NCBI GenBank assembly: GCA_025782575.1
Contig: JALGYY010000046.1
Location: 310,001 to 374,000 of the forward strand
Length of the DNA: 64,000 nucleotides
Reading direction: 5' to 3'
From: a bacterium
Lineage (GTDB): Bacteria; Orphanbacterota; Orphanbacteria; Orphanbacterales; Orphanbacteraceae
Made by a program: the position numbers and the translations under genes. Below, one piece after another: positions 1-64,000 of the stretch. Below the pieces are notes generated by a model, which worked only from the letters and a program-made list of their open reading frames with translations, did not search any database and was not told where the DNA came from. Position 1 is the stretch's first letter. Every line of letters begins with the position of its first letter.

Positions 1-473
1 GCTGGGCCCCGCTCGCGGAGATTGACGCCGAATGGCAGAACGGACTGCAAAGCCGGGTCAGTGTCGATCGAACGGAGGACATCAACCGGAACCTGCGTGG
101 GGGACAGTCTGAGAACCGGTCCAAATCGCTCGGAGTAAGCGGGTCTCTCAGCTATCGGAAGACCTCACGAAAAAAAATCAACATTCCCATACTCGGGAAG
201 GGTAGGAAGGGGGGGACCTTCACCGCGACGACAACGTTTCGATTGAGCCTCAATTTCTCGAGTAACAAAGAGGAGCGTTTCGATCCGGGCGCACCGCCCA
301 AACTCGAAGGTCACACCAGAGATTTCAGTATTGCACCATCCGTGTCGTGGTCCTGGCTCCAGAATCTGACAGGCAATCTGGAACTCCGTTTCGGGGAGAG
401 GAGGAATCTGAAGAATGAAAACCGAAGTACTCGATCGATCGGCGCATCAATCTCCGCGCTCTTCAAGTTCTAG
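1..473 (+). CDS. SprA/Sov-like outer-membrane protein, C-terminal fragment
   Basis: The gene starts before the window; the reading frame is open from base 3 and ends at TAG 471-473, giving about 156 visible residues. They alternate polar and hydrophobic residues like transmembrane beta-strands and end in Phe-Lys-Phe, a terminal aromatic pattern typical of outer-membrane barrels. The pattern PLAEIDAEWQNGL followed by a run rich in Arg, Asn and Ser and then F-R-L-S-L-N-F resembles the C-terminus of SprA, the very large translocon of the type IX secretion system. The assignment rests on remembered family pattern, not a search. It could instead be another large FCB-type surface barrel. The last 59 bases overlap the next gene. 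Confidence 0.5.
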   Translation, partial: WAPLAEIDAEWQNGLQSRVSVDRTEDINRNLRGGQSENRSKSLGVSGSLSYRKTSRKKINIPILGKGRKGGTFTATTTFRLSLNFSSNKEERFDPGAPPKLEGHTRDFSIAPSVSWSWLQNLTGNLELRFGERRNLKNENRSTRSIGASISALFKF

Positions 474-1383
474 CACGCCTGGCCCGATTCGATCGACTTT
501 CGGGATACCGGTTGCCGCCATGCTCCTTTTTACCCTGCCCGCGTTCGACGGACAGAAGGCATGGGACCTGGTGGATGAGCAGGTCGCATTCGGGTCTCGT
601 GTGCCGGGCACAGCCGCTCACGTAGAGACGCGGGAGTGGATCCTCGACCAACTCCGGGATTGGGGCGCCCAAGTGACCCTCCGGCCGTTTATGCTCCGGA
701 ATCCGTTGACCGGCGATTCGGTCTCGTGTGTCAATCTGGTCGCTTCGTTTCGGGAGAGCGAAAAAGAACGCATCTTTGTCGGCGCCCACTGGGACTCCCG
801 AGCGTATGCCGATCGTGATCCTGATCCGGCTAGAAGAAAAGACCCGGTCCCCGGGGCGAACGACGGCGCTTCGGGAGTGGCCGTACTGCTCGAGCTGGCC
901 CGCCTCATGAGCGAAACGCCCCCGCCCCTCGGTGTGGACCTTCTCTTTTTCGATGGTGAGGATCAGGGGCTCTACGGGGAGAAGGAGACCTTCTGTGCAG
1001 GTTCGAGAGAGCTCGCCCGGCTGAGCCGGCTTACCGGATTTTCTCCGCGCTTCGGTATTGTGATCGATCTTATCGGGAGCCGCCATATTCGAATCCATCC
1101 CGATCGACGGTCCCAGTCGTGCTGTCCCGAGCTCACAACCACTATTCTTGCAATCGTAGAACGCCATTTACCTGCGCGCGTTGAAAAATCGGTGCCCGTC
1201 GACGTTTATGATGATCATATCCCATTTATTGACGCGGGGATTCCGACTGTTCTCCTGTTCGGGGCTGGAGATCCATACTGGCATACAACATCAGACCTTC
1301 CTAAAAACGTCACCACCAGAAACCTTAAGGGGATCGGGAATGCCCTCGTGGAGGTGATCTGGGGTGGGTCACAAATCCCTTGA
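415..1383 (+). CDS. M28-family zinc peptidase, glutaminyl-peptide cyclotransferase-like
   Basis: 322 aa. The M28/glutaminyl cyclase signatures are in order: GAHWDSR (123-129), PGANDGASG (146-154, metal-binding Asp150), LLFFDGEDQG (176-185, catalytic Glu182 and metal Asp183) and a late His in WHTTSDLP. These enzymes cyclise N-terminal glutamine to pyroglutamate, usually in the periplasm, or act as aminopeptidases; the single GED motif favours the cyclase group. Residues about 29-46 form a hydrophobic segment consistent with a signal sequence after an unusually long polar N-terminus. The ATG at 415 has a strong GAGAGGAGG upstream (396-404) and overlaps the previous gene; ATG 520 is a shorter alternative. 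The TGA stop lies inside the -35 box of the following promoter. Confidence 0.8.
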   Translation: MKTEVLDRSAHQSPRSSSSSTPGPIRSTFGIPVAAMLLFTLPAFDGQKAWDLVDEQVAFGSRVPGTAAHVETREWILDQLRDWGAQVTLRPFMLRNPLTGDSVSCVNLVASFRESEKERIFVGAHWDSRAYADRDPDPARRKDPVPGANDGASGVAVLLELARLMSETPPPLGVDLLFFDGEDQGLYGEKETFCAGSRELARLSRLTGFSPRFGIVIDLIGSRHIRIHPDRRSQSCCPELTTTILAIVERHLPARVEKSVPVDVYDDHIPFIDAGIPTVLLFGAGDPYWHTTSDLPKNVTTRNLKGIGNALVEVIWGGSQIP

Positions 1384-1408
1384 CACTGTGAGACTTATCT
1401 CTTAGTTT
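1380..1408 (+). promoter_or_regulatory. sigma70-type promoter of the rimP-nusA-infB operon
   Basis: TTGACA at 1380-1385, a 17-nt spacer, then TAGTTT at 1403-1408. The upstream gene's TGA stop (1381-1383) is part of the -35 box. It sits about 70 bases before rimP and is followed by a short leader with a CCCTTCGGG hairpin just before the rimP Shine-Dalgarno sequence. Read from sequence only. Confidence 0.65.
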
Positions 1409-1477
1409 CTGACTCACCCTCGGGTGCCGCGCATTCGAGGGCATTCTTATGCTTTTTTCCCCCTTCGGGAGGCGTAA

Positions 1478-1966
1478 ATGGGGCTCCAGAGGCTCGAGGA
1501 TGAGCTTTTTCCGGTGGCTCGGGCGGCAGTTGATGTTACTGGGCTCACGCTGGTTGATATCGAGGCTATTCCCCAGCGGGGCGTTCTCTTTCGATTTGTC
1601 ATCGACGCCGAAGCTGGTATCACGATCAAAGATTGTGTCCGAGTCGATCGTATCGTGAGCGAGGTGCTCGCCGAGTCCTCACTGGTTAACGGGGATTATG
1701 GCGTAGAGGTAACCTCGCCGGGGCTCGACCGGCGGCTCCGCCGCAAAGAGGAATATGATCACTTCCGGGGCCGGCAGATCCAGGTGATCGAGCGGCTCGA
1801 CGAAGGATCCCGGGAGTACCGCGGGATTCTCGGCGGCCTGGATGGAGATCACGTACTGATCGAAGTGGACGGAAAGGAAATGCGAATTCAGCAGGACCGC
1901 ATCGCCAAGGCGTGCCTTCTTGCTGATGGGGTAGGGAAGAAGCAGCCCTCCGGGAGAGGACGATGA
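1478..1966 (+). CDS. rimP: Ribosome maturation factor RimP
   Basis: 162 aa. RimP binds the 30S subunit and assists its late maturation. The N-terminal alpha/beta domain contains the family motif GLTLVDIEAIPQRG and the strong VTSPGLDRRLRR block near residues 78-90; the C-terminal Sm-like barrel follows. Start ATG 1478 is preceded by GGGAGG (1467-1472). It is the first gene of the operon and overlaps nusA by ATGA, the near-universal rimP-nusA order. Length is normal for the family. Confidence 0.95.
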   Translation: MGLQRLEDELFPVARAAVDVTGLTLVDIEAIPQRGVLFRFVIDAEAGITIKDCVRVDRIVSEVLAESSLVNGDYGVEVTSPGLDRRLRRKEEYDHFRGRQIQVIERLDEGSREYRGILGGLDGDHVLIEVDGKEMRIQQDRIAKACLLADGVGKKQPSGRGR

Positions 1967-3564
1967 ATTACGAAGTGATTGAAGCGCTCGGACAGATCGC
2001 GCGCGAAAAGAACGTCGACAAAGATCTGGTGATCGATACGCTGATCGCCGGGCTCATCTCAGCCGTTAGGCGGAAGCACGGAAATACATTGGAAGTGGAC
2101 ATCCTCGTGGACGAGACGAACCATCATCTCGGTGTTTACCTGCTTAAGAATGTAGTCGATGAGGTCGAGGATCCTGCACTCGAAGCCTCCCTGGAGGAAG
2201 CCCGTACCTACGACGAGAATCTCCAGGTAGGCCATGTGCTCCGCATCGAATTGCGGGTGGAGGAATTCGGCCGGAACGCCATCCAGGCTGTGAAGCAGGT
2301 GGTAGTGCAGCGCGTACGCGAGGCGGAGCGCGAAAACGTTTACGAAGACTATCACACGAGGATCTCCGAGGTGGTCACCGGAACCGTGCAGCAGGTGGAC
2401 CGGGGCAATCTCGTCGTGAATTTAGGCAGGACGGAAGCGATTCTGCCCTATCGAGAGCAGATTCCTCGTGAGATGTACCGTCAAGGGGACACGATCCGCG
2501 CGGCGATCATTGACGTACAGAAGAATACCAGGGGCCCGCAGGTCATTCTCTCTCGCACCCATCCGACGTTCCTCGAGCAACTGTTCAAGATGGAAGTCCC
2601 GGAAGTTTACGAGGGAGTGGTCGAGATTCGCGCCGTTGCCCGCGAAGCGGGGATCCGTTCAAAAATTGCGGTCTACTCCAACGAAGACCGCATCGATCCT
2701 GTCGGTGCGTGTGTGGGGATGAAGGGTTCGCGTGTACAGGCGGTCGTACGAGAGCTTTCCGGGGAACGTATCGATATCGTGCCATGGTCGGGTGATTCCA
2801 AGGTTTTCGTCACAAGAGCTCTTTCGCCTGCCAAGGTCGTCGATATCGAATCGAACATCGAAGAGAATACCATGCTCGTCACTGTCGGAGAGGGCCAGCT
2901 TTCGCTGGCGATCGGCAAGAAGGGGCAGAACGCCAGACTTGCGGCCAAGCTGACCGGATGGAAGATCGACCTCGACAAGGAAGAAGGGGAAGAGGATATA
3001 TTCCCCTCGATCGATGAGAGCGGTATCCCGATGATCGGGATCGAGAATCTGCCCAGTGTGGGACCGAAACTAGCCCAGCGGCTTATGCAGGAGGGCTACG
3101 TCTACGTACAGGACCTCCAGAAAGTCGAACTGGAGACTCTCTGCGAGATGCCCGGCGTGGGGGAGAAGACCGCGGAGCAGCTGTTGGCGTCGGCGGAGAT
3201 CATGCTGGAAGAGGCCGAGAAGGCGATCAGGGGCATTGAGGATGATGCCGAGGATGATTCCGAGGACGATGCTCCCGCTGACGGAGAACCCGGTACCGAA
3301 GATGATAGCGAGACTGATTCTGACGACGAATATGACGATTATGATGAACAGCCCGCAGAAATTGATGAGGACGACACCAGCGAAGAGGATCAGATCTTTC
3401 GCGAATTAGAAGAGGAAGAAGAGGCGCGGGCTGCGGAGAAAAAGAAGGTCTCCGGCGAAGAGAAAGCCGGCGAGGCGGCTGAGGAAGAAACTGTTCCGGA
3501 GGGGGCGGCGACAGACGAGCAGGCTGCCCCGACTCCGGCTGAGTCCGATTCAGATTCCTCATAG
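1963..3564 (+). CDS. nusA: Transcription termination/antitermination factor NusA with long acidic tail
   Basis: 533 aa. NusA binds RNA polymerase and nascent RNA and controls pausing, termination and antitermination. Visible order: N-terminal polymerase-binding domain (about 1-125), S1 domain (about 135-200), two KH domains (about 205-345, with GACVGMKGSRVQ and AIGKKGQNARLAAKL), and a helix-hairpin-helix region (about 365-420, LPSVGPKLAQRL and MPGVGEKTAEQLL). The last 110 residues or so are an extremely Asp/Glu-rich, low-complexity tail without recognisable fold. E. coli NusA also has acidic C-terminal repeats, but this tail looks disordered. It starts in an ATGA overlap with rimP. Confidence 0.96.
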   Translation: MNYEVIEALGQIAREKNVDKDLVIDTLIAGLISAVRRKHGNTLEVDILVDETNHHLGVYLLKNVVDEVEDPALEASLEEARTYDENLQVGHVLRIELRVEEFGRNAIQAVKQVVVQRVREAERENVYEDYHTRISEVVTGTVQQVDRGNLVVNLGRTEAILPYREQIPREMYRQGDTIRAAIIDVQKNTRGPQVILSRTHPTFLEQLFKMEVPEVYEGVVEIRAVAREAGIRSKIAVYSNEDRIDPVGACVGMKGSRVQAVVRELSGERIDIVPWSGDSKVFVTRALSPAKVVDIESNIEENTMLVTVGEGQLSLAIGKKGQNARLAAKLTGWKIDLDKEEGEEDIFPSIDESGIPMIGIENLPSVGPKLAQRLMQEGYVYVQDLQKVELETLCEMPGVGEKTAEQLLASAEIMLEEAEKAIRGIEDDAEDDSEDDAPADGEPGTEDDSETDSDDEYDDYDEQPAEIDEDDTSEEDQIFRELEEEEEARAAEKKKVSGEEKAGEAAEEETVPEGAATDEQAAPTPAESDSDSS

Positions 3565-3578
3565 GCGGGGATTGGGTG

Positions 3579-3836
3579 ATGGCCACTCCCGTTCGGACCT
3601 GCGTGGGATGCCGGTCGCGGAGGCCGCAGGACGAACTTCTTCGATTCGTGAGGCCACAGGAGGGACGTCCGATTATGGGCAGGCGCCTCCATGGCCGGGG
3701 TTGGTATATCTGCCCTACCCGGCACTGTGCCGGGAAGATGGAGGGCCGGCTTCGACGATGGTTCAGCACGAAGGAGATACGGTCGATCCGGCAGGCGGCG
3801 ATGATGATGATCGAGGAGCTCGAACAGAGAAGCTGA
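3579..3836 (+). CDS. ylxR: YlxR family RNA-binding protein (DUF448)
   Basis: 85 aa. The family hallmarks are RTCVGCRSRRP near the N-terminus, ELLRFV, and GRGWYICPTRHC with a second Cys pair. YlxR proteins bind RNA and are encoded between nusA and infB; in a few bacteria they have been reported as transcription modulators or RNase P regulators. ATG 3579 is the likely start (GTG 3576 is immediately upstream). It overlaps the next start as TGATG. Confidence 0.9.
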   Translation: MATPVRTCVGCRSRRPQDELLRFVRPQEGRPIMGRRLHGRGWYICPTRHCAGKMEGRLRRWFSTKEIRSIRQAAMMMIEELEQRS

Positions 3837-4126
3837 TGCTTCTTGCTCGATTTGCGGTCCGGACGCGAAGATTTGTTGCCGGGGGGACCGGTGCCCGGGT
3901 CCACGCGGAGAGACGAGGGACGGGGCTGTTGCTCCTCGCTTCGGATCTTGAAGAGCGCCGGGCCCGTTCGGTCGAGCGATGGGCGGGGGAAATTCCCATT
4001 GCCACCCATCGAGTTCTGGACCGGAGCGAACTGGGGGACGTGGTCGGCCGCGACCTTTGCGACGTTCTTTATATTTGGGATGAGGACCTCTGCCGCTCAC
4101 TCGTTAAGGCGCTTGGCGGCTCGTAA
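3836..4126 (+). CDS. YlxQ-like L7Ae-family ribosomal-associated protein
   Basis: 96 aa. The product begins MLLARFAVRTRRFVAGG and carries GLLLLASDLEERRARSVERWA, matching the L7Ae/YlxQ fold: an N-terminal helix, the LLASD strand, and a late hydrophobic region ending in SLVKAL. YlxQ proteins are kink-turn RNA binders normally found between ylxR and infB, exactly this position. Start ATG overlaps the ylxR stop by one base. A longer infB-frame reading also crosses this region, but this frame fits the family and the TGATG coupling. Confidence 0.8.
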   Translation: MLLARFAVRTRRFVAGGTGARVHAERRGTGLLLLASDLEERRARSVERWAGEIPIATHRVLDRSELGDVVGRDLCDVLYIWDEDLCRSLVKALGGS

Positions 4127-4168
4127 AATTTTTGATAGCTTCGACCGAGCGGGCGTCGTGTCCGCCGT

Positions 4169-4202
4169 AACTCCTTCCACGGGGAAGGAAGGATCAGGAG
4201 TT
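4169..4202 (+). promoter_or_regulatory. Possible infB translation-control hairpin
   Basis: AACTCC (4169-4174) is perfectly complementary to GGAGTT (4197-4202), which contains the infB Shine-Dalgarno sequence AGGAG (4196-4200). A second stem, CCTTCC (4173-4178) with GGAAGG (4183-4188), overlaps the first. Either fold changes access to the ribosome-binding site. Regulatory function is inferred. Confidence 0.35.
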
Positions 4203-4208
4203 CCAGTT

Positions 4209-6443
4209 TTGGCGAAGAAGCGTATATATCAGATCGCCAAGGAGTTCAGTGTTTCCAGTGAAGCGCTGCTCAAGATTCTCCGAGGCATGAAAATCGAAGC
4301 GAAGAGCCACATGAGCTCTATCGATGAGAGCCTGGTCGACGAAGTTCGAAAGAAGTTCGAGGCGGAGAAGAAGACGGTCGCCCGTGAGGTGGAACGGCAG
4401 CAGGAGCTGCATGAAGCTAAGAAAATTGAGCCGCCTAAGGCTCCGGTGAAAAAGCCCGCCCCACGGCCGGCCGCTTCGCCACCGCCAAAGGGAGGCTCGG
4501 CCCGATCGGCCGGGAGCCCCCCACCAAAGACCGGCCGCAGAAGTGGCCAGCGTGGCAGGCGGGCCCGGGTAGTCGATGAAAAGACGGTGCGCGCCAGTAT
4601 CAAGAAAACTCTCGCCGACCTCGAAATCGGAAAGAAGAGACGCCGGCGGCGGAAGCATACCCATTCAGGTGCTGAGACCGAAGAGGCGGGTGACACCAGG
4701 AAGATCCAGATTACCGAACTCGCTACGGTGGCGGAGCTCGCATCTGTCCTCGAGGTGAACCCGAGCGAGCTCATTGCCAAGTGCATGGAGTTCGGATTGA
4801 TGGTGACGATGAATCGGCGCCTCGACCCTGACACGATCGAAACGATTGCCGACGAGTATGATCTCGAGGTGGAGTTTCTCTCTGAGTACGGTTCCGATGA
4901 GCCTGAGGGTGATGAGGCGACCGGCTCAAGAGGGGAACCGCGTCATCCGGTCGTCACGATCATGGGTCATGTCGATCATGGAAAGACCTCTCTGCTCGAT
5001 TTCGTTCGGAAGTCAAATGTGATTGCCGGTGAAATGGGCGGCATAACGCAGCACATCGGGGCATATGAGGTGGATCTCCCCGAGGGCAGGATCACTTTCC
5101 TCGATACCCCGGGCCATGCCGCCTTCAGTGCCATGCGTGCCCGCGGAGCCCAGGTGACCGACCTCGTCATTCTTGTCGTGGCGGCGGACGATCAGGTCAT
5201 GCCCCAGACAGTGGAAGCGATCGACCATGCGAAAGCTGCCGGGGTTCCAATCATCGTTGCCATTAACAAAGTAGACAGACCGGAAGCCGACCCCATGAGA
5301 ATCAAGCAGCAACTTGCGGAGCAGGGCGTTCAGGTGGAAGAGTGGGGCGGCAAGGTAGTGGCTGTCGAGATCTCCGCCAAGACCGGGCAGAACATCGACA
5401 AACTGCTCGAATACGTTCTTCTCGAAGCTGAATTACTGGAGCTGCATGCCGACGCCACAAGAAGGGCTCGAGGCACCGTAATTGAATCCAGGCTGGAGCC
5501 CGGCCGTGGGATCGTCATTTCCTGTCTCGTGCAGGACGGCACTCTGAAGAAGGGCGATCCCTTCGTGGCCGGGAGCTTTTTCGGCAAAGTGCGGGCTCTC
5601 TTCGATGAGCGTGGCAAGATCCGAAAAGACGCAGGTCCATCTTCGACTGTTGAACTTCTTGGCTCCACCGGCGTCCCGCAGGCCGGCGATTCATTCACTG
5701 TATTCCCCGATGAACGGTCAGCTAAAGAAGTTGCCTCGAAGAGACAGCAGCAGCTTCGGGAGCAGACGCTCCGCTATCAGAAACGCATGAGTCTCGACGA
5801 ATTGTTCGCGCAGATCCAGAGTGGAGGCACGCAAACACTTTCGCTCGTGATCAAGGGTGATGTTGACGGTTCTGTAGAAGCGGTAACCGAGGCGCTCAAT
5901 CAGCTCTCGACTGATGAAGTCAAAGTTGATGTCATTCACAAAAGTGTCGGTACGGTCACCGAATCGGACATTCTCCTTGCGGCGGCCTCGAACGCCGTGG
6001 TAATCGGCTTTCACACGAAGGCCGAGAGCAAGGCTGCCCGCCTCGCCGAAAAGGAAGGCGTTAGCATTCGGTTTTATTCGATTATTTACGAGGCCGTCGA
6101 TGAAGTCAGGCGTGCGATGGAGGGACTGCTCAAGCCGGAGTCCCGCGAGAATGTGATCGGCAAGGTCGAGGTGAGGGAGATTTTCACGATCGGCCGTACC
6201 GCTGTGATCGCAGGTTCCTATGTTCTTAGCGGTACCATCAAGCGGAGCTCCAAAATTCGTGTGCTACGCGACGATCTGACTATTTTCGAGGGAAAACTGG
6301 AGACTCTTCGACGCTTCAAAGATGACGTACGAGAGGTCCAGGCCGGATATGAATGCGGTATCAAGCTGGACGGATTCAATGACATCAAAGAGAGCGATAT
6401 TCTGGAGGTATTCGAGATCGAGGAGGTAGCGCGTACGTTGTAG
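4209..6443 (+). CDS. infB: Translation initiation factor IF-2
   Basis: 744 aa from the TTG at 4209, chosen because the family N-terminus ([20 protein letters not shown]) begins there and AGGAG lies 8 nt upstream; the frame stays open further upstream but encodes no family sequence. After a Lys/Pro/Ala-rich linker and a second IF2-N motif, the GTPase domain has GHVDHGKTS (about 253-261), DTPGHAAF and NKVD, followed by domains II-IV. IF-2 brings initiator tRNA to the 30S subunit and promotes subunit joining. It lies in the conserved nusA-infB-rbfA-truB cluster. Confidence 0.96.
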
Positions 6444-6451
6444 CGCGTGTC

Positions 6452-6733
6452 ATGATCGTCGCTACCTGCCGAATCGATCTCTTTATTCCTGACTCCGGTT
6501 CACTGAAGTCGAAACGAGGTGTACTGAAGGGCCTCAAGGAACGACTGCGCAAGCGTTTCAATGTATCGGTCGCTGAAGTGGATCACATGGATCTCTGGCA
6601 GAGATCGACCCTGGGGGTCGCCGTCGTCTCGAATGACAGCCGCCACGCGAATTCGGTTCTCTCTTCAGTCGTGAATTACGTCGAGCGGGAACCGCGGGCC
6701 ACTATGACCGACTACCACCTGGAGATCTACTGA
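6452..6733 (+). CDS. YlxP family protein (DUF503)
   Basis: 93 aa. The whole protein matches the DUF503 pattern: short strand MIVATCRIDLFIPDSGSLK, then SKRGVLKGLKERLRKRFNVSVAEVD, a central LWQRSTLGVAVVS, and a terminal helix. The family is almost always between infB and rbfA, as here; its biochemical role is not firmly known. The gap to infB is only 8 bases, so it is cotranscribed. Confidence 0.88.
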   Translation: MIVATCRIDLFIPDSGSLKSKRGVLKGLKERLRKRFNVSVAEVDHMDLWQRSTLGVAVVSNDSRHANSVLSSVVNYVEREPRATMTDYHLEIY

Positions 6734-6767
6734 GCGGCCGAATCCTGGCTGATTTTCTGAGAACAAT

Positions 6768-7127
6768 ATGTCACAAAGAAGAGTAGAACGTGTGAAGGCG
6801 CTTCTCCACAGGGAAGTCGCCCAGTTTATCGAACGCAGGATCAAGAATCCTGAAATGGGGTTCGCTACTGTCACGGGGGTCAGCCTCAGCAGCGATCTGA
6901 AACACGCCAAGATTCTGGTGGTCTGCCGGGGGAGTGCCGAGGAGTGTGAGCGGTCCCTGCAGATATTGGGGATGTGTGTTCCGTCCATAAGACGGGATCT
7001 GAAAAAAGTGCTCAAACTCCGCTGGATCCCTACTCTCATATTCGAGACGGATATATCGTTTGACCATGCGGATCGCATTCAGATTCTATTGAACAACCTG
7101 GACAATAATGAGGAGACGATCGATTGA
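6768..7127 (+). CDS. rbfA: 30S ribosome-binding factor RbfA
   Basis: 119 aa, normal length. RbfA binds the 30S subunit near the 5' helix of 16S rRNA during cold-sensitive late maturation. It has the KH-like fold signature: RVERVKALLHREVAQFIERRIKNPEMG at the start, then VTGVSLSSDLKHAKILV and the conserved LKLRWIPTLIFETD near the end. It overlaps truB (ATTG/TGA junction), consistent with translational coupling. Confidence 0.95.
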   Translation: MSQRRVERVKALLHREVAQFIERRIKNPEMGFATVTGVSLSSDLKHAKILVVCRGSAEECERSLQILGMCVPSIRRDLKKVLKLRWIPTLIFETDISFDHADRIQILLNNLDNNEETID

Positions 7128-8029
7128 TCAGCGGCATCTTGAACCTCGACAAGCCGAGAGGGTGGACGTCTCATGACGCCGTCGCCAAAGTTCGGAATAT
7201 CCTGAACCAGCAGCAGGTGGGCCATGCCGGCACGCTTGATCCGAATGCCACCGGCGTGCTGATACTTTGTCTGGGGAAAGCGACTAAACTGTCACGGTAC
7301 TTCATGCGACTCGAAAAAGAGTATCACGGCTTCTTTCGATTCGGCATCAGCACGGATTCGCAGGATGTAGATGGCGAGGTTACGTCTGAAGGCAATGCGA
7401 GCGTCGTCACAGAGGAGCGGCTCCGCGAGATGATCACCCGCTATACGGGAGAGATCATGCAGACACCGCCCATGGTTTCAGCGGTCAAGGTGAATGGCAA
7501 GAGACTATACCGCCTGGCTCGCAAGGGGGAGACTGTGGAGAGAGAGCCCCGGCGAATCAACGTCCGTTCTTTTGAACTACTGAAATACGAAGAACCGGTC
7601 GCCGAGGTGAACCTTGTCTGTTCCAAGGGGACCTACGTCCGGTCTCTTGCGGCCGATATAGGCGACGAATTTGGTTGTGGGGCCCATCTTGACCGGCTTA
7701 CGCGGGTCCGGATCGGCGGCTACCACGTGGATCAGGCGACCAGCCTGGAGGACCTGAGCCGGCTTGCCGAAGAGGGAAATCTGGAGTCCGCTTATACGCC
7801 TGTCGAGGGAGCGATCGAGCCTTTCACCAGCGGTGTGCTGAAGAATCCGGGAACCCGGTGGGGAGCGCCGCCCCTCCCGCGAACACTCGCATCTCTCCAT
7901 CCGATCGAACCGTTGCCCGGGGAAGGGGAATTCCTTCGCATTACGGATCACGGTGGCAGATCGATTGGTGTGGTCGAGGTTGGAGAGAACCGCGTTCAGC
8001 TCCGCAAGGTTCTCGTGATCGGTAACTGA
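7124..8029 (+). CDS. truB: tRNA pseudouridine-55 synthase TruB
   Basis: 301 aa. It isomerises U55 in the T-loop of tRNAs. Visible landmarks are GILNLDKPRGWTSHDAV at the N-terminus, the catalytic block GHAGTLDPNATGVL with Asp near residue 40, the RNA-binding TPPMVSAVKVNGKRLYRLAR stretch, and CSKGTYVRSLAADIG. A C-terminal PUA-like region follows. The TTG start at 7124 overlaps the end of rbfA, and its stop overlaps ribF. Confidence 0.95.
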   Translation: MISGILNLDKPRGWTSHDAVAKVRNILNQQQVGHAGTLDPNATGVLILCLGKATKLSRYFMRLEKEYHGFFRFGISTDSQDVDGEVTSEGNASVVTEERLREMITRYTGEIMQTPPMVSAVKVNGKRLYRLARKGETVEREPRRINVRSFELLKYEEPVAEVNLVCSKGTYVRSLAADIGDEFGCGAHLDRLTRVRIGGYHVDQATSLEDLSRLAEEGNLESAYTPVEGAIEPFTSGVLKNPGTRWGAPPLPRTLASLHPIEPLPGEGEFLRITDHGGRSIGVVEVGENRVQLRKVLVIGN

Positions 8030-9009
8030 TGGAATTGGTCCGGGGCATCGATGGCGACTGCACGCACCCATCCCCGTCGGTAGTCTCGATCGGCATGTTC
8101 GACGGTCTACATCTCGGCCATCGGGCTCTTCTGGAAAGACTCATTCATGAAGCTCGCGAATCGGGGTCGCAGGCGGTAGCCATCACTTTCGACCCCCATC
8201 CTCGTGCTGTTCTCAGGCCCGACCGGCCGCCACGTATTCTTACTACTCTGGATGAGAAAATCGCGCTCATGGCGCGCTCCGGTGTCGACAGGTTCGTCGT
8301 CATCCCTTTCGATCGCCGGTTCGCGAACACTCCGGCGAAGCAATTCGTTCTGGAAATCCTCGTAGGTCACCTCGGCATGACAAAGCTGATTGTGGGGTGG
8401 GACTTCCGACTCGGCCGGGGAAGGGAGGGGGATGGCCCCTTCCTGAAGGCTCTCGGTGAGCGGGAGGACTTCAAGGTTGACTTGCTCGGCCCCTGGACGA
8501 TCGGCCAGAGGCCGGTCAAGTCAACCTGGGTGCGCGATGAAATCGCTGCGGGGAGGGTCGACCAGGCCGCCTCACTGCTCGGTCGATACTATTCCATGAC
8601 AGGACGAGTGGTTCGGGGGAGAGCGGTAGGCCGTGATCTCGGAGCTCCCACCGCCAATCTGGAGGTTCTTCACCCTTTGAAGCTCTGGCCCGCCTACGGG
8701 ATCTACGCCGGCTATGTCGAAACAGGCGGGAGCGTTCTCATGGCGGCCGTCAGCATCGGCGTCCGGCCGACTTTCGGCGACAGCGAGCCCCTGATCGAAG
8801 CTCACCTCCTTGATTGGGAGGGAGATCTCGTCGGAAAGGAGATCACCCTTCATCTGGTTGACCGGATTCGGGACGAAAAGAAGTTCGATTCCGCCGGAGA
8901 TCTTGCAGACGGCATTGCCCGCGATATCGCCCGAACGAGGCTCATACTCGCGGAAAGTGATCAAAGATTTCTCTTTACAGCCGAAAACCAGTTTGATACC
9001 TTTCACTGA
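8029..9009 (+). CDS. ribF: Bifunctional riboflavin kinase/FAD synthetase RibF
   Basis: 326 aa. It phosphorylates riboflavin to FMN and adenylates FMN to FAD. The N-terminal nucleotidyltransferase half has SIGMFDGLHLGHRALL and later AVAITFDPHPRAVL; the C-terminal flavokinase half starts around GRVVRGRAVGRDLGAPTANLE and continues with GVRPTFGDSEPLIEAHLLDWEGDLVGKEI. Start ATG overlaps the truB TGA by one base. The truB-ribF-rpsO-pnp order is standard. Confidence 0.95.
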   Translation: MELVRGIDGDCTHPSPSVVSIGMFDGLHLGHRALLERLIHEARESGSQAVAITFDPHPRAVLRPDRPPRILTTLDEKIALMARSGVDRFVVIPFDRRFANTPAKQFVLEILVGHLGMTKLIVGWDFRLGRGREGDGPFLKALGEREDFKVDLLGPWTIGQRPVKSTWVRDEIAAGRVDQAASLLGRYYSMTGRVVRGRAVGRDLGAPTANLEVLHPLKLWPAYGIYAGYVETGGSVLMAAVSIGVRPTFGDSEPLIEAHLLDWEGDLVGKEITLHLVDRIRDEKKFDSAGDLADGIARDIARTRLILAESDQRFLFTAENQFDTFH

Positions 9010-9106
9010 GACGGGAAAAAGTGTTCGAAGTAGGTTAGCCATAAGTGGTTGACCAGTAAGAAGTTAGACGATCCGGAGGAGCCGGATCCGTAGGGAGGAA
9101 GGTCCG
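9010..9106 (+). promoter_or_regulatory. rpsO leader with hairpin
   Basis: The 97-nt gap before rpsO contains a perfect inverted repeat, GATCCGG (9070-9076) and CCGGATC (9082-9088), with a 5-nt loop AGGAG, just before the strong Shine-Dalgarno sequence GGGAGGAAGG (9093-9102). S15 autoregulates through leader RNA structures in several bacteria; that this hairpin does so here is inference. Confidence 0.4.
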
Positions 9107-9376
9107 TTGCCGCTCACGAAGGAATCAAAGAAAAAGATCATCGGCCAGCACCGTGTCCATGGAGGTGACTCGGGCTCACCGGAAGTGCAGATCGCGCTAT
9201 TGACGGAACGGATCACCTACCTGACAGAGCACTTCAAGGTGCATAAGAAGGACCATCACTCCCGCCGAGGACTTCTTCGTCTCGTAGGTCGGCGCCGCCG
9301 CCTGCTGGACTACCTCAAGTCGAACAAAGTGGATCGCTACCGTGCGATCGTCAAGGAACTCGGCCTCCGCAAATAG
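9107..9376 (+). CDS. rpsO: 30S ribosomal protein S15
   Basis: 89 aa, exactly the usual length. S15 is a primary binder of the 16S rRNA central domain and an intersubunit bridge. The conserved motif [17 protein letters not shown] and the [21 protein letters not shown] block are intact. The start is TTG at 9107 behind GGGAGGAAGG. It precedes pnp, as in most bacteria. Confidence 0.98.
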
Positions 9377-9442
9377 TGGCCGGGCACACCGCGCCTACCG
9401 GTAGAATCGTAACCCTCGTAAATAAGAAGTAGGACGGGGGGT

Positions 9443-9458
9443 GGAGTGTGTTCACTCC
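9443..9458 (+). promoter_or_regulatory. Hairpin in the rpsO-pnp leader
   Basis: GGAGTG (9443-9448) and CACTCC (9453-9458) form a perfect 6-bp stem with a TGTT loop, 45 bases before pnp. In enterobacteria pnp is controlled by RNase III cleavage of a leader hairpin; this stem is shorter and any such role is only suggested. Confidence 0.3.
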
Positions 9459-9502
9459 GGAGAGCGGTGAGAATGTTGTTGTGGAAGTAGGAGAAAAAAA
9501 GA

Positions 9503-11695
9503 ATGTCTGAAAGTTTGAACATCGAAGTCGGCGGTAAAACTCTCCAGCTAGAGACCGGCCGCGTAGCGAGGCAGGCGAATGGAGCTGTCCTCATTCAGTT
9601 GGACGGTACAGTCGCTCTCGTTACCGCTGTATGCAGCCATCAACCGGCCGAAGACCGCGGCTTCTTTCCGCTCATGGTCGAATACCGCGAGCGTTCCTAT
9701 GCGGCAGGTAAGATCCCTGGCGGATTCTTTAAGCGCGAATCTCGCCCGTCGGACAGGGAGACACTGTCCGCTCGTGTGATCGATCGCCCGATCCGCCCCC
9801 TCTTCAAAGATGGATTCCTGCACGAAGTACAGATCATTGCCACTGTGATTTCGAGTGACGGCCAGAATTCGGCCGACGTCCTTGCATTGAACGGGGCATC
9901 CGCGGCACTCGCCATTTCGTCGATCCCGATGGAGAAGACGATCGGCGCCTGTCGAGTCGCTCGTGTTGATAATCAGTTTATTGTCTTCCCTACTCTCGAG
10001 GAGAGAGCAGAGGCCGATCTGGAACTGGTGGTCGCGTGCGTGCGTGGCGCGGTCGTCATGGTCGAAGGGGGAGGCAAGGAAGCGCCTGAAAGCGTAATCA
10101 TCGAAGCACTGCAGGTCGCACAGGACGCCTGCATGAAAATCATTGACGGAATCGAAGAACTGCAGTCCCGCGCAGGCAAGAAGAAGTGGGACGGCGCGCC
10201 GGATGAAGCGGTTGCCAAGATTCGTAAGCGGATGAAGACCGAGTACGGTTCGCGGCTCGCCGAGTCGAATCGGATCGCCGACAAGGATGAGCGTCGCACG
10301 TTCATCTCCACTCTCCAGGAGGAGATACTGGAGGGCTTCGCCGAGGAGTTCGCTGACTACAAAGTCAAAATACGAGGCGCCCTGGACGACCTGATCGGCA
10401 ACAGCGCTCGTGAGATCATACTGTCCGAGGGCGTTCGCATGGACGGCCGAAAGACGGACGAAATCCGGGATATCACCTGCGAAGTCGCCGTCCTTCCGAG
10501 GACGCACGGTTCCGCACTGTTCACGCGCGGGCAGACGCAATCACTCGGTGTGATCACTCTCGGTACTTCGGCTGACGAGCAGCGTGTCGACGATATCGAA
10601 GGGGAGTACAAGAAGAAATTCATGCTCCACTACAACTTCCCGCCGTTCAGCGTGGATGAGGTGCGATTCCTCCGCGGCCCTGGTCGCAGGGAAATCGGCC
10701 ATGGGACACTGGCTGAGAGGGCACTGGCGCCGATGATCCCGGACGAGGAGGAGTTCCCTTACACCATCCGGGTCGTATCGGACATTCTGGAATCGAACGG
10801 CTCATCTTCGATGGCGTCAGTCTGCAGCGGTTCACTTTCGCTGATGGACGCCGGTGTGCCGATCAAGAAAGCGGTTGCCGGCATCGCTATGGGGCTCGTA
10901 GCCGACGGCGATCGGGTCGCTGTGCTTTCCGACATCCTGGGATCGGAAGATCATTTCGGAGACATGGACTTCAAGGTCGCCGGTACCCGGGATGGGATCA
11001 ACGCATTCCAGATGGATTGCAAGACCACCGGAATCAGCTTCGACTTGATCGAGAGAGCGCTCCTTCAGGCTCGGGATGGACGGCTTCATATTCTAGGGAA
11101 GATGGAGAGCGCCCTCACCGAGGCTCGCCCCGAGATGTCGCCCTTTGCGCCGCGAATCACCGCGATCAAGATCGACCCTGACAAGATCAGAGATATCATC
11201 GGTCCCGGCGGCAAGATGATTCGAAAAATCACCGAAGAATCGAGTGCCTCGATCGACATCGAGGATGACGGAACGATAAAGATCGCCTCGGTCAACGAGG
11301 AGTCGACCAAGATCGCGATCGAGATGATCCGCGCGCTTACTGCGTCGCCGGAACTCGACACAGTCTATGACGGCATTGTTCGCAGAATCGTCCCGTTCGG
11401 CGCTTTCGTCGAGATTCTCCCCGGAAAAGACGGATTGCTTCACATCTCCGAGCTGGAGTACCGCCGCGTGGAGAGGGTCGAGGAGATCCTCACCGAGGGG
11501 GACAAGCTCCAGGTGAAAGTGATCGGGATCGATCCGGAAGGAAAGATCCGGCTGAGTCGCAGAGTGCTTCTTGAGAAGCCCGAAGGATGGGTTGATCGGC
11601 CCTCGCGCGACCGGGATGACCGAGGTGGCGGCAGGGGAGGGGATCGCGGCGGACGTGGCGGCAGAGATCATGGCCATCGGCGTAGTCACTCGTAA
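9503..11695 (+). CDS. pnp: Polyribonucleotide nucleotidyltransferase (PNPase)
   Basis: 730 aa. A phosphorolytic 3'-5' exoribonuclease that also adds 3' tails. Two RNase PH-like halves are visible (about 10-240 and 320-545, the second with FTRGQTQSLGVITLG and FRVAGTRDG-like GDMDFKVAGTRDGINAFQMD), followed by a KH domain (IGPGGKMIRKITEE, about 560-610) and an S1 domain (DGIVRRIVPFGAFVEILPGKDG, about 620-690). The final 30 residues are an Arg/Gly/Asp repeat tail resembling RGG boxes, which probably adds RNA affinity. A terminator follows about 60 bases downstream. Confidence 0.97.
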   Translation: MSESLNIEVGGKTLQLETGRVARQANGAVLIQLDGTVALVTAVCSHQPAEDRGFFPLMVEYRERSYAAGKIPGGFFKRESRPSDRETLSARVIDRPIRPLFKDGFLHEVQIIATVISSDGQNSADVLALNGASAALAISSIPMEKTIGACRVARVDNQFIVFPTLEERAEADLELVVACVRGAVVMVEGGGKEAPESVIIEALQVAQDACMKIIDGIEELQSRAGKKKWDGAPDEAVAKIRKRMKTEYGSRLAESNRIADKDERRTFISTLQEEILEGFAEEFADYKVKIRGALDDLIGNSAREIILSEGVRMDGRKTDEIRDITCEVAVLPRTHGSALFTRGQTQSLGVITLGTSADEQRVDDIEGEYKKKFMLHYNFPPFSVDEVRFLRGPGRREIGHGTLAERALAPMIPDEEEFPYTIRVVSDILESNGSSSMASVCSGSLSLMDAGVPIKKAVAGIAMGLVADGDRVAVLSDILGSEDHFGDMDFKVAGTRDGINAFQMDCKTTGISFDLIERALLQARDGRLHILGKMESALTEARPEMSPFAPRITAIKIDPDKIRDIIGPGGKMIRKITEESSASIDIEDDGTIKIASVNEESTKIAIEMIRALTASPELDTVYDGIVRRIVPFGAFVEILPGKDGLLHISELEYRRVERVEEILTEGDKLQVKVIGIDPEGKIRLSRRVLLEKPEGWVDRPSRDRDDRGGGRGGDRGGRGGRDHGHRRSHS

Positions 11696-11756
11696 CCGGC
11701 CACCGATTACGACACTTGCGGCCCGTCGCAGGACCGGGCTGATGGAATCGTCTGAA

Positions 11757-11793
11757 AGGGACCGGGTTCATGCTCGGTCCCTCTTTCTATTCT
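11757..11793 (+). terminator. Rho-independent terminator after pnp
   Basis: AGGGACCG (11757-11764) pairs with CGGTCCCT (11775-11782) around a 10-nt loop, followed by a T-rich CTTTCTATTCT. It closes the long rimP-pnp transcription unit. Confidence 0.8.
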
Positions 11794-11803
11794 GACAGAT
11801 TTC

Positions 11804-11832
11804 TTGTGGAACAGAGATCGGTCGGTTACATT
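11804..11832 (+). promoter_or_regulatory. Promoter for the deacetylase-UbiA pair
   Basis: TTGTGG at 11804-11809, a 17-nt spacer and TACATT at 11827-11832. It lies directly after the pnp terminator and about 50 bases before the next start codon, which supports it despite a weak -35 match. Confidence 0.45.
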
Positions 11833-11881
11833 TTCTACTCTCCGGTTCGAAACGGCCGGTCCTGCGTAACGCAAGGAGGGT

Positions 11882-12637
11882 TTGTTGACCATCCTCGCCT
11901 ATCATCAGATCGACGATCGCGCGGATTTCACATGGAACCGTGTGTCACCGGAGCGGTTCCGCTCGCAGATGAAGGTTCTCCGCGACAACGGCCTCCGCGG
12001 AGGAACGCTGGAAGAGTCGATGAAAGATGTTACTGGAAACGTGATCGGCATCACCTTCGATGATGCAATGGACGGGGTGATCGAGCACGCGCTTCCTGTT
12101 CTCGAGTCATTCGGGTTTCGGGCGTCTCTGTTCGTGCCGACCGCCTGGCCGGGTCGCCTGAATCGATGGGATACGATTCTCGTCGGGCGCCGGGCGCGCC
12201 ACGCCACATGGGAGATGCTTCTGACGGCTCATCAGGCCGGCTGGGAGATCGGGAGCCACGGCCATGTCCACAAGGAGTTGACCGGAATGTCAGACCACGA
12301 TCTGGAAGCGGATCTCAAGCTCTCCCGTGACAGGATCGAGGCACACATCGGCCGGCCGCCGACCTCCATCGCCTACCCATTCGGTAGTAGCGACTCCCGC
12401 GTCGCATCATCTGCGAAACGACTCGGGTTTCGCCGGGGCGTTCTATCCGCTCCCGCCACCGGTGATGATCCCATGTTCGCCGGCCGGATGAATGTGCGGC
12501 GGTTCGATACTTCCTTCGATTTCCGAGCCAAGCTGAACGGCGGAATTCTGTATCCCTTTCAGGTTTTCAAGGATCGAGTGGCACGATTCTGCTCGCTCGG
12601 CACACCCCGACTCTGGCAAAGGATGGCCTCCTCATGA
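11882..12637 (+). CDS. Polysaccharide deacetylase family protein (carbohydrate esterase 4)
   Basis: 251 aa. The NodB-homology motifs are present: GITFDDA with the metal/catalytic Asp pair (about 56-62), the GSHGHVHKELT His block (about 124-134), and YPFGSSDSRV (about 160-170). These enzymes remove N-acetyl or other acyl groups from glycans. There is no signal peptide, so a cytoplasmic lipid-linked or nucleotide-sugar substrate is conceivable. Two adjacent TTG codons (11882, 11885) follow AAGGAGGG; either may be the start. It overlaps the downstream UbiA gene by ATGA. The substrate cannot be named. Confidence 0.8.
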   Translation: MLTILAYHQIDDRADFTWNRVSPERFRSQMKVLRDNGLRGGTLEESMKDVTGNVIGITFDDAMDGVIEHALPVLESFGFRASLFVPTAWPGRLNRWDTILVGRRARHATWEMLLTAHQAGWEIGSHGHVHKELTGMSDHDLEADLKLSRDRIEAHIGRPPTSIAYPFGSSDSRVASSAKRLGFRRGVLSAPATGDDPMFAGRMNVRRFDTSFDFRAKLNGGILYPFQVFKDRVARFCSLGTPRLWQRMASS

Positions 12638-13551
12638 TCCGTCTGCTCGACTGGTTCTTTCTTTCACGGCCGATCGTGCTGATCCCATCCTGGGCATTTC
12701 TGTTCGCGGGTTACCTGAGAGGGGCGGCAAAGGCAGGCCGGGAGCCGGATCCCTGGAGTGAACTCTTCCCCGCATTTATTCTTTTTACTTTCGTTCTGTC
12801 AGGCGTCTATATCGTCAATCAGATTTTTGATGTCGACTCGGATCGTGAAAACGGCAAACTTTTTCTTCTCGCAAAGGGTCATGTCTCCATTCCTGCAGCG
12901 TGGATCATTGCGGCCGTACTCTCTGGTGCCGCTCTTTTAGGGGCAATCGTATGGCATCCCGTGTATTTGCCCTGGCTCGGGGCGAGTGTTCTTCTCGGTG
13001 CGCTCTATTCGATCCACCCCATCAGGCTCAAGGGAAAACCTGTCGTCGACCTTCTCGCCAACGCGGTCGGCTATGGGGGGATCGCGTTCCTCTTCGGCTA
13101 CTCTCTGACCATGCCGGTCACCGCCGGGGTGGCGATTCAAACGCTTCCCTATATGTTTATTGTGGCGGCGGTTTTTCTGCACACAGCGATTGTCGACCGA
13201 CCGGGCGACGAAAAGGCCGGGCTCCGCACTTCAGCCACATTTCTCGGTGATCGAGGCGCTTCGATCGCCGCGCTGCTCATGCTTCTCGCCACATTGATCA
13301 GCGGTCAACTCGTCGATGAGCCATACCCGTCGGTCGCTGCGCTTTGCGGGATCGTCTTTTTTCTCTGGGCAGTGATAGTGCCGAGCCGGAAGGTTAGTAC
13401 ATTAAGTTTTCAGTGGTGCAGCCTGGCTTTCGTATTCCTCATTATCATCAGCATCCCACCGTTCGGTCTCTTTCTCCTCGCACTCGTCATCATCACAAGG
13501 ATGTACTACAAGCTTCGCTTCAAGCTCACCTATCCCAATCTTGATTTCTGA
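12634..13551 (+). CDS. UbiA-family prenyltransferase
   Basis: 305 aa, strongly hydrophobic with about eight or nine membrane segments. The first Asp-rich UbiA motif NQIFDVDSDRENG (about 65-77) and the second region, around YSIHPIRLKGKPVVDLLANAVGYGG, are recognisable. Family members attach isoprenyl chains to quinone precursors, haem, chlorophyll or polar-lipid headgroups; the N-x-x-x-D-x-x-x-D form is kept, but the substrate is not clear. Overlap with the CE4 deacetylase gene suggests a joint lipid-linked pathway, which is inference. It converges with the minus-strand operon after a 21-bp gap. Confidence 0.82.
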   Translation: MIRLLDWFFLSRPIVLIPSWAFLFAGYLRGAAKAGREPDPWSELFPAFILFTFVLSGVYIVNQIFDVDSDRENGKLFLLAKGHVSIPAAWIIAAVLSGAALLGAIVWHPVYLPWLGASVLLGALYSIHPIRLKGKPVVDLLANAVGYGGIAFLFGYSLTMPVTAGVAIQTLPYMFIVAAVFLHTAIVDRPGDEKAGLRTSATFLGDRGASIAALLMLLATLISGQLVDEPYPSVAALCGIVFFLWAVIVPSRKVSTLSFQWCSLAFVFLIIISIPPFGLFLLALVIITRMYYKLRFKLTYPNLDF

Positions 13552-13572
13552 TTCGATTCTCCGGTGAGCGGA

Positions 13573-14550
13573 TCAGCGCGATCCCATCGTTTTCGGAAGG
13601 TCGTCCAGTATGGCCGGCTCGCCACCGGGAGAGTAGATCGTCCGCGCCAGAGGTGCGTAGCTTCTTGAGTATAGGAAATAGCGGGAGCCGCTCTCCAATA
13701 CCCTGTATTGGACCTCGTGATTCAATAGCTCGGAGAGACGGCCGACATCAAGAAATCCCTCCAGAACCAGCGCATTCAATGTGGTAGGGTAGCGGCCGTG
13801 TAACGCGTTGTACATCTCGAGTAGTATGCGGAGGTTTCGCACTTCACGTTCCATGCCGTACTCAGCCACACGCAAACCGAAGACCGGCTTGTCATCAATG
13901 GGCGTGGTAGACTTCAAGATGAGCGACGCACCGAACGCGACCATCGGCATCAGGATCAGAAACAGGCCATGAAGAGCGATCGCCCGGTGGGACGGTTTGA
14001 GCGGATTGACCACCGTTACCTGGGAGATGGTCTTTGGTATGCCCGGCAGCCTGGATTTTGTAGCCTCCGCCTCTTCATCGATCGATTGCGCGGCCTCCAG
14101 CAGGATAGACTCGACCTTGATCGCACAGTCAGGCAGATAGCGAGGCACTTCCACCTCCGGCGAGAAATCGAAGCGCCCCTTGTCCCAGCTTAGGAGATCA
14201 CTCACCACCTCTTTGACGAGCTCTTTGACGTGTGACTCTACTGTCGACGGGTCAACCATTCCCTCGCGGAGAAGGATGTCCATGAAAGAGTATTCTGCGC
14301 GCGCCTCCAGTCGAAGCGCCTTGTGGATCAAGTGTTCAGGCAGTGCGCCTTTTTTCAGGACATGTGCCTTGAGCGGATCGATCGACGTCAGTGTGCGGTC
14401 CCAGGTCGAGACGATGAGGCCCCGTTCGAATACAAGTGCCTCTCTCCGTCTTTCGCCGTAGAGGCGAAGAATTCCCGTCTTCTCCTGGAGCGCGAGCAAC
14501 TGGAGAACTTCCACGGCCGGGAAGTCGGCCAGATTTCCGCGGAGGCTCAT
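13573..14550 (-). CDS. DUF4388 (PATAN-like) domain membrane protein
   Basis: 325 aa. The start MSLRGNLADFPAVEVLQLLALQ and the following GILRLYG, ALVFERGLIV pattern are typical of DUF4388, a domain tied to bacterial signalling and gliding/polarity proteins. Residues about 105-150 contain a winged-helix-like stretch, then a linker and one membrane helix at about 190-212. The remaining 110 residues are predicted outside the membrane and include a YPTTLNALVLEGFL motif reminiscent of type II pseudopilin C-terminal regions, a weak impression. It overlaps the upstream TPR gene by ATGA, so the two form an operon. Confidence 0.7.
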   Translation of the reverse strand: MSLRGNLADFPAVEVLQLLALQEKTGILRLYGERRREALVFERGLIVSTWDRTLTSIDPLKAHVLKKGALPEHLIHKALRLEARAEYSFMDILLREGMVDPSTVESHVKELVKEVVSDLLSWDKGRFDFSPEVEVPRYLPDCAIKVESILLEAAQSIDEEAEATKSRLPGIPKTISQVTVVNPLKPSHRAIALHGLFLILMPMVAFGASLILKSTTPIDDKPVFGLRVAEYGMEREVRNLRILLEMYNALHGRYPTTLNALVLEGFLDVGRLSELLNHEVQYRVLESGSRYFLYSRSYAPLARTIYSPGGEPAILDDLPKTMGSR

Positions 14551-16448
14551 TGCAGCCCCCTCCGTGGCGTGTCACCGGAGAAGTGCTTATGGATCATGAC
14601 AATCGTATCCACGAGAATAAATACGTAGAGTGGCGCGAAAATCCATCCGAAAAGCATGTTCTCCAGCGGAACGAGGCCTGGCGCGGACAAAATCGGGAAG
14701 GGCTTAAGTATGGCCCCGCGAAATGCCCAGACGAGAAGAAGCCCGAATGTCCCGAACAGAATGAGAACCGCCTTCGCATACCGTCCCAGATAGAGATGGG
14801 CGGCACCCGGGAAGAGTATGCCCAGGCTCAACGCGACGGGACGGTGATACTGGAGTGTCCGGAGTGCCCAGGTAGGTTCCGGATTCTTCCCGGCGCACTC
14901 CTGGCAGACATCCTTCCGGTCTTCCCGAACGCGGCACTTCCGGCAGATCGTCCGGCCACATCGATGGCAGGTTCCGGAGCGTGGCACCTTCCTGCCGAAC
15001 CAGCCGGCCCCCACGAGGAGTAGGACGGGAGGGATCCCGCCCCAGATCGGAAACGGGTAGAGTGCCCGGCGGACCGCGTCCAGCGACTCGCCCCAGGTCA
15101 ACCCTTCCTCTTCCCCCTCCTGCGCAAGGAAACGTGCCCATAAGTGCCCGGCCGGGAGAGTATTATCTACGAGAGTGATCCGGTCGGAGCTGTGGGAGAG
15201 GCGGGAAAGGGTCCCGACAATGGCGAAATTCAGCTCGGATGCAATAGTGAATTCTTCGCGGGCATGATCGAAGTCGAACGATTCCAGATAGAGCTGGCCC
15301 AGATTGTAATGGCTGGTTGCGCTGCGGTTATCTATCACGAGAGCTTCTTCGTATGACGAGAGGGCGTCATCGGGCCTCCCCATAAGGAAAAGCAGGTTCG
15401 CCATATTATTGTAGACCTCGGCGCTCCGATTTCCGGTCGCCAGAACCTCCCGATAGTGGCGAAGGGCTTTGGGCAGGTTCCCCCGTTCCCGCTCGAGCAT
15501 AGCCAGGCTGAACAGGATGTCCGAGTCACCAGGCGAACGTGCTGCCAGGCTTGCCGGGCCTTCGCGCTCGAGAGGTGCGATCGGACTCCCCGCAAGGGCG
15601 AACAGCGCCGATCCCGGTGTTGCCGGTAGAGCGGCCCCGACAGCGAGCTTGATCAGAACCGGCAACAGCACCAGCATCGTGCCATAGGCAGCCCCAAGCC
15701 CCCTCTCCCATCGACCCAGCCCCCGCCACATGAGAAGCAGGCCGGCAGAAAGAACCCAGACCATCCCCATCGCCCAGATCCAGGGGTGAAACAGTAAAAA
15801 GAGCGAACAGAGAATGACAGGCGGGTAAGCCTCCCGGACCATCTTGGGGAGAGAAGGGGGAAGGGACTCGATCAGAATATGTCGGAACCGTGGGAGTGCG
15901 CGTAGCAGCACCACAGCAACTGCAAGATTAAGCAGGATCCCGGCCAGAAGCAGCCCATAGATTACGATATTGGCGACGATCAGGCTCTGGCTACGGAAAT
16001 TGCCCTGAAGCGCCTGGAATGCTTCGAGCGCCGTCAAAATCCAGCGGGGGTTCAAATCCCGTAGATAAACATAGGCAAGCAGCAGGTGGGCTCGCACCAG
16101 GGATGGATCCCCTTCGACCGCACGAACCAGGTGAAGCCTCGCCCGGCCCCTGTCGCCAAGCGCGAGGTTTCGCAGACCATGATAGTACTCGACACGGGAG
16201 AGGATCGGAGACTCCAGCAGAGGACCGCCCGGCGCGAGCGTCACGATTCGATGAGGTTCTTTGCCTCCACCGATCGGTCCGATCGATTCGCTCACGTGAG
16301 CAACGGCATGCATGATTCCCGACGATATTCGTTCCGCCCGAATCTCCGTCGGAATCACCGGACCTTCCCGTTCGAGCGGGATATCCGGATTCCCCGAAGC
16401 GGAACAGACGGCCAGACCTAGCGCTGCCAAAAGACAGATGGGCGTCAA
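14547..16448 (-). CDS. TPR membrane protein with zinc-ribbon and C-terminal multi-helix domain
   Basis: 633 aa from a TTG start with a signal-like N-terminus (TPICLLAALGLAVCSASG). An early repeat region (about 80-130, one or two TPR units) is followed by three or four membrane helices (about 155-290), canonical TPRs (about 318-440, e.g. AEVYNNMANLLFLMGRPDDALSSYEEAL cut into its helices), a helix, a four- to six-Cys zinc cluster (CHRCGRTICRKC then CQEC, about 492-518), and a last group of membrane helices beginning LSLGILFPGAAHLYLGR, similar to TM2/DUF5683-like segments. Function unknown; scaffold or envelope signalling is plausible with the DUF4388 partner. The start is uncertain because no better codon lies before the upstream TGA. 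Confidence 0.65.
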   Translation of the reverse strand: MTPICLLAALGLAVCSASGNPDIPLEREGPVIPTEIRAERISSGIMHAVAHVSESIGPIGGGKEPHRIVTLAPGGPLLESPILSRVEYYHGLRNLALGDRGRARLHLVRAVEGDPSLVRAHLLLAYVYLRDLNPRWILTALEAFQALQGNFRSQSLIVANIVIYGLLLAGILLNLAVAVVLLRALPRFRHILIESLPPSLPKMVREAYPPVILCSLFLLFHPWIWAMGMVWVLSAGLLLMWRGLGRWERGLGAAYGTMLVLLPVLIKLAVGAALPATPGSALFALAGSPIAPLEREGPASLAARSPGDSDILFSLAMLERERGNLPKALRHYREVLATGNRSAEVYNNMANLLFLMGRPDDALSSYEEALVIDNRSATSHYNLGQLYLESFDFDHAREEFTIASELNFAIVGTLSRLSHSSDRITLVDNTLPAGHLWARFLAQEGEEEGLTWGESLDAVRRALYPFPIWGGIPPVLLLVGAGWFGRKVPRSGTCHRCGRTICRKCRVREDRKDVCQECAGKNPEPTWALRTLQYHRPVALSLGILFPGAAHLYLGRYAKAVLILFGTFGLLLVWAFRGAILKPFPILSAPGLVPLENMLFGWIFAPLYVFILVDTIVMIHKHFSGDTPRRGLQ

Positions 16449-16550
16449 AAAACGGATGGTCCCATTCCTTTCCGGGGCGCGATTTCAACCAATGGTCTGA
16501 ACACTCTCGACACCCTGAGAATCGGCCTCATCCGCCTGATCCTTAATGGA

Positions 16551-16580
16551 TTGACACCGATCAGAGGGGCCCCCTAGTAT
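16551..16580 (+). promoter_or_regulatory. asnS promoter
   Basis: TTGACA at 16551-16556, an 18-nt spacer containing the palindrome GGGGCCCC (16567-16574), then TAGTAT at 16575-16580. It sits 35 bases before the asnS start. Its layout closely resembles the tRNA-Phe promoter at 18541-18570. Confidence 0.65.
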
Positions 16581-16614
16581 CAGGGCTTCCACTCACAACA
16601 TCGGAGGATCAGGC

Positions 16615-17955
16615 GTGAAACGGAGTGCAAAGGAGCGAATAGGCCTCTCTGGTAAGGATGGCCCCCCGAAGGCCCTTGTCGAGAATCTGGGGGAATTCGT
16701 GGACCGGGAAGTCCTCCTGGAGGGCTGGCTCTACAACAGCCGATCGAGTGGGAAGATCGCGTTTCTCCTCCTACGGGATGGGTCAGGAACCGTCCAATGT
16801 GTTACCGCCAAAGCGGACGTGGGCGAAGAGATCTTTGCCGTTGCCAGGCAGGCGACCCAGGAGTCCTCGATTCGGATCACGGGGATGGTGAAGAAGGACG
16901 ACCGTGCCCCGGGTGGGTATGAGATCATGGTCTCCAACGTGGAGATCGTCCAGATTGCTGAAGAGTACCCGATCACACCGAAAAGCCATGGGACATCCTT
17001 TCTCATGGATCATCGTCATCTATGGCTACGATCCGCCAGGCCTCATGCCATTCTCAGGATCCGCTCGACTGTGATTCACGGCCTTCGTGACTTCTTTGCT
17101 GATCGGGGTTTCACTAATATCGATGCCCCCATTTTCACTCCCGCCGCCTGTGAGGGAACTTCCACACTGTTTGAAACAGACTACTTCGATTCGAAGGCCT
17201 ATCTTACACAGAGCGGACAGCTCTATATGGAAGCGGCCGCACTCGCATTCGGTCGGGTCTACAGCTTCGGCCCCACTTTCCGGGCGGAGAAATCCAAGAC
17301 GAGGCGCCACTTGACGGAATTCTGGATGTTGGAACCGGAAATGGCGTGGGCCGATCTGGACGATGCGATGGCGCTTGCGGAGAGCATGATCGTCGCCGTC
17401 ATTGATCGAGTTCTGGATACACATATGCAGGATCTCGAAACACTGGAAAGAGACCTTTCGAAACTGGAGCGGATTCAGAAACCCTTTCCCAGGATTACCT
17501 ATGACGAGGCGCTTGCCATTCTGGAGAAGAAGGGGAAGACGATCGAGTGGGGAGAGGACTTCGGCGGCGAGGACGAAACGGTTCTCGCCGAGGAGTTTGA
17601 TCGGCCGGTATTTATCCACCGCTGGCCGAAAGAGGCGAAAGCATTTTACATGGATCCGGACCCCGAAGATAAGCGGCTTGTTCTCGGTGTCGATATGCTC
17701 GCACCGGAAGGTTACGGTGAAATCATCGGCGGAGGTCAGCGGACCGCATCTCTCGAGTACCTGGATTCCCAGATCGAAGCACACGGCCTACCGGCGGAGG
17801 CTTTCGAATGGTATCGGGATCTTAGGAAGTACGGCTCCGTCCCCCACGCGGGTTTCGGAATCGGTCTGGAGCGATTCGTCGGCTGGATCTGCGGCACTCA
17901 CCACGTTCGTGAGGCCATCCCGTTCCCCCGAACGATGAACCGGCTGTACCCATAG
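16615..17955 (+). CDS. asnS: Asparaginyl-tRNA synthetase
   Basis: 446 aa. A class IIb synthetase that charges tRNA-Asn. The N-terminal OB-fold anticodon domain (about 22-120, [24 protein letters not shown] in pieces) is followed by the catalytic core with motif 2 ([23 protein letters not shown] region) and motif 3 ([13 protein letters not shown]) close to the C-terminus. The GTG start at 16615 has GGAGG 7 nt upstream. AsnRS rather than AspRS is supported by the short insertion-free core and the terminal [11 protein letters not shown]. Confidence 0.95.
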
Positions 17956-17991
17956 AAGCTCGCGAAAGAAGCGGGCTTTCGGGAGGGGAAA

Positions 17992-18171
17992 TTGCAGATC
18001 CTCTACTATCTCATGATGATCGCGGGTTGGGCCGCGCTTTCGGGCGGATTCTATCTTGCAGGCGAGAAGCGGGGGAGTGGGGAGTGGCTCGGCGTCCTTA
18101 TGCTCTTCGCCGGGCTGATTCTGGCGTTCCTCGGGGTTCTACTCGCTTTTGCGCCCCGATTCTTCAGTTGA
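17992..18171 (+). CDS. Small two-helix membrane protein, 59 aa
   Basis: A TTG at 17992 behind GGGAGGGG (17981-17988) opens a 59-codon frame ending at TGA 18169-18171. The product has two hydrophobic helices, roughly residues 2-22 (ILYYLMMIAGWAALSGGFYL) and 33-55, separated by a short charged loop (GEKRGSGEW), a hairpin topology. It is probably cotranscribed with asnS, 37 bases upstream. I do not recognise the family. The good ribosome-binding site and strong hydrophobic pattern support translation, but it is too short to be certain. Confidence 0.5.
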   Translation: MQILYYLMMIAGWAALSGGFYLAGEKRGSGEWLGVLMLFAGLILAFLGVLLAFAPRFFS

Positions 18172-18393
18172 TTACTGGCCGGAGATGTTTAGAGGCTGGA
18201 TATTTTCAAGTTCGTCGTGATGGAACACGAAACTCAGCTTTTCGCGGAAGTAGTACCAAGTCTCTAGGTATCCGAGCTTGAGGGTATCGTCCGGTCGGCC
18301 GTAGATCTTGGCGACTTTTGCCCGGATATTGGTATTACCGAACTGAGCGCGGATCGTATCCGTGAACTCACGGTTTCTGCCGGTAGGCACCAC
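18172..18393 (-). CDS. Small conserved-looking protein, possibly SmpA/OmlA-like
   Basis: 73 aa from GTG 18393, preceded by GGGAGGCGG at a suitable distance; ATG 18408 would add five residues but would place the start over that site. The product has IYGRPDDTLKLGYLETWYYF and later LSFVFHHDELENI, a strand pattern (W-Y-Y, F-V-F-x-x-D-x-L) like the SmpA/OmlA/BamE lipoprotein fold, but there is no signal peptide or lipobox. Its stop abuts the convergent 59-aa gene with no intervening base. Function unknown; it might be a truncated relic. Confidence 0.45.
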   Translation of the reverse strand: MVPTGRNREFTDTIRAQFGNTNIRAKVAKIYGRPDDTLKLGYLETWYYFREKLSFVFHHDELENIQPLNISGQ

Positions 18394-18452
18394 CGTTCCG
18401 CCTCCCATTCCTGTTGTGAAGCAAGTTGTTGAATCCCTACTACCGGATACCA

Positions 18453-18481
18453 GAGTACCACATGGGAGGGGGCACAGTCAA
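18453..18481 (-). promoter_or_regulatory. Candidate minus-strand promoter for the 73-aa gene
   Basis: On the minus strand TTGACT (complement of 18476-18481) is followed after about 17-18 nt by TACTCT. The -10 match is modest. It lies about 60 bases before the GTG start and supports independent expression of the small minus-strand gene. Confidence 0.35.
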
Positions 18482-18540
18482 GGTTGGTGAGTGCGAGAAC
18501 CATGACCGATTCAATGCGTCTGAGAGGGCGCAAAGGGACC

Positions 18541-18570
18541 TTGACACCAGAGGAGGGCCCTTGCTAGTCT
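18541..18570 (+). promoter_or_regulatory. tRNA-Phe/tRNA-Thr promoter
   Basis: TTGACA (18541-18546), 18-nt spacer with GGGCCC, TAGTCT (18565-18570), about 20 bases before tRNA-Phe. It shares TTGACACC, a central GGGCCC-type element and TAGT with the asnS promoter. Confidence 0.65.
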
Positions 18571-18591
18571 AGCGCCTGCTAAAAACGATAA

Positions 18592-18667
<76 letters not shown>

Positions 18668-18719
18668 TCGCTTCCTATGCCGGGAGCCCCCGGTTTCATC
18701 CGATAGAGACATCGGCCGG

Positions 18720-18795
<76 letters not shown>

Positions 18796-18835
18796 TAGCC
18801 CTCCGATCCTTTCACCATTCCCCGGGGAGATCAGA

Positions 18836-20179
18836 ATGGCCCGCCTCAAATTGAGTGTCTCCGGAGCACGGGGGATCGTGGGCGATTCTCTGACACCCGA
18901 AGTTATCCTGCAACTGGGGGCCGCGTTCGCATCGCTCCGGCCGGGGAAGCCGATCCTGGTGGGAGGTGACACCCGGATCAGCGGACCAACGGTAAGGCAC
19001 GCACTGATCGCCGGCCTTACCGGCGCCGGATCACCCGTTCTTGATTGCGGAATCTGCCCGACTCCATCACTGGTACTCGCCTCTTCCGAGCTTGACGTAG
19101 GGGGGGGCGTCCTCGTAACTGCAAGCCACAATCCGATCGAGTGGAATGCGCTCAAGTTTATCGGACCGGACGGTTTCTTTCTTAGTCCGGAAGAGGGGGC
19201 ACTTCTCCGGCGGCGATTCGAGTCCGCGGATTACACGTGGTCCCGTTACGACCGGCTCGGTTCGATTGACAGAGGTCCCGACGTCGTCACCCGTCATCTC
19301 GAGCGGGTGATCAACGCACCTCTGATCGATGAGGCCGCGATTCGGATCGCCCGATTTCGCGTGGCGGTCGACGGCACAGGTGGGGCGGGGGCCGCTCCCG
19401 CACTCGAGCTTCTCAAACAATTCGGCTGTGAAGTAAAGGCTCTCCATTGCGAGGTGGACGGCTACTTCCCGCGTGCCCCGGAACCAAAACCTGAAAATCT
19501 GGGTGAACTCGCACGGATGGTGAAAGACGAGAATTGCGATATCGGTTTCGCTCTCGACCCGGACGGAGACCGTCTCAGTCTTGTGAGCGAATCGGGCCGC
19601 CCGCTCGTCGAGGAGGCGACAGTCGCTCTCGCCACCGACTACGTTCTGGGCAAGCGCAAAGGGCCGGTCGTAGTTAATCTCTCGACCTCGCGGGCCGTTG
19701 AAGACATAGCCGCTCGGGAGGGAGTTCCATTCTATCGCACCCCCGTTGGGGAGGCCCACGTGGCGGCGAAGATGGTCAGGACGAAAGCCGCGATCGGCGG
19801 AGAGGGGAACGGCGGGGTCATGTTCCCCGATGTTCATCCGATGCGGGACGCGTCTACCGGAATGGCGTTGATTCTGATGGCCATGACCGAGGAACGTTCT
19901 CTGGAAAAGCTGGTGGCCCGGATTCCTCAATATGTTATTCTGAAAAGTGTTGTAAAGGCCGATACCTTTGACGAGGGACGTCTCGAGGCCTCTCTGATCG
20001 AGCGGTTCGGTAAGTGCGATAAAGACTCGACTGACGGCATTCGGCTCTCGTGGAAGGATCGATGGGTGCATGTACGCCCCTCCAATACCGAGCCTGTCGT
20101 CCGCATTCTAACGGAAGCCCCGGACCGGAAAGTGGCGGAGGGACTCCAACGAGCAGCGTCCGAAGCGATCGGCGCCTGA
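18836..20179 (+). CDS. glmM: Phosphohexosamine mutase (GlmM-like, alpha-D-phosphohexomutase)
   Basis: 447 aa. The superfamily's four signatures are present: phosphoserine loop TASHNP (Ser97), metal loop DPDGDR (241-246), sugar loop GEGNGG (322-327) and phosphate loop RPSNTEP (about 417-423). Position directly before glmS makes glucosamine-6-phosphate to glucosamine-1-phosphate conversion most likely, feeding UDP-GlcNAc synthesis. The sugar loop is GEGNGG rather than the bacterial GlmM form GE-x-SGH, and is closer to archaeal-type mutases; phosphomannomutase/phosphoglucomutase activity is an alternative. Start ATG follows GGGGAG. Confidence 0.82.
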   Translation: MARLKLSVSGARGIVGDSLTPEVILQLGAAFASLRPGKPILVGGDTRISGPTVRHALIAGLTGAGSPVLDCGICPTPSLVLASSELDVGGGVLVTASHNPIEWNALKFIGPDGFFLSPEEGALLRRRFESADYTWSRYDRLGSIDRGPDVVTRHLERVINAPLIDEAAIRIARFRVAVDGTGGAGAAPALELLKQFGCEVKALHCEVDGYFPRAPEPKPENLGELARMVKDENCDIGFALDPDGDRLSLVSESGRPLVEEATVALATDYVLGKRKGPVVVNLSTSRAVEDIAAREGVPFYRTPVGEAHVAAKMVRTKAAIGGEGNGGVMFPDVHPMRDASTGMALILMAMTEERSLEKLVARIPQYVILKSVVKADTFDEGRLEASLIERFGKCDKDSTDGIRLSWKDRWVHVRPSNTEPVVRILTEAPDRKVAEGLQRAASEAIGA

Positions 20180-20221
20180 CAGACATCCTCCCCTGACCAA
20201 TACACCAAGGAGACAATCCTT

Positions 20222-22048
<1,827 letters not shown>

Positions 22049-22059
22049 GAGTGAATGAC

Positions 22060-22443
22060 GTGGGGAAAGAGGTGATCCGTACCAAACGAGCCCCGGCGGC
22101 AGTCGGACCGTACAGCCAGGCCATCCGCTCTGACGGTTTTGTTTTTACCGCCGGCCAGATCCCCCTCGATCCGGCGACCGGAGAGATGATCGGGGTGACT
22201 GTGGGCGAACAGACCGATCGGGTTCTGCAGAATCTGGCAGCCCTTCTCGAAGATTCCGGCTCTTCCCTGGAGCAGGTCGTGAAGACAACCGTCTATCTTA
22301 TCGACATGGATTGCTTCGGTGAAATGAATGAGATCTATGGCAGGTTTTTTTCTGAATCGGCCCCCGCGAGATCCTGCGTGCAGGTGGGTGCTCTCCCCAA
22401 GGGTGCCCTCGTCGAAATTGACGCCGTGGCCCTCATGGTTTGA
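22060..22443 (+). CDS. ridA: RidA family reactive-intermediate deaminase
   Basis: 127 aa. It hydrolyses enamine/imine intermediates made by PLP enzymes. The signature is intact: APAAVGPYSQAI, FTAGQIPLDPATGEM, a central ALLEDSGSSLEQVVKTTVYL and the terminal RSCVQVGALPKGALVEIDAVA containing the catalytic Arg. GTG 22060 is the chosen start because TAGGAG lies 8 nt upstream; GTG 22051 is possible and adjacent to the glmS stop. It is followed after 23 bases by tRNA-Sec. Confidence 0.93.
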   Translation: MGKEVIRTKRAPAAVGPYSQAIRSDGFVFTAGQIPLDPATGEMIGVTVGEQTDRVLQNLAALLEDSGSSLEQVVKTTVYLIDMDCFGEMNEIYGRFFSESAPARSCVQVGALPKGALVEIDAVALMV

Positions 22444-22466
22444 CGTAGTGTTTGTCTCAACCAAGG

Positions 22467-22564
22467 GGGAGTGGATAGGTCCTGGTGGGCCTCGAGGACT
22501 TCAAATCCTTCTGCCGGGTGCTAATCCCATCCGGGGTGGGTTCGATTCCCACACATTCCCGCCA
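22467..22564 (+). tRNA. selC: tRNA-Sec (selenocysteine, anticodon TCA)
   Basis: 98 nt with encoded CCA and the discriminator G typical of this tRNA. Acceptor GGGAGTG pairs with CATTCCC, the eighth position being a G/A mismatch before the T-stem; the D-stem is six base pairs (AGGTCC/GGGCCT) with a four-base TGGT loop, diagnostic of selenocysteine tRNA; anticodon stem GAGGA/TCCTT encloses CTTCAAA with anticodon TCA; a long variable arm and T-arm GTGGG-TTCGATT-CCCAC follow. The genome therefore probably recodes UGA as selenocysteine. SelA/SelB/SelD are not in this window. Confidence 0.93.
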
Positions 22565-22597
22565 AGTCTTCATCCCCCCAGGGCGGCTCCGAAAGTA

Positions 22598-23098
22598 TTG
22601 GTTCTTCTTCTGGGAACAGTCCTCCTGATACTCGGACAGCTGTGTCCAGGGATGGTATTCGCTGCAGGGGAGGAATCCTCCTCAACTGCTCCATCCCCCC
22701 TCTGGTCATCCGTTCGGTCCGCCGTTTTTCCCGGTTGGGGGCAGCTCCACAACGGAAGCCGGCTGAAGGCGACAATCCTGTTCAGTATGCGCACTTACAT
22801 AGGGGTTCGCTACTTCACAGCGGAGCGGCGGTCCCGGTTCTATCGGAACGAGCTTGACGCTACCGCCTCGGAATGGGATCGTGCTTATCTTCAGAGTAAA
22901 TTCGGCGATCATAGATCCACTCGTAACGATATGGTCTGGTGGTCGTCCATCCTTCTCCTGTATACCGTGATCGATGCCTACGTGGATGCCCACATGGCCG
23001 GTTTCGACACTGAAGTGGAGGATGTGACCAGAATCACCATGCAGATCGACCCGCTGGATAATCGGGGAGCGGCTCTGGCGCTGCATGCCCGATTCTAG
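22598..23098 (+). CDS. DUF5683-like membrane protein
   Basis: 166 aa from TTG 22598; the same frame is open upstream through tRNA-Sec but that part is tRNA. A hydrophobic signal or anchor (VLLLGTVLLILGQLCPGMVFAAG) precedes the DUF5683 signature SAVFPGWGQLHNGSRLKA and later a helix WWSSILLLYTVIDAYVDAHMAGFD. DUF5683 proteins are common in FCB bacteria and of unknown function; the FPGWGQ motif resembles TM2-type membrane hairpins. The Shine-Dalgarno sequence is weak, so the start is uncertain. It precedes lepB by 17 bases. Confidence 0.7.
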   Translation: MVLLLGTVLLILGQLCPGMVFAAGEESSSTAPSPLWSSVRSAVFPGWGQLHNGSRLKATILFSMRTYIGVRYFTAERRSRFYRNELDATASEWDRAYLQSKFGDHRSTRNDMVWWSSILLLYTVIDAYVDAHMAGFDTEVEDVTRITMQIDPLDNRGAALALHARF

Positions 23099-23115
23099 CC
23101 CGGAAGGATTGAATA

Positions 23116-23751
23116 ATGGCGAGACGCCAAACCGGCCGCCGGCAGCAGAAGAAACAGACGGGACCCCACCGGCGAAGTCTCTTCATGGAATACGGGGAGT
23201 CCGTATTTGTCGCCGCGATTCTATTTTTCTTTCTGCGGTTCTTCGTGGTTCAGGCGTTTCAGATTCCCTCCGGTTCGATGGAGGATACGTTACTGGTCGG
23301 GGATTTTCTGGTGGCGAACAAGTTTGTATATGGCGCGCGCATTCCGGGGACTGAAATGCGACTGCCGAAAATCCGGGACCCGAAACGGGGGGACATCATC
23401 GTCTTCCGGGCTCCCCACCAGGACAATGATTTTATCAAACGATGTGTTGCCGTGGAGGGGGACACCGTCCTTGTTCGCGACAATCACGTACTGATTAACG
23501 GGAAGATGACCGACGAGGAGTTTGTCGCCATCAAGGGTCCCAATTCCCGGATAAGTAACTGGGGCCCGAAAGTGGTCCCCGAAGGGCACCTCTTCATGCT
23601 CGGTGACAATCGAAACCAGAGCAGTGATAGTCGGGTCTGGGGATTTCTGGACAAGAAACGGGTGAAGGGACATGCCATGTTTCTATACTTCTCATTGAAC
23701 AAAGATACTTTCATCCCCAGGTTCAATCGTTTCTTTCGGGTGATTCGATAG
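23116..23751 (+). CDS. lepB: Signal peptidase I
   Basis: 211 aa. It cleaves signal peptides of exported proteins at the outer face of the inner membrane. One membrane helix (about 28-46) is followed by box B PSGSMEDTL with nucleophile Ser54, box C/D RGDIIVF and FIKRCVAVEGD with general base Lys108, and box E GDNRNQSSDSRVWG. The basic N-terminus stays cytoplasmic. The lepB-lepA order is common. Confidence 0.96.
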   Translation: MARRQTGRRQQKKQTGPHRRSLFMEYGESVFVAAILFFFLRFFVVQAFQIPSGSMEDTLLVGDFLVANKFVYGARIPGTEMRLPKIRDPKRGDIIVFRAPHQDNDFIKRCVAVEGDTVLVRDNHVLINGKMTDEEFVAIKGPNSRISNWGPKVVPEGHLFMLGDNRNQSSDSRVWGFLDKKRVKGHAMFLYFSLNKDTFIPRFNRFFRVIR

Positions 23752-23761
23752 GAGTGGCCAG

Positions 23762-25570
23762 TTGAGAGGCAACGATTCTCACACCAGAAATTTCTGTATC
23801 ATTGCCCATATCGACCATGGGAAGTCGACCCTCGCGGATCGGATACTGGAAACGACCGGCACCTTGAAGCATGGTCAGATGCGGGAACAGGTGCTCGACA
23901 GTATGGATCTCGAGAGGGAGCGCGGGATCACGATCAAGGCCCACGCGATCAGCATTGACTATCAATCTCCCGATGGAGTCGCCTGGACGCTGAATCTGAT
24001 TGATACTCCCGGCCACGTCGACTTTTCCTATGAGGTCTCTCGATCGCTGAAGGCATGTGAGGCGGCGCTACTGGTTGTCGATGCCGCGCAAGGAATCGAG
24101 GCGCAGACGATCGCCAATTTCTATCTGGCCCTCGAAAATGACCTGGAAATCATCCCTGTGCTCAACAAAGTCGATCTGCCGAACGCCCGGACAGAAGATG
24201 TCAGGATGGCTGTCGCCGATCTTACCGGGGATGATCCGGAAGACATATTCGAGATCAGCGCCAAAACCGGACTGGGTGTGGATAATCTGCTCGAGAAGAT
24301 GGTAAAGAGAATCCCGCCCCCTGCGGGTAGTTCCGATTCCTCCCTTCAAGCGCTGGTGTTTGACTCGGAGTTCGACCGCTTCCGCGGAGTGAACATCTAC
24401 TTGCGCGTGATGAACGGCACCGTGCGGGCGGGTGACCGAATCTGCTTTCTTTCTACGAGACGGGAATGCGTTGTCGATGAAGTGGGTATCTTCCGGCTTG
24501 GACGGATCCCCAGGGATGTACTGCGGGCGGGTGACGTGGGATACATGCTCGCCAGCATCAAAAAGATTCAAGACGCCAGAGTAGGCGATACGGTAGTGCA
24601 TCAGGGCAAAGAGAAAGTGGAGAGCCTGCCCGGTTTCCAGGAGCCGAAACCGATGGTGTTCAGCGGGCTCTACCCGATCGATAACAAAGACTTCGATCTC
24701 CTGCGGGACGCGCTTGACAAACTGCAGCTAAACGATGCCGCAGTCACATATGAGGCGGAGACCTCTGAAGCTCTCGGCTTCGGATTCCGCTGCGGTTTTC
24801 TCGGTATGCTGCATCTCGAAGTCGTTCAGGAGAGACTGGAAAGGGAGTACGGGCTGAATCTCATCAGCACGGTGCCCAGTGTCGTCTTTCGGGTGAACAT
24901 GCCGGACGGATCGGTCATGATGGTGGACAATCCTCATTCTCTTCCCGTCCGTGGTGACTTCGAGTCGATCGAAGAGCCGATCGTGAACGCGCAGATCATC
25001 GTTCCTGTCGAATATGTGGGGAATATTAACAAGCTCATTCAGGAGAAGCGGGGCGTCCATGTCTCCATGGAGTATCTCGAGCCGACCAGGGTTCTTCTCC
25101 AGTACAAGCTCCCCCTTGCCGAAATCGTCTTCTACTTCTATGACCGTCTGCAATCGGTGACACGCGGTTTCGCGTCTTACGACTACGACCATGCCGGATA
25201 CGCCCTGGCGGATATGGTCCGTCTCGACATCCTCGTGAACGGCGAACCGGTCGATGCGCTTTCAGTGATCGTACATCAGGAGAAGGCATATGCATGGGGC
25301 CGCCAGCTCACGAAGCGACTGAAGAAACTGATTCCGCGCCAGATGTATCAGGTGGCGATCCAGGCTGCGGTCGGAAGCAAAGTGATCGCGAGGGAGACTG
25401 TTTCGGCTTTCCGAAAAGATGTGATTGCGAAATGTTATGGTGGCGATATCACGCGGAAGCGAAAACTGCTGGAGAAGCAGAAAGAGGGGAAGCGCCGAAT
25501 GAAACAGGTCGGCACTGTCCAGATCCCGCAGGAAGCGTTTCTGGCGGTTCTCAAGGTCGGGGATGACTAG
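23762..25570 (+). CDS. lepA: Elongation factor 4 (LepA)
   Basis: 602 aa, normal length. A ribosome-dependent translational GTPase that back-translocates stalled ribosomes or aids 30S biogenesis. The GTPase motifs are AHIDHGKSTLADR, DTPGHVDFSYE and NKVDLP; the C-terminus has the LepA-specific domain with KRKLLEKQKEGKRRMKQ and ends in VPQEAF-like IPQEAFLAVL. The start TTG 23762 follows TAGGAG. It overlaps the HemW-like gene by 8 bases. Confidence 0.97.
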   Translation: MRGNDSHTRNFCIIAHIDHGKSTLADRILETTGTLKHGQMREQVLDSMDLERERGITIKAHAISIDYQSPDGVAWTLNLIDTPGHVDFSYEVSRSLKACEAALLVVDAAQGIEAQTIANFYLALENDLEIIPVLNKVDLPNARTEDVRMAVADLTGDDPEDIFEISAKTGLGVDNLLEKMVKRIPPPAGSSDSSLQALVFDSEFDRFRGVNIYLRVMNGTVRAGDRICFLSTRRECVVDEVGIFRLGRIPRDVLRAGDVGYMLASIKKIQDARVGDTVVHQGKEKVESLPGFQEPKPMVFSGLYPIDNKDFDLLRDALDKLQLNDAAVTYEAETSEALGFGFRCGFLGMLHLEVVQERLEREYGLNLISTVPSVVFRVNMPDGSVMMVDNPHSLPVRGDFESIEEPIVNAQIIVPVEYVGNINKLIQEKRGVHVSMEYLEPTRVLLQYKLPLAEIVFYFYDRLQSVTRGFASYDYDHAGYALADMVRLDILVNGEPVDALSVIVHQEKAYAWGRQLTKRLKKLIPRQMYQVAIQAAVGSKVIARETVSAFRKDVIAKCYGGDITRKRKLLEKQKEGKRRMKQVGTVQIPQEAFLAVLKVGDD

Positions 25571-26633
25571 CACGGGGTTCTCACCCGCTTCCTGTTGCGG
25601 CCTCTACCTTCGCATCCCCGAATCTACCGAAGACTCTCTCTGGATCGATCTGTTGGAAAAGGAATATGCCGTACGCCGCCTGGCGTCGGAGAGCTGGCCT
25701 CCATTCACTGACCTCTTTCTATCAGTCCCTTCCTGCCCTTCCAATGACAGGCTCTTCTCCGAAACGATCCGATGGGTTGATTCCCGATTCTTATTCAGCA
25801 GTCCCTCTGAGAAGACGATTGAGATCGGACCGAACCTCGGCGAATTTTCCCGGCTTCTCCCATTACTCCCGGGACCGATGACCCGCATCTCGATCAGGAT
25901 CGGAGAAACGCCTGAAACATGCGAGGTTCTCGATCAGGCCGGGAAGGCGGGATTAAAACGTCTTTCGGCTGATCTCCTTTTCGCTGATCATAGGAAATCC
26001 AAAGAAGAAGAGGAGAAGGCCCTTGGCGACATACTCGCGGCAGGCGCCAATCATGTGGCACTCACCGAATCACGGGAAGGCTCCCTCTCCGAGTCAGCCT
26101 GGATCGAGCGGTTCGACTCTCTTTCGCTCATTCTGGAGGATGGGGGACTCTCCCGCTATGAGATCAGCCACTTTGCTGTTCCCGGTGAGGAATCGAGTGG
26201 AATCCTTCGAATCTTCCACTCGGGGGACGTACTCGGACTCGGGCCGGGATCTCTGACGGCTCGAGGACCGAGCACTTTCCGGAACGTCCAATTCTCTGCA
26301 TACCGTGACCAACTCGCAGAAGAGGAGTCTCCCCAAGTGGAGCGGCTCACCCTCCCGCCCGCACTCCACGCTGCCGGAAGGATCGAGCTCGCAATTCGTC
26401 TCTCTCGCGGTTTTCGTCTGTCTGAATACCTGGAGAATCTGCCGCCGGAATTGGCTCAAACTGTCAATATGACAGCTTCGCGGCTGGTACAGGAGGGGTT
26501 CCTGGCAGACTCAGGCGGCAGTTTCACCCTCCTGCCAAGCTGGTTGTCAATCGCAGACAGCATAGCCAGCCAATTGACGGCCCCCCTTGTACGGGCTTCA
26601 GAGGCTCCCCCGAAGCGTTTCCCGTCAGTCTAG
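25563..26633 (+). CDS. HemW-like protein lacking the radical-SAM cluster motif
   Basis: 356 aa. Landmarks of HemW (the haem-chaperone/coproporphyrinogen-dehydrogenase-like radical SAM family) can be followed: GLYLRIP (about 12-18), TIEIGPNLGE, RISIRIGE, LKRLSADLLFA, RYEISHFAVPGEE, VLGLGPGSL, and a C-terminal winged-helix part with IELAIRLSRGFRLSEYL and LVQEGFLAD. But where HemW has C-x3-C-x2-C right after the IP motif, this protein reads ESTEDSLWIDL with no Cys, and the GGGTPS motif is gone. The [4Fe-4S]/SAM site is therefore absent. It occupies the usual hemW position between lepA and grpE. It is either a repurposed haem-binding protein or a decaying one; the intact frame favours the former. 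Confidence 0.75.
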   Translation: MTSTGFSPASCCGLYLRIPESTEDSLWIDLLEKEYAVRRLASESWPPFTDLFLSVPSCPSNDRLFSETIRWVDSRFLFSSPSEKTIEIGPNLGEFSRLLPLLPGPMTRISIRIGETPETCEVLDQAGKAGLKRLSADLLFADHRKSKEEEEKALGDILAAGANHVALTESREGSLSESAWIERFDSLSLILEDGGLSRYEISHFAVPGEESSGILRIFHSGDVLGLGPGSLTARGPSTFRNVQFSAYRDQLAEEESPQVERLTLPPALHAAGRIELAIRLSRGFRLSEYLENLPPELAQTVNMTASRLVQEGFLADSGGSFTLLPSWLSIADSIASQLTAPLVRASEAPPKRFPSV

Positions 26634-26683
26634 GACTTTAATTCCTCATTCCCTTTCTGATCCCTCCTGACCTTGCACGAAAT

Positions 26684-26696
26684 TTGCATTCTGCAA
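26684..26696 (+). promoter_or_regulatory. Inverted repeat upstream of grpE
   Basis: TTGCA (26684-26688) and TGCAA (26692-26696) form a perfect short palindrome with a TTC centre, about 40 bases before grpE. It does not match the CIRCE element. Possible operator; nothing more can be said. Confidence 0.2.
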
Positions 26697-26737
26697 TCAA
26701 TGACAATTTCCATCGATCTCTAGAGGACCTTATAAAA

Positions 26738-27385
26738 ATGAGAAAAAAGCGATCGGATAGCCGCCCCGACGAGGCTGATGAGGCTGTGGACGGGAAGACT
26801 GTCGCCCCCGGCGATGAGACCGATGATGTGGGCGCTGAAAAGACTGAGGAAGCAGAGGGTGCCGTCGATTCCGATGATCCGAAGGATCTGGAGCGGCAGA
26901 ACTCGGAGTTGAAGGACCGTTGGCTCCGGACTGCGGCTGAACTGGAAAACACCCGCAAGCGAGCGGCCCGTGATCGTCGGCGGGAAGTAGAGTCCATTCG
27001 GAACAATGTCATCCTCACTTTTCTGGAAATTCTGGACGATCTTGACCGGGCGGTGGACCACATCGACGGCGACGAAGAAGATGTCCGGAAGGGTGTGAAG
27101 ATGATTCATCAGAAATTCCTGAGGAAACTCACCGACTGGGGGGTAAGCCCCTTCGAGTCACTGGGAGAGGACTTCGATCCTTCACGGATGGAAGCGCTTG
27201 CCGCAATTCCCGCCCCGGGGAGCAAGCCGGACATTGTAGTCGGTGTAATCCGAAGAGGGTACACCATTCATGAAAAGGTGCTCCGAACGGCTCAAGTATC
27301 CGTATCGGCACCCGCGCCGTTCGAGAAGGACGGCGATGACCGAAATACGAACGGTATCGACGATACTATCGATCAGGAGGCATAG
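26738..27385 (+). CDS. grpE: Nucleotide exchange factor GrpE
   Basis: 215 aa. GrpE releases ADP from DnaK. An acidic, low-complexity N-terminus (about 1-55) leads into the long dimer coiled coil ([25 protein letters not shown]) and the beta-wing domain with [17 protein letters not shown] and the conserved late region [26 protein letters not shown] 26738 is the preferred start; TTG 26684 in the same frame lies in the palindrome and adds unconserved residues. It is followed 2 bases later by dnaK. No hrcA precedes it. Confidence 0.94.
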
Positions 27386-27387
27386 AT

Positions 27388-29328
27388 ATGGGAAAGGTAA
27401 TTGGAATCGATCTCGGAACCACGAACTCCGTGGTGGCCGTTGTTGAAGATGGGGAGGCGAAGGTCATCCCCAATCCCGAGGGAGGGCGAACTACTCCTTC
27501 GATCGTCGCGTTTACGAAAGATGGTGAGCGCCTGGTCGGTCAGGTAGCCAAACGACAGGCCATTACGAACCCGGAAAACACGATTTCATCGATCAAGCGA
27601 TTCATGGGACGAAAGATTTCCGAGGTAAGTGAAGAGCAGAAGCTGGTCCCTTACGATCTCGTTGAAGCGGCGAACGGCGATGTGCGGATTCATATCAAAA
27701 GTCCGGAGAATCAGTACGCACCACCGGAAATCTCGGCGATGACGCTTCAGTATCTGAAGAAAGCGGCGGAGGATTACCTGGGGGAAGAGGTAACCGAAGC
27801 GGTCATCACGGTTCCCGCCTACTTCAACGACTCTCAGCGACAGGCCACGAAGGATGCCGGAAAAATTGCGGGCCTCGACGTGAAGCGCATCATCAATGAG
27901 CCGACAGCGGCGGCGCTCGCCTATGGCCTCGACAAGAAGAAGGATGAGAAAATCGCCGTGTTCGATCTCGGCGGCGGTACGTTCGACATTTCCATATTGG
28001 AACTGGGTGACGGCGTCTTCGAAGTAAAATCGACGAACGGGGACACCCATCTCGGAGGAGACGACTTCGACCATAAGGTGATCAACTACCTGGCCGACGA
28101 ATTCCAGAAAGAATCGGGAATCGACATCCGTTCCGACAAGATGGCGCTCCAACGACTGAAAGAGGCTTCTGAAAAGGCCAAGTGCGAACTGTCGACCACA
28201 CTGAAGACGGATATCAACCTTCCGTTTATCACAGCCGATGCTTCCGGCCCTAAGCATCTCGATCTGACTCTGACGCGAGCAAAGTTCGAACAGCTTACCG
28301 CCGATCTGATCGATCGCACGGTCAAACCCTGTGCGAACGCACTATCGGATGCCGGCCTGACGGCCAATGATATCGATGAGGTGATTCTGGTCGGCGGATC
28401 GATTCGGATTCCGGCGGTAGTCGAGAAAGTGAAGGAGTTCTTCGGCAGGGAACCTCACAAGGGGGTGAACCCGGACGAAGTGGTCGCTATCGGCGCAGCC
28501 ATTCAGGGGGGCGTTCTCGCCGGTGACGTAAAAGACGTCCTGCTCCTCGACGTCACCCCGCTTTCTCTCGGGATCGAGACGCTCGGCGGTGTGATGACCT
28601 CTCTGATCGAGCGGAACACGACGATCCCCTCTAAAAAGAGTCAGACGTTCTCGACCGCTTCAGACAACCAACCGGCGGTGAGCATTCACGTCCTCCAAGG
28701 GGAGAGGGACATGTCGGTGGATAACCGCACGTTGGGGCGGTTCGATCTGACTGATATTCCGCCGGCGCCGCGAGGCCTGCCCCAGATCGAGGTTACATTC
28801 GACATCGACGCGAACGGTATCGTCCACGTCTCCGCGAAGGACCTTGGTACGGGCAAAGAGCAGAAGATCAAAATTCAGGCCTCAAGCGGGCTCGCCGACA
28901 ATGAAGTGAGCCGGATGGTGGATGAGGCGGAAGCCCATGCTGACTCGGACAAGGCCAAACGAGAGCAGGTGGAAACACGGAATTCCGCTGATCAGCTTGT
29001 TTACTCGGTTGAGAAGACTGTCCGCGAGCATGGCGAGAAGCTCGACGCCGAGACGAGGAAGTCGATCGAAGATGCGGCGAATGATCTGAAAACGGTGATT
29101 GAAGCGGGCGATGTCGAACTCATGAAGAGTAAGATGGAGGCGCTCGAGAAGGCGTCCCACAAGCTTGCCGAACAGGTCTATGCGCAACAGACCGCTCAGC
29201 AGGCGGAGGGGGACGCCGACGCGACTCATGCGAAGACTGGCGCGGCCGGCGGCGGGAACGCTTCCAATGCCGAGGAAGCAGTGGAAGCTGATTTCGAAGT
29301 GGTCGACGAAGCCGAAGAGAAGAAGTAA
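27388..29328 (+). CDS. dnaK: Molecular chaperone DnaK (Hsp70)
   Basis: 646 aa, standard length. The nucleotide-binding domain begins [17 protein letters not shown] and has phosphate-2 motif [11 protein letters not shown] and adenosine motif [13 protein letters not shown]; the substrate-binding domain contains [17 protein letters not shown] and the helical lid; the C-terminus ends in an acidic EEKK-like tail. One residue differs from the familiar GGSTRIP form (GGSIRIP). AGGAGG precedes ATG 27388. Forms the grpE-dnaK-dnaJ chaperone operon. Confidence 0.98.
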
Positions 29329-29337
29329 TCTCCGCGA

Positions 29338-30444
29338 ATGGCTAAGCGCGACTACTACGATATCCTCGGGATTGACCGGGGAGCGGATACGGACGTCATC
29401 AAGAAAGCGTACCGCAAGCTGGCGCTCAAGTACCATCCCGACCGCAATCCGGGGGACCACGCCGCGGAGGAGAGCTTCAAAGAGGCGACCGAAGCGTACG
29501 AGGTTCTCCGGCACGAAGAGAAGCGTTCGCGCTATGACCAGTTCGGTCATGCCGGTATGGATCCGAGTATTGGGGCCGGCTTTGGTGGTGGGGGGGGCGG
29601 GTTCGACATGTCTGATGCCCTGAGGGCATTCATGCGTGACTTCGGAGGCCTCGGCGATATATTCGGGGAGTCTGCCGGTACCGGGTCGGGTGGCCCTGCC
29701 CGGGGTTCGGATCTGCAGATCAAGCTTGCGCTCACCCTGGAAGAAGTCGCAACCGGTGTGGAGAAAAAGATCCGCGTCAAAGTGCTCGGCCCCTGTGACA
29801 CCTGCAATGGAAGCGGGGCCGCCCCCGGATCGACGACCGATTCCTGTCGCACATGCGGCGGGCAGGGCCGTGTACGCCAGATGCAACGATCCCTTCTCGG
29901 CCAGTTTGTCCACGTCACAGAGTGCCCGACCTGCCACGGTGAGGGGACATTGATCGCCAATCCATGCAAACAATGTCGGGGAGACGGCCGATCCGAACGC
30001 TCCGAGGAAATCAAAGTAAGAATCCCGGCCGGGGTGGCGAGCGGAAACTACATCCCTTTGCGCGAAAAGGGGAATGTCGGTCCTCGAGGGGGACCGCGAG
30101 GCGATCTGATCGTAATGATCGAGGAACGTCCCCACGATTATCTGGAACGACACGGCGATGATGTTCTCTACGATCTGGAGATTCCGTATCATACTGCTGT
30201 CATGGGAGGAAGCGAGGAGATACCGACCCTCGATAAGCGGGTTCGGCTGACGATCCCCGGAGGGACTGTGGCCGGGAAGATTTTTCGCCTTTCCAACAAG
30301 GGAATCCCCCATGTTCGTGGCCGGGGAAAAGGGGATTTCCTCGTGAGAGTAATCATCTGGGTTCCCAAGAAGCTGAAGAGAGACCAGAAAAAACTGATCG
30401 AGAGCATGCGGGACTCCGGCCTCTTCGAGCCGCCGGCGAGATAG
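29338..30444 (+). CDS. dnaJ: Co-chaperone DnaJ (Hsp40)
   Basis: 368 aa. The J-domain (1-70) holds KYHPDRNPG with the essential HPD; a Gly/Phe-rich region with a poly-Gly run (about 80-115) follows; then four C-x2-C-x-G-x-G zinc repeats (CDTCNGSG, CRTCGGQG, CPTCHGEG, CKQCRGDG, about 158-222) and two C-terminal beta domains. It delivers substrates to DnaK and stimulates ATP hydrolysis. A type I, full-length DnaJ nine bases after dnaK. Confidence 0.97.
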   Translation: MAKRDYYDILGIDRGADTDVIKKAYRKLALKYHPDRNPGDHAAEESFKEATEAYEVLRHEEKRSRYDQFGHAGMDPSIGAGFGGGGGGFDMSDALRAFMRDFGGLGDIFGESAGTGSGGPARGSDLQIKLALTLEEVATGVEKKIRVKVLGPCDTCNGSGAAPGSTTDSCRTCGGQGRVRQMQRSLLGQFVHVTECPTCHGEGTLIANPCKQCRGDGRSERSEEIKVRIPAGVASGNYIPLREKGNVGPRGGPRGDLIVMIEERPHDYLERHGDDVLYDLEIPYHTAVMGGSEEIPTLDKRVRLTIPGGTVAGKIFRLSNKGIPHVRGRGKGDFLVRVIIWVPKKLKRDQKKLIESMRDSGLFEPPAR

Positions 30445-31233
30445 ATGGGGAAGCGGGATACAAAGAACCGCTTTTGCTTCGTCCCTCCCGAAGAATTCTG
30501 TAAGGACCGATTCCCTCTCCCTCCTGATGAGCTGCACCACCTGGTCCGTGTCCTCCGTCTCCCGTCGGGATCAATCGTTACAGGAGTGAACGGGATCGGT
30601 CAGATCGCCTCGATCCGACTGGATCTGACGGAAGACGGCTGGGTCGGAGTGGTAATCGACCGCCGCGACTCCGAGAGGGAACCCCGGCTTCAGGTCACTC
30701 TCGCCGCCGGCCTTCTCAAGGGTAATGAGCTGGATGGTGCACTGGAGAGAGCGGTCGAGATGGGCATCACGGCCTTTATTCCAATGGTGGCCGAAAGAAG
30801 TGTCGCCGTACCCTCGCCCGAGCGGGAGGAACATCGCCGCAAAAGATGGGGCCGCATCGCCCTCTCCGCAATGAAGGTGGCCCGGGCCGCCCGCCTACCT
30901 GAGATCAAGCCGATGGTCAGCTTGCGTGCTTTGCTCGATCGGGTGGACGACTTCGATCAGGTTCTCATAGGCGATCCAGGCGGAGAAAAAAATCCGATCA
31001 GGGGAGACGCGCGCACCGTGCTCCTTCTCATCGGACCGGAGGGGGGCTTTACAGCGGAAGAGATCGAACTGGTCCTCTCTCGAGGGGCATCTTCCTTTTC
31101 GCTCGGACCACGGAACCTACGAGCCTCCACCGCATCCACCGCCGCCCTCGCCCGTCTCCTCTGTCTGCCCGGTGATCCCGAGAAAGACAGGCTTCGAGAT
31201 GGCCCGGAAAAGAAAGAAAACACCAATCATTGA
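30445..31233 (+). CDS. rsmE: 16S rRNA m3U1498 methyltransferase RsmE
   Basis: 262 aa. It methylates U1498 of 16S rRNA using SAM. The N-terminal PUA-like part has LPPDELHHLVRVLRLPSG; the SPOUT knot is seen in LLIGPEGGFTAEEIE and FSLGPRNLRASTASTAAL. The start ATG directly abuts the dnaJ stop. The stop TGA lies within the -35 hexamer of the mutS2 promoter. Confidence 0.94.
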   Translation: MGKRDTKNRFCFVPPEEFCKDRFPLPPDELHHLVRVLRLPSGSIVTGVNGIGQIASIRLDLTEDGWVGVVIDRRDSEREPRLQVTLAAGLLKGNELDGALERAVEMGITAFIPMVAERSVAVPSPEREEHRRKRWGRIALSAMKVARAARLPEIKPMVSLRALLDRVDDFDQVLIGDPGGEKNPIRGDARTVLLLIGPEGGFTAEEIELVLSRGASSFSLGPRNLRASTASTAALARLLCLPGDPEKDRLRDGPEKKENTNH

Positions 31234-31258
31234 CAGAAAAAGAAATTGAGTCTATATT
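31230..31258 (+). promoter_or_regulatory. Strong promoter upstream of mutS2
   Basis: TTGACA (31230-31235), 17-nt spacer, TATATT (31253-31258): the best sigma70 match in the window. The rsmE stop codon forms part of the -35. The predicted start near 31265 leaves a leader of about 200 nt before mutS2. Confidence 0.75.
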
Positions 31259-31264
31259 CTTTCA

Positions 31265-31460
31265 GGATCTTGAGTATCCATAGTATGGGGCGAGTTTTGG
31301 TACAGCTTACCCCATCGTCCGGATCACGAGGCTGCCTACAGAACCGAGGCTACCAGCTTATGCTGAGCCTACCGAACTCCTGACTCGGCACACCCTCACG
31401 GATTCGTTCATTATTTCGTAACTGACGAAGCCGTCCCCATCTGTCCGAGGGCAGGAAATC
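31265..31460 (+). ncRNA. Structured leader or small RNA upstream of mutS2
   Basis: The stretch has no coding potential but much pairing. ATGGGG (31285-31290) can pair with CCCCAT at 31310-31315 or with a second CCCCAT at 31435-31440, mutually exclusive folds. A hairpin CGG-A-TTCGT / ACGAA-G-CCG spans 31399-31433, and AGGCT...AGCCT with an inner AGC/GCT forms another around 31352-31372. Two near-copies of CCCCATC(T)GTCCG are present. It could be a riboregulated leader or an independent RNA such as a 6S-like species; no known family could be assigned by eye. Confidence 0.4.
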
Positions 31461-31465
31461 AATTG

Positions 31466-33829
31466 ATGGATCGACACGCTCTGGGAGTGCTCGAGTTTTA
31501 CCGTATTGTGGAACTCGTAACGGAGAAGTGCGTAACTCCCGCCGGCTCGCTGCTGGCAGAAAACATGGTGCCCGTAGCTGCAGCGGGGGTGCTCCGGGAT
31601 CTTCAGGACCTCTTGCGTGAGGTAATCGGAGTTCTCGAACGGGACGGCCGCCTTCCACTGGAAGGTGCCGCCGATCTTACCGGTCTGCTCGCGCGCGCTT
31701 CAGTGGATGGGGCCGCCCTCGATGCCGGTCAACTGTTGCAGGTCCTCCGCTCCAGCCGTGCGGCGGACGACACCAGCTCCGCCCTCAGTAGGAAAAAAGA
31801 CGGAATCAATTGCCTGGCCGACCTTGCATCCGGTCTCGAACCGCTCCAACCTCTCCAGATGGCAATTGCCAGGGCTATCAGCCCGGAGGGTGAGGTACTC
31901 GATAGCGCCAGCCACGCCCTCGCCGCCGTACGAAGCGAAATCGAAGCGACCCGAGTGGAAGTACGGGCCCTTCTCGATCGCCACCTCCAAACACTGTCTC
32001 TGAAAAAATCTCTACAGGATTCGATCATCACTCTCCGTAACGGACGATACGTCCTTCCCGTGAAAGGTGGTGCACGCGGTTCTGTCGAGGGAATCGTTCA
32101 CGATCACTCCGGGTCGGGGGCGACCGTTTTTATTGAGCCGATCGAAACCGTAGGTCGAAATAACGCACTGGCCCGTCTTCACCAGGAGGAGAGTCGCGAG
32201 ATTCGAAAGGTTCTCCAAAAATTGACATCAAGAGTGAGGGAATGTGCCGGAGCACTCTCCCGGAACATGGAGATCCTCGCCGATCTCGACTTTCTCCAGG
32301 CCAAAGGGCTCGCCTGCCGGGGCTGGCGGGGAACGATTCCGGAAGTTCGAATCGGAGGGACGATCGAAATCGTTCAGGGGAGGCACCCTTTGCTCGAGCG
32401 GACACTCTCCCTTGCGAATGACAAGGACTCTCTCGTTCCACTCGATCTTTCCTATCCTGACGGGATCCGTTCCATCGTATTGACCGGTCCCAATACAGGT
32501 GGCAAAACTGTGGCGCTCAAGACTCTCGGACTTTTCGTGCTGATGGCTCAGTCCGGACTGGCTATTCCGGCCGGGGCCGGTACACGGCTTCCTCTCTTCG
32601 ATAGCGTCCATGCCGACATCGGTGACGAGCAATCGATCGACAGGAGCCTGTCCAGCTTTTCAGCCCACCTCGAACAGGTGGTTGCGATCCTGCGAGAAGC
32701 GGGGGAGAACTCACTGGTCCTGCTCGATGAAATCGGGGCGGGAACCGACCCTGCAGAGGGTTCGGCATTGGCGATGGCACTTCTCGAGGAACTCCATGCG
32801 CGTGGCGTAACCTCGCTCGTCACGACTCATCTCGGCTCACTCAAGGTCTTCGTTCACGACACAGGCGGGATGTCCAATGCTTCGATGGCGTTCGATCGGA
32901 ACGCGCTCTGCCCCACGTACCGACTCGACGTCGGACTACCTGGTACGAGTCATGCCCTTTCCATAGCAGAGCGGCTGGGTGTCGATCCGAAGCTGATCCA
33001 ACGAGCTCGGGAGAACCTGGGATCTTCGGAGATGGAAATGGGGAAGCTGCTGGCCGATCTGAAATCCCGGGGTGCCGAGATGGACTGGCGGCTGGAAGAG
33101 CTCAGCCGGGATCAGGCGGATATAGAACAGGAACGGATCGATCTCGTTTCGAGGGAAAGGATGCTTCGCTCCGACAGACGAGAATTGAAAGCGAAGGCAC
33201 TCGGTGAAGCCAAGCGTTATCTGGATGAATCGAGGGCTCTCGTCGAGCGTCATGTGAAAGAGATCCGGGAGCAGGGGGGCGAGAGAGAGAGTATCAGGAG
33301 TGCCCGCCAGGAAATCGAGAGGGAGCGGCGCAATCTGAGAGCAAGGCTCGATGAATTGGAAGGGACCGACGAAACGCCGGGAGACACCGGCGACATTCTT
33401 CACATCGGCCAGGCCGTTCGTATCGCCTCGATGGAGAAGACAGGATTCATTGTGGAAGAAGGAAATCGGGCCGGTCGGTACTACGTGGAGACCGGTGGAA
33501 TCCGGTTGGAGATCGATTCGACTGATCTTTCGCCCGCTCGGGATGTGGGCAAAAGGAAGGCGAAGCCGGTATCCCACTCTCTGCCTGCCAAGACAGTCCG
33601 GCTTCAACTCGATCTTCGAGGGATGACAGCGGAAGAAGCACGCGACGAAGTCGACAAGTTTCTTGACGACGCTGTCCTCTCCGGCGCGTCCACTGTCGAA
33701 ATCATTCACGGCATCGGTACGGGGGTTCTCAGGAGGGAAGTGGGAGTGATGCTCCGATGCGATCCCCGAATCAGGCGATTCGAACTGGCACACGGCCGGG
33801 GAGCAAGCGTGGCGGAGATGAACGATTGA
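31466..33829 (+). CDS. mutS2: Endonuclease MutS2
   Basis: 787 aa. MutS2 is a MutS-family ATPase without mismatch-recognition domain; it acts on recombination intermediates or collided ribosomes. Helical core (about 1-320), ATPase with GPNTGGKTVALKTLG (Walker A, near residue 340), LLDEIGAGTDPAEGSALAMALLE split across Walker B, and SLVTTHLGSLK; a coiled coil (about 500-640) and the C-terminal Smr nuclease domain (LDLRGMTAEEARDEVDKFLDDA, EIIHGIGTGVLRREV) follow. ATG 31466 is preferred; TTG 31463 is adjacent. TGATG overlap with dnaG. Confidence 0.95.
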   Translation: MDRHALGVLEFYRIVELVTEKCVTPAGSLLAENMVPVAAAGVLRDLQDLLREVIGVLERDGRLPLEGAADLTGLLARASVDGAALDAGQLLQVLRSSRAADDTSSALSRKKDGINCLADLASGLEPLQPLQMAIARAISPEGEVLDSASHALAAVRSEIEATRVEVRALLDRHLQTLSLKKSLQDSIITLRNGRYVLPVKGGARGSVEGIVHDHSGSGATVFIEPIETVGRNNALARLHQEESREIRKVLQKLTSRVRECAGALSRNMEILADLDFLQAKGLACRGWRGTIPEVRIGGTIEIVQGRHPLLERTLSLANDKDSLVPLDLSYPDGIRSIVLTGPNTGGKTVALKTLGLFVLMAQSGLAIPAGAGTRLPLFDSVHADIGDEQSIDRSLSSFSAHLEQVVAILREAGENSLVLLDEIGAGTDPAEGSALAMALLEELHARGVTSLVTTHLGSLKVFVHDTGGMSNASMAFDRNALCPTYRLDVGLPGTSHALSIAERLGVDPKLIQRARENLGSSEMEMGKLLADLKSRGAEMDWRLEELSRDQADIEQERIDLVSRERMLRSDRRELKAKALGEAKRYLDESRALVERHVKEIREQGGERESIRSARQEIERERRNLRARLDELEGTDETPGDTGDILHIGQAVRIASMEKTGFIVEEGNRAGRYYVETGGIRLEIDSTDLSPARDVGKRKAKPVSHSLPAKTVRLQLDLRGMTAEEARDEVDKFLDDAVLSGASTVEIIHGIGTGVLRREVGVMLRCDPRIRRFELAHGRGASVAEMND

Positions 33830-35625
33830 TGCAGAGAGATCCGAACGACAACGTTGAGCGGGTGCGGGAGGGCAATGACATTGCCGCGGTCGTCGGCGGT
33901 TATGTTCGTCTCCGCAAAGCGGGAAAGAATTTCAAGGGACTCTGCCCCTTTCATAAGGAAAAGACCCCCTCTTTCATCGTAAGCCCCGACCGCCAGACGT
34001 ATCACTGCTTTGGTTGCAGCAAAGGAGGGGACGTATTCCGCTTCGTGATGGAGATGGACGGCGTAGGTTTCGCGGAAGCGCTGAGGACTCTCGCGGCACG
34101 TGCCGGTATCCAGCTCGAGTCTACCTGGGATCAGGCGAAGCATGGTGAGCGGGAAGAGTGGTTTCGTGTCCTGATGTTCGCCAGGAGCTACTTCCAGATG
34201 AAGCTTCGCTCCCCGGAAGGTGAAGGTGTTCGTCGCTATTTGAATGATCGGGGCATCAATGATCAAACGGTGGAGGAATTTGCCATCGGGTGGGCTCCTG
34301 ATGAATGGCGGCGTCTCCGTGAACTCGCTCATCGCAAGGGAATCAGCGACAGTGCCCTCGTGGAAACGGGGCTCCTCATCCCGAAAGAAGGGAAGACTCC
34401 CTACGATCGATTCCGCGGGCGGCTGATGTTTCCTATTGAGGATACTTCCTCCCGCACGATCGGCTTCGGCGGACGTATTCTTGGTGACGGGGAGCCGAAG
34501 TACCTCAATTCCCCGGAGACCGCACTCTTTCGGAAGGGAGAAGCGCTCTACGGACTCTCTCACACGAAAGGGGAGATTCACCGGAATGGACGGGCTGTTC
34601 TGGTGGAAGGGTACACCGACCTCCTCGCCTTGTGGCAACACGGCATCCGTACAGGGGTGGCCCCGCTTGGAACCGCGCTCACACCGGCCCAGGCACGCCT
34701 GATCGGGAATCATGCGGACCGTGTGGTACTGCTGTTTGACGGAGACGAGGCGGGTATGCGGGCTACCCTTCGATCGCTTGCCGTTCTCTCGGGGGAGGGG
34801 ATCACCGCTCAGGTAGCCACACTTCCCCGAGGTGTTGATCCTGATGAACTCTTGAGGGATAAAGGCCCGGACGAGCTTCTTTCCCGGCTCGACTCCGCCG
34901 AGGGGCTTGTGCCATTCGTCCTTCGGTTTCCTTTCGGAGGAGGGCGGGAAGAGGCGATTCGATCGCTGATCGAAGTTTTTGCGTCCGTAAAGGACGAAAT
35001 TCGTTTGAACCTTTTTCTCCAGGATGCACAGAAGCGGACTGGAATCGCTGAGGAGGTTCTCTACCGGGAGATTCGGAGTCTTCGACGGAGCGAGGCGGTC
35101 AAACCGATGAAAGGGGTACTCCATGCACCGGGCCCGCGGAAGCGGCTACTTGATGCACAGCGAGGAATTGCCTACCTTGGGTTTGAGAACCCTGATCTCC
35201 TCCCGGTGATTCGTAAGGCCGTACAGCCAGGGGATGTGCAGGATATACCTGCTCGAAAGCTCCTCAAAGCGCTGTACGAATGTATGGAGAGTGGGGTGGA
35301 ACCGTCTCAGACGGTGCTGACCCTCACCGGTGTGGACGAAGCATTCGCGCGACTCAGAATCGAGTCGACTGATTGGGAAGATCCAGTGACCGTGCTACAC
35401 GATTATATCGCATGCGTACGTGGAGAGGCCATCGAGCAAAGGAGCCGTTCGCTCCATGAAGAGCTGAGGGACGCAGAAGAGCGGAACGACTCCGAAGCGT
35501 GCTCCCGCCTGCTCGATGAGCGGAAGCGCCTCGCCGCACAGAGGCGCCGCATCGCCTACGCCGTTCGAGGCGATTCCGATGGGGCGGAGATCGTTGCAGG
35601 GGAAAGGAGTGAATCGCCGGAATGA
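33829..35625 (+). CDS. dnaG: DNA primase DnaG
   Basis: 598 aa. It synthesises RNA primers at the replication fork. The N-terminal CHC2 zinc finger is intact ([14 protein letters not shown] then [10 protein letters not shown]), followed by the core with the Toprim motifs [12 protein letters not shown] and [12 protein letters not shown], and a DnaB-interacting helical C-terminus. The start overlaps the mutS2 stop by one base; the stop overlaps rpoD as ATGA. The dnaG-rpoD arrangement is the common macromolecular-synthesis order, here without rpsU. Confidence 0.96.
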
Positions 35626-37439
35626 CGACGAAGAAAGCGCCTACAAAAAAGAAGACGACGAAGAAGAAGGTGACGAGGAAGAAAAAAACGATGTCCTCTT
35701 TCGCCAAGTCCAGCAGTTTCGCCAAGCTGAAGAGCATGGCGAAGAGACAGGGGTATATCACTCACGACCAGGTGAATGATTCACTCGATGATAATGCTTC
35801 GCTCGACGAGATGGACGATCTGTACGCCGTTTTCGGGAAGATGAACGTGGATGTCGTCGATACGGTCGAGGAGGGAATCCGGAAGCGGGCGCTCCTGAGG
35901 GCTCAGAAGGCGAAGGCGAAAGAGGCCTCGTCCAGTTCGGCCGCCGCAGCAGTCCGCTATGACGACCCTGTTCGTATGTATCTCCGCGAAATGGGCCGTG
36001 TGCCTTTGCTTGATCGAAGCGGCGAGGTGACGATCGCCAAGCGGATCGAGGAAGGCATCCACCTTGTCACCTCGACACTCTTTTCGAGCACGACGACCTA
36101 TGCCGAAGTTTTGGACCTTCTCGGACGGATCGAGGATCCTAAATTTCGCCTGGAAGACCACATTCAGATCGATGACCCTGATTGGGGCCCCCAGCACCCC
36201 ACCCAGAAAGTGCGGCAGAAAATTGTCCGCCACGTGCAGAAGATCATTCGGCTGAACGACAAGATCGTGAAGATCGAGGACAAGAAGTGGGGTGTCAAAC
36301 CAAGGGCCGTCACTAAAGGGAAAGTCTGGACTGATGCCGTGAAGAAGCGCGCGCTCGGCATCCAGAAAATCAAGCTTCAGCCACGTCTCGGCAAGAAGCT
36401 CCTCCGCAAGATCCGGTACGTATCGGAACGGATGCGCCAGATCGATGTGGAAATCTGCAACTGTAGAAGTGTCTGCAAGAATCTCGAGGCAACGGAGATT
36501 CACACCCTCGCCAGGAAATCGCGCGCGTCAAAGAAGGGTGCGGCGGAAGTGACGAAGGCAATGAACATTTCGTCCGAGCTTGTGATCGACAGCTCGCGGA
36601 CAATTCGCAATGCGCAGAAGAAGCTTCGACAGATCGAGAGCGAGGTTCGCCTTTCCCATGACACGGTTCAAGATCTTCTCCAGCGAATCGCTGAAGGTGA
36701 GCGGATTACGGCGGAAGCAAAACGAGAAATGATCGAAGCGAACGTGCGCCTCGTCATCTCGATTGCCAAGCGGTATACCAACCGGGGCCTCGAGTTTCTG
36801 GACTTGATCCAGGAAGGCAACAGTGGTCTAATGAGGGCCGTCGATAAATTCGATTACCGGAAGGGTTATAAGTTCAGCACATACGCGACCTGGTGGATCC
36901 GGCAGGCGATCACCCGCGCAATAGCCGATCAGGCTCGGACCATCCGCGTTCCCGTCCACATGATCGAGGCGATCAATAAGGTGATCCGCACCTCGCGGCG
37001 TCTCGTTCAGGAATATGGCCGGGAGCCGCTACCTGAAGAGATTGCCAGGAAACTGGATCTTCCGGTGGACAAGATCAAGTCGGTGCTCAAAGCCGCCCAG
37101 GAGCCGATTTCGCTCGATCGACCGATCGGCGAAGACGAGGACTCCAATCTCGGCGACTTCATCGAGGACACCAAAGTAGTCTCCCCGGCGCATTCGGCCG
37201 CGTTCGTCATGTTGCAGGAGCAGATGGGAAGTGTTCTCAGCACTTTGACGAAGCGGGAAGAAAAGGTGATCCGCCTGCGATTCGGCCTTGGCGACGGTTG
37301 CCCGCGCACTCTTGAGGAAGTGGGAAGTATTTTTAATGTGACCCGCGAGCGTGTTCGCCAGATCGAAGCGAAGGCGCTGAAAAAACTGCGCCACCCGAGC
37401 CGGAGTCGTAAGCTTAAAGGGTATGTCGAAGTTCCTTAA
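35622..37439 (+). CDS. rpoD: RNA polymerase primary sigma factor (sigma70)
   Basis: 605 aa. The first 23 residues are almost entirely Lys/Thr, then a region 1.1-like part ([18 protein letters not shown]), region 1.2 ([18 protein letters not shown], about 106-124), a charged non-conserved region of about 230 residues, region 2 ([29 protein letters not shown] and [14 protein letters not shown]), region 3 and region 4 with the helix-turn-helix [25 protein letters not shown]. An internal ATG at 35691 (Met24) has GAGGA upstream and would skip the Lys tail. Clear vegetative sigma factor. Confidence 0.97.
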
Positions 37440-37446
37440 GAGGAGC

Positions 37447-37520
37447 GGGCCCATAGCTCAGTCGGTTAGAGCATCTGACTCATAATCAGCTGGTCCCAGG
37501 TTCGAGTCCTGGTGGGCCCA
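37447..37520 (+). tRNA. tRNA with CAT anticodon (Ile2 or elongator Met)
   Basis: 74 nt without encoded CCA. Acceptor GGGCCCA/TGGGCCC is perfect with G1-C72, excluding initiator tRNA. Anticodon loop CTCATAA gives CAT; the stem has four good pairs and a T/C mismatch at its top. T-arm CCAGG-TTCGAGT-CCTGG. C4-G69 and C5-G68 are the pairs favoured by TilS for lysidine formation, hinting at Ile2, but sequence alone does not settle it. It begins 7 bases after rpoD. Confidence 0.88.
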
Positions 37521-37552
37521 AATCCAGGATATATGGAGCGGGATGGGTGATC

Positions 37553-37629
37553 GGGCGATTAGCTCAGCGGTTTAGAGCGTCCGCCTCACACGCGGAAGGT
37601 CACTGGTTCAAATCCAGTATCGCCCACCA
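37553..37629 (+). tRNA. tRNA-Val (anticodon CAC)
   Basis: 77 nt including encoded CCA. Acceptor GGGCGAT/ATCGCCC pairs fully; anticodon stem TCCGC/GCGGA encloses CTCACAC with anticodon CAC, reading GTG. D- and T-arms (ACTGG-TTCAAAT-CCAGT) are canonical. Confidence 0.95.
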
Positions 37630-37667
37630 TTGTTCTCGTCTCTTTGCAGTAGTTCCCCCGGATCATT

Positions 37668-37695
37668 CCCCCTGCCCACGGGAGGGGGCTTTCTT
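37668..37695 (+). terminator. Rho-independent terminator after tRNA-Val
   Basis: CCCCCT (37668-37673) pairs with AGGGGG (37683-37688) around a 9-nt loop, followed by CTTTCTT. It ends the rpoD-tRNA transcription unit. Confidence 0.7.
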
Positions 37696-37745
37696 ATGTC
37701 CCGCATCATGGCCGCCTCTTGCGGGCTGCCGGCGGAGATGATCAG

Positions 37746-38450
37746 ATGAAAGAGGACATCCGCGCTCTCCTGGGTCTCCATGTCGTTGACCTGCGCATCC
37801 TGGATGCCAGGAAGGATCTCGATGCCATTCCTGCCGAGATCGAATCGCTTCAGAAATCGCTCAGCGACACGCAAACGGAGGCCGAGCAGAACGCCGAATC
37901 GATAAAAAGCATGACGATCGCCCGTGATAAAGATGAGTTGGAATTGAAATCGATCTCTGACGAGACCGGGAAACTGAACGGCCAGCTCGTAGCCGTGAAG
38001 ACGAATGAGCAATACGCGGCGCTGGAACGGGAAATCGAACATCTCTATGGAAAGAGCTCGGACATGGAGGAAAAAATTCTCTTGTCCATGGAAGCGCTCG
38101 AGCACCTCGATGAGGAGCGAGGGACCCTCGAAAAGGAACTTCGCCGGGCGGAAGAAGCGCTCCGCACGGGACGGGCTGACTGCGAACAGAGCATGGTCGA
38201 ACTCAAGAGCGATCTCGCCATTCTTGAAGATGAACGGAAGCGGGCACAAATCGGCATCGAACCGGCCATCCTACGGCCATACGAATCGATTCGATCAAGG
38301 GCCGGGGGAATCGCTGTCTCCAGAATCGAAAGGGATGCATGCGAAATCTGCTACCGTGCCCTGCCGGCACAGCGGATCATCGAAGTCAGGAAGCTTGATA
38401 GCCTCGTCACCTGTGAGGGCTGCGGGAGGATACTTTTGTGGGCAGAATAA
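37746..38450 (+). CDS. C4-type zinc-ribbon coiled-coil protein (DUF164 family)
   Basis: 234 aa. After a short N-terminal segment, residues about 25-175 form an antiparallel coiled coil rich in Glu, Lys and Leu with the conserved hinge VKTNEQYAALEREIEHL. The C-terminus is a C4 zinc ribbon, CEICYRALPAQ and CEGCGRIL. This DUF164/CdsZ-type family is widespread; roles in secretion or RNA-linked processes have been proposed, none certain here. It overlaps the RNase HI gene by 13 bases, and the pairing of these two genes is frequent. Confidence 0.85.
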   Translation: MKEDIRALLGLHVVDLRILDARKDLDAIPAEIESLQKSLSDTQTEAEQNAESIKSMTIARDKDELELKSISDETGKLNGQLVAVKTNEQYAALEREIEHLYGKSSDMEEKILLSMEALEHLDEERGTLEKELRRAEEALRTGRADCEQSMVELKSDLAILEDERKRAQIGIEPAILRPYESIRSRAGGIAVSRIERDACEICYRALPAQRIIEVRKLDSLVTCEGCGRILLWAE

Positions 38451-39034
38451 GCGGGAATGACGAGGATCTCCTCCATGCCCTGATCGACCATTCCGTATGG
38501 GCCGATCTGGCTGAGGAGTTCGGCACTGACGCGGTGGATCGGCTTCGCCACAGTCTGGCCCCTTCTTCTGGCCGGCAGAAATCGAAGGGTGCAACGGGAA
38601 AGGGGAGCGCCGCAGGAACGCGGGCAAAGGGATCGGCACGTTACACCCTCTACACGGATGGAGGATCTTCCGGTAATCCGGGGCCGTCGGGAGGGGGGGG
38701 GATCGTTCTCGATGAGAGTGGCACGGAGATCGATTCCTTCAGTGAGTACTTTGGCGAAGCGACAAACAATGTGGCCGAGTATCGGGCGCTCCTCGCCGGA
38801 ATCGATCGTTGTATCCTGCTGAAATGTACACATGTCGATATTCGGATGGACAGCGAACTACTGGTTAAGCAGATACTCGGTACCTATAGAGTGAAGAGTC
38901 CCCATCTGAAGCCGCTCCATCAGGCTGTGAAGAAGAAGCTCTCCGGGCTCCGATTTACGGTATCTCATGTCCCTCGTGAGCAGAATCAGAGAGCCGACCA
39001 TCTCGCCGGACAAGCGATCAGCCGCCGCCGCTGA
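38438..39034 (+). CDS. Ribonuclease HI with N-terminal extension
   Basis: 198 aa. The C-terminal 130 residues are an RNase H fold: YTDGGSSGNPGPSGGGG (first Asp), NNVAEYRALLAGI (Glu), MDSELLVKQI (Asp) and HVPREQNQRADHLAGQA (final Asp), so all four catalytic carboxylates are kept. It removes RNA from RNA-DNA hybrids. The first 40 residues form a small helical module (NDEDLLHALIDHSVWADLAEEFG) joined by a basic Gly/Ser/Ala linker; this is not the usual RNase H hybrid-binding domain. GTG start at 38438, inside the previous gene. Confidence 0.92.
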   Translation: MGRISGNDEDLLHALIDHSVWADLAEEFGTDAVDRLRHSLAPSSGRQKSKGATGKGSAAGTRAKGSARYTLYTDGGSSGNPGPSGGGGIVLDESGTEIDSFSEYFGEATNNVAEYRALLAGIDRCILLKCTHVDIRMDSELLVKQILGTYRVKSPHLKPLHQAVKKKLSGLRFTVSHVPREQNQRADHLAGQAISRRR

Positions 39035-39071
39035 TTCTACTACCGCGCCCCCTATTTCCTTGTATACTAGC

Positions 39072-39077
39072 TATAAT
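39072..39077 (+). promoter_or_regulatory. -10 box of the RNase P RNA promoter
   Basis: A perfect TATAAT at 39072-39077 is placed 9-14 bases before the predicted RNA 5' end. No clear -35 hexamer is seen at 17 bp; another -10-like TATACT lies at 39063-39068. Confidence 0.55.
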
Positions 39078-39085
39078 GGAGTGAG

Positions 39086-39475
39086 TACAGCGAGCCGAGC
39101 GGGACGGGTGGTCGCGCGCAGGGATCGATCTCCTGCGCGAGGAAAGTCCGGGCTCCGCAGGGCAGGATGCTGGGTAACGCCCAGTGGGAGTGATCCTAAA
39201 GGAAAGTGCCACAGAAAACAGACCGCCGGGACTTGTTCCCGGCAAGGGTGAAACGGTGAGGTAAGAGCTCACCAGCGCCTCCGGTGACGGAGGCGGCTAG
39301 GTAAACCCCATCCGGAGCAAGGCCGCATAGGAGAAGAGAAGTGACCCGCTTCGTTTGATTCTCGGGTTGGCTGCTTGAGCCGCGGAGTAATTCGTGGCCT
39401 AGATGAATGATCACCGCGGGGCGCATGCGCGCTCCGAACAGGACCCGGCTTATGGACCGCTCGGCTTCGCTTGTC
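39086..39475 (+). ncRNA. rnpB: RNase P RNA, bacterial type A
   Basis: About 390 nt. The ends pair as P1 (GCCGAGCGG near 39094 with CCGCTCGGC near 39457-39465, plus AGCGA/TCGCT). The universally conserved blocks are in order: GAGGAAAGTCCGGGCTCC (CR-I, about 39139-39156), ACAGAAAACAGACCGCC (about 39212-39228), AGGTAAACCCC, GATGAATGATCA and ACAGGACCCGGCTTA. It is the catalytic RNA that removes tRNA 5' leaders. It lies between rnhA-type and recJ genes; recJ begins about 48 bases after it. Exact ends are estimated. Confidence 0.95.
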
Positions 39476-39522
39476 CATTCTGGATGAAAACAGATCGCCA
39501 CCTCCGGCGGCAGGAGTAGGTA

Positions 39523-41229
39523 TTGAGTACAAGCTGGAAATGTAGAGAGGAGCCGGAAGGGCCTCAGCTCGAGTCGTTAGTACAGGAGATGGATATTCCC
39601 GAGCTGCTCGCCAGACTCCTCTGGCACCGGGGGATTCATTCCCCGTCCGCCGCCAGGAGCTTTCTCACCCCGGCGATCGATGATCTGCACAGTCCTTTCG
39701 AGCTCTATGACATGGACCGAGCGGTTGATCGCATTGTGAAGGCGATGGATCAGGAGGAAAAAATCGGGATTTTCGGTGATTTTGACGTCGACGGAGTTAC
39801 CAGTACGTCGCTTCTGCATCGCTTTTTCGAGAAAATCGGTTCGCCTGTAAACAGCAAGCTTCCCAATCGCCTCGGCGGGGGCTATGGCCTTTCGAAAGCG
39901 GCCATCGACGAATTCCACGAGGAGGGAGTGACCCTGCTGATCACGGTTGATTGCGGAATCACCGCCATCGAGGAAGTGGCCCATGCCACCGAGGTCGGTA
40001 TCGATTGCATCATCACCGACCATCACCAGCCTAAATCCGAAATCCCCGCTGCTCATGCGGTGATCAATCCGAGACGGACGGAATGCACTTATCCGTTCAA
40101 GGATCTGGCCGGCGTCGGGCTTGCATGGAAGCTGGCGGACGCTGTCGCGGAGAAAATCGGTGAGGATCGCCGCATATTACTCGAGGATCTCGATCTAGTC
40201 GCTGTGGGAAGCATTGCGGACGTCGCTCCTGTAAGAGGGGAGAACCGGGTACTGGTCCATCACGGGATCGAACAGCTCGCGCGAACGGGGAAGAGTGGTT
40301 TCCGGCATCTTCTCGACGTGACCGGATTGACCGGGCGGCCACTTGGATACGGGTCGATCGCTTTCGGCCTCGCTCCGCGGATCAACGCCGCGGGAAGAAT
40401 GGGCGACGCGTGGCCCGCGTTCGAACTCCTCACGACGCATTCCGACGATCTGGCGCGCCGCCGCGCCAATGAACTCGATCGCACCAACAAAGAGCGGCAG
40501 GCACTGGATCTTCGGATTTTCAAAGAAGCGCTCAGCGAATTGCAAGGTCAGGAGGAGCCCCCCGGGGTCGTACTCGCCTCCGATGATTGGCATGCGGGTG
40601 TGATCGGAATCGTCGCTTCCCGTATCAAGGAACGGTATCACTGCCCGGCGATTCTCATCGCCCTCAACGATGGGGTGGGTCGGGGGAGTGCCCGAAGTGT
40701 CCCCGGTTTCCGTCTTCATGAAATGCTCGACCGCTGTTCGGATCTGCTGATCCAGGCGGGCGGGCATGCGCTCGCCGCCGGACTGGTCATCAAAGAGGAA
40801 AATATTTCGGCATTCCGTGATCGTTTTCAGGAACTCTATCTAGAAGCCCGCCCCAATCTCGAGCCGGTGGGCCGCATAACGGTGGACGCTGAGGTCTCAC
40901 TCCGAGAGTGTGACTGGAGCCTGCTCAGCCTGATCGATCGGATGAGCCCGTTCGGTTCCGGCAACGAGAAGCCTGTTCTTCTCGCCGCGGAAGTCTCCGC
41001 CCCCACAGGATTTCGGCGGGTCGGCAGAAATCACGTCAAGTTTCTGGCCTCTCAGGGGGGTGTTGCCCTGGATGCGATCGCATTCCAAGTCGGTCATGAC
41101 AAGGCAGCGGAATGGGGCCGCCATCCCCGTCTGGATCTCGCGTTCACACTGGAGGAAAATCGCTGGGGGGAAGAGAGCCGCCTTCAATTGAATATCAAAG
41201 GTGTGAGACCGGCTCGAGTCACGGTCTGA
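39523..41229 (+). CDS. recJ: Single-stranded-DNA-specific exonuclease RecJ
   Basis: 568 aa, near the usual length. A 5'-3' ssDNA exonuclease in recombination and repair. DHH-superfamily motifs are visible: GIFGDFDVDGVTSTSLL (about 80-96), TVDCGITA, ITDHHQP (about 165-171), and the DHHA1 part GGHALAAGLVI near 410; a C-terminal OB fold follows. TTG start at 39523 with GCAGGAGTAGG upstream. TGATG overlap with the next gene. Confidence 0.95.
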   Translation: MSTSWKCREEPEGPQLESLVQEMDIPELLARLLWHRGIHSPSAARSFLTPAIDDLHSPFELYDMDRAVDRIVKAMDQEEKIGIFGDFDVDGVTSTSLLHRFFEKIGSPVNSKLPNRLGGGYGLSKAAIDEFHEEGVTLLITVDCGITAIEEVAHATEVGIDCIITDHHQPKSEIPAAHAVINPRRTECTYPFKDLAGVGLAWKLADAVAEKIGEDRRILLEDLDLVAVGSIADVAPVRGENRVLVHHGIEQLARTGKSGFRHLLDVTGLTGRPLGYGSIAFGLAPRINAAGRMGDAWPAFELLTTHSDDLARRRANELDRTNKERQALDLRIFKEALSELQGQEEPPGVVLASDDWHAGVIGIVASRIKERYHCPAILIALNDGVGRGSARSVPGFRLHEMLDRCSDLLIQAGGHALAAGLVIKEENISAFRDRFQELYLEARPNLEPVGRITVDAEVSLRECDWSLLSLIDRMSPFGSGNEKPVLLAAEVSAPTGFRRVGRNHVKFLASQGGVALDAIAFQVGHDKAAEWGRHPRLDLAFTLEENRWGEESRLQLNIKGVRPARVTV

Positions 41230-43385
41230 TGGATGCAGATTCGATGGAGCCTGTTCCCCTAGTTCCCGAAATTGACTTTCTTGATCGGCTCGGGCTCGAT
41301 CGCGAACTCCTGAACCATGCCTTTGCGTTTTCACGAGACCACCATGTCGGCCAGACAAGGAAGTCCGGAGAGCCGTTCATCCGCCACGCCCTCGAGGTCG
41401 CCCGTATTCTCGATGATTTAAAATTGGACTCGGTGACGATCGCAGCCGGACTCCTTCACGATACGGTGGAAGACACGGACCTCAGTATCGGGGATATTCA
41501 AACCGAATTCGGAGAGGAAGTCGCCCACCTTGTCGATGCCGTAACCAAAATCGGCGAGCTCCAGTACAAGTCTCCGGAAATGGCCCACGCCGAGAACTAC
41601 CGAAAAATGCTTCTTTGTATGGCGCGAGACATCCGTGTCATTCTGATCAAGCTCGCCGACAGGCTCCACAACATGCGAACTCTCCACTATCTCCCCGATG
41701 GTAAGATCGAGCGCATTTCCAGGGAAACACTCGAGATTTACGCTCCCCTGGCTCACCGATTCGGCATCGCCAAGATGAAGTGGGAGCTCGAAGATCTGGC
41801 ATTCAAGTATCTGGAGGAAGAGCCGTACCAGGCGATTGTCGAGGGGATCAATTCTAAAAGGAGGGAACGGGAACTCTATATTGAGGAGTTCAATGCCCCG
41901 CTCCGGAAGAAGCTGGAGGAAGCCGAGATCGATGCTGAGATCACCGGTCGCCCCAAACACTTCTACAGCATCTGGCGGAAAATGCAGACCCAGGACAAGT
42001 CGCTGGAGGAGATTTATGATCTTCTCGCCATTCGTGTCGTTACGAAAAGCGTGAAGGACTGCTATCACGTACTTGGTATTATTCACACGCTATACACGCC
42101 CGTTCATGACCGTATCAAAGACTTTATCGCTACCCCAAAATCAAACATGTACCAGTCTCTCCACACCACCGTGATCGGCCCGCGCGGTGAGATGGTGGAG
42201 ATTCAGATCCGGACTCTTGATATGCATGCCACTTCGGAGTACGGGATCGCGGCGCACTGGAAATACAAAGAAAAGGGAAAAACGGACAGCGCGCTGGATG
42301 AACGGATGGGCTGGCTCAGACAGGTCCTTGATTGGGAGAAGGATACCGACCCTGGGGAATTCCTCGACCTCCTTCGGACCGACCTGTTTCAGCAGGAGGT
42401 ATTCGTCTTTACGCCCCAGGGAGACCTGAGACGACTTGCCAAAGGGGCGACGGCGCTCGATTTTGCGTTCGATGTTCATACGGAGGTCGGGTTCAGGTGT
42501 GTCGGCGCGCGAGTGAACGGTCAGATCGTTCCGATCCGATGTGAGTTGAAAAATGGCGAGACTGTCGAAATAATCACATCCAAATCGGCTCGCCCCACAC
42601 AGGACTGGCTCGAATTCGTACGAACCTCCGGAGCCCGAAGCAAGATCCGGCGGTGGCTTCGTCAGGCAAACAAGGAGCAGGCGACTCAGACCGGCAAGGA
42701 AATGCTGGAGAGGGAATTCCGCTACGCGGGCATTCAGGGGAATCTGGAAAAGGTACTGAAACCGCTCTGCGAGCCCCTTGGATACCAATCACCGGATCAG
42801 CTGATCGCCGCAGTCGGCAGGGGAGACCTCACCGCCAAGACTGTCGCATCCCGTTTGAAGACGAAGACTCCCCAACCTGAAATTCCCGCAGAAGATCCGC
42901 TCTCCCTCGAGAAGATCATCGACTTGACCCGCCGCTCCGTCCGGGGCGTTCGCCTGCAGGGGGTCGATAACCTGATGATCCGTTTCGCTAACTGCTGTCA
43001 GCCGTTGCCGGGGGATCGCATCACCGGAATCATCACTCGTGGCCGGGGTGTCTCGATTCATAAGCATGAGTGCCCGAACGCGTCATCGGAACGGGTGGAA
43101 GAGAACCGGCTCGTCCCCGTCGATTGGGATGTGGATCGGGGACAGACATTCCCCGTCAAACTGGTCGTTTTCGCCGCTGATCGTCACAGCCTCCTGGGTG
43201 ACATCGCCCGTGCGATCGGAAAGATAAAGACGAACATCCGGAGTGCTGATATGACCTCAGAAGAGACTGACGCCCTCGGTACTTTCATCGTTGAAATATC
43301 GAGCCTCGATCATCTTGCCAAGGTGCAGAGCGCGATCAAGAAGGTGCGTGGTGTGACAGGTGTCGAGCGACGTGAGCTCATCTGA
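41229..43385 (+). CDS. Bifunctional (p)ppGpp synthetase/hydrolase (RelA/SpoT)
   Basis: 718 aa. Domains: HD hydrolase (about 35-190) with RHALEVARIL, LLHDTVEDTD and KLADRLHNMRT intact, so hydrolase active; synthetase (about 235-350) with YQSLHTTVIGP and EIQIRT; TGS (FVFTPQGDLRRLAKGATALDFAF), a zinc-finger-like helical part with CCQPLPGDRI, and ACT at the C-terminus. This is the Rel/SpoT long form that governs the stringent response. ATG 41229 overlaps the recJ TGA; a longer upstream frame is not conserved. Confidence 0.94.
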   Translation: MDADSMEPVPLVPEIDFLDRLGLDRELLNHAFAFSRDHHVGQTRKSGEPFIRHALEVARILDDLKLDSVTIAAGLLHDTVEDTDLSIGDIQTEFGEEVAHLVDAVTKIGELQYKSPEMAHAENYRKMLLCMARDIRVILIKLADRLHNMRTLHYLPDGKIERISRETLEIYAPLAHRFGIAKMKWELEDLAFKYLEEEPYQAIVEGINSKRRERELYIEEFNAPLRKKLEEAEIDAEITGRPKHFYSIWRKMQTQDKSLEEIYDLLAIRVVTKSVKDCYHVLGIIHTLYTPVHDRIKDFIATPKSNMYQSLHTTVIGPRGEMVEIQIRTLDMHATSEYGIAAHWKYKEKGKTDSALDERMGWLRQVLDWEKDTDPGEFLDLLRTDLFQQEVFVFTPQGDLRRLAKGATALDFAFDVHTEVGFRCVGARVNGQIVPIRCELKNGETVEIITSKSARPTQDWLEFVRTSGARSKIRRWLRQANKEQATQTGKEMLEREFRYAGIQGNLEKVLKPLCEPLGYQSPDQLIAAVGRGDLTAKTVASRLKTKTPQPEIPAEDPLSLEKIIDLTRRSVRGVRLQGVDNLMIRFANCCQPLPGDRITGIITRGRGVSIHKHECPNASSERVEENRLVPVDWDVDRGQTFPVKLVVFAADRHSLLGDIARAIGKIKTNIRSADMTSEETDALGTFIVEISSLDHLAKVQSAIKKVRGVTGVERRELI

Positions 43386-44121
43386 ACACGACGGGGAACG
43401 CGCCCCTTCCACGATGAACCTCTACCACAACTTTTCTTCACCCCTTCAGGATCGAATTCCCTGGCTCCGGCACAGGCTGATCGGCCGGCCTAAGAACAGG
43501 AGAGATCCCGCTCCCGTCGATAGCGATGTCGCTGCCCAATGGCTGCGCGCAGGCGCCAGCCATATCATATCGATCCGCCAGGTGCATGAAACCGATCTAC
43601 TGGTGCTGCCGGCGTCCGAGTTTGACCCGCCAGACGAACAGCGAAAGGCCGACGGAACTGTCACCGGGAGCCCCGGACTCGTACTTCGCATTCTGGTGGC
43701 TGACTGCCTCCCCGTCTATTTCGCCCACGAAAAACCCCGATTGATCGCTCTCGTTCATGCCGGATGGCGGGGACTCGCCTCCGGTATCCTGACCAGGACC
43801 ATCCGGACTCTCTCAGACCTCGGCGGGGGGCCGGAAGGCCTTACCGTCTGGATCGGACCATCAATCGGCCCCTGCTGCTATGAAGTAGGGAAGGAAGTCA
43901 TCGGGGGATTCACGCGACCTCCCCGGTTCTCGGAGGGGCCGCGGGGGCGCCCCATGCTCGATCTCTACGGTTCGGCTGTGGATGAGCTGCTGAGCGACGG
44001 CGTTCCGCCCGCCTCCATCGACAGAAGGCCACCATGTACGAAGTGTATGAGCACCTCCCTCTATAGTCATCGAAACGGTTCGAATCAGCACAATCTGGCA
44101 CTCCTACAGATACTTCGGTAA
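43360..44121 (+). CDS. pgeF: YfiH/PgeF-type polyphenol oxidase-fold protein
   Basis: 253 aa. The family's zinc-binding residues appear as QVHETDLL (about 75), DCLPVYF, HAGWRGLASGIL (about 130-141) and CTKCMSTSLYSHR near the end, with GPSIGPCCYEVG between. Family members were called laccase-like; later work shows purine-nucleoside phosphorylase activity and editing of peptidoglycan precursors. GTG 43360 gives a 26-base overlap with the relA/spoT gene; ATG 43414 (MNLYHNF) is a credible shorter start. Confidence 0.88.
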   Translation: MSSDVSSSEHDGERAPSTMNLYHNFSSPLQDRIPWLRHRLIGRPKNRRDPAPVDSDVAAQWLRAGASHIISIRQVHETDLLVLPASEFDPPDEQRKADGTVTGSPGLVLRILVADCLPVYFAHEKPRLIALVHAGWRGLASGILTRTIRTLSDLGGGPEGLTVWIGPSIGPCCYEVGKEVIGGFTRPPRFSEGPRGRPMLDLYGSAVDELLSDGVPPASIDRRPPCTKCMSTSLYSHRNGSNQHNLALLQILR

Positions 44122-44186
44122 GAGTCCTACAGAAGATCAATCAAGCAAGGTCTCCCCTCACCCGATAATAATAGGTAGGAATCGAA

Positions 44187-44218
44187 TTTCTTCGATCCGG
44201 CTGATCGATTCGTAGAAA
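44187..44218 (+). promoter_or_regulatory. Hairpin in the leader of the STAS gene
   Basis: TCGATC (44192-44197) pairs with GATCGA (44203-44208) over a CGGCT loop, extended by TTTCT (44187-44191) with AGAAA (44214-44218) past an internal bulge. It lies 20 bases before the STAS gene start. Role unknown. Confidence 0.3.
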
Positions 44219-44237
44219 GAATTACGTGGGGGGAGTA

Positions 44238-44582
44238 ATGGAACTCAAATGCACAAGGTATGATGACGTCCTCGCCATCTCGATTACAGGAGAGCTGGAC
44301 GCCGAAAACGTCGAACACCTTCTTGACCTCTTCGAGAAAGAAGAGAATAGCGGTACGACACGTTTCGTTCTCGAACTCGGAGGACTCGAGTACATCGATA
44401 GTTCGGGCCTGGGCGCATTCGTCAAACACCTTAAGTCCACTCGGAACAGTGGTGGCGACCTCAAGCTTTCCGCTCTTTCACCGGAGGTGGCCAAGGTTCT
44501 CGAGTTGACAAGACTGGACCAGGTTTTCGATATCCAGGAAAACTGTGAGGCGGCTTGTGAACGATTTCACGCGGTCTCCTGA
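44238..44582 (+). CDS. STAS-domain anti-sigma factor antagonist (RsbV/SpoIIAA-like)
   Basis: 114 aa, a single STAS domain. The signature VLAISITGELDAENV and the phosphoacceptor site EYIDSSGLGAF (Ser55 or Ser56) are intact. In partner switching the unphosphorylated protein binds the kinase/anti-sigma partner, freeing a sigma factor or other target; phosphorylation stops this. ATG 44238 follows GGGGGGAG. It overlaps the next gene by 38 bases. Confidence 0.92.
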   Translation: MELKCTRYDDVLAISITGELDAENVEHLLDLFEKEENSGTTRFVLELGGLEYIDSSGLGAFVKHLKSTRNSGGDLKLSALSPEVAKVLELTRLDQVFDIQENCEAACERFHAVS

Positions 44583-45003
44583 GACCGCTCCTGTCGATAC
44601 CGGACCACTCTTACTGACGAGCGAGTTGAAGTGGCTCGCGGAGGTCAGAAAGTGGGTTCAGAAAGTCGGCCGACAGTCCGGGCTCTCCCAGGAAGCACTG
44701 TCTGATCTTCTGATGGCGGTGGGGGAGGCGTTCACCAACTGCGTGAAGCATGCGTACGGGATGGAGCCGGATGGCAGGATCCAGCTCAGCTCCTCCGTTA
44801 CGGATCACCACATCGGGATCCACATCCGTGACTGGGGAACTTCATTTCCCGTGTTCGATTACACGGAGCCGGATCTCTCCGAGGCCCATGAAGGGGGGTA
44901 CGGCATTTTCCTGATGAAGCAGCTTACCGATCGCCTCGAAATTGATGTTTCCGATCCCCCCGGGACCAGTTTTTCACTCTACAAAACCCTCGGCGGCAAT
45001 TGA
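44545..45003 (+). CDS. Serine kinase/anti-sigma factor (RsbW/SpoIIAB-like, HATPase)
   Basis: 152 aa. GHKL ATPase motifs are present: N-box GEAFTNCVKHAYG (about 56-68), G1 HIRDWGTSFP, and G2 EGGYGIFLMKQLTD. Expected to phosphorylate the STAS protein encoded just upstream. No sigma factor or PP2C phosphatase gene is adjacent, so the downstream target is unknown. GTG 44545 or GTG 44557 may be the start. Confidence 0.9.
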   Translation: MRRLVNDFTRSPETAPVDTGPLLLTSELKWLAEVRKWVQKVGRQSGLSQEALSDLLMAVGEAFTNCVKHAYGMEPDGRIQLSSSVTDHHIGIHIRDWGTSFPVFDYTEPDLSEAHEGGYGIFLMKQLTDRLEIDVSDPPGTSFSLYKTLGGN

Positions 45004-45235
45004 AACAAGCGCTCATTCGAGACACCCGGAGAGATCACGGGGTTTGAATGTGATTCTCCCCAGATCGCACGACTGACGTACTCCATCTTAAATTCACAAA
45101 TGTTATCTCCCCCTTTGTCACCAGATGCTTTAGGCGGGATGACTGCCCTGCCCCGGAATCGAACGATTTGACTGGAAATGCCCGCTCCTCTACCTTTCGG
45201 TAGTCGGTCAGACCTTGAATGGGAGAAGGTGGCGC
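45004..45235 (+). other. Non-coding gap before dtd
   Basis: A hairpin GGAG-(A)-GATCAC (45028-45038) with GTGATT-CTCC (45050-45059), no U-run, may end the upstream unit. Further on a candidate promoter TTGACT (45168-45173), 17-nt spacer, TACCTT (45191-45196) faces dtd. I see no gene here on either strand. Confidence 0.4.
45168..45196 (+). promoter_or_regulatory. Candidate dtd operon promoter
   Basis: TTGACT and TACCTT separated by 17 nt, about 40 bases before the dtd start codon. Moderate matches; supported by the 232-base intergenic gap. Confidence 0.4.
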
Positions 45236-45673
45236 ATGCGAGTTATACTGCAAAGGGTCTCGGAGGCTTCGGTTGTCGTAGATGGCCGAGTTGTCGGCGC
45301 GATCGGCATGGGAGTATTGTTGCTGGCCGCTGTGGGCCGGGATGATTCGCGCGCCACGATCGAGAAGATGGCGGCCAAATGCACCAGTCTCCACGTGTTC
45401 GCCGGAGAGTCAGGTCACTTCGATCGCTCCGTCGCTGAAGAGGGGGGAAGCGTCCTCGCCGTATCCCAGTTCACCCTCTATGGAGACTGCCGAAAGGGTC
45501 GGCGCCCCAGTCTGAGCCACGCCGCTCCTCCCGATGTGGCTGAACCGCTATTCGATTACTTTGTCGAGGCGCTCCGCGATAAAGGTATCCATGTCGAAAC
45601 GGGTTCTTTTGGTGCCCTCATGCAGGTCCGTCTGGCGAACGATGGCCCGGTTACTTTCATATTGGAGACTTGA
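45236..45673 (+). CDS. dtd: D-aminoacyl-tRNA deacylase
   Basis: 145 aa, normal length. It hydrolyses D-amino acids from mischarged tRNAs. The family's opening MRVILQRVSEASVVVDG, the SQFTLYGDCRKGRRPSL catalytic block and the GSFGALMQVRLANDGPVTF terminus (Gly-cisPro-like motif region NDGP) are all intact. Start ATG follows GGGAGAAGG. Confidence 0.96.
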   Translation: MRVILQRVSEASVVVDGRVVGAIGMGVLLLAAVGRDDSRATIEKMAAKCTSLHVFAGESGHFDRSVAEEGGSVLAVSQFTLYGDCRKGRRPSLSHAAPPDVAEPLFDYFVEALRDKGIHVETGSFGALMQVRLANDGPVTFILET

Positions 45674-45680
45674 AATAGTT

Positions 45681-46301
45681 GTGAAAGTGATTCATCCGGT
45701 TCTCCGATCCCTGCCCGGCCCGATCGGCCTGGCATCCAGGTCCCCTCGCCGGGCGGAAGTGCTGAAAGAGGCGGGGATCCCGTTCCGGATCATCCCGACA
45801 GGCCACACCGATGAGACAGGGGTTGCGGGGACGCCGGAAGAAGTAGTATGCGATCTCGCCCGTCGGAAAGCGATGGCGGCGGGGAGCGCCGGAGAGACTC
45901 GTATCCTGCTCACCGCTGATACACTGGTGGTCGCCGACGGCCAGATCCTCGGTAAACCGAGCAGCACGGACGAGGCCAGGGGGATGCTCGAGAGGTTGTC
46001 AGGAAAAGTGAGCCTGGTCATCACCGGACTCTGCGTGGTGGACCGGGAAAACGGGCGGACTCGTGTCGAAGCGGAAACAACCAGAGTTTACTTCCGCACC
46101 ATCGATCCCGGAGAGATCGATGGTTATCTTTCGACGGACGAGCCCTACGACAAGGCGGGAGGATACGGCATTCAGGGAATGGCCGGCCTCTTTGTCGAAC
46201 GGATCGAAGGGTGCTATTTCAATGTGGTCGGCCTTCCGCTCCATCGCCTGGGCAATATGCTGAGAGAGATTCTTGTACCGGACTCGAAGGGAAGCGAATG
46301 A
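45681..46301 (+). CDS. Maf-like nucleoside triphosphate pyrophosphatase
   Basis: 206 aa. The Maf signature ASRSPRRAEVLKEAGIPF opens the fold; ILLTADTLVV, the KPSSTDEARGMLERLSGK region and YDKAGGYGIQG follow. Maf proteins hydrolyse non-canonical or canonical NTPs and are linked to septum formation in some bacteria. The GTG at 45681 is the nearest start; the family's LASRSPRR motif begins about 17 residues in. Confidence 0.93.
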   Translation: MKVIHPVLRSLPGPIGLASRSPRRAEVLKEAGIPFRIIPTGHTDETGVAGTPEEVVCDLARRKAMAAGSAGETRILLTADTLVVADGQILGKPSSTDEARGMLERLSGKVSLVITGLCVVDRENGRTRVEAETTRVYFRTIDPGEIDGYLSTDEPYDKAGGYGIQGMAGLFVERIEGCYFNVVGLPLHRLGNMLREILVPDSKGSE

Positions 46302-46720
46302 TGACGATTCAAACCGAAACGATCGTCCTTGACTCGGAAGGTAAGGACGAGATCTTCGATATTACGGACTCCGTCCGCCGGACGGTGTCGGCAAGCGGCC
46401 TTCACTCAGGTATCGTGAACGTGTTCATTCCCGGTTCGACCGGAGCGGTCACGACTATCGAGTATGAGCCGGGGGCGGTCCAGGATCTACGTGATGCACT
46501 CGAAAGGGCGGCACCCAAAGAGATTCGCTATGCCCACAATGAAGCATGGGGAGACGGAAACGGTTATTCCCATGTACGGGCTGCCTGGCTCGGCCCTTCT
46601 CTGTCGGTTCCATTCGAATCCGGACGGATCATATTGGGAACGTGGCAGCAGATCGTGGTCTGTGACTGCGACAATAAGCCGAGGTCCCGCGATGTTGTCA
46701 TCCAGGTGATGGGAGAGTGA
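46298..46720 (+). CDS. YjbQ family (UPF0047) protein
   Basis: 140 aa. The conserved HNEAWGDGNGYSHVRAAWLGPS core with metal-binding His/Glu, plus GTWQQIVVCDCD, defines the family. Members have weak thiamine-phosphate synthase activity in vitro; the physiological role is uncertain. ATG codons at 46298 and 46301 overlap the maf stop. Confidence 0.92.
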   Translation: MMTIQTETIVLDSEGKDEIFDITDSVRRTVSASGLHSGIVNVFIPGSTGAVTTIEYEPGAVQDLRDALERAAPKEIRYAHNEAWGDGNGYSHVRAAWLGPSLSVPFESGRIILGTWQQIVVCDCDNKPRSRDVVIQVMGE

Positions 46721-46722
46721 CC

Positions 46723-47769
46723 ATGGACCTTCCGAAGACGGTCGAGTGGACCGGAAGCGCCGTGCGTGTTCTCGATCAGACACTGTTGCCGGGCGAACTG
46801 ACCTACAAGGACTGCCATACTCTTTCGGAAGCGTCTGAGGCGATCCGGGCACTCCGCGTGAGAGGGGCGCCGGCGATCGGAGTCATGGCAGGTTATACGC
46901 TTGCTCTCGCCATGAAGAATGATGCCCCTGCAGACAGGGCGGCCTTCCTGGCAGGATTGGAATCCAACATGGCGGCGATCGATGCGACAAGACCGACAGC
47001 ACATAACTTGAGATGGGCGCTGGACAGATGTTCCCGCGTTGTCCGTGATTTACCTGAATCGGCCGGGCCCCACGATCTCCAAGATAGACTGCTGGAAGAA
47101 GCGACCCGTATCGACGAAGAAGATCGCTCTCTCTGTGACGGGATCGGTGATGCGGGAGCGTCCCTTGTTCCGGAAGGGGGAGGGATCCTGACTCACTGTA
47201 ACGCCGGGGCCCTTGCCACGGCCGGAATCGGAACGGCGCTGGCCCCTCTCTATCGGGCCTGGGAAATGGGACGGCGATTCGAAGTCTTTGCCGACGAAAC
47301 CAGGCCTCTCTGGCAAGGTTCACGGCTGACGGCATGGGAGCTTTCCCGAGCGGGCATCCCTGTCCGCGTTCTCTGTGATGGTGCCTCGGCATCCTTGCTT
47401 GCATCAGGCAAAGTCGACATTGTCATAGTCGGAACCGATCGAGTGGCCGGGAACGGGGATGTGGCCAACAAGATCGGGACATACGGAGTGGCACTCGCGG
47501 CCCGGGCGCATGACATTCCCTTCTATGTGGCTGCCCCTTCATCGACCTTCGATCTTTCTCTCAAGAGTGGAGCGGAGATCCCGATCGAACAACGGGACGG
47601 AAGGGAGGTAGTCCAACCGGGAGGCCGACTCCTCGCGCCGGACGGTGTCGAAGCGTGGAATCCTGCGTTCGATGTTACCCCTGCTCAATATGTGGCCGGT
47701 TTCATCACGGAGAAGGGGATCATCCGACCTCCCTATGAAAGAACACTCCCTGACCTGTTCGGAGAGTGA
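46723..47769 (+). CDS. mtnA: Methylthioribose-1-phosphate isomerase
   Basis: 348 aa, eIF2B-like fold. It converts methylthioribose-1-phosphate to methylthioribulose-1-phosphate in methionine salvage. Key blocks: RVRGAPAIGVMAGY, the catalytic Cys in THCNAGALAT, and catalytic Asp in GTDRVAGNGDVANKIGTY. GGGAGAG precedes ATG 46723; GTG 46717 is an alternative. No other salvage genes are adjacent. A homologous ribose-1,5-bisphosphate isomerase role is less likely. Confidence 0.92.
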   Translation: MDLPKTVEWTGSAVRVLDQTLLPGELTYKDCHTLSEASEAIRALRVRGAPAIGVMAGYTLALAMKNDAPADRAAFLAGLESNMAAIDATRPTAHNLRWALDRCSRVVRDLPESAGPHDLQDRLLEEATRIDEEDRSLCDGIGDAGASLVPEGGGILTHCNAGALATAGIGTALAPLYRAWEMGRRFEVFADETRPLWQGSRLTAWELSRAGIPVRVLCDGASASLLASGKVDIVIVGTDRVAGNGDVANKIGTYGVALAARAHDIPFYVAAPSSTFDLSLKSGAEIPIEQRDGREVVQPGGRLLAPDGVEAWNPAFDVTPAQYVAGFITEKGIIRPPYERTLPDLFGE

Positions 47770-47921
47770 CCGGAGAGTCCCTTGAACCCACGGAGCCTCC
47801 GGCCGAACGTGCCGGCGCCGTTAGTGGGCCGGGAGTTGCAGGCTGGCGGAAACGCTCTGAATCGACTATGATCACTTTCTTGGGGGATTCGGCCCACAGT
47901 GGCCGCAGAGGGCAAAAAACG

Positions 47922-47949
47922 TTGACAACCGGTCTTTTTGCTCTACACT
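47922..47949 (+). promoter_or_regulatory. rplM operon promoter
   Basis: TTGACA (47922-47927), 16-nt spacer, TACACT (47944-47949), 58 bases before rplM. It begins the rplM-rpsI-rpsB-tsf unit after a 150-base stretch (47770-47921) in which I see no gene. Confidence 0.7.
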
Positions 47950-47959
47950 GTTATGTTTG

Positions 47960-47989
47960 GTTGCGCTCGGTCTCGCTAGGGGCCGCAAC
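47960..47989 (+). promoter_or_regulatory. rplM leader hairpin
   Basis: GTTGCG (47960-47965) pairs perfectly with CGCAAC (47984-47989), right before the Shine-Dalgarno AAGGAGGG (47990-47997). A plausible L13 autoregulatory element by analogy with other bacteria; not shown. Confidence 0.4.
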
Positions 47990-48006
47990 AAGGAGGGCCT
48001 CGCGCC

Positions 48007-48435
48007 TTGAAAACGACAATGTTCACGAAAAAAGAGACCCCGGAGAGGTGGCTTGTGGTCGACGCGGAGGAGAAAATCCTCGGGCGGCTTGCCACGAAAG
48101 TGGCCCGCAAGCTCCGAGGCAAGGATTCGCCGATGTTCACCCCGCACGATGATGTTGGCGACAATGTGATTGTCGTAAATGCATCGAAGGTAGCGGTGTC
48201 GGGTACGAAATCCGAGTACAAGTACTACCATAGCCACTCCGGATACCACGGGGGCGCCAAGAAGGTTCCCTACGAGGTAATGATGGAGAGAGCGCCGGAG
48301 AGGGTGATCATTCAGGCGGTGAAAGGCATGCTTCCCAAGAACCGTCTCGGACGCGCGCTTCTTCGCAAGCTCCACGTGTACGCCGGTCCCACCCATCCAC
48401 ACGAAGCACAGAAACCGGAATCTTTGTCCGTGTAG
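48007..48435 (+). CDS. rplM: 50S ribosomal protein L13
   Basis: 142 aa. The motif RWLVVDAEEKILGRLATKVARKLRGK, HDDVGDNVIVVNASKVAVSG, and VKGMLPKNRLGRALLRKLHVYAGPTHPHEAQKP (in segments) are diagnostic of L13, an early 50S assembly protein. TTG 48007 lies 9 bases after the Shine-Dalgarno sequence; ATG 48019 is a possible second start. It precedes rpsI as almost everywhere. Confidence 0.97.
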   Translation: MKTTMFTKKETPERWLVVDAEEKILGRLATKVARKLRGKDSPMFTPHDDVGDNVIVVNASKVAVSGTKSEYKYYHSHSGYHGGAKKVPYEVMMERAPERVIIQAVKGMLPKNRLGRALLRKLHVYAGPTHPHEAQKPESLSV

Positions 48436-48470
48436 AGATTCTCCCCGTCGGGGAGAGGAGGTTAGACGAT

Positions 48471-48866
48471 TTGGAAAAGGCGCCGTCATACGACGCGACC
48501 GGGCGAAGGAAATCATCGACCGCTCGTGTACAGCTCATCCCGGGGACTGGCAAACGGACAGTAAACGGTCGGACCATGGCCGAGTACTTCTGTCGACATG
48601 CTCTTCTTCAGCATGTTGAAGAACCGTTCCAGCTCGCCGGTCTCGCCGACTCATACGATCTTGTCGCCAAGGTCCGGGGCGGGGGCGTCACAGGCCAGGC
48701 GGGCGCGATCCGTCTCGGCGTAGCCCGCGCGATTGTGCAGAGCGACGAGTCCCAGAGGAAGGCCTTTCGCTCGGCCGGTCTTCTCACTCGAGATGCGCGA
48801 GAAAAAGAGCGGAAAAAATACGGCCTTGCCGGTGCGAGAAAACGCTTCCAGTTCTCGAAGCGGTAA
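48471..48866 (+). CDS. rpsI: 30S ribosomal protein S9
   Basis: 131 aa. GRRKSSTARVQLIPGTG, VRGGGVTGQAGAIRLGVARAIV and the basic C-terminal RKKYGLAGARKRFQFSKR whose terminal Lys-Arg reaches the P-site tRNA are all present. TTG start at 48471 behind GGAGAGGAGG. Confidence 0.97.
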   Translation: MEKAPSYDATGRRKSSTARVQLIPGTGKRTVNGRTMAEYFCRHALLQHVEEPFQLAGLADSYDLVAKVRGGGVTGQAGAIRLGVARAIVQSDESQRKAFRSAGLLTRDAREKERKKYGLAGARKRFQFSKR

Positions 48867-49014
48867 ATCGCCCGTCGGGCCGACACTACACACACCTTCC
48901 GATCTGATGCCGGGTCCCTCAGGGGTGGCGGAAGAGATGACGGGGGTGGAGGTAAAACCCATGAGGGTGTGAACCGTAAAAGGTCACAACCCGTAAGCAG
49001 GAGGAAATAGTTCT
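48867..49014 (+). promoter_or_regulatory. rpsB leader with strong hairpins
   Basis: A stem CTTCCG (48896-48901)/CGGAAG (48929-48934) encloses a CCC-TCA-GGG mini-hairpin. A second, longer hairpin GGGTGTG-A-ACC / GGT-CAC-A-ACCC spans 48965-48992, immediately upstream of the rpsB Shine-Dalgarno AGGAGGA (48999-49005). Probably a post-transcriptional control region for S2; the family was not identified. Confidence 0.45.
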
Positions 49015-49779
49015 TTGCCTGAAGTTGAAATCAAAGATCTGCTAGACGCCGGAGTTCACTTCGGCCACCAGACCAGCCGCTGGAACCCTAAGATGAAGCC
49101 TTACATCTTTATCGAGCGGAACAAGATCTACATCATCGACCTCGTCAAGACGCAGCAAGCGGTACAGAACGCCTGCGACGAGGTGCGCAAGGTAGTTCGC
49201 GCCGGCCGTTCCGTTTTGTTCGTCGGAACAAAACGCCAGGCGAAAGACATCATCACGGAATGTGCCAAGAGCTGCGGCATGCACTATGTCAACGAACGCT
49301 GGTTCGGCGGCATGTTGACCAACTTTCAGACCATCCGGAAACGCGCCGACTACTATGAAAACCTCGTCAAGATGCGCGAAGATGGGGATTTTGCCAAGTT
49401 CTCCAAGAAAGAGGCGCTCTCCATGGAGAAGAAGGCGGCCAAACTCGAAAAGGTCATTTCCGGCGTAGTGGAAATGAGGCAGCTTCCTGGTGCCCTGTTC
49501 GTTGTGGATACGAAAAAGGAGCATCTCGCCGTGCGGGAGGCTAATCGACTGAAGATTCCGGTGATCGGACTGGTCGATACCAACGCCGATCCCGATCTGA
49601 TCGATTTTCCTATTCCGGGAAACGACGATGCGATTCGATCGATCAAACTGATCACACAGACAGTGACCGATGCGATCGAGGAGGCGATGCAGGCCCGCAA
49701 GAAGGATGAGTCGGAAGCTCAGTCCGAGAAGGAAAAGGCTGAAGCGATCGCCACCGCTGAGGAAGGCGCTAAAGCGTAG
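49015..49779 (+). CDS. rpsB: 30S ribosomal protein S2
   Basis: 254 aa. [42 protein letters not shown] and the [16 protein letters not shown] signature, then [26 protein letters not shown], are complete. Ends with a charged Lys/Glu/Ala tail. TTG start at 49015. It precedes tsf. Confidence 0.97.
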
Positions 49780-49796
49780 AGCCGTTCCCGTGGCGC

Positions 49797-49815
49797 CGCC
49801 GTCGGACCGACGGCG
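49797..49815 (+). terminator. Hairpin between rpsB and tsf (attenuator-like)
   Basis: CGCCGTCG (49797-49804) and CGACGGCG (49808-49815) form a perfect 8-bp GC-rich stem with a GAC loop, followed by TGACATTTCTTG, a weak U tract. Could lower tsf expression relative to rpsB or protect an mRNA 3' end. Confidence 0.5.
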
Positions 49816-49886
49816 TGACATTTCTTGCTGACAATCTCCAGAACATTCTGGATTCAACTCTGAAGTAGAGGAAGGATACGAGGATC

Positions 49887-50480
49887 ATGGGAATCACCGC
49901 CGAGCAGGTGAGGGACTTGCGCGTCAAGACCGGCGCCGGCATTATGGACTGCAAAAAAGCCCTCGGCGATACGAATGGGGATGTGGAGAAGGCAGTCGAC
50001 CTACTCCGGAAGATGGGCATAGCCTCCGCCGCCAAGAAGGCAAGCCGTGCTGCCAATGACGGTTTGATTTATTCCTACATCCACCCTGGAAGTAGAGTCG
50101 GCGTAATGTTAGAAGTGAATTGTGAGACTGATTTCGTCGCGAAGACCGACGATTTCCAGACCCTCGTCAAAGACGTCGCCATGCACGTGGCTGCGACCGA
50201 CCCGTTAGTGGTCTCGCGAGACGACATGCCCGAGGAATTGATCGAGAAGGAGCGTAAATTTCTGATCGAACAGGCCAAGGAGAGCGGGAAGCCGGAACAG
50301 GTCATCGAGAAGATGGTTGAAGGACGGCTCACTAAATTCTGTCAGGAGCGCGCCCTGCTGGAGCAGCCCTTTGTCAAGGAGCCCAAGATTACTGTTGGCG
50401 ACCTGGTAACGGCCGCCATCGCCAAAATCGGTGAGAACATTGTGGTCAAGCGCTTCGTCCGCTATCAACTCGGCGCCTGA
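49887..50480 (+). CDS. tsf: Elongation factor Ts (short form)
   Basis: 197 aa. It exchanges GDP on EF-Tu. The N-terminal UBA-like module (VRDLRVKTGAGIMDCKKAL), VEVNCETDFVA-type MLEVNCETDFVAKTDDFQTL and the C-terminal QPFVKEPKITVGDL are intact. Length matches the single-core form seen in Thermus and cyanobacteria, shorter than the 283-aa E. coli protein; the second core subdomain is absent. Confidence 0.96.
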   Translation: MGITAEQVRDLRVKTGAGIMDCKKALGDTNGDVEKAVDLLRKMGIASAAKKASRAANDGLIYSYIHPGSRVGVMLEVNCETDFVAKTDDFQTLVKDVAMHVAATDPLVVSRDDMPEELIEKERKFLIEQAKESGKPEQVIEKMVEGRLTKFCQERALLEQPFVKEPKITVGDLVTAAIAKIGENIVVKRFVRYQLGA

Positions 50481-50494
50481 CGGGAGCGAGACGA

Positions 50495-51211
50495 GTGCCG
50501 GTAAAATACCGGAAAATCCTGCTGAAACTTTCGGGGGAGTCCCTTGCCGGCCCGGCAAGAAAAGGGATCGACCGAGAGACGATCGGTCGCGTGGCTGACG
50601 AGATTTCCGACATCCACGATATGGGTGTGGAGATCGGTATTGTCGTTGGCGGCGGGAACATTTTCCGAGGGATAGCCGGCGCTGCAGACGGCATGGAGCG
50701 AACGGCCGCCGACCATATGGGGATGATGGCGACAGTGGTGAACGCACTCGCCATCCAGCACTTCCTGGAAGAGCGGAAAGTGCGGACGCGAGTCCTTTCC
50801 GCTCTCGGCATAGAAGGGGTGGCTGAACGTTTCGTCCGGCGGGAAGCTGTGGCTCATCTTAAGAGGGGGCGGGTGCTCATTTTTGCCGCCGGTACCGGAA
50901 ATCCCTACTTTACAACTGATACGGCGGCCGCACTACGGGCGTGTGAAATAGGCTCGGAGGCTGTATTGAAGGGGACCCGTGTTGATGGCGTTTACTCGGC
51001 GGATCCGGAAAAGGATAAGTCAGCTACTCTCTACAAGACAGTCAGTTACAAGGAAGTTCTCAACCGCGACCTGAAAGTGATGGACTCGACGGCTTTTGCC
51101 TTGTGCAAGGAAAACCGCATACCGATCGTGGTGTTCCGTCTGGTGGAGGGCAATCTGACCCGGGTCATTCAAGGCGAAGACGTAGGCACAACCGTGAAGG
51201 AGACTGGCTGA
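50495..51211 (+). CDS. pyrH: UMP kinase
   Basis: 238 aa. It phosphorylates UMP to UDP. ILLKLSGESLAGP (phosphate binding), VVGGGNIFRG, DHMGMMATVVNALA and the GTRVDGVYSADPEKD region are diagnostic of the hexameric bacterial enzyme of the amino-acid kinase family. GTG start at 50495. Standard tsf-pyrH-frr order. Confidence 0.97.
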   Translation: MPVKYRKILLKLSGESLAGPARKGIDRETIGRVADEISDIHDMGVEIGIVVGGGNIFRGIAGAADGMERTAADHMGMMATVVNALAIQHFLEERKVRTRVLSALGIEGVAERFVRREAVAHLKRGRVLIFAAGTGNPYFTTDTAAALRACEIGSEAVLKGTRVDGVYSADPEKDKSATLYKTVSYKEVLNRDLKVMDSTAFALCKENRIPIVVFRLVEGNLTRVIQGEDVGTTVKETG

Positions 51212-51212
51212 G

Positions 51213-51773
51213 ATGCCATCTGCACAACTTCTCAAGGAAACTGAAGAAAAGATGAAGAAGGCGGGTGAGTCACTCGCCCGAGAGCTGGGCGGCATTCGGA
51301 CCGGGAAGGCCAACCCCTCTCTGCTTGACGGGATCAAGGTCGAGTATTACGGCACCCCGACACCACTCAAACAACTGGCCAACGTATCGGCTCCCGAACC
51401 CCGTCTCATCGTGGTTCAACCGTTCGACCGGACGGCGATCGCGGAGATCGAAAAGGCGATTCAAAAATCTTCACTCGGTCTGAACCCGGCGAGTGACGGT
51501 ACGGTCATTCGACTGCCCGTACCTGCTCTGACCGAAGATCGGCGCAAAGAACTTGGTAAAATGGTTCGCAAGATGGGCGAGCAGGGCAAAGTTGCTGTCC
51601 GGAACATCCGGCGCGATGCAAATGACCAGATCAAGAAGCTGGAAAAGGGGGGAGACCTGCGCGAAGATGAGTCTTCCCGCGATCAGGAGTCGGTTCAGAA
51701 ACTGACCGATCGTTTCGTCGAGAATATCGACGAGCTGATAGCCAGAAAAGAATCGGAGGTCATGGAGGTCTGA
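51213..51773 (+). CDS. frr: Ribosome recycling factor
   Basis: 186 aa. With EF-G it splits post-termination ribosomes. SLARELGGIRTGKANPSLLDGIKVEYYG (in pieces), PLKQLANVSAPEPR and the LTEDRRKELGKMVRKMGEQGKVAVRNIRRDAN region reproduce the L-shaped family. One base separates it from pyrH, implying coupling. Confidence 0.97.
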   Translation: MPSAQLLKETEEKMKKAGESLARELGGIRTGKANPSLLDGIKVEYYGTPTPLKQLANVSAPEPRLIVVQPFDRTAIAEIEKAIQKSSLGLNPASDGTVIRLPVPALTEDRRKELGKMVRKMGEQGKVAVRNIRRDANDQIKKLEKGGDLREDESSRDQESVQKLTDRFVENIDELIARKESEVMEV

Positions 51774-51789
51774 TCCTCCGGAGAAACCC

Positions 51790-52563
51790 TTGAAGCAAGA
51801 GAATCCTCAGTTGGAAGAACAGAAGGCCGAGATCCTCCGCAGGGGGAATCTTCCTCGTCACGTCGCCGTCATCATGGACGGAAACGGGCGGTGGGCCAAT
51901 CAGCGGGGATTACCTCGGATCGCCGGCCACCACGCTGCAATAGAATCCGTTCGGGATACAGTGCGGGGTGCGGCCGACATCGGCATTGATGTCCTCAGCC
52001 TGTTCACATTCTCCATCGAGAACTGGTGCCGACCGACCGACGAGGTGGACTCGCTGATGGAACTTCTCGTCGAGACAATTCCGGCTGAAGTTCCCGAGCT
52101 CATGAAAAACGGCGTGTCTCTCCATATTGTCGGTCGGATCTCCGATCTCCCGGATCATGTGCGTGCCACTCTCAATGAAGCGCAGGATGCCCTCTCGGCG
52201 AACAAGGGACTCCGGCTCATACTTGCTCTATCCTACGGCGGCCAGGCAGAGCTCGTCGACGCCGCTCGCGGAATGGCGGCCCGTGTCGCTTCAGGGGAGA
52301 TTACTCCCGACGAGATCGATGAAACGGTTTTTGCAGAGCATCTCTATACCGCCGATTTCCCCAATCCCGATCTTCTGATCCGGACGAGCGGCGAAATGAG
52401 GATCTCCAATTTCTATCTCTGGCAGCTCGCCTATGCGGAACTCTGGTTTACTCCCACCCTCTGGCCTGACTTTCGGGCCAAGCATCTCTTTCGGGCCATT
52501 CTCGACTACCAGGAACGAGAGCGCCGCTTCGGTGGAGTCTCGTCGGCCACGCAAGGGGCCTAG
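51790..52563 (+). CDS. uppS: Undecaprenyl diphosphate synthase
   Basis: 257 aa. A cis-prenyltransferase making the C55 lipid carrier for peptidoglycan and other glycans. The catalytic loop VAVIMDGNGRWANQRGLPR (Asp about 30), FSIENWCRP, LALSYGGQAELVDA and the terminal LIRTSGEMRISNFYLWQLAYAE are intact. TTG start at 51790 with CCTCCGGAG-type weak SD; may start slightly later. Confidence 0.96.
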   Translation: MKQENPQLEEQKAEILRRGNLPRHVAVIMDGNGRWANQRGLPRIAGHHAAIESVRDTVRGAADIGIDVLSLFTFSIENWCRPTDEVDSLMELLVETIPAEVPELMKNGVSLHIVGRISDLPDHVRATLNEAQDALSANKGLRLILALSYGGQAELVDAARGMAARVASGEITPDEIDETVFAEHLYTADFPNPDLLIRTSGEMRISNFYLWQLAYAELWFTPTLWPDFRAKHLFRAILDYQERERRFGGVSSATQGA

Positions 52564-52624
52564 CCCCATGTCTCACCCTAATTCGTCCCGGGGGCTCGAA
52601 GAGCGAGACGGAAGCTGATGCGAT

Positions 52625-53461
52625 ATGCGAGCTAGTTCTCTCACGCTCCGCGTACTCGCCGCCGTCGTCTTCCTTCCGGCTTTCTATTTCATCACCAGAA
52701 CCGGATCGCTCCCGTTCCTCTTTCTCATCGGTGCCGTCAGCCTCCTCGGCACATGGGAGATGTACCGCCTGCTTCGACCCAGGGGGCTGATGCCCCTCTT
52801 TCCAACGGGCCTGATCGGGGCGGGCGTCCTGCTCGCTCTTCTCTACAGGGGCCTTTTCGAGCATACGATCGCATTCTTCAGCCTCTACTTTATCCTCCTG
52901 CTCATTTCATTGATCCTCCGGCGAGGATCGTCACCTATCGGTCGTTCGGGCGGCGCCCTGCTCATCCTGTTCTACGCGGGCCTTCTCCCGGGCTATCTCG
53001 TCCTTCTACGTGAAATGCCACGATCCGGGCTTCCCGAACTCTCATACGACCAGGGTGCATCGTTCATATTCCTGCTTTTTCTCATTGTATGGGGTTCGGA
53101 TACCGGCGCCTATTTCACAGGCCGTGCGATCGGTCGCCATCCCCTCGCTCCATCCATCAGCCCCAAAAAGACGATTGAAGGTTCGATCGGCGGGCTTCTT
53201 TCAGCCGTGCTCGGCGGTTTGATCGCAAGTGTGTGGTTCCTCCCCGAACTCGGCCCGGGGCCCGCCGCCGTTCTCGGCCTTCTGGCGGGCGCGCTCGGAC
53301 AGGCCGGCGATCTGATCGAGTCGATCTTCAAACGGGAAGTCGATGTGAAAGATTCGGCCGGCTGGATCCCCGGTCATGGCGGGGTGCTCGATCGATTCGA
53401 CGGGATTCTCCTGGCCGCGCCACTCGTCTATTACTATCTTCGTTTCTACTTCTCAGGTTAG
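52625..53461 (+). CDS. cdsA: Phosphatidate cytidylyltransferase
   Basis: 278 aa, with about seven membrane helices. It makes CDP-diacylglycerol for phospholipid synthesis. The signature SPKKTIEGSIGGLLSAV and the C-terminal GDLIESIFKREVDVKDSAGWIPGHGGVLDRFDG region with catalytic Asp residues are intact. Follows uppS after 61 bases, with no apparent terminator. Confidence 0.95.
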   Translation: MRASSLTLRVLAAVVFLPAFYFITRTGSLPFLFLIGAVSLLGTWEMYRLLRPRGLMPLFPTGLIGAGVLLALLYRGLFEHTIAFFSLYFILLLISLILRRGSSPIGRSGGALLILFYAGLLPGYLVLLREMPRSGLPELSYDQGASFIFLLFLIVWGSDTGAYFTGRAIGRHPLAPSISPKKTIEGSIGGLLSAVLGGLIASVWFLPELGPGPAAVLGLLAGALGQAGDLIESIFKREVDVKDSAGWIPGHGGVLDRFDGILLAAPLVYYYLRFYFSG

Positions 53462-53470
53462 GAGGGATCG

Positions 53471-54649
53471 GTGGAACCACTCTCAATCTTGCTGCTCGGC
53501 TCCACCGGCTCCATCGGTGAAAGTACGCTGCAAATCGTCCGCGAGCACCCCGGACGATTCCGCGTGGAAGAGCTGGTGGCCGGATCCAATCGAGAGGCTC
53601 TCGAGAACCAGGTGAGGGAGTTCGCCCCCCGACGAATCGCTCTGGCTGACCAGGAAGCCGCTCGCCGGTTCAAGAAGCAATCAGGGCCGGGTGGGCCGGA
53701 GCTTCTGGTCGGAGAAGAGGGGATCGTCGAACTCTGTGAAACGAGCCGGGCGGACCGCATGGTTAACGCGGCGGTTGGCGCGTCGGGGCTCCGCCCCACA
53801 TTGGCGGCCCTCGGCAGGATCCCGCGAATCTGCCTCGCCAATAAAGAGACACTCGTCGCCGCCGGCGAGATCGTGATGAAGAGTGCACGCGAATCGGGGA
53901 CCGAAATCATTCCCGTCGACAGTGAGCACTCAGCCATTCATCAGTGTCTGCAGGGAATACCGAGAGAACACGTACGCCGACTTGTTCTTACTGCATCGGG
54001 CGGACCTTTCCGGACGTGGACAGCAGAGGAGATCGCCGGCGCAACATTGCGGGACGCTCTCAATCACCCCACATGGAACATGGGGCCTAAAATCACCGTG
54101 GATTCAGCAACATTGATGAACAAGGGCCTCGAAGTGATCGAGGCGATGCACCTGTTCGACGTTTCTGCCGATGAGATAGATGTGGTGGTTCATCCTCAGA
54201 GTGTGATTCACTCATTCGTCGAGACGACCGACGGATCATATCTGGCTCAGTTGGGTGAACCCGACATGCGACACCCGATCCGTTATGCCCTCACCTTTCC
54301 GGATCGACTTTCCGTCGAGGGGAACTTTCAACCGACTGGGATGGTGGATCTTACCTTCGAAGAACCTGATCACGATCGATTCCCTTGTCTCGGCCTTGCT
54401 TTCCGCGCCGCCGGAACCGGGGGAGTGGCTCCGGCGGTGCTGAACGCGGCCAATGAGGTCGCCGTAGAGGCTTTTCTGAAGGAGAAAATCCCTTTTTCAC
54501 GGATTGCGGGTATAATAGAGGCAACGTTGGCAAAGGTGCCGGATTGTCAGGTCCCTACCATAGACGACATTTTCAGGGCCGACAAGCAGGCCCGCGAGGA
54601 GGCTCGATTGCTCGTCGCGGTCGATATTCCCGTCGAGAAACGATCCTGA
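53471..54649 (+). CDS. dxr: 1-deoxy-D-xylulose-5-phosphate reductoisomerase
   Basis: 392 aa. Second step of the MEP isoprenoid pathway. The NADPH-binding start LLGSTGSIGESTLQIV, LANKETLVAAGEIV, the metal site IPVDSEHSAIHQCL, the catalytic-loop region TASGGPFRTW and NHPTWNMGPKITVDSATLMNKGLEVIEA are complete. GTG start. Cooperates with uppS in the neighbouring genes. Confidence 0.97.
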   Translation: MEPLSILLLGSTGSIGESTLQIVREHPGRFRVEELVAGSNREALENQVREFAPRRIALADQEAARRFKKQSGPGGPELLVGEEGIVELCETSRADRMVNAAVGASGLRPTLAALGRIPRICLANKETLVAAGEIVMKSARESGTEIIPVDSEHSAIHQCLQGIPREHVRRLVLTASGGPFRTWTAEEIAGATLRDALNHPTWNMGPKITVDSATLMNKGLEVIEAMHLFDVSADEIDVVVHPQSVIHSFVETTDGSYLAQLGEPDMRHPIRYALTFPDRLSVEGNFQPTGMVDLTFEEPDHDRFPCLGLAFRAAGTGGVAPAVLNAANEVAVEAFLKEKIPFSRIAGIIEATLAKVPDCQVPTIDDIFRADKQAREEARLLVAVDIPVEKRS

Positions 54650-54695
54650 TCACCATTCCTGATCGATCCCGATCGATCCGGGGGAGGAATCATAT

Positions 54696-55985
54696 ATGTG
54701 GAGCTTAGTTGCGCCTCTCCTGGTAATAGGCATTCTCGTTTTCTTTCACGAACTGGGACACTTCTGGGTGGCCAAACGGTCGGGCATCCGGGTCGAAGCG
54801 TTTTCGATCGGATTCGGGCGCTCGATCGGGCAGTTCCGGCGAGGCGATACTGTCTATAAAATCGGGTGGATCCCGTTCGGTGGCTACGTAAAAATGTCCG
54901 GCGAAGACCCCGACGACGTGGGGGATGAGACGTGGCGATTCCATAAGAAGAGTGTCCCGATCCGATCAGCGGTCATACTGGCAGGCCCGATCGCCAATCT
55001 CATTCTGGCGGTTGTGATCTACTCCCTCATCTTCATGTTCTGGGGTGTGCCGGTAATCGAAACGACCGAGATCGGATCCATTGCGCCCGGTACTCCCGCA
55101 GAAGCGTCCGGTCTCAGAATCGGCGATCATATCGTGGAAGTTGACGGCGTAGCGGTCTCTGACTTCGAGGAGATCGTCCGCGAGTTTTATGAGCACCCGG
55201 ATCGATCCGCTCAGGTTGTCATCCTGCGGGACGGCGGCCGAATCCAGATCGAAATCCCGCCGGTCGCTCCTGACGGACTCATCGGAATCGGCCCCGAGGG
55301 AGATACACGGGTAGGCAACGTGACACCAGGTGGTCCCGCCGACAAGATCGGCCTGCTGAAAGGTGATCGAATTGTTGCGATCGAAGGGCGGGAGATCGAC
55401 AAATGGAGCGAACTCCGGGCGGTCATGGAGGGGCTCACAAGCAGCGAAATCAGTGTGGGGTGGCTTCGGGACGGCAAGCTCCACGAAGACCGGACAGTGG
55501 TCAAGTATGTTGACGAGAAGCAGTCAGATGGAACCGTTGTTCAGGTGGCCCGCATTCAGATCAGCCAGTACCAGACTCTTCGCCCGTTAAAACCGTTGCC
55601 GGCGATCCGAAGAGGGTTTGATCAGACCTGGTTCGTCATCGAAAACGTCTTCGCATTCCTCAAGATCGTATTCACCGGACAGGCAACCAGGGATATGGTC
55701 GGGGGTCCTGTTCAGATCTTCCAGGTTTCCAGCCAGCAGGCGAGACAGGGCATCGACAACCTGCTCAACCTGATGGCGTTTCTCTCCGTACAGCTGGGCA
55801 TCCTGAATCTCCTGCCCATTCCCGTGCTCGATGGCGGTCACATCGTATTCCTCATCGCGGAAGCGATCAGGCGAAGACCCCTTTCAATTACACAAAGGGC
55901 GGTCTTGCAACAGATCGGCCTGCTGGTTATCTTGGGGCTCATGGTGACGGTCACGGTTTTCGATGTGGGACGGCTTCTCAAGTAG
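54696..55985 (+). CDS. rseP: Site-2 zinc metalloprotease RseP
   Basis: 429 aa. An intramembrane protease that cleaves anti-sigma factors and remnant signal peptides. HELGH at 18-22 forms the HExxH zinc site within the first membrane helix; two PDZ domains (about 110-195 and 200-285) lie in the periplasm; a third metal ligand sits in NLLPIPVLDGGH (about 366-377). GGGGGAGG-type sequence upstream of ATG 54696. It converges on the lipoprotein gene with a 7-base gap. Confidence 0.96.
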   Translation: MWSLVAPLLVIGILVFFHELGHFWVAKRSGIRVEAFSIGFGRSIGQFRRGDTVYKIGWIPFGGYVKMSGEDPDDVGDETWRFHKKSVPIRSAVILAGPIANLILAVVIYSLIFMFWGVPVIETTEIGSIAPGTPAEASGLRIGDHIVEVDGVAVSDFEEIVREFYEHPDRSAQVVILRDGGRIQIEIPPVAPDGLIGIGPEGDTRVGNVTPGGPADKIGLLKGDRIVAIEGREIDKWSELRAVMEGLTSSEISVGWLRDGKLHEDRTVVKYVDEKQSDGTVVQVARIQISQYQTLRPLKPLPAIRRGFDQTWFVIENVFAFLKIVFTGQATRDMVGGPVQIFQVSSQQARQGIDNLLNLMAFLSVQLGILNLLPIPVLDGGHIVFLIAEAIRRRPLSITQRAVLQQIGLLVILGLMVTVTVFDVGRLLK

Positions 55986-55992
55986 CCTGACC

Positions 55993-56277
55993 TCAACGAA
56001 TGCTCTCAGCTAGGGAATCGAGGAGCGCGCTCCAGGAGACGGGGTCGCCGGTCATGCTATTCACAAGCAGCGACTCAACGGCGGCACGCCCCCCCAGGGA
56101 ATCGATTTGAAGTCGAAGCGACTCCAGTTCCGCCGGATCGGGATCCAATCCGGGACGACCGATCTCCACCAGCCTGATATAGAGGGTTTCCAAATCATCG
56201 TTGGTGGGGCTCTCCGGCCCCGAACAGGCCAAGGTGATTACCAGTCCGAGAATTGTCGCAATCCGCTTCAATCCCAC
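55993..56277 (-). CDS. Small lipoprotein
   Basis: 94 aa from GTG 56277, which has AGGAGG at the right distance; the frame continues upstream but without conserved features. The N-terminus (GLKRIATILGLVITLACSG) is a lipoprotein signal peptide with lipobox LACS, Cys19. The mature part is acidic and helical, with ESPTNDDLETLYIRLVEIG and LRLQIDSLGG. Function unknown. It is transcribed divergently from tamA; position beside the assembly module hints at an envelope role, no more. Confidence 0.6.
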   Translation of the reverse strand: MGLKRIATILGLVITLACSGPESPTNDDLETLYIRLVEIGRPGLDPDPAELESLRLQIDSLGGRAAVESLLVNSMTGDPVSWSALLDSLAESIR

Positions 56278-56427
56278 TCTCTGACCTCCTCGAGAGACCC
56301 TGATCCACGACGCACGCACACTTCGCCACTCCTCTGTGCCGGCCGTTCTGATCGATCTCCCTATTATGGGGAGAGACGGCTCCCGGCACAAGCCGCTCAC
56401 TTCCTGTCGTCCGATAGCCGATTCAGG
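56278..56427. promoter_or_regulatory. Divergent intergenic region between lipoprotein and tamA
   Basis: About 150 bases. It contains an inverted repeat TCTCCC...GGGAGA around 56356-56374 with a TATTAT (56362-56367) in its loop, a candidate -10 for tamA. No good -35 could be placed. Confidence 0.25.
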
Positions 56428-58308
56428 ATGATTGACGCCCGGGTTTCGGTTCTGATACTCGTTCTCGCAAGTCTTCTGCTATGGCCTTCTCCCGGCCATG
56501 CCCAGCTGGATCGCATCTCCTACAAGATCGACTCATTCGAGATTAACGGCAACCACGCCCTTTCCGACAAAGAGATTCGCAACATCATGTACCGCACAAA
56601 AGGGGGGCGGTTCCGTACCGGCCGGTACCTTCAGCGCTATCTCGACTTCGATATTTCCGATCTCATTCGGGTCTATCGTGCGATGGGGTATCTCAAGGCA
56701 GAGATCGTGGAGAGGGAAGAGGATCGAGATGTCATCAAACGGACGGCTCGCATTCGTCTCGAAATCGATGAGGGTACCCAGATCATTCTCCGTCGACTCG
56801 AATTCGAAGGCCTCCCCGACGAGAAGGACACCACAGTTGTTTCGCGGCTCATCCTGGTCAAGGGGGCACCGTACAACCCCGATCTGATCGGCTCGGAGCA
56901 GTATCGAATCTACAACTTCCTTTCCGATAATGGATACCCGGGAGCGAGTGTGGAGGCCGAGAGTACGGTGGTCGGCGATTCCGCATCGCTTTTCTACAAG
57001 ATCGAACCCGGTCCACGTGCCAAGATCGGAGAGGTCCGGATAGTCGGCAACGAGAGTACGCAGGCGGAATTCGTTCTCCGGGAACTCACCTTCTCCGAGG
57101 GAGACTGGTACAATCGGAGGGCCATTCTGGAAAGCCGGGACCGCATCTATCTCAGCGGTTTCTATTTAAGTGTCGCCATTGTCCCGGGGGAGATCGGCCT
57201 CGATCGAACCGTGCCGATTCGTATAGAGGTAAAAGAACGGAGTCTCAGGTGGTTCAGCTTCGGCGGAGGATTCGGTACCGAAGATCTCGTTCGTCTCTCG
57301 GGCGACTGGAATAACAACAACACTTTTGGAAGCGGCCGGCGTGCCAGCTTGGGCTTCGTACTCTCCGAGCTGCTGGCGGACCGTCCCTTCGAGCAGCACT
57401 ACGAAATCAGTCTGATCGAACCCTGGATGTTCGGGACGAGGACCGTCGGCGAATGGCGGATTGAGCACGACCGTCAGAACATCGAAAACTTCACGATCCT
57501 GAAGGGGGAGCGGGAGGGGGATGTGATCGAGAGGTATCGACTCATCCAGGCCCGAACGAGCGTCTCCCTGTCGAGGGAGCTGAGCCGACTGTCGAAAGGC
57601 TCTGTAGCCTATTCGTTTGAATTGAACGACGCCAGTGATCCGAGTGAGCCCGTGGACGATGAACTGTTGAAGCCGGACGCCACGGGAGCTGTCACGATTA
57701 CATGGGAGAGGGAGGGGAGGGATCATCTTCTCGACGCAAGTCAGGGGTCGCGCGCGTATTCCTCGCTTGAGTATGCCGGAACCGCTCTGGGCGGGGACAA
57801 TCACTATCTGCAGTCAGTCGTGGAATACTCCACTTATCATCGCCCGGTCGGTTCGACTGTTCTCGCTCTCCGCATTCGAGTGGGGGCTCTCCGCTCTCTG
57901 GCCGCGGGGGGGGATCTTCCCGACTACAAACGATTCCGACCGGGAGGAGCCAACAGCGTCAGGGGATACAGGGAAGAGACGATCGGCCCCGGAAACTATC
58001 TGTTACTTTCGAGTGCCGAGTTTCGGTTTCCGCTCTTCTGGCTTCTCAGCGGCGCGTTCTTTATTGATGGCGGAAACGCATGGGAGAATCCGGGCGACAT
58101 CTCATGGGACGCTTTTACGTTTGCTCGGGACAAGGAGGAGGTCAGACTGACCGACTATCGTTATGGTGTGGGGGGCGGGCTCAGGCTATGGACTCCTGTC
58201 GGCCCCTTCCGGGTCGACTACGGCAGGAAACTGAAGCCGATTCTGGAAGAGACAGGGAACTTCGAGAGCAACGACGTGTGGCATTTCAGTATCGGCCAGG
58301 CATTTTAA
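56428..58308 (+). CDS. Omp85-family outer-membrane assembly protein, TamA-like
   Basis: 626 aa. A signal peptide (VSVLILVLASLLLWPSPGHA) is followed by three POTRA domains (about 27-125, 125-225, 225-320; INGNHALSDKEIRNIMY, LRRLEFEGLPDEKDTTVVS, IGEVRIVGNESTQAEFVLREL mark each), and a 16-strand-type barrel (about 320-626) with the L6-loop signature SVRGYREETIGPGNYLLLSSAEFRFP. Three rather than five POTRA domains and linkage to tamB argue for TamA rather than BamA. Start ATG 56428. Ten bases before tamB. Confidence 0.85.
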   Translation: MIDARVSVLILVLASLLLWPSPGHAQLDRISYKIDSFEINGNHALSDKEIRNIMYRTKGGRFRTGRYLQRYLDFDISDLIRVYRAMGYLKAEIVEREEDRDVIKRTARIRLEIDEGTQIILRRLEFEGLPDEKDTTVVSRLILVKGAPYNPDLIGSEQYRIYNFLSDNGYPGASVEAESTVVGDSASLFYKIEPGPRAKIGEVRIVGNESTQAEFVLRELTFSEGDWYNRRAILESRDRIYLSGFYLSVAIVPGEIGLDRTVPIRIEVKERSLRWFSFGGGFGTEDLVRLSGDWNNNNTFGSGRRASLGFVLSELLADRPFEQHYEISLIEPWMFGTRTVGEWRIEHDRQNIENFTILKGEREGDVIERYRLIQARTSVSLSRELSRLSKGSVAYSFELNDASDPSEPVDDELLKPDATGAVTITWEREGRDHLLDASQGSRAYSSLEYAGTALGGDNHYLQSVVEYSTYHRPVGSTVLALRIRVGALRSLAAGGDLPDYKRFRPGGANSVRGYREETIGPGNYLLLSSAEFRFPLFWLLSGAFFIDGGNAWENPGDISWDAFTFARDKEEVRLTDYRYGVGGGLRLWTPVGPFRVDYGRKLKPILEETGNFESNDVWHFSIGQAF

Positions 58309-58318
58309 GCGGAATAAG

Positions 58319-61300
58319 ATGAGTAATCGAATGAAAACAGCGAAGCTCGTCCTGGGCATGTTGCTTCTATCCGCGTTCTTCATCGCGTTCTTCATCAATC
58401 GATACCACTACTCACGGCTGGGGGCGGCGGTACTCTCCCGGGAGCTTTCAAGGCGCGTCGACTACGAGATCGGGATCGATCGTTTAGGGGGAAATTTTAT
58501 TCGTACTTTCACTCTAGAAGGGATCAAGATTCGATCGGCCGACTCTCTCCTCGCCGAATGTTCCCGGATCGAGATCACCTACACTCTTTTCGACGCGATC
58601 CGGTCTCCTCACCGGTTCAGGAAAGTCGTCCTCCAGCATCCCCGCGTAGTTCTTTCCGCTGGGAGCGGTAACTCCGATTCTTCAGGCCAGGCAGACTTTC
58701 AAACGGCTTTTCCCATGAACCTTTCATTTGCGATCGATACCCTTGCCATTCACCATGGCCATCTGGAACGGGGAAACCAGACCGCATCCGATTTCGACCT
58801 GCTCGCCTCGATCACTCCGATTGCGAACGGAGGGACCGCCCTCCGCATTTTCCGGAGTACAACCCGGATTCTCCCGTCTGTTGAGGGAGAGATCCCGCTC
58901 GAGTTCTCCGGCTACCTGGCCTGGTCGGAGGCGGACGCGTGCACTCTCGCACTTGACGGGTCTTCCGGAAGCAGCTCATTCCGGAATGCCGGCCATCTCT
59001 CTCTCGGCAAGCCGGCTACCGTTCGGGGGAGAATACGGGTTCAGTCGGACGACATCATCGGGCTCCTCGATCGTGCGGGCCTTCCGACCGGTCTGGATCG
59101 GGCTGAGGGGGACCTCGTAATCGACTACGACGGCGGCATGGACTCGAGCGCAGTCCATATTTCAGGATCTCTCGCGGTGAATGAAATCGATGCGGAAGAG
59201 ATCGAGATCTCCGGGTTGCTTCTCGGGTCTTCCCTTCGAGTCGATCAGTTCGAAGGACTGTTCAACGGCGCAGTCGTTTCGGGCGATGGTCGTCTCGATC
59301 TCGATCCGAAAGGGAGCAGCGGATTTCGGATCTTCTTCAACACAATTGATGTCTCCCGATTTGCCCCCGGATTCGCCGGTGGTCGAAGTTCCGATTTGAA
59401 TGGCGAGGTACGGTGGTCCGGTTCAGGGCGAGATCTGGCGGACCTGCGGGGCCGGGTGACACTGACTCTCGTGAGGAGCCGTTTCGGTTTCGTTACCATT
59501 CGAGGCGCCTCGATCAACGGACTTCTCGGTGAGAAAATCCTGACCATAGCCGACAGCCGCATCGCAACAAGAAGCTCCGAAATCGAATTCAGCGGATCGG
59601 TCGGGCTGGACGGCCACGTCGATGGCGAGGTCCACGCCGATCTTCCTAACCTGCGGGAGTTCCGGGCGCTCACCCCTTTCGACTCGCTTGGCGGCGAAGT
59701 TCAGTTTTCGGGAAACATCTCAGGAAGTTTTGACCGGTTCCGAGCGGAGGGAAGCGCTAGGATTCAAGAGGGGCAGCTGGAAAATATTTACGCCAAAAGC
59801 GCCGATCTGAACGGATGGTTGGAAGTGGATTTCGGCAGGATCACGGCAGGAGGAAAGATCTCGGTCGATTCGATCCTCCTGGGCGGCGAAGCGATCGACT
59901 CCCTCACCATGATCGCCGCCTTCGATGACACTCTCATTCTGATCGAAGATATTACGGCCGACCGGGATGAGTGGAGTTTCGTTGCGGCTGGGGAAGCGAG
60001 CGTCGCCGGTTCTCTCCGTACGGTCGAGTTCCGTGAAATCCGAGTTACCAAGGGGGACACGCTGATCGCCCGGCCCGATGTCGTCCGTCTCTGGAAAAGG
60101 GGAGATCTCCTGGGGATCGATCCGCTTGACGTCGTCGTCGGGAACGGGACCGTTCGGATCAGCGGTGAGAGCGGTCCCGGCGACACGATCCGGGCATCTC
60201 TCGACATGGACCGTGCAGACCTCTCCATTCTCGCGCCCCGTCTGCGACTCCCCGCTTCCTTCCTCCGTTCCGTGACCATGAAAGGGAACCTGGGGGGAAC
60301 GAGGGACAAGCCGACGGGATCGATTGAACTCCGAATCGAAGAGGCGAGCGGAGATTCCCTTCCCATAAGGGGCATCGCCCTCGCTGCCGGGCTCGATGGG
60401 GACAAGCTCCGGATCGATTCCCTTGTTGTTCTCGGCATGGCGGAAGGATCCCGCTGTTATCTGGCAGGCGAGCTCCCCGTCCCGCTCGATCGAGAGGGGA
60501 GCCCCATTCATTTAGAAGTGAGTCTGAGGCAGTTCCCACTGGTGGAGCTTCACCCGCTCATCTCCCAGCTCGAGTCATTCGAAGGCCTGGCCCATCTCGA
60601 CGGAACGGTCGGCGGTACCTGGAGCGCACCGTATGCCGATATAACTTTCCATGTAAAGGAAACTTTGCTTAACGGATATCCCGTGGGCACGATCCGTGTC
60701 GACTCTCTCCGGCTGGGTGGCGATTCTCTTGCTGCCGTCCTCCTGTTCGACCGGTCGTGGGGTGAGAAGAGTCGCGCGTTCATCCGTCTCCCGGTACGCG
60801 CCTCTCTCGAAAATCAGGATATTGACATCATGGATCATGGTCCGATCAGGACCGACGTGTTCATAACCGAGGGCGATTTCGGCGTCGTCTCCACCCTGAC
60901 AGACCTGGTCGAAGAGTCGGGCGGTCCTTTCCGGCTCGACGCGACCATCCGGGGTGACTACTCCGATCCCCAGGCGGACGGCACGTTCGATCTCAAGGAT
61001 GGCTTCCTGCTCCTCACCGACATGACTCCCTTCTTCGAGCGGATCGAAGCTCGTGTTCTTATTGATGAGGACTATCTGACGATCGTAAATGCCAGCGCGC
61101 GATCAGGGAAAAAGGGCCGCCTGGAAGCTTGGGGAAGAGTGGATGTCGACGGCTTCCTGCCTGTTTCCTACGAGATCGGCGCTCATGCCAGGAACTACAC
61201 GATGGAATTGACCGATGACCTCATCGTCACGTTCGACGGCGATTTCACGCTCGAACCGGACGAAACCGTATTCCAGACCGTGGTTCCCCGGATCGCGGGT

Positions 61301-62146
61301 GAGGCGGATATCAAAGAGCTGGAGATCGAGCTTCGGTACGAAATCCCACCAGAGGGGGCGAAGAATATTTTCGAACCTACCGCCGATCCGGGCTGGACCT
61401 GTTCCCTCTATGTACGAGCCCCTCGGAACGTAATCGTCCGGGATCCCAATCTTGACGCCGAAGTGGGGGGCGAAGTGGAGATTACGAAGAGCTCCCGTGG
61501 ATTCGGCGCCATCGGCGAGTTCGATGTGATTCACGGATCGTACTGGCTGTACAACAACCAGTTCCGTGTGGTAGAAGGGAAACTCGTATTCGCCGATCCG
61601 TATGACATGCGCAAAGTGAATATTGATGTCACCGCCAACACCAGCATTCTCGGTGAGCGGATCGATATGCAGGTTCTCGGGACTCCGGACTCCCTCACGG
61701 TTCTGCCGTCCTCTGAGTCGGGATGGACCGAGACGGAGATCATCACGGCTCTAACGTTTCGTGCTACTCCCAGCGAGAGCGCGAGCCAGAGCGTGCTGAT
61801 CGCCTCATGGGCGGCGGCGCTTGCCAGCCGTCTGAGTCGGAAGATGGCACAGAAATGGAGAGCCAATCTAGGAGCGTTCGAGATCGGGACGAGTAACGAT
61901 CTCCCGGAGCTCCGCTACGGAACCCATCTCTCGAGCGAGCTTTTCCTGGGATACGCGCAGACCCTTGGCGATCCGCTCACGACAAAAGTCAAGAGCGGTT
62001 ACCAGGAGAATCTCCCCATACCGGAACGGCGGGTTCGAGTAGAGTATCGTTTGAGGCGGCTTCTCATCGTAGAAGGGGAGGCGGGCACGTTTACAGACGG
62101 AGATCGATTCCTCAATCTGGACCTCAAGATGAAGGTCCCCTACTGA
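58319..62146 (+). CDS. TamB-like translocation/lipid-transport protein (DUF490)
   Basis: 1275 aa. One N-terminal membrane helix (about 8-25, VLGMLLLSAFFIAFFIN) anchors a very long periplasmic beta-rich domain; the C-terminal about 350 residues are DUF490, including the VVSTLTDLVEESGGPFRLDATIRGDYSDPQADGTFDLKDG region, GFGAIGEFDVIHGSYWLYN, and LRYGTHLSSELFLGYAQTLGDPLTTK near the end. AsmA-like bridge proteins of this group move phospholipids between membranes or assist outer-membrane protein insertion. Paired with the TamA-like gene. ATG 58319; Met5 is an alternative. Confidence 0.9.
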   Translation: MSNRMKTAKLVLGMLLLSAFFIAFFINRYHYSRLGAAVLSRELSRRVDYEIGIDRLGGNFIRTFTLEGIKIRSADSLLAECSRIEITYTLFDAIRSPHRFRKVVLQHPRVVLSAGSGNSDSSGQADFQTAFPMNLSFAIDTLAIHHGHLERGNQTASDFDLLASITPIANGGTALRIFRSTTRILPSVEGEIPLEFSGYLAWSEADACTLALDGSSGSSSFRNAGHLSLGKPATVRGRIRVQSDDIIGLLDRAGLPTGLDRAEGDLVIDYDGGMDSSAVHISGSLAVNEIDAEEIEISGLLLGSSLRVDQFEGLFNGAVVSGDGRLDLDPKGSSGFRIFFNTIDVSRFAPGFAGGRSSDLNGEVRWSGSGRDLADLRGRVTLTLVRSRFGFVTIRGASINGLLGEKILTIADSRIATRSSEIEFSGSVGLDGHVDGEVHADLPNLREFRALTPFDSLGGEVQFSGNISGSFDRFRAEGSARIQEGQLENIYAKSADLNGWLEVDFGRITAGGKISVDSILLGGEAIDSLTMIAAFDDTLILIEDITADRDEWSFVAAGEASVAGSLRTVEFREIRVTKGDTLIARPDVVRLWKRGDLLGIDPLDVVVGNGTVRISGESGPGDTIRASLDMDRADLSILAPRLRLPASFLRSVTMKGNLGGTRDKPTGSIELRIEEASGDSLPIRGIALAAGLDGDKLRIDSLVVLGMAEGSRCYLAGELPVPLDREGSPIHLEVSLRQFPLVELHPLISQLESFEGLAHLDGTVGGTWSAPYADITFHVKETLLNGYPVGTIRVDSLRLGGDSLAAVLLFDRSWGEKSRAFIRLPVRASLENQDIDIMDHGPIRTDVFITEGDFGVVSTLTDLVEESGGPFRLDATIRGDYSDPQADGTFDLKDGFLLLTDMTPFFERIEARVLIDEDYLTIVNASARSGKKGRLEAWGRVDVDGFLPVSYEIGAHARNYTMELTDDLIVTFDGDFTLEPDETVFQTVVPRIAGEADIKELEIELRYEIPPEGAKNIFEPTADPGWTCSLYVRAPRNVIVRDPNLDAEVGGEVEITKSSRGFGAIGEFDVIHGSYWLYNNQFRVVEGKLVFADPYDMRKVNIDVTANTSILGERIDMQVLGTPDSLTVLPSSESGWTETEIITALTFRATPSESASQSVLIASWAAALASRLSRKMAQKWRANLGAFEIGTSNDLPELRYGTHLSSELFLGYAQTLGDPLTTKVKSGYQENLPIPERRVRVEYRLRRLLIVEGEAGTFTDGDRFLNLDLKMKVPY

Positions 62147-62201
62147 CCGAGGTCCGAGATATATCGACTGCCGGTCACACGGGAAAGCCGGGTGGGAACC
62201 A

Positions 62202-64000
62202 GTGATCGGGAAACCACTGACCAAAGAACTCAATTCGGAACAGCAGCGGGCGGTGGAATTCGGCGACGGCGCCCTGCTCGTTCTGGCCGGAGCAGGGAGC
62301 GGCAAGACACGCGTCCTTACCTATCGGTACGCGCGCCTCGTTCGGGAAATGAGAATCCATTCAAGCGCGATTCTGGCAGTCACATTCACCAACAAAGCTG
62401 CCAAGGAGATGCGTGAACGGATCCAGGGGGTAATCGGCGATCCTATTCAGACCTCATGGATCGGGACGTTTCACTCGATCTGCGCCCGCATGATCCGGAT
62501 GGCCGCTCCCCGCCTGGGATTCGATTCCCGCTTTACCATTTTTGATGGTGACGATCAGAAGAGTCTGCTCAAGACAATCTGCCGGGACCACGCCCTCGAC
62601 CCGACACCGGAGCGCCTCAGCCGGCTCCGCACGTACATCGGCAGGGTGAAATCAGGAATGGAAGAGCCCTCAGGGGAGGGTCCGGCCCACGAAGAGGCGA
62701 TACGCATCTATCACGCCTATCAGAAGACCCTTCGAAGGATGAACGCCTTCGATTTCGATGACCTGCTTGCCTATCCGCTCGAAATGTTCCGGAAAGATGA
62801 ATCCCTCCTCGATGAATTCGCCGGCCGGTTCGAACACGTTCTTGTTGACGAGTACCAGGACACTAATGGTGTCCAGAATGAGCTCGTCCGGCTTCTCTCA
62901 TCAAGGTGCCGGAACATCTGCGCCGTTGGTGATGATGATCAATCGATCTATCGCTGGCGGGGGGCGGACATCGCCAACATTCTTCACTTCGAAGACTCTT
63001 TTCCGGGTGCCGAGGTCATCAGACTGGAACAGAACTACCGTTCCACCAAACCGATTCTCGACGCAGCCGCTGCGGTAATCAAGAACAACAGCGGCCGGAG
63101 GGGGAAGCGGCTCTGGACCGAACGAAAAGGGGGCGATCTTCTCACAAGGCACCATTTTCGGTCGGAACGGGACGAGGGTCACGGACTCGCCCGTGACATT
63201 CAAAGACGGATGGACGGAGGAAGATCCCCCTCCGATTTTGCCATTTTCTATCGAACGAACGCACAGTCCCGATCGATAGAAGACGGCCTCCGGCTTCACG
63301 CGATACCGTATATGCTTGTGGGCGGAACGCGTTTCTATGAGCGTAAGGAAGTGAAGGATTGTCTCGCCTATCTGAGGCTTCTCGTGAATGGCCGGGACGA
63401 TGTCGCACTCGGGAGAGTTCTGAACGTACCGGCCCGCGGTGTGGGCAACCGGTCGAGAGAACGTCTCGCCACCCTGGCCGGCTCCAGGGGAATTCCGCTT
63501 CTGCAGGCGGCAGGTGCTCCCGATCTGGTGGATGCCGTGGGGACGCGGGCGGCCAGACCGATCGGTGCGCTCTACGATCTGCTTCTTCGCTATGCTAGAC
63601 GGGCCGAGAACGAGCCTCCCCATGACCTTGTCCATGATCTCATCGACGAGATCCGCCTGCTGGCGCACTACGAGGACAAGGAAGGGGAGAAGGGGGTCCT
63701 TCGCGCGGAGAACGTCAAAGAACTGGTGTCAGCAGTGGCGGAGTTCGAGCGGAGAAAGCCGGCTTCCCGTCTGGCTGATTTCCTGGAGGAAGTCTCGCTA
63801 CTCACCGATATCGATAGCTGGGATGATCGTAACGCCGCAGTGACGCTCATGACCCTTCACAATTCCAAGGGACTCGAGTTTACCCATGTTTACATCTCCG
63901 GACTGGAAGAGGGTCTTCTTCCCCACGCACGATCGGTCGGCGACGACGGTGAAATCGAAGAGGAGAGGCGCCTGCTTTATGTAGGAATTACTCGGGCTAA
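62202..64000 (+). CDS. UvrD/PcrA/Rep-family 3'-5' DNA helicase, N-terminal part
   Basis: The gene runs off the window; 599 codons are visible with no stop. Superfamily 1A motifs are in order: Q-motif NSEQQRAV, Walker A LAGAGSGKTRVL (about 31-42), Ia VTFTNKAAKEM, II VDEYQDTN (about 220), III VGDDDQSIYRWRGAD, IV LEQNYRST, V TLHNSKGLEFTHVYI, and VI (RLLYVGITRA) right at the edge. It unwinds DNA in repair or replication restart; PcrA versus UvrD cannot be decided. GTG start at 62202 is the only suitable codon near the frame opening. 55 bases after tamB. Confidence 0.95.
   Translation, partial: MIGKPLTKELNSEQQRAVEFGDGALLVLAGAGSGKTRVLTYRYARLVREMRIHSSAILAVTFTNKAAKEMRERIQGVIGDPIQTSWIGTFHSICARMIRMAAPRLGFDSRFTIFDGDDQKSLLKTICRDHALDPTPERLSRLRTYIGRVKSGMEEPSGEGPAHEEAIRIYHAYQKTLRRMNAFDFDDLLAYPLEMFRKDESLLDEFAGRFEHVLVDEYQDTNGVQNELVRLLSSRCRNICAVGDDDQSIYRWRGADIANILHFEDSFPGAEVIRLEQNYRSTKPILDAAAAVIKNNSGRRGKRLWTERKGGDLLTRHHFRSERDEGHGLARDIQRRMDGGRSPSDFAIFYRTNAQSRSIEDGLRLHAIPYMLVGGTRFYERKEVKDCLAYLRLLVNGRDDVALGRVLNVPARGVGNRSRERLATLAGSRGIPLLQAAGAPDLVDAVGTRAARPIGALYDLLLRYARRAENEPPHDLVHDLIDEIRLLAHYEDKEGEKGVLRAENVKELVSAVAEFERRKPASRLADFLEEVSLLTDIDSWDDRNAAVTLMTLHNSKGLEFTHVYISGLEEGLLPHARSVGDDGEIEEERRLLYVGITRA

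Follow-up and report, generated by a model that had tools for sequence, protein, structure and literature searches.

The genome analyzed here probably carries a functional tRNA-Sec gene (selC) that lies nested in the 5' end of a DUF5683 gene, in its reading frame and on its strand, and the tRNA and the DUF5683 protein would then probably be alternative products of one transcript. Directly readable in the DNA are a tRNA gene, the selenocysteine (Sec) machinery, a reading frame shared by selC and DUF5683, a start codon beside the upstream stop codon, and a signal-peptide-like segment soon after the 3' end of the tRNA. The window, by which we mean the whole stretch of 64,000 nucleotides that was analyzed (contig JALGYY010000046.1, positions 310,001 to 374,000), belongs to a 4.88 Mb genome in 49 contigs that is 95% complete. 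The features of the locus are listed in Table 1.

Table 1. Features of the selC locus, in window coordinates
Feature	Coordinates	Strand	Evidence and remarks
glmS	20222..22048	+	TIGR01135, 817 bits; adjacent in relatives
ridA (Rid family detoxifying hydrolase)	22051..22443	+	TIGR00004, 167.5 bits (cut-off 106.25)
Proposed full DUF5683 ORF, 216 codons, GTG start	22448..23098	+	Whole selC in frame, CCA = Pro; frame open in relatives
selC, tRNA-Sec (UCA), 98 nt with encoded CCA	22467..22564	+	ARAGORN; RF01852, 72.7 bits
Shorter rival DUF5683 ORF, TTG start	22598..23098	+	Hydrophobic stretch not preceded by a charged n-region
DUF5683 domain (PF18935)	22694..23047	+	46.9 bits (gathering score 26.7); residues 83-200 of the long ORF
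lepB, signal peptidase I	23116..23751	+	TIGR02227, 159.2 bits
lepA, elongation factor 4	23762..25570	+	TIGR01393, 930.5 bits

Identity of selC and the selenocysteine machinery

The first-pass annotation had called this gene tRNA-Sec, and the assignment is borne out by its exact placement by ARAGORN (tRNA-SeC, anticodon TCA) and by a score above the Rfam gathering score of 47, with model positions 1-91 of 91 aligned. The alignment contains a six-pair D-stem with a four-base loop, a long variable arm, a G discriminator and the encoded CCA. No other RF01852 match in the genome exceeds the cut-off, the 12 remaining ones scoring lower. The G/A mismatch at the eighth acceptor pair, which had been described as unusual, was dropped as a special feature of this gene: it is common, since among 70 distinct CCA-ended tRNA-Sec sequences 33 have G:A and 18 have A:G, in a sample that was taken from the fetched loci and is skewed to the phyla under study.

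Searches for selA, selB and selD, together with the covariance score, had been suggested as a check on function; selC is above its cut-off and all three genes are present in the same genome. selA scores 524.6 bits (cut-off 267.9), selB scores 378.6 bits (cut-off 242.25) and lies on another contig (C2), and selD scores 379.1 bits (cut-off 125) and contains one in-frame TGA, reading KAGUAAK. The expectation that UGA is recoded in this genome, and that genes with in-frame TGA should be re-read, holds for selD elsewhere in the genome; in the window itself a motif-filtered scan, judged by eye, gave no convincing selenoprotein among 83 TGA read-through candidates. A Sec-containing formate dehydrogenase was rejected as the reason for keeping selC, as no Fdh-alpha match listed for the seven genomes of the phylum has an internal stop, and none exceeds the cut-off. 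A functional link between ridA and Sec by way of aminoacrylate was entertained as a thought only and set aside.

The selD match of G003 is without an in-frame stop, and in family f174 the selD genes of G405, G407, G409, G410 and G412 have Cys at the Sec position, with selC kept. Retention of selC beside selD genes of these kinds implies either that other selenoproteins exist in those genomes or that selC is there on its way out.

Gene neighborhood

selC begins 23 bases after the ridA stop codon (TGA, 22441-22443), just as the first-pass annotation had it. Upstream in the window lie glmM, glmS and ridA, and downstream the gene for the exported or membrane protein with the DUF5683 domain, lepB and lepA; the order glmS-ridA-selC-DUF5683-lepB-lepA is kept in all five other selC-bearing genomes of the phylum. 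The short form of the DUF5683 protein scores 48.1 bits against PF18935 (gathering score 26.7), which was passed by all six scanned proteins, from five genomes. The seventh genome of the phylum (G005, 82% complete) gave no tRNA-Sec above the cut-off; for DUF5683, the short query matched nothing there and the profile gave a single weak match. G001, one of the five, is a deposited Candidatus Eisenbacteria genome whose locus matches a part of L050 exactly.

The phosphoglucosamine mutase gene of the window (18836-20179) exceeds the cut-off of the archaeal-type GlmM model and not that of the bacterial one, and at 39096-39467 there is a gene for class A bacterial RNase P RNA (308.7 bits).

Among 80 ridA loci, tRNA-Sec is present in six, always on the ridA strand, and ridA is found within 1.5 kb flanks in 7 of the 30 loci from the tRNA-Sec scan. 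In most genomes of f174, a family of a second phylum, selD directly precedes selC. In a locus of another phylum (L112), glmS is followed by one more gene, then by ridA, selD with Sec, selC, DUF5683, lepB and lepA, and the Sec motif of selD was seen in G143, the same locus. There, ridA, the UGA-containing selD and selC stand in a row (5370-6524), the start of selD overlapping the stop of ridA. The order ridA-selD-selC is possibly the older arrangement, from which selD was lost in the window. In a further locus (L183, 1456-1968; G013), DUF5683 follows ridA directly with no selC between them, and upstream of the homologous part its frame has no ATG, GTG or TTG.

A scan of 21900-23200 gave no sigma-70-like promoter, and because of this and of the same-strand place of selC after ridA or selD in the relatives, processing of selC from an mRNA appears plausible from the sequence.

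selC and DUF5683 share an open reading frame

From a GTG at 22448, 7 nt beyond the ridA stop codon as counted from its first base, a single open frame runs across the entire selC into DUF5683 and ends at 23098. The same frame is open in the five other selC-bearing genomes of the phylum, each of which has an ATG 19 to 25 nt before selC. Start and upstream stop overlap as NTGA in several genomes, for example in G408, in several members of f174 and in G001, G004 and G006, in the last three of which the overlap is ATGA with the ridA stop; in the window the GTG instead follows the stop and has no clear Shine-Dalgarno sequence, and TTG 22598 is a possible alternative. G001 has no in-frame ATG, GTG or TTG within selC or before the hydrophobic stretch. 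The earlier description of selC as embedded between ridA and the next gene is to be revised, since selC is probably nested in frame in the 5' end of DUF5683. The start proposed for that gene about 33 bases downstream (TTG 22598) is unlikely to be the real one; it would leave no charged n-region.

To follow this frame across families, a profile built from the six ORFs was run against 386 genomes, against 47 from the G332 phylum (42 of which matched) and against five from the G075 phylum. The 55 loci examined came from these and from earlier searches and cover part of the matches from the 386-genome search; removal of G402, G417 and G420, in which there is no tRNA-Sec, left 52. Phase was named by the 3' end of the tRNA, P being the phase in which CCA is a codon. 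Open through selC in phase P were 27 of the 52 loci, 13 were in Q and one in R, and 11 had a stop between selC and DUF5683. P was found in all six loci of the source phylum, in 17/17 of f174, in one locus each of f263 and f266 and in two of four of f262, and all five loci of f67 were Q. (Of the 20 f174 genomes, 17 were examined; G411 gave no match, and G417 and G420 have no tRNA-Sec in the stretch.) The stops between selC and DUF5683 occur in f264, most of f268, G279, G390 and G143, and in no other family; with f262 mixed as well, nesting is not essential.

Across the source phylum, f174, f263 and f266, the gap between selC and the domain takes 18 different lengths, all multiples of three. In the families with stops, loci are found in all three phases, with 5/14 in P. 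As the equivalent frame is open through the tRNA in 20 of 28 tRNA-Sec genes outside the phylum, openness alone says little, and the position of the start codon says more.

Two other shared frames were seen. In L046, from the G012 phylum, selC is open into a kinase-like ORF (its translation read by eye), which we put down to chance, as L147 and L148 of the same phylum are not open. In L108, a tRNA-Pro gene (6591-6665) shares one open frame with a 557-codon ORF that lies downstream, possibly by chance, or perhaps as another nested tRNA gene.

Position of start codons

Start codons that lie at most 30 nt before selC and are not separated from it by a stop were counted in 25 genomes of the source phylum, f174, f263 and f266, four families that were grouped after their frame had been seen. 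Such a start is present in P in 24/25 genomes, in Q in 6/25 and in R in 1/25, that is, in 7/50 for the other two frames pooled. For ATG the counts are 16/25 in P and none in Q or R (0/50). Counted by genus (n = 17), starts are found in 16 (P), 6 (Q) and 1 (R), with 7/34 for the other two frames, and ATG in 10, 0 and 0. The Fisher p value for ATG is 2e-10 by genome and 2e-6 by genus, with independence overstated since the genomes are related. G421 is without a near upstream start. For comparison, 28 tRNA-Sec genes outside the phylum have any such upstream start in six cases and an ATG in three.

Downstream of selC, 20 of the 25 genomes have no canonical start codon before the hydrophobic, signal-peptide-like stretch; one is present in G006, G403, G414, G415 and G422. 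As a control, the same rule was applied to the 11 loci in which a stop separates selC from DUF5683, and in 8 of them a start precedes the hydrophobic stretch. In many f174 proteins this stretch opens with the codon that directly follows CCA, as in ILAILVTIAG (G332) and LFAVALALLI (G408).

A second register in the G075 phylum

In the five f67 loci (L175, L178, L179, L227 and L228), a stop inside selC closes the DUF5683 frame upstream. All five have a GTG in the T-arm of selC, which would give MGSIPTHSR and then, at once or soon, a hydrophobic stretch. In this phylum the predicted DUF5683 start may therefore lie inside the T-arm, an overlap of the two genes without whole nesting.

Alternative explanations

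It is hardly credible that selC is a non-functional relic within a coding sequence, given that it exceeds the Rfam cut-off and is the sole such match in a genome with selA, selB and a UGA-containing selD. More serious is the view that the two are separate genes, with DUF5683 starting after selC (at TTG 22598 in the window) and the shared open frame being inherited chance. This TTG does exist, stops are few in GC-rich genomes, 20/28 other tRNA-Sec genes are open in the equivalent frame, and DUF5683 is indeed separate in L112/G143 and in most f268 members. Against it speak the upstream starts, which occur almost only in the DUF5683 frame, the 20/25 genomes in which no start codon separates selC from the hydrophobic stretch, and the survival of one frame across 18 gap lengths when the families with stops show all three phases, and we regard separate genes as improbable.

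The overlap could also be real and less than full-length, with DUF5683 initiating inside selC, at an ATG at tRNA nucleotides 9-11 or, in the G075 phylum, at the T-arm GTG. The ATG is present in four of six genomes of the source phylum and in 17/17 of f174, and in f67 the frame closed upstream and the T-arm GTG in 5/5 fit this view. The window and G001, on the other hand, have ATA at nucleotides 9-11 and no in-frame ATG, GTG or TTG in selC, and internal initiation leaves the in-frame starts upstream of selC in 24/25 genomes unexplained; as a general account it seems unlikely. Nesting of the whole tRNA gene in DUF5683 thus remains our preferred reading.

Proposed mechanism

We infer that ribosomes terminating on ridA (or on selD in the sister phylum) would reinitiate at the in-frame start upstream of selC. 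By translating the unfolded tRNA segment they would produce DUF5683 with a long, selC-encoded n-region, and the protein would be exported. Were selC to fold first, RNase P and 3' processing would excise the tRNA, and the DUF5683 message would lose its start codon. Maturation of the tRNA and synthesis of the protein would then compete, each RNA copy giving rise to tRNA-Sec or to DUF5683 and not to both. Signal peptidase would remove the tRNA-encoded residues, the mature DUF5683 protein need not be affected, and it may be for this reason that the overlap is tolerated. More tentatively, and with somewhat less than even confidence, the selC overlap at the 5' end of DUF5683 might be a selected switch, in which translation coupled to ridA or selD decides between tRNA-Sec and the exported protein, and the two registers (the whole tRNA, and the T-arm GTG of the G075 phylum) may have been fixed separately.

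Discussion

In ordinary bacterial sel operons selC is usually intergenic. The gene described here has the same tRNA structure as those, and in the sister lineages it likewise has selD as its neighbor.

Mukai 2021 (PMC8124441) describes for Alphaproteobacteria a selC that lies inside selB, at its 3' end, presents it as the first tRNA gene nested in a protein ORF of a bacterium, and proposes a competition between tRNA processing and protein expression, mutual exclusivity being a hypothesis in that work too. The two arrangements are alike in that a whole tRNA-Sec lies in a same-strand protein ORF with CCA read as Pro, and in the proposed competition; an overlap of neighboring start and stop codons is seen here in several relatives and not in the window. 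They differ in that the host there is selB and the tRNA forms a C-terminal extension, whereas here the host is DUF5683, which is not a Sec gene, and selC would encode a signal-peptide segment at the N terminus; different, too, are the lineages and the gene upstream (here ridA or selD). The same paper cites the Armadillidium mitochondrion, with tRNA-Lys inside cox1, which resembles the present case in that the tRNA lies wholly in the coding region and in direct orientation, and differs from it in the compact mitochondrial genome, the tRNA and the gene. In passages of a 2026 review (PMC13188914), the selB case is the one nested tRNA gene mentioned. Searches of the open-access literature for selC with ridA, for nested tRNA genes since 2021 and for DUF5683 brought up no report of the selC/DUF5683 arrangement. 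In principle, then, selC in DUF5683 would follow the selB case, and what would be new is another host gene, the 5' end and other phyla.

If the proposed nesting is true, nested tRNA genes of bacteria would have a second host gene, DUF5683, unrelated to the first, with selC once more as the tRNA gene involved. This suggests that a link between the supply of tRNA-Sec and the translation of the RNA that carries it may be recurrent. Gene finders that forbid overlap with tRNAs would then misplace the DUF5683 start in the phyla concerned. The locus also allows a direct test of whether, on a bacterial mRNA, the passage of ribosomes and cleavage by RNase P are mutually exclusive.
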